This document shows, in pieces, positions 1 through 24,742 of a stretch of DNA of 24,742 nucleotides. Numbering within the stretch: position 1 is the first letter of the stretch; every line of letters begins with the position of its first letter. Source of the DNA: a virus; IMG/VR virus record IMGVR_UViG_3300044624_002338, positions 1 through 24,742 of that record. The stretch is one strand, 5' to 3'. The position numbers and the translations under genes are program-made. The notes below the pieces were generated by a model. The model was not told the DNA's origin, did not search any database, and saw only the letters and a program-made list of their open reading frames with translations.

Positions 1-628
1 TATCTTCACCAATTGCTTTACCAAATTGAGTGTAGTTATCTCTACCTGTCAATTGGATATATCCTCTACCTCTGAATTTGTAGCCATCACCACTTGCTTC
101 CGAACCATTACTCATACGATTTGCATATACTTTGTTTGCAATCTTTTGTGGTTGTCTAGCATATGGAGTTGCCGCTGCTTCAGTTGGGAAATATTTCTTA
201 AAGATACCAGCCAATCCTTTAGCCGAATAGTTTAGGTTTTCTTGTGTTACTCTAAATCCACCACTCTCATGTCCACATTGTGCTAAGAAGTGTGCTAATC
301 TCAATGGAGTATTAATTTGGAACTTAGCTGCCGTATCAGGAATCATAGCGATTACTGCATCAGGAATGTGTCCTTTTAATTTATCTAATTTTAAGCCACC
401 TACTGGTGCTATTGGTGCTGCTGGTGCCGGTGGTGGAGTTCCCTCTCCCATAATTTTAGCCCAAGTTGCATCACCTACAATACCATCTGCAGGAAGTCCA
501 TGTTTAGATTGGAATTCTTTTACTGCTGCTTCGGTTTTAGGTCCAAAGTTAGTAACTGCCGGAGAGATACCTAATTTCTCCTGCATCAATTTTACGTTTT
601 CGTTGTTATCACCTTTTTTTAATAACAT
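1..628 (-). CDS. Endolysin: PG-binding domain plus GH19 muramidase/chitinase-like domain (C-terminus outside window)
   Basis: Starts at an ATG (628-626) and stays open to the left edge, so about 209 N-terminal residues are visible. Residues 1-55 look like a PG_binding_1 domain (KKGDNNENVKLMQEKLG..., FGPKTEAAVKEFQ, GLPADGIVGDATW). A Pro/Ala linker (PPPAPAAPIAP) follows. From about residue 75 the protein reads as a glycoside hydrolase family 19 lysozyme: AHFLAQCGHESGGF holds the expected catalytic Glu, and YKFRGRGYIQLTGRDNY is the classic GH19 signature. Known role of the family: cleaving peptidoglycan glycan strands at lysis. No signal peptide is visible, so export would need a holin, which is not in this window. 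The start lies 7 bases after the stop of the upstream 142-aa gene, and no Shine-Dalgarno is seen, so it is probably co-transcribed with that gene. The family call is firm; the true length is unknown. Confidence 0.9.
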   Translation of the reverse strand, partial: MLLKKGDNNENVKLMQEKLGISPAVTNFGPKTEAAVKEFQSKHGLPADGIVGDATWAKIMGEGTPPPAPAAPIAPVGGLKLDKLKGHIPDAVIAMIPDTAAKFQINTPLRLAHFLAQCGHESGGFRVTQENLNYSAKGLAGIFKKYFPTEAAATPYARQPQKIANKVYANRMSNGSEASGDGYKFRGRGYIQLTGRDNYTQFGKAIGED

Positions 629-635
629 AATAATA

Positions 636-1064
636 TTATTTGCGTTCTTCAGTTATAACTTCTTTTCCTTCACCAAAGTCAATTACTTCAAAAACTCTTG
701 TTTGAATTTTTTTAGTACCTTCGGCATTGGTTAATATGATTGAATTTTTAAACTTCTGCCAATTGATGACAAAAGAAGTATCTAACACTCCACCATTTTC
801 CTCTTTAACCAATTCGTTAAGAGCATTAATAGTATAAAGTGAGTTAGACTCTTTTTTTCTATGTATTAAAATTGTATTTTCCAACGGAGTATCCGGTTGG
901 AATGCTGTATCAATATTGTACGTGATAAATAATTCATCTAAATTCGCCTTATTTTGGAGAATATAAATGTAATTATAAACGATGTGGTAAGTTTCTCTAA
1001 TTAATTGTAATGTATTCTGTAACTCACCCTTCGTTGTAAACGTACATAGTAACTGTGTTTTCAT
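636..1064 (-). CDS. Hypothetical protein, 142 aa
   Basis: I do not recognise this protein. It begins MKTQLLCTFTTKGELQNTL and is mixed alpha/beta with no signal peptide or membrane segment. The start KTQLLCTF...TLQLIRETYHIVYNYIYIL suggests a beta strand then a helix. It ends in a charged tail (GEGKEVITEERK). The gene sits between the giant ParB-domain gene and the endolysin. A terminator hairpin (1115-1138) and a TATTTATA element (29 bases upstream of its ATG) precede it, so it probably opens a short transcription unit with the endolysin. A weak purine-rich GGGA lies about 10 bases before the ATG. A lysis-associated role is possible from position alone but unsupported by sequence. Confidence 0.8.
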   Translation of the reverse strand: MKTQLLCTFTTKGELQNTLQLIRETYHIVYNYIYILQNKANLDELFITYNIDTAFQPDTPLENTILIHRKKESNSLYTINALNELVKEENGGVLDTSFVINWQKFKNSIILTNAEGTKKIQTRVFEVIDFGEGKEVITEERK

Positions 1065-1092
1065 CCGCTTTTCCCTTTTCTTTTATATCATC

Positions 1093-1100
1093 TATAAATA
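1093..1100 (-). promoter_or_regulatory. Late-promoter-like octamer TATTTATA upstream of the 142-aa/endolysin unit
   Basis: The coding strand reads TATTTATA 29 bases upstream of the ATG at 1064, immediately after the T6 tract of the preceding terminator. The same octamer recurs at five other leftward gene starts. That it is a promoter is inferred from its recurrence and spacing. Confidence 0.45.
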
Positions 1101-1102
1101 TG

Positions 1103-1138
1103 AAAAAACGGATGAAAGGGTATTTTTACATACCCTTT
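1103..1138 (-). terminator. Intrinsic terminator of the giant ParB-domain gene, stop codon in the loop
   Basis: A 9-bp perfect stem (AAAGGGTAT / ATACCCTTT, arms 1115-1123 and 1130-1138) has a 6-base loop. On the minus strand six bases and then a T6 tract (1103-1108) follow it. The TAA stop of the 1424-aa gene (1126-1128) lies inside the loop, so the hairpin begins within the coding sequence. Confidence 0.7.
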
Positions 1139-4100
1139 GCTCGTTTATCAGCTTGTCTTTTATCAATTCTGTTAGTAATACAACTTCTTAAACCACCACC
1201 AAGTTTCTTTTCTACTTTTTGAGATGTACCGGCAGTTCTCCAAGTATCTTCTGCCAAAACACTAGTACCTTCTTCATTTGTAATTTCAATAGCTCTTGTT
1301 TGTGGATTTAGTTTACATCTTTGTAATAAGTGTTTATTTAGTAAATCTCTTCCTTCTTTTGTTTTGATTTCACCTTTAAATCCACTTAATTTCGTTAAAC
1401 ATTCTCTAAAGTCTGATGGAACTGAACCTCTTATACCTGTGATAGCTCCTAAATTACCATCAAAGTTTTCAACCATCAAATCAAAGTGCATTGAATGCAT
1501 TACAGTTGTAAGATATGCTTGTGTATGTGGACCATTTACACCATCCTTTTTAGGATATCCAGCTACTTTATCTGCTTCCGCTATTGAATCCACTACATCT
1601 CTATGCACCGCTGCAGTTAATTCCTTTTCATCGTTTTTATTCTGAACTGCTTTTTTAACTGCAGAAGATTCAAAATTAATTTCAGTATGTTTTCTTACAA
1701 ACGGTCCAACTTGCGCCAACTCACCAACTTTATGTACAAATTTTCCAAATGGTTCGTATGGAGCATCATCGTTTTCTTTTGCATATTTTTGTGCAAGAAC
1801 TAACCACTCTTTTGTTTCGGTTGGATTATATTTTTTATCAGATAACCATTGATTGAATTTTTTATGAGATTTTAATTGTCCCATATATTTTTTCATTTGT
1901 GGTGTATCACATACAGCAACAAAATCATCATTTAATTTCATTGTAGAAAACATTCTTGTTGTTGCTTTTTTACTATTTGAAACTTTAAGTATTCCATCTT
2001 CAATAACACTTACAACCGTACCAGATACTTTAGGTCCAAAAGAATCTTTAATTAAATTTAAAGCATATTCAGGAGTTGTATTACCCCATATATCTTGTAA
2101 GTCATCTTGTTTTTTATTTGTAATACTGAACACAGTTGTTCTTCCTTTCTTATCAAATCCAACTGCCATAGTATCATGGAATCCTAATTTAGTAAACGCA
2201 TATACTTCGGCTTGATAATGTGCTATATCATCCTTATTACCTTTTGCTTTCGCTTGTTCTAATTTAGAATTCAAATGGTTTATAATACCATCATCATGTC
2301 CACCCTTCTTTGGGTCTGATTGTATAACAATATAATCTTTGCTTGTATCAATTTTAGATTGTTCTTGAATTAATATTCTAGTTGATATTGCTCCATCAAA
2401 ATCCGCTCTAGCCCATGCTCTAAACGCATCTTCATCTTGTCCAAATCCTTGTTTTCCGGTTTTATACCATAATGAATTTTTATCTTTTTTCAATCTAGCC
2501 AATTCATTATCACCAAATACGATTCTTGCACCAATATATTCTAAAACTTTAGCTTCATCCTTTGGTAAAACAAATCCCAATTGTCTAGCCACGGTTTCTA
2601 TTGAACTTTTAAATGCTTTTCTATTTTTGCTAATTTCACCAACTTTTTTAGCAACTGCGTTTTTATTTCCCGCTACATATCCTTCAAACCCACCAACTTC
2701 TTGTAATTTGTTTGCAAATGTAGTAAGTGCAGCTTCTCCATATGATGCAACAGGACCACCCGCTCCAGCTATTCCCTTATCTCTATCTGAAATCAATTTT
2801 GCATTTACACTTCTCAATGATTGTAAACTACCATTATTTAATCCATTAGAAACTACCGATGGAATTGAATTATCCGTAGTTACCGGTTTTGGTTCTGCCT
2901 TTGGAGTTGATTTTTTTAAATCTTTGGTTTGTCTAAATCCACTTGGAGCAATTGTTTTACCAACTTGTGCTTTTGGTTTAGGAGCTGCTGTTTTATTCTT
3001 ATCTGCTTTTTCTTTTGCTGTTAATTTTCTTAAAGCACCATCATCGGTTTTATGTGTAATATCACCATCAGCTTGTTTAGAATAATACCCACCCCCTCTA
3101 TGATAATATCCAGGATGTGTTTGAGATGGTTTCGGATTAGCTTCTTCAATAAATCCTTCAATAATTTGACCAATCATTTTATCAACTAATGGTAATAATT
3201 CTTCTTTCATTTGAATTTGTTCGTTTTTGTTTTTTTGTCTCCATATATCATCAACTAAATCAGCATGTCCCTCACCTGCAACTACAACCGGTATTTTACC
3301 TTGTGCAGATAATTCTTTTTGTTTTTTAATAATATTAAGGTCTCTTGCTTTATTAAATGCAACTTGAACATCGTTTACCCCTGTTTCTCTATCGCCATTA
3401 TCGTCTGGAAAAGACAATCTATATAATGTTCCTTTATCACCCGTTCCTTTCCAACCATTTTCTTCACTTGGCTTTTCACCTGTTGGGTTATCGAAATTTT
3501 CTATTGGAGGCAATCCTGCTTCTTTAGCTGCATCTTGTAAGAATTGTTTACCTTCATCATCTAAAAATTTAGATGTCTCCATTGTATCAGTACCCTCACC
3601 TTGTCCAATCATACTAGCCCAATTACCAGCTTTGATTTTACTTTGTGAAAGACCAGTTTGTTTCTCTTGTGATTTATATAATTCAGATTCGGGTTTGTGT
3701 ACATCTAATGCATCTCCATCAAAACTATCCACACCCGCACCCATTTCTTTAAATTTTTCTTGTGCAGGTATCATTTCATCATTGAACTCCAATTCACCAC
3801 TATTACCGGTTGCACCACCTTCACCAACAAATACAATATCTTTCCACTTTTCTTTTGGCACAGTTGCTTTTACCTGATTTACAATATCATCAACCATTTT
3901 TTCGTCTCTATGAACGGTTCCAAAAAGGTATCCGCCACCTTCAAATTCAATTGTTTTAATTTCTTTACCAGATGATTCACCTTTAAATGTTTTTACATTT
4001 GATTCAGGATCGGTTTCATTTGATTTTACTTCTGCAGCTTTTGGTTCAGTTGGTGTTTCCTTATTAGCATCTGCTTTTTTAGCTGCTATACCCATATCTT

Positions 4101-5400
4101 CTGCAAATTTATTACACATTGGGATAGCATCTTTAATATCCATATCAATTACCTGAACTTTCATTGGTATTTGGGAATCTGAATGTGCTGCATTATATGC
4201 CGCTATAGCCGCCCATCTATGATGTCCATCAATTACATATCCATCTCTACTTACATAAATTGGTGCAGTAATTTTTTCATGCTCTGGATTTTCTTCCAAT
4301 GCTCCCATCATTCCCACCACTTTAGCACCAACCAATTCAGATTGAGTTGCTTTTAATTTATCAGCGGGAACTTCGGTTTGTGAAACAGTAATTCCTTTTT
4401 CTTTCAACATTTCTTTGAATACAGGTTCAGTATCTACTTCACCACTCGCATCAACTGGCATATTAGCCGCTCTACTACCCTCAATTGCTTTACCTTTAAA
4501 TTGTGGCATCTCTGCTCTTGGAATACCTAAATTATCATCACAATATAAGTTGGTACCAGGCACTGTTATTTGACAAAGGTTAATGTTTGGTGCTTTTTCA
4601 CCTTTAGCCTTTGCATCGGCAACAATATCTTTTACTTTCTTTATATCAGTATTAAATTGTTCTAATTCTTTTTCGCCAATTCCATCTGGTATATCAGATT
4701 CACCACCAAATGTGTCAGGATCGGCTTCTGGTATTTCACTTTGAACATCTACAGCTGCTATTGGATTAAATTCAGTTTCCTCTTTTGGTTTAACTTCTTT
4801 TTCAGCTTCCGCATCCTTTTCTTCATCATCTTTTGCCAATTGAGCAAGAGTTTCTTTTTCTTTATCTAAACGTACTCCCATAGCAGGGTCTAATTTAGGG
4901 TCAAACATTGGAGCCGCTTTTTGAATTGGGTCTTCTTTTGGTTGCTGTTCCCCACCACCCTTATCATCCGTTGGTGCTTCTGGTTTTTCTGGTTGGTTTT
5001 CACCACCTAAATCTTTATTAATTGTATCTCTTTCCTCTGACCCTTCCGGTGGTAACATTCTTTCCGCTGCTTTTCTACCAGGATGTTCAGCCGGTAATCT
5101 CAAAAGGTTACCAACCAATCCTTCGGTATCTTCTCCTTTAGTATTTTTGTATTTTATACTTTTATTTAAAATAGGATTTTTAAATTGCTTATCCGCTTCT
5201 ACAACACGCTTTTCTGGAGTTTTTCCTTTTTCAGTTAATAGATTTTCAACCAATTGGTTTTTGATATGAGATAGACCCATTTCAGAAAGCACAATACCCA
5301 ACTCTTTTATATGGGTTGGGTTTTTTGGATTTGGCATTCCATCATCTACTCGGTATGCCCATTCGGTAAGAATTTCATTAATTAATTGAGATACGTTCAT
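1126..5400 (-). CDS. Giant multi-domain phage protein (1424 aa) with ParB-like domain
   Basis: The N-terminus (EWAYRVDDGMPNPKNPTHIKEL) is a motif I recall from several marine myophage proteins. Residues about 110-260 are acidic, Pro/Glu/Lys-rich and probably disordered. Residues about 345-440 form a ParB/sulfiredoxin-like domain (LKATQSELVGAKV, then IYVSRDGYVIDGHHRWAAI at 381-399). Residues about 485-720 carry YLFGTVHRDE, IVFVGEGGATGN and VVVAGEGHADLVDDI, vaguely like the TraB/EreA-type fold, which is only a guess. Residues 761-795 (HPGYYHRGGGYYSK...THKTDDGALRKLT) are another motif I remember from marine phage structural proteins. The C-terminal 600 residues are unrecognised. It may be a virion or injected polyvalent protein, which is inference. 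The start is 6 bases beyond the nuclease stop, with no Shine-Dalgarno. The ORF and ParB domain are firm; the function is not. Confidence 0.85.
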   Translation of the reverse strand: MNVSQLINEILTEWAYRVDDGMPNPKNPTHIKELGIVLSEMGLSHIKNQLVENLLTEKGKTPEKRVVEADKQFKNPILNKSIKYKNTKGEDTEGLVGNLLRLPAEHPGRKAAERMLPPEGSEERDTINKDLGGENQPEKPEAPTDDKGGGEQQPKEDPIQKAAPMFDPKLDPAMGVRLDKEKETLAQLAKDDEEKDAEAEKEVKPKEETEFNPIAAVDVQSEIPEADPDTFGGESDIPDGIGEKELEQFNTDIKKVKDIVADAKAKGEKAPNINLCQITVPGTNLYCDDNLGIPRAEMPQFKGKAIEGSRAANMPVDASGEVDTEPVFKEMLKEKGITVSQTEVPADKLKATQSELVGAKVVGMMGALEENPEHEKITAPIYVSRDGYVIDGHHRWAAIAAYNAAHSDSQIPMKVQVIDMDIKDAIPMCNKFAEDMGIAAKKADANKETPTEPKAAEVKSNETDPESNVKTFKGESSGKEIKTIEFEGGGYLFGTVHRDEKMVDDIVNQVKATVPKEKWKDIVFVGEGGATGNSGELEFNDEMIPAQEKFKEMGAGVDSFDGDALDVHKPESELYKSQEKQTGLSQSKIKAGNWASMIGQGEGTDTMETSKFLDDEGKQFLQDAAKEAGLPPIENFDNPTGEKPSEENGWKGTGDKGTLYRLSFPDDNGDRETGVNDVQVAFNKARDLNIIKKQKELSAQGKIPVVVAGEGHADLVDDIWRQKNKNEQIQMKEELLPLVDKMIGQIIEGFIEEANPKPSQTHPGYYHRGGGYYSKQADGDITHKTDDGALRKLTAKEKADKNKTAAPKPKAQVGKTIAPSGFRQTKDLKKSTPKAEPKPVTTDNSIPSVVSNGLNNGSLQSLRSVNAKLISDRDKGIAGAGGPVASYGEAALTTFANKLQEVGGFEGYVAGNKNAVAKKVGEISKNRKAFKSSIETVARQLGFVLPKDEAKVLEYIGARIVFGDNELARLKKDKNSLWYKTGKQGFGQDEDAFRAWARADFDGAISTRILIQEQSKIDTSKDYIVIQSDPKKGGHDDGIINHLNSKLEQAKAKGNKDDIAHYQAEVYAFTKLGFHDTMAVGFDKKGRTTVFSITNKKQDDLQDIWGNTTPEYALNLIKDSFGPKVSGTVVSVIEDGILKVSNSKKATTRMFSTMKLNDDFVAVCDTPQMKKYMGQLKSHKKFNQWLSDKKYNPTETKEWLVLAQKYAKENDDAPYEPFGKFVHKVGELAQVGPFVRKHTEINFESSAVKKAVQNKNDEKELTAAVHRDVVDSIAEADKVAGYPKKDGVNGPHTQAYLTTVMHSMHFDLMVENFDGNLGAITGIRGSVPSDFRECLTKLSGFKGEIKTKEGRDLLNKHLLQRCKLNPQTRAIEITNEEGTSVLAEDTWRTAGTSQKVEKKLGGGLRSCITNRIDKRQADKRAKGM

Positions 5401-5406
5401 AATTCA

Positions 5407-6015
5407 TTAAAATTTGTGGTCAGCCGGTTCACATATCATTTCTAATTCGTCCCAATGAAATTTTGGTTTTTCATTTAGAAATACAAAACATTTCCATTTA
5501 TTTGATTTTTCAAAGTAAACGTGTTTTTGTAAATATGATGGGATTGCTGCCCCAGTTGGTACTCTTTTAACAGGAGTATCAAAAAAAGTTTTTATTAAAA
5601 CGGTGATTGGTTCTACATCATCCCACTTACGAATTTGTTCTTCTAACATTCTCCACTCACCTCTATTAAGATATTGATTTTGCATTATTGAATTTAGATA
5701 TGAAAACGTCTGCTTCAAATTCGCTTCATTATCAGAGAATGTTGCCGCAGGAGCCCCATGTCCTTTATCATAAATGTTACCTTTATAATCTTCACCATCT
5801 GAAGTTTTAATTCCCTTCTCCATATAGAAATCCATATGACCTCTATTAACATTTGTAGGGCGGTTTGTAGAACGATACTTAATGATTAGTGGTTGTTCTA
5901 ACGATTGTGAATAAAGTACTTCAAACACTTCATTCTTAACTCTCACATCAGGTAGTTGTCCAAACGATGTTAAGGAAACGATTAAAAACGATAAAAGAAA
6001 CATCAATTTTTTCAT
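5407..6015 (-). CDS. Secreted DNA/RNA non-specific endonuclease (NucA/EndA-like)
   Basis: I place the start at 6015, giving 202 aa beginning MKKLMFLLSFLIVSLTSFGQ. This is a clear signal peptide with predicted signal peptidase I cleavage near SFG-Q, a pattern common in Bacteroidota. The longer ATG at 6081 would overlap the polymerase gene and bury the signal. The mature part matches the beta-beta-alpha metal non-specific nuclease family: YDKGHGAPA (residues 82-90) is the DRGH-type catalytic motif with H86 as general base and Lys in place of Arg, and QNQYLNRGEWRMLEE (112-126) is the metal-binding Asn/Glu region. The family degrades DNA and RNA in the periplasm or outside the cell. A TATTTATA element lies 25 bases upstream of the start, so it may have its own promoter. 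Host-nucleotide salvage or exclusion of other DNA are possible roles, both inferred. Confidence 0.85.
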   Translation of the reverse strand: MKKLMFLLSFLIVSLTSFGQLPDVRVKNEVFEVLYSQSLEQPLIIKYRSTNRPTNVNRGHMDFYMEKGIKTSDGEDYKGNIYDKGHGAPAATFSDNEANLKQTFSYLNSIMQNQYLNRGEWRMLEEQIRKWDDVEPITVLIKTFFDTPVKRVPTGAAIPSYLQKHVYFEKSNKWKCFVFLNEKPKFHWDELEMICEPADHKF

Positions 6016-6039
6016 ATTATAGCATATTTTTGTATATAA

Positions 6040-6047
6040 TATAAATA
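6040..6047 (-). promoter_or_regulatory. Late-promoter-like octamer TATTTATA upstream of the nuclease gene
   Basis: The coding strand reads TATTTATA 25 bases before the preferred nuclease ATG at 6015 and just after the polymerase stop codon. Its position supports the shorter nuclease start. No terminator hairpin is seen between it and the polymerase gene. Confidence 0.4.
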
Positions 6048-6053
6048 TGACTG

Positions 6054-7337
6054 TTATAACTTTCCGTAATCTAAACCCCAACTTGCTTTTACAGGAAACC
6101 CACTACCTTCAATGATTTCCTTCAATCCTTTAACCAATTCTTTATCCACATCAGTAGGAACATCAAAAAGGAATGAATCATATGTGTATAAACAAAACTT
6201 TATATCACTCCCCTTTATATAATCCAATACCTTTCCCATAACATCTACGTTCATCTCAGTCTCAACCGCTTGTAGTAGATAGTTAAATACTTTTTGTGGG
6301 TTTGGTTGTTCAATCCACTCCAAAGGAATAATACGATGGGGTGTTTGTAAGTACCCCAGCTTTTGTGTTTCAATCCATAGGTTATCAATGTAATCAGCTA
6401 CGGCATTAAAGTATGGAATTTGGCGGAAATCATCATCAATACCACCATACAATAATTGGAACGTAACCCCTTTGGATTCCTCAACACTACACCCATATTG
6501 GTCAGCTAACCATTGGTGTACGTTACCATCCGGCATTTCGAACTTAATCAACTTACCGATAAGACGAGGGTGATACGCATTATAATCCATTTGTAAGAAT
6601 ATCCCATCCGATACAAACACATCTCTACTACCATCCGATTTATTCAATGCCGCATAGTTCACACCACCATGACGATTGGATGGACGACCGGTTACGGTGA
6701 ATGGATTGTATTCGGTATATACCACATCTCCTTTTAAGTGTTTCTGGGCTTGTGGCCATCTATCAATAAATTTTTTCTCATCGACCCGAACCCCATATCC
6801 CTCAATCTCTGAAAGGGTTGGAATGAAGATATCGTTGTACCAATTATAAGTTTTAGATTTTTGTCTATAAGTTTTTCTTAATTCCGGTTCTATCGCTTCC
6901 GCAAGTTTAAGAATGGGAATAGATTGAATGACATCTTCTTTGTAACCTTTGTGTAATAAGGGAGCTACCAGGTGTTGTAGTGGTTGTTGGTAGTCTATCG
7001 TTTCACCTGTTTTTAAGAAATAAGCGGTATCAATGTCATTCAATCCTTCCCTTATATTTTGAAACGATTGTAGTAGCTTTTTCTTTTGGAATACCCACTT
7101 ATCCCCTTTTGTATTTAAGATACCCTCTATTAGTGATTTAGAGAGTGATAGAGAGTCTGTATGTTGATGTGGTAGGATATATCGGTCCGTCAAAGTTCTT
7201 ACGAAAATAAAGGATATATGTGTGTTTCGTGGATGTTTATCGTTATCCACCCACATAGGATACCAAACCGATGGTTCAGTTTCCAAAATCCTCTTTAATT
7301 CATCAATCTCACCAATATTTTCTACTATCCTTATCAT
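6054..7337 (-). CDS. Compact divergent family-A DNA polymerase
   Basis: This 427-aa protein carries the family-A polymerase motifs in order. TGRPSN (216-221) resembles the TGR.S motif. LQMDYNAYHPRLIG (248-261) is motif A, with D251 and R258 in register with DYSQIELR. SKGVTFQLLYGG (288-299) is motif B (K289, F293, Y297, G298). FNYLLQAVETEM (351-362) resembles the conserved QGTAAD helix region. YTYDSFLFD (384-392) is motif C with D387. Oddities: the motif A Glu used as steric gate is His here (H256), and motif C HDE is YDS. Residues 1-170 have no recognisable 5'-3' exonuclease and at most a degenerate 3'-5' exonuclease. T4 itself uses a family-B polymerase. The start overlaps the upstream 94-aa gene by 29 bases, suggesting translational coupling. 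Whether it is the replicative enzyme cannot be told. Confidence 0.8.
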   Translation of the reverse strand: MIRIVENIGEIDELKRILETEPSVWYPMWVDNDKHPRNTHISFIFVRTLTDRYILPHQHTDSLSLSKSLIEGILNTKGDKWVFQKKKLLQSFQNIREGLNDIDTAYFLKTGETIDYQQPLQHLVAPLLHKGYKEDVIQSIPILKLAEAIEPELRKTYRQKSKTYNWYNDIFIPTLSEIEGYGVRVDEKKFIDRWPQAQKHLKGDVVYTEYNPFTVTGRPSNRHGGVNYAALNKSDGSRDVFVSDGIFLQMDYNAYHPRLIGKLIKFEMPDGNVHQWLADQYGCSVEESKGVTFQLLYGGIDDDFRQIPYFNAVADYIDNLWIETQKLGYLQTPHRIIPLEWIEQPNPQKVFNYLLQAVETEMNVDVMGKVLDYIKGSDIKFCLYTYDSFLFDVPTDVDKELVKGLKEIIEGSGFPVKASWGLDYGKL

Positions 7338-7593
7338 TCTTATTTGCAGCCTTTGCTTTTTCTAATGTTGATTGCTTTTTTGCCAATTTAGCTTCCTTTT
7401 GTTGTTTTTTCAACGCCTTCTCATAATGTGGCGGAAACTTATTTGTAACCTCTATCGGTCCATTTGGAAATTTTTTCAAATCATATTTCCATACGGATTC
7501 ACACCCATCATCATCTTTATAGGTTATTTCAAACTTTGTAGGCTTTTCTTTTGCCGGTTCTGGCCACCTTCCCATATAAACAAATTTATACAA
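7309..7593 (-). CDS. Small lysine-rich hypothetical protein, 94 aa
   Basis: I do not recognise this protein. The first half (KFVYMGRWPEPAKEKPTKFEITYKD...VWKYDLKKFPNGPIEVTN) looks like a small beta-rich unit. The second half is a strongly basic helix (EKALKKQQKEAKLAKKQSTLEKAKAANKN), perhaps a coiled coil or nucleic-acid-binding tail. Its last 29 bases overlap the polymerase start, so it is probably the leader gene of the polymerase unit. It begins 53 bases beyond the tmRNA 3' end. An alternative start at the second Met (codon 7) is possible. No function is assigned. Confidence 0.65.
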   Translation of the reverse strand: MYKFVYMGRWPEPAKEKPTKFEITYKDDDGCESVWKYDLKKFPNGPIEVTNKFPPHYEKALKKQQKEAKLAKKQSTLEKAKAANKNDKDSRKYW

Positions 7594-7645
7594 ATATACG
7601 AAAAAATCCCCAAATTACCAAATGTAAATTGAGGATTCAAAAAAA

Positions 7646-8032
7646 TGGTGGAGATGAGGGGAATCGAACCCCTGTCTTACGAAGTAATCATAATACCAGC
7701 ATGTCACACGTTTAGGATAAAGTTTAATCTTACAAACTTTCCAAAATAATTGGGGCCGTATGGTTAGTACAGCTTTCCACCAACCCATCAGTTTTAGAGA
7801 GCCGATAGGTAGAGCTCCTTTTTGTTCACTTCTTTTTTAAACCCCATGAGTGATACGGGAGGTGATTAGGCTGCTACAGCTAAATCAGCACCCATGAATG
7901 ACATTACATCATCAAAGGTCCAAGTAGATAATTCTACGTCAGTTATTGTTTTGTACAGATTTAAAGACATCTAGCACTTCTGTCTACGTGTGGTACTACC
8001 ATTCTCATCGCAATCAAATCCATGGCATCCCC
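7646..8032 (-). ncRNA. ssrA: tmRNA (transfer-messenger RNA)
   Basis: A 387-base tmRNA. The 5' end GGGGATG pairs with CATCTCC near the 3' end as a 7-bp acceptor stem with a G3-U70 wobble, the identity element for alanyl-tRNA synthetase. Discriminator A and a template-encoded CCA follow (7649-7646). A T-arm with GGTTCGATTCC precedes it. Helix H2 forms between CACACGT near the 5' end and ACGTGTG near the 3' end. A pseudoknot after the reading frame pairs GGTT with AACC and GCTGTA with TACGGC in interleaved order. The tag frame probably resumes at GAC (7940), since TAAC at -5 to -2 fits the usual U-A at -5/-4, and stops at TAA (7868-7866). The 24-residue tag starts DVELS and ends MGADLAVAA, an AA-ending ClpXP-type degron. 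Known role: trans-translation rescue of stalled ribosomes. The gene is complete, not an att fragment. Confidence 0.95.
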
Positions 8033-8041
8033 ATATAATTA

Positions 8042-8049
8042 TGTAAATA
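8042..8049 (-). promoter_or_regulatory. One-mismatch late-promoter-like octamer (TATTTACA) before the tmRNA
   Basis: The coding strand reads TATTTACA, ending 9 bases before the mature tmRNA 5' G at 8032. If it acts like a T4-type late element, transcription would begin at or very near the mature 5' end. tmRNA 5' ends are normally made by RNase P, so this is only a suggestion. Confidence 0.3.
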
Positions 8050-8075
8050 TACGAATAATAATTTAGATTACCAAA

Positions 8076-8441
8076 TTATTTTATTTTTGCAAACTGCAAA
8101 AGATTTGGAAGATATAGTGAAAGTTTTGGCATGTTTTCTAATGCTAAAGAAATTGATTTTTTATTAGAATCCATAATATCTTGTGGAGTTCCGATAATTC
8201 TCCATTTTATAGATTGAATTTTATATAGCCCATTCGATTGTACTGCATCCTGAACGTAATTACTTATTTCATATATAGTAGCGTCCGTATCATTTACCTT
8301 TTGTAAAAAGTATCTAACAATATACCCTACTGCATAATCATTTTCATCCGGAGTTGGGACATGTGTCTTTATATCTAATTGTGTAATTTCATCTTCATTT
8401 GTTGATTTAGCTCTAACATATGTAATAATATCTATTGCCAT
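8076..8441 (-). CDS. Hypothetical baseplate-operon protein, 121 aa
   Basis: The preferred start is the ATG at 8441-8439, which shares its A with the TAA stop of the 905-aa hub gene (TAATG). This arrangement implies translational reinitiation. The longer in-frame ATG at 8492 would overlap the hub coding sequence by 52 bases and is less likely. The protein begins MAIDIITYVRAKSTNEDE and contains THVPTPDENDYAVGYIVRYFLQKVND and KIQSIKWRIIGTP. I recall similar small proteins next to baseplate genes of marine T4-like phages but cannot name a function. No membrane segment or signal peptide. It is the last gene of the tail operon before the tmRNA. A baseplate component or assembly factor is the simplest guess. 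Confidence 0.75.
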   Translation of the reverse strand: MAIDIITYVRAKSTNEDEITQLDIKTHVPTPDENDYAVGYIVRYFLQKVNDTDATIYEISNYVQDAVQSNGLYKIQSIKWRIIGTPQDIMDSNKKSISLALENMPKLSLYLPNLLQFAKIK

Positions 8442-11158
8442 TATACTGATTTTAATTGCTGAAAATATTGTCCGATTACGGTTGTGTACCAACTATTACC
8501 CTCAAGGGTTTGTTCTATTTGAGTTATTTGGAAAAATCCAAAGTCTCTATATTTTTTAGGAATACCAATAACATTAAAAGTATCACCCCTTCTTAAACCG
8601 CTTTTTCCCAAAATTTTAAAAGTATATTTTATCGGTAGTGGGTGTGATGTTTTTTCAACACCACTATATGCTTCAAATGCATTATTTTTCATAATGTCAA
8701 ATAATTGAGTATCATCGCAACAATATATTTTAAAGTTTTTATTAAACTCAGTAAAACCGGCTGCAGGTTTCAATGCCATTGGTACAATTATATTTGTAAT
8801 TGGATTTGGTATAACATCAATTTTATTTAAATTCGTACTCAAAGCTGTCTCTGCCACATCTTTTATCGCAGCTGTTACGGTAGCGAATTCTTTTCGTAAA
8901 TCCAATAATTTATCCGCCTCGGATATACCACGATTGTATTTATTTGAGGTCACTATACTATTAGTTCGTTGTTCCGTATAAACAAGATTCCCCGCGGAAT
9001 CCTTCCACGTATCAGTTTCATATATAATTCCACTTCGGCCGCTGGATGTTTTACTAGTTTTAACTAAACTAGCTAATAATGTATCAATTTCTTTTTGTAT
9101 ATCGGCTGGGACACGAGATGGTGTTGAGGCTGTTTTGGGAGATGATGCTGTGGTTAGTCTGGTTTTTCTATAATCTACTTCATCAAAAAATCTATCTTTT
9201 GATTTGCCAAATAATCCTCCCATATCTAATCCTTGTGAATCAGGATTACTTGAATAATCTTCTCTTTTTAAAACAATTTGGTTTGTCATTTCTTGTGGAA
9301 TATCTATATCCAAAGTTGCTTCTAAAAAGACTGATTGTTCTCCTGAATGGAAAAATTCTTTTACAGTTTTTTTCTTATTGGCAAGATATCCTCTCCAGTT
9401 TTCATCAATTATTTGTAATTTAATACCGTCATCCATTGGTATTTCAATAACTTGTAAATTCCAAAATGAGTTTACAGCAGATGACATTTCGTTACACATT
9501 TCAACCAACACATCTCTCATTGATTTATTTGATGAGTTTTTTAATGCGTTTATAAATACATTAAAATTTATGTATAAATTTTCTAATTTTCCATAATACC
9601 CAGCTTTTTCATAAAATCCATTATAATAACCACCTGCGGTAATAGTACCAGGTATGTCCACTTCTTGTACAAACGATAATAATGTGGGCACGTATTTGCC
9701 AGAACTCGCTTGGAACGCGTATCCATCTATACGGTTATCTATAAAATTTTTTGTTAAAATATCCTGAATTGATACCGGCGTTGGATTACAATAATATTGA
9801 TAAAAGTCCGGCATTTTTCCAGGTATTATTAGTTTACTTGGTTTGGTAGAAAACATATTTGGAAATGCTCCAATCAATCCATAATTATTTACTCTACAAG
9901 TAACCGATTTAGTTCCCATTTTATATGCCCACAATCCATTATTTGCATTAAGTATATCAATTGCAGCTCCAAATCGTATATATCGGTTTTCAGAAATTAA
10001 TTTATCTTTTGGAACGGTTAATCCACCAACACTAAATTCTTTTTGACCAAATAATTCTTTTATAGAAGTAATAAATGTATCCGCTAATGCATTGGCTACT
10101 TCTTGTGAAACTTTATAATCATAATTTAATAAATCCCACCAACCATATTGGTCGGTATCATATACTTTTTGAATTATAGCTTTAACTTCCGGTGTTTGTC
10201 TATTTCCAGGTAGTTTGTTAAACATCCATTTATACCTTCTACCACCCATTGTTTTACCTCTGCTTGCACCGGTCGCTACCTCATCAATATCATTTATTGA
10301 ATACGTTTGTGTTGTTGGTAGGTTTTTAACCTGTTTTGTACTTTTATCCAATTCTAAATAAGTATGCTGCCCTTGTAGAAATACTGGTAATCCTGGTGCA
10401 CCTCTTAAATTAATTGTTAAATTGAATATATCATTTTCCGAACTCAAAGAACCACCCACTATAAATCCATAAAAGGCATCATAATCACCATACGAATTTA
10501 TACGTTTAGTTTGTAATAAACTATAATCCAATCCCACATCAGTTGCTTCAGATATGATTGTTCCAGGAGTAGAAATATCTATTAATTCCGCAGAAGATGC
10601 ATCCGTGTTCCACCCGTATTCAACGAATAAGGTATGTCCTGGTTCCATTAAATATTCCTGTAACATTTCAGCTTGAGCAAGTGAAAAACATTTAACCACT
10701 AATGTACAATGTCTTGATATTTGGTCTTTTCCTTCTTTTATTTCCATAGAAGTTACCAATGGTCCGGGTCTTAATACAAGGTCCCCCGTCCACGGTGTTA
10801 AGTAAGGATAAATGGGATTACCACTAAAATCCACACCAAGCATACCACTACTTTTTTTTCCCCCATATAAACTTGGCGTTTGATTTATTGAAGAATATAG
10901 CATAGCACCGGGAGTTTTTTTAAATGTACCATAATCCGCAAACATTGGCACATCTGGATTTGAATAAAGTATCAATCCAAAATCATTACTTGTTTTCGGA
11001 GTTTTTAATCTATCGGTTGCAGATATAATACGAACCCATGGCACCAATTCTGATGATGCTTGTGTTATATCTAGACCTGAACCGTATGGTGCTTTACCCG
11101 ATGTTTGTATGTTGTTGTACACACCTCCATCAATACTACCAAATATTGGATATGCCAT
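8441..11158 (-). CDS. Putative baseplate hub protein (905 aa)
   Basis: The N-terminal third has a pattern typical of contractile-tail hub proteins (FGLILYSNPDVPMFADYGTF, LRPGPLVTSMEIKEGKDQISR, EYLMEPGHTLFVEYGWN). The C-terminus KYTFKILGKSGLRRGDTFNVIGIPKKYRDFGFFQITQIEQ...NSWYTTVIGQYF resembles the beta-barrel end of gpD/VgrG/gp27-type hubs (receptor ring domain followed by a small barrel). The middle, about residues 280-700, holds low-similarity insertions. Known role of such proteins: a trimeric ring joining the tail tube to the spike. It lies in the tail operon between the gp53-like wedge gene and the 121-aa gene, 20 bases after the former. At 905 aa it is larger than T4 gp27 (about 390 aa), so it may fuse hub and extra domains. 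A lysozyme domain like that of T4 gp5 is not visible. The hub assignment is by pattern, not alignment. Confidence 0.7.
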   Translation of the reverse strand: MAYPIFGSIDGGVYNNIQTSGKAPYGSGLDITQASSELVPWVRIISATDRLKTPKTSNDFGLILYSNPDVPMFADYGTFKKTPGAMLYSSINQTPSLYGGKKSSGMLGVDFSGNPIYPYLTPWTGDLVLRPGPLVTSMEIKEGKDQISRHCTLVVKCFSLAQAEMLQEYLMEPGHTLFVEYGWNTDASSAELIDISTPGTIISEATDVGLDYSLLQTKRINSYGDYDAFYGFIVGGSLSSENDIFNLTINLRGAPGLPVFLQGQHTYLELDKSTKQVKNLPTTQTYSINDIDEVATGASRGKTMGGRRYKWMFNKLPGNRQTPEVKAIIQKVYDTDQYGWWDLLNYDYKVSQEVANALADTFITSIKELFGQKEFSVGGLTVPKDKLISENRYIRFGAAIDILNANNGLWAYKMGTKSVTCRVNNYGLIGAFPNMFSTKPSKLIIPGKMPDFYQYYCNPTPVSIQDILTKNFIDNRIDGYAFQASSGKYVPTLLSFVQEVDIPGTITAGGYYNGFYEKAGYYGKLENLYINFNVFINALKNSSNKSMRDVLVEMCNEMSSAVNSFWNLQVIEIPMDDGIKLQIIDENWRGYLANKKKTVKEFFHSGEQSVFLEATLDIDIPQEMTNQIVLKREDYSSNPDSQGLDMGGLFGKSKDRFFDEVDYRKTRLTTASSPKTASTPSRVPADIQKEIDTLLASLVKTSKTSSGRSGIIYETDTWKDSAGNLVYTEQRTNSIVTSNKYNRGISEADKLLDLRKEFATVTAAIKDVAETALSTNLNKIDVIPNPITNIIVPMALKPAAGFTEFNKNFKIYCCDDTQLFDIMKNNAFEAYSGVEKTSHPLPIKYTFKILGKSGLRRGDTFNVIGIPKKYRDFGFFQITQIEQTLEGNSWYTTVIGQYFQQLKSV

Positions 11159-11178
11159 ATTCTATATATATTTTATTT

Positions 11179-11463
11179 TTAATAACCTAATTGGGAAAGT
11201 ATAGCCTGATATGCCAACGGCACTCGTAATATCGTCCCATCAGGAAACCCGATTGGCGCATTATGAATTTTATTTGCAGCTGCTATAATCCACCATAAAT
11301 TTGAATCTTGATAAAAAGTGTACGCCAACGAATCTAATCTATCACCAGTTTCGGTGGCAACATATATATCACTTGGTGATTCTGGAATATCTGGTAGGAT
11401 TGTTGGTAGATATACCACTTTTCCGTCTATTGTTTGTTTTATTGGATTTGTTCTATATCTCAT
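11179..11463 (-). CDS. LysM-like small baseplate wedge protein (gp53-type), 94 aa
   Basis: The protein contains DIYVATETGDRLDSLAYTFYQDSNLWWIIAAANKIHNAPIGFPDGTILRVP. This is the LysM-like core typical of T4 gp53-family and related tail proteins (TGDRLD.LA...Y.D..LWWIIA.AN). In T4, gp53 (about 196 aa) links neighbouring baseplate wedges; this copy keeps only the core. In a virion the domain usually mediates protein contacts rather than peptidoglycan binding, though peptidoglycan binding cannot be excluded. It sits 39 bases downstream of the 564-aa gene and 20 bases upstream of the hub gene in the same operon. No Shine-Dalgarno is seen. The family is fairly certain; the gp53 equivalence is inferred from context. 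Confidence 0.8.
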   Translation of the reverse strand: MRYRTNPIKQTIDGKVVYLPTILPDIPESPSDIYVATETGDRLDSLAYTFYQDSNLWWIIAAANKIHNAPIGFPDGTILRVPLAYQAILSQLGY

Positions 11464-11502
11464 ACAATTAATTATTAAAATTTATAAAATTCATTCTTGA
11501 TA

Positions 11503-13197
11503 TTAGTAGATAGATGGATTGGCATAAAAATCTGCACGCATTTGGTTTATTTTTTGAGAATCTTTCCAGCTTTTGGGTGCATATTGTGGATTTGCTGTAT
11601 AAAATAACGGAATAACATCTGCATGCCATTTTCCTTTTACCAGAGTTGGATTATTTTTGTAAAAGTTCCAGTAAGCTTTTGTCCAGGCGTTCTTATTTGC
11701 CAATGCAACCTGTGCTCGTATTATTTTCGCATTCCCGGTTGTAAGTAACTTCTCAGCCCATTTTTGCCTACTGCTAGCCGCCTTGCCACCATCATCAGGC
11801 GAGTCTTTGATGAGGGTAGATAATACCTTTAAGTTTTCAGGTATCGCAGCTGGTTTTCTTTCTGCGTCAGCCGGTGGCCTGTAAAAAAGAAAGCCTCCGT
11901 CCGGTTTAATTTCAAATTTACCACCACTTTGCTCCAAATCCGATTTAAATTGTGCTAATTTATTAATAATTTCATCATTATAATCTATCCCATTCCTTAA
12001 TTTACCAGAGCCCTCCCATCCAGAACCCACTTGTTCAAGCGATTTTACCAATCCTCCTATTAAAAACATTATTACTTTTGTGGAGACATTCTGATTTTTT
12101 TCTGCTTTGAGTTTACCCAATTCATCTTTTGCTTTATCATAATTGGCAAATAATTCTGGTTGAAGTATTCTTTCTAATCTCGCAACCCATTTATCTGGAT
12201 ATTTTTTATCAAATTCAGCTATCACCGATTGAAGCTTCTCTATTTCCGTTTTTTCTTTAACTGGTGGTTTGCTTAGTATTTTATGTGGAGTTGGGTCCAC
12301 CGTATCTATTATGACACTACGGGGGTTTGTAGAGCGTATTGTCATTCCCTCCATCGTAAATGGTTTTATGTAGTCTTGAACCGATGCATTTGCTTCATTT
12401 GGCGGGACTATTGTAATTGCCTTATATTCGTGGTTCTGAAGATGTAATTGGTCAATTGTACTCAACGCCGTATTATACGGTTCATATGTGTCTTTACCGA
12501 TTTTAAAAGCATTTGTAAGACCTTTTTTGTATGCATTCGCTTCGAACCATTGTAATGGTATAGTACTGATACCATAGTGAGAACCTTGACCAAGGAGATT
12601 AGCCGGATTATATACAGGTATCTTATGATATCCCTTGTAAATCTTTTGACCAACCGATTGCCATAGACCTAAAGTATTATTAGCTGCCAGGGCAACTAAA
12701 TTAGATGTGCCTATTTTGTCTCTTACCTTATCTACAACCCCACTATACCAACCATATCCATTTAAAGAACCTTTAAACGCCCCACCAACTGCACTTATTG
12801 TTGCCGCCTTTCCTATACCATATCCCTCGCCCAATGTTAGATTAACCGTCGATAATGCAATGGAAGTTCCCTTTACAGCTAGTTGGGCCGATACACCTGC
12901 GGGATTGAATAACAATGTTCCATGATAAAGTACTCCGGCCGTTCCTCCTATGGTTCTTTTTGTATAATCGGCGGCTGTAAAATATGTACCAGTTTTTTCA
13001 TCATAATTCTTACCTTCATATTTTCTCGTTAAATCGGAGATAGTTTGGAAGTTCACTTTTATCGGAGACAGATTATCAAACCCATTAACGGCGGCTGGTT
13101 CATTATTTATTGATTTATCCGGCGGTGGAACTACCTTTCCGTATTTTTCTTTTGACGGTTGATTTAGATATGAATCAAGAGTAATTATTTGTCCCAT
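11503..13197 (-). CDS. Unassigned tail/baseplate protein, 564 aa
   Basis: I do not recognise this protein as a named family. It begins MGQIITLDSYLNQPSKEKYGKVVPPPDK with a Pro-rich segment. Residues about 80-145 are Gly/Ala-rich and hydrophobic (GGTAGVLYHGTLLFNPAG, GKAATISAVGGAFKG), possibly a membrane-interacting or buried helical region. Residues about 310-400 are charged and helical (EKTEIEKLQSVIAEFDKKYPDKW, AKDELGKLKAEK). The C-terminus is Trp/Tyr/Asn-rich (KAYWNFYKNNPTLVKGKWHADVIPLFYTANPQ). It starts 3 bases after the stop of the 654-aa gene and precedes the gp53-like gene, so it is expressed with the tail core. Likely a baseplate or tail-tip structural protein from context only. Confidence 0.7.
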   Translation of the reverse strand: MGQIITLDSYLNQPSKEKYGKVVPPPDKSINNEPAAVNGFDNLSPIKVNFQTISDLTRKYEGKNYDEKTGTYFTAADYTKRTIGGTAGVLYHGTLLFNPAGVSAQLAVKGTSIALSTVNLTLGEGYGIGKAATISAVGGAFKGSLNGYGWYSGVVDKVRDKIGTSNLVALAANNTLGLWQSVGQKIYKGYHKIPVYNPANLLGQGSHYGISTIPLQWFEANAYKKGLTNAFKIGKDTYEPYNTALSTIDQLHLQNHEYKAITIVPPNEANASVQDYIKPFTMEGMTIRSTNPRSVIIDTVDPTPHKILSKPPVKEKTEIEKLQSVIAEFDKKYPDKWVARLERILQPELFANYDKAKDELGKLKAEKNQNVSTKVIMFLIGGLVKSLEQVGSGWEGSGKLRNGIDYNDEIINKLAQFKSDLEQSGGKFEIKPDGGFLFYRPPADAERKPAAIPENLKVLSTLIKDSPDDGGKAASSRQKWAEKLLTTGNAKIIRAQVALANKNAWTKAYWNFYKNNPTLVKGKWHADVIPLFYTANPQYAPKSWKDSQKINQMRADFYANPSIY

Positions 13198-13200
13198 TTA

Positions 13201-15165
13201 TTAAACTTTTAGATAGTTAGGTGGAATTGGTTTGCCTGTTTTGGGGTCCGTATTATCAAATGTTAGAACCGAAGGTAGTTCATATCCATATAGATTTGAA
13301 CCTTCTATTGTTTGTCTAGATTCCAAAAATTTAAGTGATACATCAATATCCATTATCATTGGGAGTTTATGGTTTTCCGATACTATGTTATTTTCAACAA
13401 AAGCAACATATCCCCCTACATTTGGGATAGGTAACATCTGTGTACCATTTGCTATTTTGCTGTTTAGACCAATTTCCCAAGGACTATCTTGATTAATTGC
13501 AAACGAAAGAGTTTCAACAATCGCCGGTTTTGCAACGTATAAATCCCCTAATGTAAATTTAATAATAGGCGGTACAACCGCTCCCGCCGCTCCTCTGAAT
13601 TCCTGTGGCATCGTTAGTTTTCCTAAAAAATCAAGCTTTTTCCAAACATTCATATGCTCAACTAGATTCAAAGAGAAAACTTTAAAACTGAAGGTACATG
13701 TTCTTTCAACACTATCATATGTGTAGAATGGGAATGGGTTTCCTATAAATTTGTGAGTCTCCCACGATGGTGTAAACGTTTCGGTAAAATCAGTTACAGT
13801 ACATCTAAATTGAACCGTTTTATCCAATCCAATTGAATAAAATTTTAAAGCAATAAAATCAAAATCATCAAAAGACCTGTTTGTAGATGCATCGGTAACT
13901 TCAACACCATCGTAAATCGCGTCATCGGAAAGATTTAACACATCACCTTTTGTTGACATTCCTCTCCTGGTATCCCTAGCATTAGCAGTAAATGACTGTT
14001 TACTACTATTTCCGGCCGGCTCTTTATTTATAAAATTTAATAGGTCTTCATCCGCCTGTTTTTGACTTGTAGCTGGTGCAGATGCTGGTAATGTTACCTT
14101 TGGGTCTGCTTTTAAGGCTTCTGCTACCCTTTGTAAAAAAATCGCTTTAAGTGTAGTTTGTTCACTTAACGGTCTAGTAATTTCATAATCCGCGGATTTA
14201 CCATATGGATTATAACTTGACCAAGGAGTATCTTCTTTTCCTAATGGCGTTTTACCAGGAACACCACCGGCAGCTTGTAATTTGTTTGCAGCAATTTTCT
14301 TTTTTGTTACGGCATTTACTCCTAAATTTATTAATGACCTTACACCGGATTTTACAAGTCCTGATGCGATTCCCGCTACCGTAGATTGGATAACTCCTCC
14401 AGTTTGAGATAATATGTTTTTATTTTCTTTTAAAAGATTTGCAAAAAATCCAGGAACTTTTGAAGAATTTGCTAATGTTATTATGGCCTTATCTCTATTA
14501 TATTCTCTATTAAAATCGTTTGCCTTATTACCACTACTAGCCTTTCCTCTTGTTTGCAATTCTTCTGCAACTTTTGAAGGGACCATCGGCATTGGTAAAA
14601 TTGAGCCTAATAATCCACCGGCTGCATTTACCGCTAATTGTGTTCCTATTGCAGTTAAATCCGGTGCAGGTGGTCTTGCATCTTTTCCTTTTTTACCAGC
14701 AAATAAATTATTAATATAATCATTTGCCATATTCCCCGCTGCATTTGCAATAGTATCAGTAATACCAGAAAGCCCGTTGTTTAAATTCGCTTTTTGTTTA
14801 ATATAACTTAAACTTGTTGTTCTTTTATTTAAAATTCTGAAAATATCTCCACCATAAATCAAAGGTCTTGCAGTGATTGCAAATTGCTGTAAACCTACCT
14901 GTTCTTGCTCTACAAATGATTCACCTTCCGTAACACTAAACTTTTTTCTTCTTTCGTTTATTTTACCGATAAAATCAAAACTCTTAATAACACCACCCAA
15001 AAGACTAGGATTTGTATTTTTATTAATCCCTCTTAATAAAAAATTTGAAGATTGTATAGGTAAATCTTTGCTGTTTCTAATAGCATATGCATCTTCCGCA
15101 GTTTTTCCTGCATTCGGTCCTTCGGTTATTACTTTATTTTTAAATAATTCTTCTAAAGTTGGCAT
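13201..15165 (-). CDS. Putative baseplate / tail-tube junction protein, 654 aa
   Basis: The N-terminal ~330 residues are rich in Ala/Gly/Lys and low in recognisable motifs. The C-terminal region (about 430-640) has the layout of contractile-tail tube-end or baseplate proteins: FDDFDFIALKFYSIGLDKTVQFRCTV, FIGNPFPFYTYDSVERTCTFSFKVFS, MNVWKKLDFLGKLTMP, PPIIKFTLGDLYV, then a strand-rich end (PMIMDIDVSLKFLESRQT). I remember this order from phage tube-baseplate junction proteins, so a role like T4 gp48/gp54 is plausible but not proven. It lies directly downstream of the tape measure gene (20-base gap) and 3 bases upstream of the 564-aa gene. No Shine-Dalgarno is seen. The gene itself is certain; the subfamily is uncertain. 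Confidence 0.7.
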   Translation of the reverse strand: MPTLEELFKNKVITEGPNAGKTAEDAYAIRNSKDLPIQSSNFLLRGINKNTNPSLLGGVIKSFDFIGKINERRKKFSVTEGESFVEQEQVGLQQFAITARPLIYGGDIFRILNKRTTSLSYIKQKANLNNGLSGITDTIANAAGNMANDYINNLFAGKKGKDARPPAPDLTAIGTQLAVNAAGGLLGSILPMPMVPSKVAEELQTRGKASSGNKANDFNREYNRDKAIITLANSSKVPGFFANLLKENKNILSQTGGVIQSTVAGIASGLVKSGVRSLINLGVNAVTKKKIAANKLQAAGGVPGKTPLGKEDTPWSSYNPYGKSADYEITRPLSEQTTLKAIFLQRVAEALKADPKVTLPASAPATSQKQADEDLLNFINKEPAGNSSKQSFTANARDTRRGMSTKGDVLNLSDDAIYDGVEVTDASTNRSFDDFDFIALKFYSIGLDKTVQFRCTVTDFTETFTPSWETHKFIGNPFPFYTYDSVERTCTFSFKVFSLNLVEHMNVWKKLDFLGKLTMPQEFRGAAGAVVPPIIKFTLGDLYVAKPAIVETLSFAINQDSPWEIGLNSKIANGTQMLPIPNVGGYVAFVENNIVSENHKLPMIMDIDVSLKFLESRQTIEGSNLYGYELPSVLTFDNTDPKTGKPIPPNYLKV

Positions 15166-15185
15166 TATTTCTATTTATTTTTTTC

Positions 15186-17600
15186 TTATCGTTGTCCGTA
15201 ACTAAAATTGTTTCTCGTAGAATTTTCAGATACATTTGTTATACCTGATGTAATCTTTATACCATCCAAGAATGCACTTGCTTTAATTTTACCTGAACCC
15301 ATATCTTCTCTTAACTTTTTCACTTCGTTTATTAAAATACTTACACCATTATTTGCATTCAATCCACCACCTTGCACCCCACTACCCATATTTGACATAT
15401 TTGCCATTCTTGATGCTTCATTTAATTTTGAAATCGCATTTGGAGCAGCTACTAAATCATCGTTTGGAGATATCTGTACTAAACCACCTTCTTTTGTTGA
15501 TATTTGAGTTCTACCATTTGCAGGAGATAATACATCCCCAGCATCTTTAACACTTGCACTACCCATATATGCCATCAAAGAAGCTATACCAGCGCCCGCT
15601 GCTATCAATCCTAATGGCCCTAATTTCGCATTACCGGCAAAAATGGATGCAATTGCTTCTTTCATTTTTAACAATGCTGTTTTTTTACTTAAAATATACA
15701 TTGTTGTCAATCCACCAATAAGTGCAGGGAATAGACCTGGTATTGAATTTAATGCCCCAAATATCCCACCAAATACATTTCCTAAAGTAGTTACTATCGG
15801 TGCTAATGCTTCCATTAATGGTAACAATCCTTCACCAACAGCCGCAACAATACCTTTAAATGAATTTTCCATTTGGGTTATCTTATCTGCGATTTCTTCT
15901 TGTTTTGCTAATTCTTTTGTTTTTGCGTTTAATTGGTCTTCACTCATATTAGTAATATCCAATCCAGCATCCATAGCTTTAGAAACTCTTTTTTGTTCTT
16001 CTTCGCTAAGATGTCCAAGCTTTTCTTGCATAAGAATTTGCTTAGTCAAGTCCTCAACCGTTTTACCAGTAGCATCTGCTAACGCCTTTTTAGTAAACAT
16101 ATCCTGGTCAGCAAACTTACCATTTCTCTCAACTTGTCTTAATAATTCTTTTTGTGCATCAACGTGTCTTCCGGCATATGCTAAAGCTCTGGCTTGTGAT
16201 AAATTAAATTGTCCACCAACAAAAGTTGCTGCAACTAATTCCTTTTCAATACCAGTTTCAAAATCTAATAAACTTTCGGTTGTTTTTAATACATCCTTTA
16301 ATGTAGTACCCAATCTTCTAGCTTCAATAGCTTGTTTAGCAATAAGATTTACATCACCTTTAAAATATGTATATGTATCTGCTGCCGAGTCTGCTATATC
16401 TTTAAACACTTGCGATGGAGCAACACCAGCTAACTTAGCCATATCAGCTACTTGCTGCGAAACTCCTTGTGCAGTTTCGGCAGATAGGCCCGCCATACTT
16501 TGAAAAATCATATTAACGGCCGCCGCATCTTTTTGTGCAACTCCAAAGTTTTTGTTTAATACAGATACATTGGCCGCTACCGCTTTTGATACTGGAACAC
16601 TATCACCAAATTCGCTTTTAAATGCCGCAATACTATCATATGCAACTCCAGCATCCACACCCAATTTAGCAAAATCAACTCCAATACTATGTGCATCTTT
16701 TTGAATTTGCTTTGTTTGAGAATTTGTTAAACCAGTTTCTTCTCTAAACTTCTTACTTGCTTCTTGTATTTCAGTAAACGATGATAATGCGGCTGCAAAT
16801 AATGCACCCATTATTACAATTGGACCTAATCCCGCTGCAATCCCTTTTATCATATCCTTTACAACGGTTAAAGCCGATTGTAAACCTTCTGGTAATTGCT
16901 CTACTAATCCATCCTGTTGCTTTTGTAATTCAACTAATCGTTCCTGTTGTTTTAATAAATTTTCGTTTGATTGGAATATTTGTTCTGATAACTTTCTATC
17001 TTCCTCATTCATTCCCAAAATAGATGCTTGGAATTCTTGTCTTCTTCTTTGTGCATCAGTTATACCAAACACATTTTCTCTTTCGGTTGCTAACCCTTCA
17101 GCTGCATCTACCTGTGTACTTCTTATACCTTCTAATGCTTTTCTTCTTTCCTGCAGCGATTCTAACTCGTCTCCAGATGCATTTATTTCCTGCTTTTTAA
17201 GACTTAATATTCTAGCCGTTATTGCTGCAAATTGATTACCACCATTATTCGAATCGGTTAAAAGCTCTTTTACTTTTGGTGTCATTTTTGCGAATGATGC
17301 TGCAAAATCATTTGAGGTTTCCCAAAAATCTTCTTGCTTTTCTGCCGCATCTGCCCAAAACTTTACATAATCACTTGCTTTATCCTCAACCTCTTTTAAA
17401 CTCTTTAATTGTTCGTCTAAATTTTTGCCATGAGTTTTATCTTCTTCATTTCTTTTTTTGAGACGCTTGATTTCTTCATGACCAGCAACAGCCATTCTTT
17501 TATTTCGCTCTTCTATTCGCTGTTCAATTTGCTCTCGCTCTTTGAGTAATTGATTTTGTCTTTCTAGCTCTTGAGCGGATAAACTTCTTACATCTGCCAT
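15186..17600 (-). CDS. Tail tape measure protein (804 aa)
   Basis: Residues 1-80 and about 130-250 are strongly coiled-coil (ERQNQLLKEREQIEQRIEERNKR, EQIFQSNENLLKQQERLVELQKQQD). A hydrophobic segment at about 251-273 (IKGIAAGLGPIVIMGALFAAALSSF) and two more near 580-640 and 655-680 resemble the membrane-active parts of tape measure proteins. The middle (about 280-570) is Ala/Lys/Asp-rich helix. The C-terminus is Gly/Asn-rich. Known role: template for tail tube length, ejected during infection. At roughly 0.15 nm per residue, 804 aa would give a tail near 120 nm. It follows a 77-aa gene by 11 bases and precedes the baseplate genes, the usual place for a tape measure. T4 gp29 is about 590 aa. 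The call rests on architecture and position. Confidence 0.85.
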   Translation of the reverse strand: MADVRSLSAQELERQNQLLKEREQIEQRIEERNKRMAVAGHEEIKRLKKRNEEDKTHGKNLDEQLKSLKEVEDKASDYVKFWADAAEKQEDFWETSNDFAASFAKMTPKVKELLTDSNNGGNQFAAITARILSLKKQEINASGDELESLQERRKALEGIRSTQVDAAEGLATERENVFGITDAQRRRQEFQASILGMNEEDRKLSEQIFQSNENLLKQQERLVELQKQQDGLVEQLPEGLQSALTVVKDMIKGIAAGLGPIVIMGALFAAALSSFTEIQEASKKFREETGLTNSQTKQIQKDAHSIGVDFAKLGVDAGVAYDSIAAFKSEFGDSVPVSKAVAANVSVLNKNFGVAQKDAAAVNMIFQSMAGLSAETAQGVSQQVADMAKLAGVAPSQVFKDIADSAADTYTYFKGDVNLIAKQAIEARRLGTTLKDVLKTTESLLDFETGIEKELVAATFVGGQFNLSQARALAYAGRHVDAQKELLRQVERNGKFADQDMFTKKALADATGKTVEDLTKQILMQEKLGHLSEEEQKRVSKAMDAGLDITNMSEDQLNAKTKELAKQEEIADKITQMENSFKGIVAAVGEGLLPLMEALAPIVTTLGNVFGGIFGALNSIPGLFPALIGGLTTMYILSKKTALLKMKEAIASIFAGNAKLGPLGLIAAGAGIASLMAYMGSASVKDAGDVLSPANGRTQISTKEGGLVQISPNDDLVAAPNAISKLNEASRMANMSNMGSGVQGGGLNANNGVSILINEVKKLREDMGSGKIKASAFLDGIKITSGITNVSENSTRNNFSYGQR

Positions 17601-17611
17601 TTACAAAAATT

Positions 17612-17845
17612 TTATTTTACGAATCCATGTTTTTGCAAATACTGATAAATATCCGGCTCATCTTTCTTCACTTTATCCAAATAATCAGCGGCTTTATCGT
17701 GTATCTTTCTTAAATCAGATTGTAACTTTTGTAACACCGGGTCATTGTTTACAATGGTTTGAAGTTTTTCAGGTGTTTTGTTACTACGAAACAATCCCCA
17801 AAATTCAGATAAGTTGTTTTCTGATATTTTATATTTTTTTGCCAT
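17612..17845 (-). CDS. Small hypothetical protein upstream of the tape measure, 77 aa
   Basis: I do not recognise a named family. It is a basic, all-helical protein (MAKKYKISENNLSEFWGLFRS..., LQKLQSDLRKIHDKAADYLDKVKKDEPDIYQYLQKHGFVK). It is the first gene after a terminator (17892-17925) and a TATTTATA element 28 bases upstream, so it heads the tape measure/baseplate operon. The stop is 11 bases before the tape measure start. A small assembly factor for the tape measure or tail would fit its place, but this is only inference. Confidence 0.75.
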   Translation of the reverse strand: MAKKYKISENNLSEFWGLFRSNKTPEKLQTIVNNDPVLQKLQSDLRKIHDKAADYLDKVKKDEPDIYQYLQKHGFVK

Positions 17846-17872
17846 TTTACGTTTATTTACACTTATTCAAAC

Positions 17873-17880
17873 TATAAATA
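17873..17880 (-). promoter_or_regulatory. Late-promoter-like octamer TATTTATA heading the tape measure/baseplate operon
   Basis: The coding strand reads TATTTATA 28 bases before the ATG at 17845 and about 12 bases after the T tract of the preceding terminator. It would drive the longest unit in the window, 17845 to 8076. Confidence 0.45.
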
Positions 17881-17891
17881 TCTATTAAAAG

Positions 17892-17925
17892 AAAAAGTTA
17901 GGACTATCTCTTAATCCTAACTTTT
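17892..17925 (-). terminator. Intrinsic terminator after the gp26-like/55-codon unit, stop codon in the loop
   Basis: An 11-bp stem (AAAAGTTAGGA / TCCTAACTTTT, arms 17893-17903 and 17915-17925) has an 11-base loop. On the minus strand the GC-bearing part is followed by TTTTTC. The TAG stop (17906-17904) of the 55-codon ORF lies in the loop. A-tracts and T-tracts on both sides could make it bidirectional. Confidence 0.75.
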
Positions 17926-18071
17926 GAAGATGTATTACCTTTTTGTGCTTGTTTAACATCTTCCGCTTCTTTCTTTTTAGATTCTACTAATTTATCATAA
18001 TAAAACATTCTTAAATATGTTGGCATTTTGTATAGCTCCATGATTGTAAACCCGTTACTATACTCAACCAT
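17904..18071 (-). CDS. Small ORF (55 aa) after the gp26-like gene, possible +1 frameshift extension
   Basis: Reads MVEYSNGFTIMELYKMP then a helical LRMFYYDKLVESKKKEAEDVKQ and a basic tail. The pattern (I/F)EMV.YSNGFT..E.Y.MP.YLR.FYY resembles small baseplate or tail assembly chaperones I recall next to gp26-type genes in T4-like phages. The ATG lies 28 bases past the TAG of the gp26-like gene. The same frame stays open upstream of the ATG (HLHTQIFE precedes it and looks protein-like) up to a T7 run at 18126-18120 inside the gp26-like gene. A TAG closes this frame just upstream of the T7 run. No Shine-Dalgarno or GTG/TTG start is seen in the extension. It could therefore be made from its own ATG, or as the tail of a 319-residue fusion through a +1 slip. 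It ends inside a terminator hairpin. Confidence 0.7.
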   Translation of the reverse strand: MVEYSNGFTIMELYKMPTYLRMFYYDKLVESKKKEAEDVKQAQKGNTSSKVRIKR

Positions 18072-18099
18072 TTCAAATATTTGAGTATGTAGATGAACA

Positions 18100-18864
18100 C
18101 TATGATTCCTCGGAAGGCCAAAAAAACCCTACTCCAATTGGAATAGGCGCCTCCTCCACCTCACCATCTTCATGTGTATATTTAAATACCATATTCATAT
18201 CTGGTGAAACTTTCTTAACATAATCTCTGAATGCTTTACTATCTCTAGCCAAAAATTCATTATTGATAAATTTATTAATTCTACCAATATCCGTATTACC
18301 ATCAACCGATTTAATCATATATCTCAATCGTGTTGTAATTTCAAATGAAGTATCCTTATTTATTTTTTCTAATGCTTGGATATCTTTATCAATTGCTCTT
18401 TCATCACCATGTGTAAGTAATTTAAATGTTAATTTATTTTTACCAATAGGTGTTTCAAATTGAAATTCATTGATATTTTGAATATCTGATACATCAATAT
18501 CCTTTGTTCTGATTTCAGATAAATCTACAGTTGCTTCAATCGTTTTACCGAGTTTGTTAGAATAAAACGATATTTTGTAATTTGGTCCATATCCCAAAAG
18601 TCTTGTTGCAAGAACAATTGCGTTTTTATCACCGATTAAAATATCATCAATATTAACATCATCTACTATAATTGATTCAAAAAGTTTGTCTAAAACAATA
18701 CCTTTTTTAATTAAATTTGCAGATGAAAGAATATCCTCTTCCTTTGCTGTCATATACTTTATTGTAATATTACCAGAGGATAATGGATTGTTTTTTGGGT
18801 AAAGTTTTCCTTTTGATGGAAGCTCAAGTACCTGTGTTGGAAAATCAAATTGCTTTTCACTCAT
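18100..18864 (-). CDS. gp26-like T4-type baseplate protein / assembly factor, 254 aa
   Basis: The N-terminus VLELPSKGKLYPKNNPLSSGNITIKYMTAKEEDILSS and the following LDKLFESIIVDDVNIDDILIGDKNAIVLATRLLGYGPNYKISF match the pattern of the T4 baseplate protein family that includes gp26 (PSKG..YP, MTA.EED, GDKNA, R...YG..Y). T4 gp26 is 208 aa and acts in baseplate hub assembly. It follows the tail tube gene and leads toward the tape measure, where tailed phages usually place tail assembly chaperones. Near the 3' end the codons GGG TTT TTT TGG hold a T7 run (18126-18120), after which the +1 frame opens into the downstream 55-codon ORF. A TATTTATA element lies 28 bases upstream of the ATG, after the tube terminator. 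Confidence 0.8.
   Translation of the reverse strand: MSEKQFDFPTQVLELPSKGKLYPKNNPLSSGNITIKYMTAKEEDILSSANLIKKGIVLDKLFESIIVDDVNIDDILIGDKNAIVLATRLLGYGPNYKISFYSNKLGKTIEATVDLSEIRTKDIDVSDIQNINEFQFETPIGKNKLTFKLLTHGDERAIDKDIQALEKINKDTSFEITTRLRYMIKSVDGNTDIGRINKFINNEFLARDSKAFRDYVKKVSPDMNMVFKYTHEDGEVEEAPIPIGVGFFWPSEES
18120..18126 (-). other. T7 homopolymer, candidate +1 frameshift site
   Basis: On the coding strand TTT TTT T|GG: codons 247-248 (Phe-Phe) then Trp-249 of the gp26-like gene. Phe-tRNA on the second TTT could slide one base forward onto TTT again, and the next codon becomes GGC in the frame of the small downstream ORF. The +1 frame has a stop just before the run and none after it until 17906. 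The real frame ends at 18102-18100. Confidence 0.4.
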
Positions 18865-18891
18865 AACTTTGTGTTTTATTTTGTTTGTATA

Positions 18892-18899
18892 TATAAATA
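18892..18899 (-). promoter_or_regulatory. Late-promoter-like octamer TATTTATA upstream of the gp26-like gene
   Basis: The coding strand reads TATTTATA 28 bases before the ATG at 18864, between that gene and the tube terminator at 18923-18953. Confidence 0.45.
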
Positions 18900-18922
18900 C
18901 ATAAATTTAAAAAATTTGAAAT

Positions 18923-18953
18923 AAAAAAAGGGATACCTTTTGAGTATCCCTTT
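18923..18953 (-). terminator. Strong intrinsic terminator after the tail tube gene
   Basis: A 10-bp perfect stem (AAAGGGATAC / GTATCCCTTT, arms 18927-18936 and 18944-18953) has a 7-base loop. On the minus strand it is followed directly by a T7 tract (18929-18923). It starts 20 bases after the tube stop codon. Confidence 0.85.
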
Positions 18954-18972
18954 ATTATATCTAAATCGATTA

Positions 18973-19476
18973 TTAGTATTCTAATATAGCGTAATCGTAT
19001 GTAAGAGTTAATTCTATCGTTGCAGGTTCGTTTTCGCTTGAGAAATCAAGTTCACCAAATGCCGCTCTTGAAATGAATGCACCCATAATAGTCCATTTTT
19101 CAATCTTATCACCAACAGGTCCTAACATATAGAAGTTAAGATTTTTCTTATAGAATTCAGCGTATCCATCTCTACCGGTAATAGATTCATGTGATAAACG
19201 TACCCACTCCATTACATATTGTGCCGCTGATGGTACAATTGGGTCATAAAGTGTGATAGTTAAATCTTGCCACTCACCTTTACCTTTAAGTTTTCTATAA
19301 ACGTTAATGTGGTCAATCTTTACAGTTTGAAACTGAATTTCTGGTCTATTTGCCGCCTTTACCATATATGCTGGAATGCCAGTATCTGCCATTTCCATAT
19401 AGTAACGATTCTTCATCTTTGGCTCAAACTGAGCGAAAGTCATTTTATCATACGATAATATTAAATCATCTGCCAT
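18973..19476 (-). CDS. Tail tube protein (T4 gp19-like), 167 aa
   Basis: The length is close to T4 gp19 (163 aa). The protein shows the family order: NRYYMEMADTGIPAYMVKAANRPEIQFQTVKIDHINVYRKLKGKGEWQDLTITLYDPI, then the AAQYVMEWVR helix, FYKKNLNFYMLGPVGDKIEKWTIMGAFISRAAFGELDFSSENEPATIELTLTYDYAILEY. Known role: stacked hexameric rings forming the inner tail tube. It lies 54 bases downstream of the sheath gene, the usual T4-like order, and is followed by a strong terminator. It has one of the few clear Shine-Dalgarno sequences in the window (AAAAGGAAAG, about 8 bases before the ATG), fitting a very abundant protein. A one-mismatch TATTTATT lies 25 bases upstream, so it may also be transcribed independently of the sheath. 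Confidence 0.95.
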   Translation of the reverse strand: MADDLILSYDKMTFAQFEPKMKNRYYMEMADTGIPAYMVKAANRPEIQFQTVKIDHINVYRKLKGKGEWQDLTITLYDPIVPSAAQYVMEWVRLSHESITGRDGYAEFYKKNLNFYMLGPVGDKIEKWTIMGAFISRAAFGELDFSSENEPATIELTLTYDYAILEY

Positions 19477-19500
19477 TTTTCTTTCCTTTTAATTTATATT

Positions 19501-19508
19501 AATAAATA
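19501..19508 (-). promoter_or_regulatory. One-mismatch late-promoter-like octamer (TATTTATT) upstream of the tube gene
   Basis: The coding strand reads TATTTATT 25 bases before the tube ATG, in the same spacing class as the exact octamers. No terminator separates it from the sheath gene, so it could add transcripts for the tube. Confidence 0.3.
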
Positions 19509-19530
19509 TTCAATTTACTGCTTTCCAATA

Positions 19531-21867
19531 TTATGCTGAGAAACTTGCTCCAGTTGGTAAGATGTTGAAATCAATTACGATGAATTCCGCGGTCTTAGTT
19601 GGTTGAAGGAAGATAGCTCCTGCTAATATGTTTCTATCAATTACATCCGGTGTGTTATTTGTATCATCCATTACAACGTTGAAAGCGTATAAGCCTTGTC
19701 TTTGTTGAATTGATTCCAAATAAGGAGTTACAGTATTGATAAATCTGCTTCTCGTTTCAGAAGTATTTTGTTCAAATACTAAATATCTAGATGTAGATGC
19801 AATAAATTTCTTCACAGCAATCAATAATCTTCTTACGTTGATTCTATCTAATGCCGATGCTTTATCTTGCAATGTTTTTTGTCCGAATGCTACAATACCT
19901 TGTCCAGGGAATGAAGCGATTGGGTTTACTTTGTTCTCATATAGAGTATCTCTTTCAGCGTGTGTAAGTCTATTCAATACACTCACAGCACCGATAATAC
20001 CACCTCTATTTAAACCAGCAGGTGCAAACCATTCTGCAGATAATCTATCACTACTTGCAAATACTGCAGGTAATAATACTGATGGTGGAACAGTTGTCAT
20101 TTTATTGGTATTAACATCAATTGTTTTTAACCAAGGATAGTAACAAGCTGCGTAGTTTGAATCAACTGCGTTTGCTTGTTCAGTTGCGGTTGTTATTGAT
20201 GAATCATAATCAGTAAAATCAGCAATATAGAAACAATCTTGTCTGTCTTCACACATATCAATTATTCTTTGTGTGATTGCAGGATGTAATTCTCTATTGA
20301 TACCAGGTGCCGCAACTAAATTAATATCATATTCATCAGGATTAGATAAAGCGTTGATTGCTTTAGTATATCCGATTGAACCAGATGTAGTTGATGCTCC
20401 ACAATTGAAGCCTTGGTTATTAGATGCACCCCATATATCATTACCATTTAGGTCTTTATCACCAGCTTTAGCGATAGGAATTGTTGGATTAACACCATCA
20501 AATCCACCCTGGAATGCTACTAAAAATTGTCTTTTAACCATATCAACAGCTGCTGAACCGGTCATCTTATAAGTCAATTGCGAATCAAATGCAAACAATG
20601 TATTTGCACCATTTGTTGCATTTTTAGGAATTGGTTTTAAATATTGAGTGTTATCAATAACAACACCAGTTGTTTCATAATCAAATCCAGAGAAATAAAC
20701 TGGAGATGATGATGTGTTATTAGCAGAACCAGTCTGATATGTAACTGCAGGTATTAAACTATCACTTGCAGTAGTTACGATTGGTAATTCATATGCTCCA
20801 TGTCCAAATGGTGCTGCTGAAATAGGGAATGAACCTTCTTTAGCAACTTCAACTCTTATATGAAGTGATTTGTTTGTGTAATCACCAAATTCAGTAATTT
20901 TACCATTTGCATCAGTTTCAAAATATCTGTCACCGATTACTCTAGCAATATATCTAGGAGATGATGGGTCTAAATTTACATTATTCCATGTTTCACTTAC
21001 ACTCTTTCTCTTATCAGTATCGCCATATGTTCTAAGCGTTACAGAGAATACAGCATAATCAGTTGAACCATCTTCACCAGCTGCTCTTACATTTGAAATA
21101 CCAATTTTGTATTTCTTATTATAAACATTACCATGTCCAATTGTATGGAAACGGAAAAGGTCATATCTTATATCGTTATTATCTTTTTGTGATACAATCC
21201 AAGGAGTAGATGCTACAGTTGCATCGTTAGTAAAATCTTGTGTTGGTAATTGTACTACACTAATTACAACACCTTGTGCACCACCACCATCGGTATCATA
21301 TTCACTTGCTACATTTTCAAAATAAGTGTATGAATATGCATGTTTAGAACCAAATGCAGATTCACCAAATACATCTCTAATATCATTTTGAGATGATGGT
21401 AATACAGATGCAGAAACCAAACCAATACCAGAGCCAGATAGTAAGAAAGAACCAGAAAACGCCGCTCTACCATCATTTGTTAGAACTGAACTTGGGAAAC
21501 CCACAGTCTCATCTCCAACTCTTGTTGAATGTAGAGTTGCAACGATTTTTTCTCCAAATGAACCAGATGCTTTAATTGCAATTGGTGATGTTTGGAAATA
21601 ACCACCGATTCCACCAACTCTTACAATTGTTGCTGAACCCGCTTCTCTTAAATAATTTTGTACTGCGTATTCAGTATAATAGGTCCCATCAGGTGTTCCA
21701 AAAATAGTTTCAAACTCTGATTGAGTTCTTACTACAGTTGGTACATATACAGGTCCTTGTTTGAAAGGTCCTATAAATGCGCCACCAATTTCACCTACTC
21801 CCTGTGCTAAGAAGGACAGGTCATTTTCTCTTGTGAATACACCAGGTGATACAATTCTTTCTGCCAT
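19531..21867 (-). CDS. Tail sheath protein (T4 gp18-like), 778 aa
   Basis: The N-terminus MAERIVSPGVFTRENDLSFLAQGVGEIGGAFIGPFKQGP and the C-terminal core (WFAPAGLNRGGIIGAV, FPGQGIVAFGQKTL, INVRRLLIAVKKFI, RYLVFEQN, NVVMDDTNNTPDVIDRNILAGAIFLQPTKTAEFIVIDFNI) are canonical for the contractile sheath family. T4 gp18 is 659 aa; the additional length lies in the middle (about residues 100-430), where the variable surface domains sit. Known role: the helical sheath that contracts to drive the tube into the cell. It is the first gene of the sheath-tube pair and has a clear Shine-Dalgarno (GGAGAAA, about 6 bases before the ATG). A TATTTATA element lies 59 bases upstream, after a terminator-like hairpin. 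Confidence 0.97.
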   Translation of the reverse strand: MAERIVSPGVFTRENDLSFLAQGVGEIGGAFIGPFKQGPVYVPTVVRTQSEFETIFGTPDGTYYTEYAVQNYLREAGSATIVRVGGIGGYFQTSPIAIKASGSFGEKIVATLHSTRVGDETVGFPSSVLTNDGRAAFSGSFLLSGSGIGLVSASVLPSSQNDIRDVFGESAFGSKHAYSYTYFENVASEYDTDGGGAQGVVISVVQLPTQDFTNDATVASTPWIVSQKDNNDIRYDLFRFHTIGHGNVYNKKYKIGISNVRAAGEDGSTDYAVFSVTLRTYGDTDKRKSVSETWNNVNLDPSSPRYIARVIGDRYFETDANGKITEFGDYTNKSLHIRVEVAKEGSFPISAAPFGHGAYELPIVTTASDSLIPAVTYQTGSANNTSSSPVYFSGFDYETTGVVIDNTQYLKPIPKNATNGANTLFAFDSQLTYKMTGSAAVDMVKRQFLVAFQGGFDGVNPTIPIAKAGDKDLNGNDIWGASNNQGFNCGASTTSGSIGYTKAINALSNPDEYDINLVAAPGINRELHPAITQRIIDMCEDRQDCFYIADFTDYDSSITTATEQANAVDSNYAACYYPWLKTIDVNTNKMTTVPPSVLLPAVFASSDRLSAEWFAPAGLNRGGIIGAVSVLNRLTHAERDTLYENKVNPIASFPGQGIVAFGQKTLQDKASALDRINVRRLLIAVKKFIASTSRYLVFEQNTSETRSRFINTVTPYLESIQQRQGLYAFNVVMDDTNNTPDVIDRNILAGAIFLQPTKTAEFIVIDFNILPTGASFSA

Positions 21868-21925
21868 TTTATTTCTCCGATTTGATTTTGATTGTTGGTA
21901 TTATTTTTTTATAACAATACACATA

Positions 21926-21933
21926 TAAATATA
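21926..21933 (-). promoter_or_regulatory. Late-promoter-like octamer TATTTATA upstream of the tail sheath gene
   Basis: The coding strand reads TATTTATA 59 bases before the sheath ATG, a longer leader than at the other sites. It lies 8 bases beyond the hairpin at 21942-21983. Confidence 0.45.
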
Positions 21934-21941
21934 ATGAAAAT

Positions 21942-21983
21942 ACCCAAAACACAATTTTATTAGTTAAAGTGCTTTGGGTATGT
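21942..21983 (-). terminator. Terminator-like hairpin after the 130-aa gene
   Basis: ATACCCAAA (21942-21950) pairs with TTTGGGTAT (21975-21983), extended by CAC/GTG after one mismatch. The loop is about 16 bases. On the minus strand the stem is followed by a short TTTTC tract. It is weaker than the other terminators because of the long loop and short T tract. Confidence 0.5.
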
Positions 21984-22007
21984 ACTATATTTTTTTAAAG
22001 TATAACG

Positions 22008-22400
22008 TTATGCGGGAGTACTAATTTCAGCTGAACCGGAATTTGGAGACCACGGAAAGTTATTTTCATCAACTCTAGATTCACTGTATCTATTTGCATT
22101 GATTGCTTTGCTTATTTGTCCAGTAATATGTTCCCAATAATTTGTTGAGGTATTTGAACCACTAACATGGTTTTTTATCCATCCTAATACTTGCTCTTCT
22201 GTCAGTTCACCGAATGGAGTAAATGAATTAGAATTAATATTTGATATGTTAAATGGTGTTGCTCCATCAAAACTACCAGAATATCCAAGATCGTCAACTA
22301 GTGTTACTTTCCATTGAGTTCCTATGATTACATCGGATAGGTTATCGGTATTTTGTTTTCTTAAGCCTTTTAATTGCCAGATTTGTTCTATGTAAGCCAT
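22008..22400 (-). CDS. Small tail-region phage protein, 130 aa
   Basis: The protein reads LSDVIIGTQWKVTLVDDLGYSGSFDGATPFNISNINSNSFTPFGELTEEQVLGWIKNHV...YWEHITGQISKAI...NNFPWSP. I recall the pattern (W..T..D..G..G...G.TPF......F.PF..LTE.QV..W+......+W......I.K.I.......PW) from a widespread uncharacterised phage family found near tail fibre and structural genes. Function unknown. No signal or membrane segment. A TATTTATA element lies 20 bases upstream and a terminator-like hairpin follows, so it may be a single-gene unit just before the sheath. Confidence 0.75.
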   Translation of the reverse strand: MAYIEQIWQLKGLRKQNTDNLSDVIIGTQWKVTLVDDLGYSGSFDGATPFNISNINSNSFTPFGELTEEQVLGWIKNHVSGSNTSTNYWEHITGQISKAINANRYSESRVDENNFPWSPNSGSAEISTPA

Positions 22401-22419
22401 AATTTGTTTGTTTATTTGT

Positions 22420-22427
22420 TATAAATA
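22420..22427 (-). promoter_or_regulatory. Late-promoter-like octamer TATTTATA upstream of the 130-aa gene
   Basis: The coding strand reads TATTTATA 20 bases before the ATG at 22400, the shortest spacing among the exact copies. No hairpin is seen between it and the upstream gene. Confidence 0.4.
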
Positions 22428-22454
22428 TATTCTTTTTAAAAATAAATACGTTGT

Positions 22455-22868
22455 TTATATTTGAATTGAACCAGAATAATATTCGGTTGTCAATAAATAT
22501 TGATATGCCTGTGTTATGTGGTTATCATCGCCGGTGACATCTACTAAAAATCGATAATCAAAATCAACACCAACCGATACCGATTGTGCATTAAGTCTAT
22601 TATGAATTGCATTACCGCCTATAAATCCAATTGGTTTTAATCCAGAATCTCTAGACTCTTTATCTTTCCAAATAGTAATTGATATATGTCCAATGTTACC
22701 GGCTTTCCATTCTACATCAGGTGCACTAAAATCTGGATGATGTTGTAAATGTTCCGGTGTGTAAACATCATTTGCTCTCTTTTCAACGGAGAGTGTTGTT
22801 ATTACATGGTATGCGTTTTGAATTTCAATACCAGTCCCGGCTATTTCATAATTTCGTTTTAATGCCAT
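22455..22868 (-). CDS. Hypothetical tail-region protein, 137 aa
   Basis: I do not recognise a named family. The protein is beta-rich (GTGIEIQNAYHVITTLSVEKRAN, HISITIWKDKESRDSGLKPIGFIGG, SVSVGVDFDYRFLVDVTGDDNHITQAYQYLLTTEYYSGSIQI). It ends with the kind of strand-rich C-terminus common in small virion proteins. It lies 32 bases after the S74 fibre gene and is followed by the 130-aa gene, so a fibre-associated or decoration role is possible but unsupported. A one-mismatch TATTTATT (22891-22884) lies 16 bases upstream. No Shine-Dalgarno is seen. Confidence 0.7.
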   Translation of the reverse strand: MALKRNYEIAGTGIEIQNAYHVITTLSVEKRANDVYTPEHLQHHPDFSAPDVEWKAGNIGHISITIWKDKESRDSGLKPIGFIGGNAIHNRLNAQSVSVGVDFDYRFLVDVTGDDNHITQAYQYLLTTEYYSGSIQI

Positions 22869-22883
22869 AATATAATCATTTTT

Positions 22884-22891
22884 AATAAATA
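22884..22891 (-). promoter_or_regulatory. One-mismatch late-promoter-like octamer (TATTTATT) after the fibre gene
   Basis: The coding strand reads TATTTATT 16 bases before the ATG at 22868, in the 32-base gap after the tail fibre stop. The spacing is shorter than at the other sites, so this is weak. Confidence 0.2.
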
Positions 22892-22900
22892 CAATCTATT

Positions 22901-24742
22901 TTATTTTTTATTTAGAATTTGATAAACCATTTCTTTCAATTCTTCTATTTGTTTATTTTGATTTTCAATAATTTCTTGCTGCTCTTTTACGGATTGTATA
23001 AGGACAGGTATTATTTTTTCCAATTGTACCGTCTTATAATGTTCACCACTTATAGATTTTCCATCTCCCAATGCATCAAACGGTGCCGGTTTAATAGCTT
23101 GTGGTATAACTTTTTCAACTTCTTGTGCAATTACTCCAATATCATGTCTGTCAATCGGGTTAAATCCTAAATCATCCACAAAATCTTTCCAATCAAAATA
23201 AACACCCCTTAATTCCTTCAACATATCAAGTGCGTTAGGAATTGTAGTAATATTTTCTTTTAATCTTTCATCAGATGAATATGCTACAACGTTACCAGCT
23301 GCATACATATTACCAGATGGGTCTAATTGCCATCTGTTTGAGGATGCAGACCATCCACCTATACGAATTACGTTATCAGCATCAAGTCCCATATTTACCG
23401 CGTAGTAACCTGCTTTATGGAATGAGAAGAATGCTGAGTTATTACTTTGCGAATATGGTTGCATATTTCCCGAATCAAGACTACCACAATATCCGCCCCT
23501 ATTTACATTAAATTGGAATTGGGTATTAGATTGTGAAAAACCACCATTTGTATTGGTGTATGCAAATCTACATCCACCATTAGGGTCAGAGTAATAACCA
23601 CTATCATTAGTATCATAAACTATTGTTGAATAAATTCTACCATCGGTATTGTGATACAAATTACCATGCCAACCATTTATTATAACGGCATAGCTTGAGT
23701 AATTATAATCAGTAAGCATTCGTTTCCAAGGCCTCCAAGTACCATTATCTCCATTTCTACTTCTTAATGAGAATGAATCGCCATAGTAATCACCATTTAA
23801 TTGAATACCATATCCAGATGCTCCAAAGTGTGCAATACAACCAGTTAATGGTGCTGCGTTGGAATAAGTAAACGCAGAGCGGTTACCAGGCATTCCATCT
23901 GCATTTGTACCAGGGTATCCAGTAGTAAATCCATAATCAAAGAAATATCTACCATCTAATGTTCCGGTATAATTTCCTGTTGTAAGAAGTCCTAAAGAAC
24001 CAAAGTTATTCGTATTAGCATATTCAACCCAACCACTCCAGCTACCACCTTGAACATTACGGGAGAAAAAGCGGTTAGCGTTATCTTCCCAACCATATGC
24101 CAATTGAGTACCCCAGTTATTACTACCGTTGTTGTGTCTCATATTCAGTTGAAACCACCAAGTTCCACTAGGTCCACCGGTATATTTATCCTGTCCGAAC
24201 GTCATTGAGGTAACAGGCGTATTTGAGAAGTCATCAAACCAACTACCACCACCATATCCAGCCATACCTTGTTTAGCTCTCAAAGCGGTTCTAGTAACAA
24301 CCATATTACTTTCACTATTAGGGTCAGTATAATATGTTGTATCACTATAATCGTACATTATTTGTGGTCTAATACCACCACTACCAGGTACTTGAATAGT
24401 ATTACCACTCTCACCCATATACATTGTCATAGAACCGTTATTACCATACCAGTGCTGTGCTTCAACTACATATGCGGTGAAATCCCAACGAGGTTCATAG
24501 TTTACATTATTAACAAGTTTAATCCTATTAGGTACTACATAGTTGTATCTAGATGTTCCATTAGGGTCATCGTAATATCCGGTGTTATTTCTATCATACA
24601 TTATTGGAGTTCTTATATCTCCAGGTACATGGAATTCACTACCTTGGAAATAACCACTACCTTCAATATTACCAGTACCAACAGAACTTATATACCCATC
24701 AACATCACCATAAGTGTTCCAAGAATGGAATACAACTCTACC
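22901..24742 (-). CDS. Tail fibre / receptor-binding protein with C-terminal S74 chaperone domain (N-terminus outside window)
   Basis: The frame is open through the right edge, so 613 C-terminal residues are visible; the Met at 24601 is internal. The C-terminal 124 residues (22904-23275) are a peptidase_S74 intramolecular chaperone: SDERLKENI at the domain start carries the Ser and Lys expected for self-cleavage, GVIAQEVEKVIPQAI is the second signature, and a coiled coil (QQEIIENQNKQIEELKEMVYQIL) ends it. The known role of S74 is to trimerise the fibre and then cut itself off. Upstream are repeats of the form YD..(N/D)(T/S).YY.DPN (starting at 24601, 24358 and about 23628) and two Trp/Gly-rich knob-like segments (GGSWSGWVEYANT and NGTWRPWKRMLT), probably the receptor-binding part. 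The host range determinant is therefore likely to lie here. Confidence 0.93.
   Translation of the reverse strand, partial: GRVVFHSWNTYGDVDGYISSVGTGNIEGSGYFQGSEFHVPGDIRTPIMYDRNNTGYYDDPNGTSRYNYVVPNRIKLVNNVNYEPRWDFTAYVVEAQHWYGNNGSMTMYMGESGNTIQVPGSGGIRPQIMYDYSDTTYYTDPNSESNMVVTRTALRAKQGMAGYGGGSWFDDFSNTPVTSMTFGQDKYTGGPSGTWWFQLNMRHNNGSNNWGTQLAYGWEDNANRFFSRNVQGGSWSGWVEYANTNNFGSLGLLTTGNYTGTLDGRYFFDYGFTTGYPGTNADGMPGNRSAFTYSNAAPLTGCIAHFGASGYGIQLNGDYYGDSFSLRSRNGDNGTWRPWKRMLTDYNYSSYAVIINGWHGNLYHNTDGRIYSTIVYDTNDSGYYSDPNGGCRFAYTNTNGGFSQSNTQFQFNVNRGGYCGSLDSGNMQPYSQSNNSAFFSFHKAGYYAVNMGLDADNVIRIGGWSASSNRWQLDPSGNMYAAGNVVAYSSDERLKENITTIPNALDMLKELRGVYFDWKDFVDDLGFNPIDRHDIGVIAQEVEKVIPQAIKPAPFDALGDGKSISGEHYKTVQLEKIIPVLIQSVKEQQEIIENQNKQIEELKEMVYQILNKK
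23565..24601 (-). repeat. Three degenerate YD.N.TGYY.DPNG protein repeats in the tail fibre
   Basis: Copies read YDRNNTGYYDDPNGTS (from 24598), YDYSDTTYYTDPNSES (from 24355) and YDTNDSGYYSDPNGGC (about 23625-23578). Spacing is unequal: about 81 residues, then about 243. I recall this motif from marine phage fibres; it probably marks the boundary of a repeating trimeric shaft unit. A further copy outside the window is likely. Confidence 0.7.

Follow-up and report, generated by a model that had tools for sequence, protein, structure and literature searches.

A phage-borne one-piece tmRNA with a 24-residue tag of a conserved and widespread type

Genes for tmRNA (ssrA) are carried by 402 of 18,146 phage genomes, about 2% (PMC9004378), and an earlier list of phage tmRNAs names mycobacteriophages and Bacillus phage G (PMC4131195). 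In the literature searched, these RNAs are mostly listed and their tags little studied. The Bixzunavirus and Myrnavirus mycobacteriophages (Janiyra, Phabba) encode one-piece tmRNAs with tags of 25-26 residues, and ATDTDATVTDAEIEAFFAEEAAALV is a previously known long tag of mycobacteriophages. One-piece tmRNAs are also found on the large Enterococcus phage vB_Edu_21C1 and Bacillus phage G, where the tags are short (AKNEELLAVA and AKLNITNNELQVA, respectively). The tmRNAs of the marine phage Melnitz and of cyanophages are likewise phage-encoded (PMC9004378), but two-piece with a permuted gene order, and that of Melnitz is associated with a glutamine riboswitch. Here we describe a one-piece phage tmRNA with a long tag, which has neither the permuted order nor such a riboswitch. 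Phage tmRNAs, some with 25-26-residue tags, are already known; what is new is this widespread tag variant.

The window, i.e. the whole stretch of DNA analysed, is an IMG/VR virus record of 24,742 bases. ARAGORN reports a one-piece tmRNA on its minus strand as the sole tRNA or tmRNA gene, 387 nt at 7646..8032, and the Rfam family RF00023 matches it over model positions 1-374 without truncation (81.8 bits, E 1.4e-30; gathering score 47 bits). A permuted two-piece gene was considered and is ruled out by the one-piece call and by the score of the corresponding model RF04321, which at 28.3 bits stays under its cut-off of 47. Bacteroidota cell tmRNAs score about 150-205 bits among the Rfam matches listed, so that the lower score of the window marks its tmRNA as a divergent RNA. 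The surrounding genes encode a tail sheath, tail tube, baseplate hub, tail fibre and endolysin, and the source is therefore a contractile-tailed phage. A sequence-only reading had proposed a complete phage-borne tmRNA; the ARAGORN call, the full-length RF00023 match and the position in a virus record amid tail sheath, tail tube and baseplate genes bear this out, and its coordinates, strand and tag frame were all reproduced. Downstream lies a gene for a 427-residue protein (6054-7337, minus strand) with a partial match to the phage DNA polymerase family phrog_17 (E 2.6e-12), which is located inside the structural gene region and is a constant neighbour of the tmRNA. It is adjoined by a DNA/RNA non-specific endonuclease gene (5407-6081, minus strand; PF01223, E 2e-17), the product of which has a signal-peptide-like N-terminus.

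Relatives were collected from IMG/VR by protein searches with the neighbouring genes and by matching the tag tail as a DNA pattern, and ARAGORN together with direct reading gave 104 distinct tmRNAs, counting the window. For several relatives ARAGORN chose a wrong tag frame (e.g. VNKPEHYLSAP), and reading near the resume site gave the standard tag. In 66 of the 75 loci with enough flank, far more than chance would give, ARAGORN places the tmRNA upstream of the polymerase-like gene and in the same orientation; 6 more of these loci have the tag reading frame. The earlier statement that phage tmRNAs are rare is thus right for phages overall and wrong within this phage group, where the gene is near-universal. 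Homologues of the window's baseplate gene occur at 27 of 95 tag-found loci, a lower bound as some loci are short, and the tag therefore spans phages whose gene neighbourhoods differ. Matches to the exact tag-tail pattern number at least 120 in viral contigs and zero in 84,980 bacterial and archaeal species genomes, a negative that covers this exact tail and no other. A tblastn search of a phage collection with tag peptides was insensitive, missing a 25-residue tag annotated there, and carries no weight here.

The acceptor stem of the window tmRNA consists of seven base pairs, all formed, in which G1-G7 at 8032-8026 (minus strand) pair with the 3' strand, G3-U70 included. The segment at 7646..7673 (minus strand) holds this 3' acceptor strand, a complete T-arm, the discriminator A and an encoded CCA. 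These features agree with the alanine identity assigned from sequence alone. Across the 104 tmRNAs, G3-U70 is retained in 102, the seven-pair stem is fully paired in 102 and the discriminator A is present in 103. A complete CCA is encoded by only 47; the other 57 end in CAA, CTA and other variants, and there the host CCA-adding enzyme would be needed. Covariation across relatives was found in H2 and in the T-arm.

The predicted pseudoknot before the tag, PK1, lies at 7941..7987 (minus strand; approximate limits) and has stems AGACA/UGUCU and GUGC/GUAC. A pseudoknot score of 22 is reached by PK1 in 78% of 49 distinct segments versus 6% of shuffles; the window-type segment (L234) scores 21, just below this threshold. 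Several sequence versions of PK1 exist among the relatives, and both stems are preserved in each. Further pseudoknots after PK1 were noticed by eye in the alignment of the relatives, without a formal count. Past the tag, the differences among relatives involve entire pseudoknot-like modules and not point changes (e.g. L087 versus L001), which suggests modular exchange among phage tmRNAs. The resume context AAUAACU (7941..7947, minus strand), with U at -5 and A at -4, directly precedes the first tag codon, and these two bases are readable in 103 of the 104 tmRNAs, the last few by eye. An H5-type hairpin at 7863..7887 (minus strand; fold z -3.5) contains the last tag codons and the stop, and its pairings are conserved across relatives.

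The tag reading frame occupies 7866..7940 on the minus strand, running from GAC at 7940-7938 through 24 codons to TAA at 7868-7866, and encodes DVELSTWTFDDVMSFMGADLAVAA. The long tag with an AA end, as first read from the window, proved typical of the family: all 104 tmRNAs carry one tag type of about 22-26 residues, with the consensus [DAG]xELSTxTFEDAMAFVGADYAVAA, and all end in AA. The AVAA of the window gives a small hydrophobic C-terminus as in ClpXP-targeting ssrA tags. Since part of the 104 had been found by the tag pattern, selection was tested only on the tmRNAs found via protein genes, which were not chosen by tag. In this subset the tag frame has a pN/pS of 0.46, whereas column shuffling gives 1.09 on average and a value this low only once in 200 shuffles; the frame is under purifying selection. 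That about 100 distinct tmRNAs retain this tag family across differing neighbourhoods points to selection on the peptide as such. The tag core was found nowhere outside tmRNAs in the collected loci, and the tag strings do not occur in a relevant context in the literature searched. A single match in the PDB, the repeat protein SAKe6FR, was rejected, as its individual stretches are not significant.

That the long frame is kept for RNA structure and not for its peptide is a reading to which we give very little credence. The last codons do sit in the H5-type hairpin and apparently change in a compensatory fashion, the alanine codons GCT/GCA and GCA/GCT being swapped between its arms in equal numbers, as a compensatory swap would give; the contrast in pN/pS nevertheless speaks for coding, and the core is mostly upstream of this hairpin. 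It is also very improbable that the RNA chiefly titrates SmpB or blocks host trans-translation. Molecules consisting of the tRNA-like domain only, such as that of phage DS6A, have been proposed to act in this way and do inhibit tmRNA (PMC4131195), but such a decoy would not need a complete tag frame under purifying selection, a preserved resume context and an H5 hairpin. Least credible is the reading that the phage picked up a host gene recently, or keeps the remnant of an integration site, and gains no function from it. Prophages are known to integrate at host ssrA genes (PMC9004378); against this, the exact tag tail that is absent from the species genomes is common to many phage contigs, and the gene has a fixed place among structural genes. 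We reject both the decoy and the capture.

Other long phage tags were compared with that of the window. The tags of Janiyra and Phabba end in LV and not in AA, their host group differs, and the window tag has no detectable relationship to the mycobacteriophage tags (shuffle fractions 0.05-0.64). A divergent tmRNA on the 484-kb phage LR756508 would have a tag of about 36 residues when read by eye, ending in PAAV, and ARAGORN identified no tag in it. A motif shared by the window tag with the mycobacteriophage or LR756508 tags was plausible by eye and not significant on testing.

The host is probably a member of the Bacteroidota, as judged from the promoter type (see below), the similarity of the sheath to that of Flavobacterium phage immuto (51% identity over 52% of the query) and a sheath relative (47%) on a contig of a Flavobacteriales MAG. 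Set against this, the sheath match to Microcystis phage Mel-JY01, at 47%, covers 99%, more than that to immuto. Bacteroidota cells have one-piece tmRNAs of the same architecture, with G3-U70, a GGGGxTG acceptor strand, D, A or G as first tag residue and an AA end. In a sample of 68 Bacteroidota tmRNAs, skewed towards better-scoring matches, the tags are 9-10 residues long in 66, with one of 12 and one of 19 (e.g. GENNYALAA, DNNYSYRLAA, DNNYSYSLAA, ANDYSYAMAA), in contrast to the 24 residues of the phage-borne version. The pattern search in Bacteroidota used a stop-to-T-loop spacing of 200-230, a range outside which the phage gene itself (about 193) falls, and it is likewise given no weight. 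In the phage tag, both ends (D/A/G...YAVAA) are host-like, and the roughly 14 residues between them form a phage-specific core. The view that the tag is unlike host tags consequently holds for the core; the first residue and the YAVAA-type end resemble those of Bacteroidota tags such as GENNYALAA and DNNYSYSLAA.

Partner proteins were sought in the larger relatives. A search for SmpB that detects 10 of 14 controls came back empty for 20 large phage records, some of them fragments, and no SspB turned up in either the 16 large contigs of relatives or the 26 Bacteroidota genomes searched. The search for a general phage-encoded Clp system among 16 large phages with this tmRNA family gave only scattered Clp genes, with ClpA/ClpB-like unfoldases in 2 of the 16 and ClpP-like proteases in 2 of the 16. 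The unfoldases, on large contigs L424 (1478-3469, minus strand) and L425 (680-2704, plus strand), are double-AAA proteins of 663-674 residues that belong to the ClpA/ClpB kind and carry the sequence GIGF around the position of the ClpP loop. The ClpP-like matches (G047:C1:32436-32939, minus strand; G048:C1:145179-145682 and 111324-111869, both plus strand) could be head proteases. In G001 and G002, the large relatives closest to the window, no Clp unfoldase or ClpP match reaches comparable strength; they carry only a weaker AAA match of a different kind.

These results bear on the idea that the core diverts tagged proteins from the normal route, to another unfoldase or adaptor, to a phage Clp component or to a protected fate. 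Conservation of the core across phages with different gene neighbourhoods would fit such a diversion, as would the unfoldases and proteases found in a few of the large phages; on the other side stand the host-like AA degron retained at the tag C-terminus, the lack of comparable Clp matches in G001 and G002 and the lack of SspB in the 16 large contigs. We therefore regard diversion as possible and, on balance, doubtful. The likeliest function would be tagging for host ClpXP.

A Bacteroidota-type promoter-like site precedes the gene at 8044..8075 (minus strand), with TTTG at 8075-8072, a spacing of 20 nt and TATATTT at 8051-8045. The full motif occurs in 50 of 92 upstream regions of relatives versus a shuffle mean of 1.7 and a maximum of 6. 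A terminator-like hairpin with a T run follows the 3' end of the tmRNA at 7604..7638 (minus strand; -14.5 kcal/mol, z -4.4), though it is not among the calls of a strict terminator scan. With the promoter-like site upstream and the hairpin with its T run downstream, the tmRNA looks like its own transcription unit. The suggestion that it acts in late infection found no support; nothing points to such timing, and the promoter-like site matches the type used for host housekeeping transcription.

Taken together, we consider it highly probable that this is a working phage-encoded tmRNA, for which we infer the following route. The RNA would be transcribed alone from the host-type promoter and folded, after which host AlaRS would charge it with alanine via G3-U70. 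Host SmpB would serve to bring it to stalled ribosomes, as no phage SmpB was found in the large records. The ribosome would then switch to the GAC at 7940, add alanine and the 24 residues, and be released at the TAA, and the host-like AA degron should direct the product to host ClpXP. The phage-specific core, STxTFEDAMxFVGAD, would most likely provide an unfoldase or adaptor contact or an accessible engagement segment. We suggest, tentatively and with the balance of probability against it, that the core may be a distinct recognition signal set in a host-like degron and shared by many large Bacteroidota phage lineages, by which the phage would determine the protease, adaptor or fate of the proteins it rescues. 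The sequence FVGADYAVAA is a ready mass spectrometry marker for infected communities, and the conservation of the tag opens to direct test why phages carry ribosome rescue of their own and whether they steer what becomes of tagged proteins.

Follow-up and report, generated by a model that had tools for sequence, protein, structure and literature searches.

The locus considered here raises the question of whether a gp26-like gene and the small open reading frame (ORF) that follows it are two genes or a single gene read in two frames. Both are located on the minus strand of the window (the whole stretch of viral DNA that was analyzed, an IMG/VR contig of 24,742 nucleotides). We consider it very likely (a probability of about 0.9) that the one gene at 18864-18100 gives rise to a two-form tail assembly chaperone, the long form being produced by a +1 slip.

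Frame Layout at the Proposed Slip Site

The gp26-like ORF (18864-18100, minus strand; 254 aa), the putative short tail assembly chaperone (TAC-N, "G"), ends with a TAG at 18102-18100. The initial annotation had reported a T7 run read as TTT TTT TGG near the end of this gene; the slip site TTT TTT T(GG) was confirmed at 18126-18120 (minus strand), and eight sense codons, counted from its first TTT, precede the stop. The +1 frame is closed by a TAG at 18131-18129, immediately 5′ of the T7 run. Its first open codon is GGC at 18119 and its stop is located at 17906-17904, giving a +1-frame extension (TAC-C, "T"; 18119-17904, minus strand) of 71 codons (GLPRNHSVHLHTQIFEMVEYSNGF...KVRIKR) plus the stop. 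Translation with a single four-base step at TGGC yielded a fusion of 319 aa (18864-17904, minus strand), the putative long tail assembly chaperone (TAC-NC, "GT"). The claim of a frame blocked upstream, open for 71 codons and leading to a 319-residue fusion was thus borne out by the frames and the translation.

An ATG at 18071-18069 (minus strand) is codon 17 of the extension and the likely start that gene finders would choose for a separate gene of 55 aa (18071-17904). The residues HLHTQIFE are encoded in the +1 frame 5′ of this ATG. It is true, as previously remarked, that no Shine-Dalgarno (SD) sequence precedes the small ORF; this carries little weight if the host is a bacterium that hardly uses such signals.

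Conservation of the Slip Site

A scan with the window protein identified 43 related viral loci; one with a ten-row alignment yielded over 590, and 80 of these were retained. The comparison set comprised 81 non-redundant relatives with identities in the N-terminal (N) part down to about 48%. The +1 frame was open across the slip site into a homologous extension of 60-90 residues in every one of them (81/81). Conservation of the T run in related phages had been proposed as a check on the frameshift; TTT TTT T was kept in 77/81 relatives and was followed by GG, AC, or AT. The intact forms were TTTTTTTGG (44 relatives), TTTTTTTAC (32), and TTTTTTTAT (1). The exceptions were TTTCTTTGG (TTT CTT T; two relatives, phage immuto and locus L140), TTCTTTTAC (TTC TTT T; one, locus L120), and TTTCTATTC (TTT CTA; one, LR756508). 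An FF[WY]P-like motif closed the gene in all complete loci, where the +1 frame continued as LH.QIFE...GNGF...VY.MP..LR.FY. The -1 frame was short and of variable length, and conservation was limited to the +1 frame.

Codon choice at the slip site was also unusual. The two slip-site Phe codons were TTT in 99% and 100% of the 81 relatives, while the share of TTT in seven other conserved Phe columns of the same sequences was 62-88% (76% overall). Since TTT is near-invariant at the slip site while the other Phe columns vary freely, conservation of the site goes beyond chance (TTT in 157/158 vs. 76% elsewhere in the gene; Fisher p 9e-16, relatedness being ignored in this and the other p-values for codon choice at the site). 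The Pro codon of the slip region was CCT in 78/80 cases vs. 31% elsewhere in the gene, where CCA is the commonest Pro codon, and this preference is explained by the constraint of the +1 frame to Leu. Tyr-type sites used TAC in 33/34 cases vs. 17% elsewhere, where TAT is preferred. In one relative (L026, match start 4001) the gene is fused in frame to the extension by a deletion just past the slip site, giving an ORF of 261 aa; this fusion represents either a natural deletion or an assembly artifact.

Selection on the Extension and the ATG at 18071

One alternative to a frameshift is an independent small gene which starts from its own ATG at 18071 and extends to 17904, perhaps coupled to termination upstream. 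Like the window, 40/80 relatives carry an ATG at this position, and GenBank records annotate the region as a small gene of its own. However, in 35/80 relatives ATG is absent from the whole interval between the shift site and the ATG equivalent, the latter included, so that not all homologs of the small protein can share this start, and 16/80 lack ATG, GTG, and TTG alike in this interval. Selection was estimated from 65 pairs with at least 80% identity in the N part. The dN/dS ratio of the +1 frame was 0.076 over the nine codons from the old stop to the ATG equivalent and 0.061 over the codons after it, whereas the other two frames of the same DNA gave 1.1-4.6 (1.1 and 4.6 before the ATG equivalent). 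Purifying selection on the +1 frame therefore begins 5′ of the ATG, in agreement with the suggestion that HLHTQIFE is continuous with the protein downstream. The synonymous difference in the overlap was 0.13 vs. about 0.5 elsewhere, a drop that is expected where the sequence is doubly coding.

An AF2 model of the extension (pLDDT 86; the N part and the extension were folded separately) predicted helices at extension residues 6-19, 26-31, and 34-64. The ATG at 18071, residue 17 of the extension, falls within the first predicted helix, and a protein begun there would lose most of that helix. Judging from the comparison of relatives and from the model, this ATG is probably not the main start of the extension. 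Taken together, selection in the +1 frame, the missing ATG in relatives and the position of the ATG within a helix indicate that the small ORF is no separate gene but encodes the C-terminal portion of a fusion. A separate gene would also leave the conserved T run unexplained, and we regard it as very unlikely. The programmed +1 frameshift of the initial annotation is supported, as the relatives showed neither a common start at 18071 nor a general loss of the T run, which nearly all of them keep.

Gene Neighborhood, Family, and Fold

The neighboring genes, all on the minus strand, include the tail sheath (21867-19531; Phage_sheath match) and, directly upstream of the gp26-like gene, the gp19-like tail tube (19476-18973; PHROG_4542, E 4e-27; 46% identity to the homolog of immuto). 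The extension is followed by a 77-aa ORF (17845-17612) and by the tape measure gene (17600-15186), the product of which aligns (E 8e-19) to the protein annotated as tail tape measure in Flavobacterium phage immuto. The order sheath, tube, chaperone, tape measure is identical in the window and in immuto.

The gp26-like protein matched the Pfam family T4_baseplate (PF12322) with 28.7 bits (curated cutoff 24.5) and the baseplate hub family PHROG_150 with an E-value of 3e-9. Both gp26 and gp51 of T4 match PF12322 end to end. When the AF2 model of the N part (pLDDT 88.4) was compared with BFVD using Foldseek, the closest named match was the hub subunit of Bacillus phage SP-15 (TM 0.80, E 5e-18), and the further matches included many T4-like hub assembly proteins; a Foldseek comparison with the PDB gave no meaningful match to any solved structure. 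When the extension was used by itself, family searches gave chance matches only and tblastn against phages found nothing; relatedness was therefore tested through loci and profiles. The 24.7-kb contig, itself a fragment, showed no second, long PF12322 gene, and the complete immuto genome has one place matched by tblastn. Gene order, the PF12322 family and the fold are all consistent with the view of the initial annotation that the gp26-like gene encodes a tail chaperone.

The nearest cultured relative apparently places the host in the phylum Bacteroidota, and the lineage seems to be large and mainly of Bacteroidota. Three other features of the contig were observed, all on the minus strand. A complete tmRNA gene (8032-7646; Rfam RF00023, 81.8 bits), for which ARAGORN predicted a 24-residue tag (DVELSTWTFDDVMSFMGADLAVAA), adjoins the tail genes; phage-encoded ribosome rescue and reliance on frameshifting would co-occur in one phage. 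A tail protein with a terminal Peptidase_S74 intramolecular chaperone domain is encoded at 24742-22901, and a DNA/RNA non-specific endonuclease (6081-5407; Endonuclease_NS, E 2e-17) is located among the structural genes.

Probable Nature and Direction of the Slip

The analysis demonstrates the frame and its conservation, purifying selection in the extension and, for the N part, family and fold. From these we infer a ribosomal slip in the +1 direction. The majority of ribosomes would halt at 18102-18100 and release the 254-aa short form, and a minority would move ahead by one base at UUU_UUU_U while the A site holds the UGG codon. In this step the P-site Phe-tRNA on the second TTT (18123-18121) would re-pair 3′ on TTT (18122-18120), leaving TGG unread, and 71 more codons would then be translated to give the 319-aa long form with its helical C-terminal domain. 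Re-pairing of a P-site tRNA from YUU to UUU or UUC one base 3′ suits almost all sites; at the site of Listeria phage LIS04 (TTT TTT AGT) a slip on the second UUU would need a wobble mismatch, or else the slip would take place one codon earlier. No clear stimulator was found among upstream SD-like motifs, which were rarer than chance among the relatives (3 seen, 7.9 expected), or in downstream RNA structure, which was weak among the relatives (mean z -0.8) and not significant in the window (z -0.12).

RNA polymerase slippage on the T7 run would instead produce mixed transcripts, in which those short of one U encode the fusion. A homopolymer conserved in 77/81 relatives is what such slippage would use; however, the layout persists at the broken runs TTTCTTTGG, TTCTTTTAC, and TTTCTATTC and at TTCTTTCGT in Streptococcus phage GXN1, and T7 is shorter than the T runs of more than 8 for which transcriptional realignment has been listed (PMC3711429). 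Slippage of the polymerase is accordingly very improbable.

The same frame could be reached by a -2 slip, with a product one residue longer than that of the +1 slip. On T7 the second Phe-tRNA also pairs with UUU after such a move, and in phage Mu the equivalent gene is read with a -2 shift (PMC5009743). The broken runs argue against it: a -2 slip mispairs at TTT CTT TGG (immuto and L140), TTC TTT TAC (L120), TTT CTA (LR756508), and TTC TTT CGT (GXN1), whereas a +1 slip pairs well at these sites, as judged by inspection. We hold the -2 direction to be very improbable. A sequencing error, to which homopolymers are prone, or a pseudogene has a negligible probability, as the frame relation recurs in cultured isolates and in over 100 independent contigs from metagenomes, sites without a homopolymer included, and both the N part and the extension are under purifying selection.

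Cultured Phages and the Relationship to T4

The +1 layout was identified in six cultured phages: Flavobacterium phage immuto (CTT TGG), Microcystis phage Mel-JY01 and Rhodothermus phage RM378 (both TTT TTT TGG), Bacillus phage SP-15 (TTT TTT CAC), LIS04, and GXN1. A -1 layout at TTTTTTC was found in Synechococcus phage Sf-FS3, Rhizobium phage IC12, Aeromonas phage phiAS5, Agrobacterium phage Atu_ph07, and Pseudomonas phage PA5oct, and at a less regular site in Pseudomonas phage Cygsa01. In Sf-FS3 and Cygsa01 (L055 and L057), gp26 is followed by tiny genes annotated as "baseplate hub assembly catalyst", which look more like a -1-frame extension of gp26 than like genes of their own.

Profile comparisons connected the extensions to T4. 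The additional domain at the C-terminus of gp51 was matched by the -1 extensions at 96.8% and more weakly by the pooled +1 extensions; the latter matched the pooled set of -1 extensions plus the gp51 C-terminus at 87.2% (hhalign; reversed controls below 1%). The +1 extension alone scored 1% against the T4 gp51 C-terminus and the full fusion profile 1.4% against the full gp51 profile. As these single-profile scores are weak, the link to T4 is drawn from Pfam for the N part and from the pooled extension profiles for the C-terminal part. In a tree, gp26, gp51, and four -1 phages fell on one side and all +1 phages together with three -1 phages on the other, the deep placement being unsure because several branches are long. 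A huge-phage homolog (L050, LR756511) has a canonical -1 site, GGT TTT TTC, yet groups with the +1 shifters in this tree.

The slip direction seems to have changed within one homologous gene, which shifts +1 in the lineage described here vs. -1 in the T4-side relatives. It is likely that a large lineage of T4-related phages possesses a new class of +1 shift (YUU_U, a sense codon in the A site, no SD or RNA-structure stimulator), that the T4-side homologs shift -1, and that T4 later split the gene into gp26 and gp51.

Comparison with Known Frameshift Systems

A 2016 review describes G-T frameshifting as a conserved trait of the long-tailed phages, T4 excepted, with examples of -1, -2, and +1 shifts (PMC5009743). 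The gp26 and gp51 proteins have been listed as hub assembly chaperones (PMC3004832). According to the papers describing PRFect (PMC10274946) and Adele (PMC12846349), the chaperone genes of T4-like phages were identified by Vladimirov, Gautam & Davidson (2022; Virology 566:9-15), as short and long gene copies in some phages and with polyT -1 sites in others. The use of a T4-type gp26 gene for frameshifting, which the initial annotation had called unusual, is therefore already known, as far as these citing papers convey it, and the unusual part is the +1 direction.

We take gp26 and gp51 to be the short and long T4 chaperone genes meant, which fits the match of both to PF12322. The T4-like TAC-N/TAC-NC and the phage described here share the PF12322 family, the position of the shift and domain boundary at the 3′ end, the short and long forms and a polyT sequence. 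They differ in direction, as the T4-like sites are reported as -1 in the citing papers; T4 itself uses two genes and no frameshift, whereas here a single gene is combined with a shift. The TAC criterion for -1 frameshifts, an X XXY YYZ site with the extension in the -1 frame, does not describe the window gene. We found no description of a +1 version of the T4-like chaperone shift in the literature, where the work of Vladimirov et al. was represented by papers citing it. Assignment to this family and the occurrence of shifting were thus known before, and the +1 shift at YUU_U appears to be new.

By analogy with gpG and gpGT of lambda, the short form would coat the tape measure protein, and tail tube subunits would be recruited by the long form. 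Lambda likewise has a short and a long product (PMC5009743); however its shift is -1. In the RF2 gene (prfB; CUU_UGA) a P-site YUU also re-pairs one base 3′ on UUU, but there a stop codon is in the A site and an upstream SD stimulator is present, whereas in the phage lineage the A-site codon is a sense codon (UGG or UAC/UAU) and SD-like motifs are not enriched. To our knowledge, only a few +1 frameshift sites other than that of prfB are well supported. At the influenza PA-X site (UCC_UUU_CGU), Phe-tRNA slips +1 on UUU and no stimulator is known (PMC5009743); the TTC TTT CGT of GXN1 resembles this site, although PA-X is made by a eukaryotic ribosome from an unrelated gene.

With at least 80 natural non-redundant variants of the site, the minimal +1 signal becomes readable by comparison. 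The annotation of several cultured phages is corrected, in that their genes labeled "baseplate hub" and the tiny ones labeled "hypothetical" together make up one frameshifted gene. The +1, -1, and split-gene solutions are tied to one need, and the change of direction and the loss of the shift in T4 are open to experiment.
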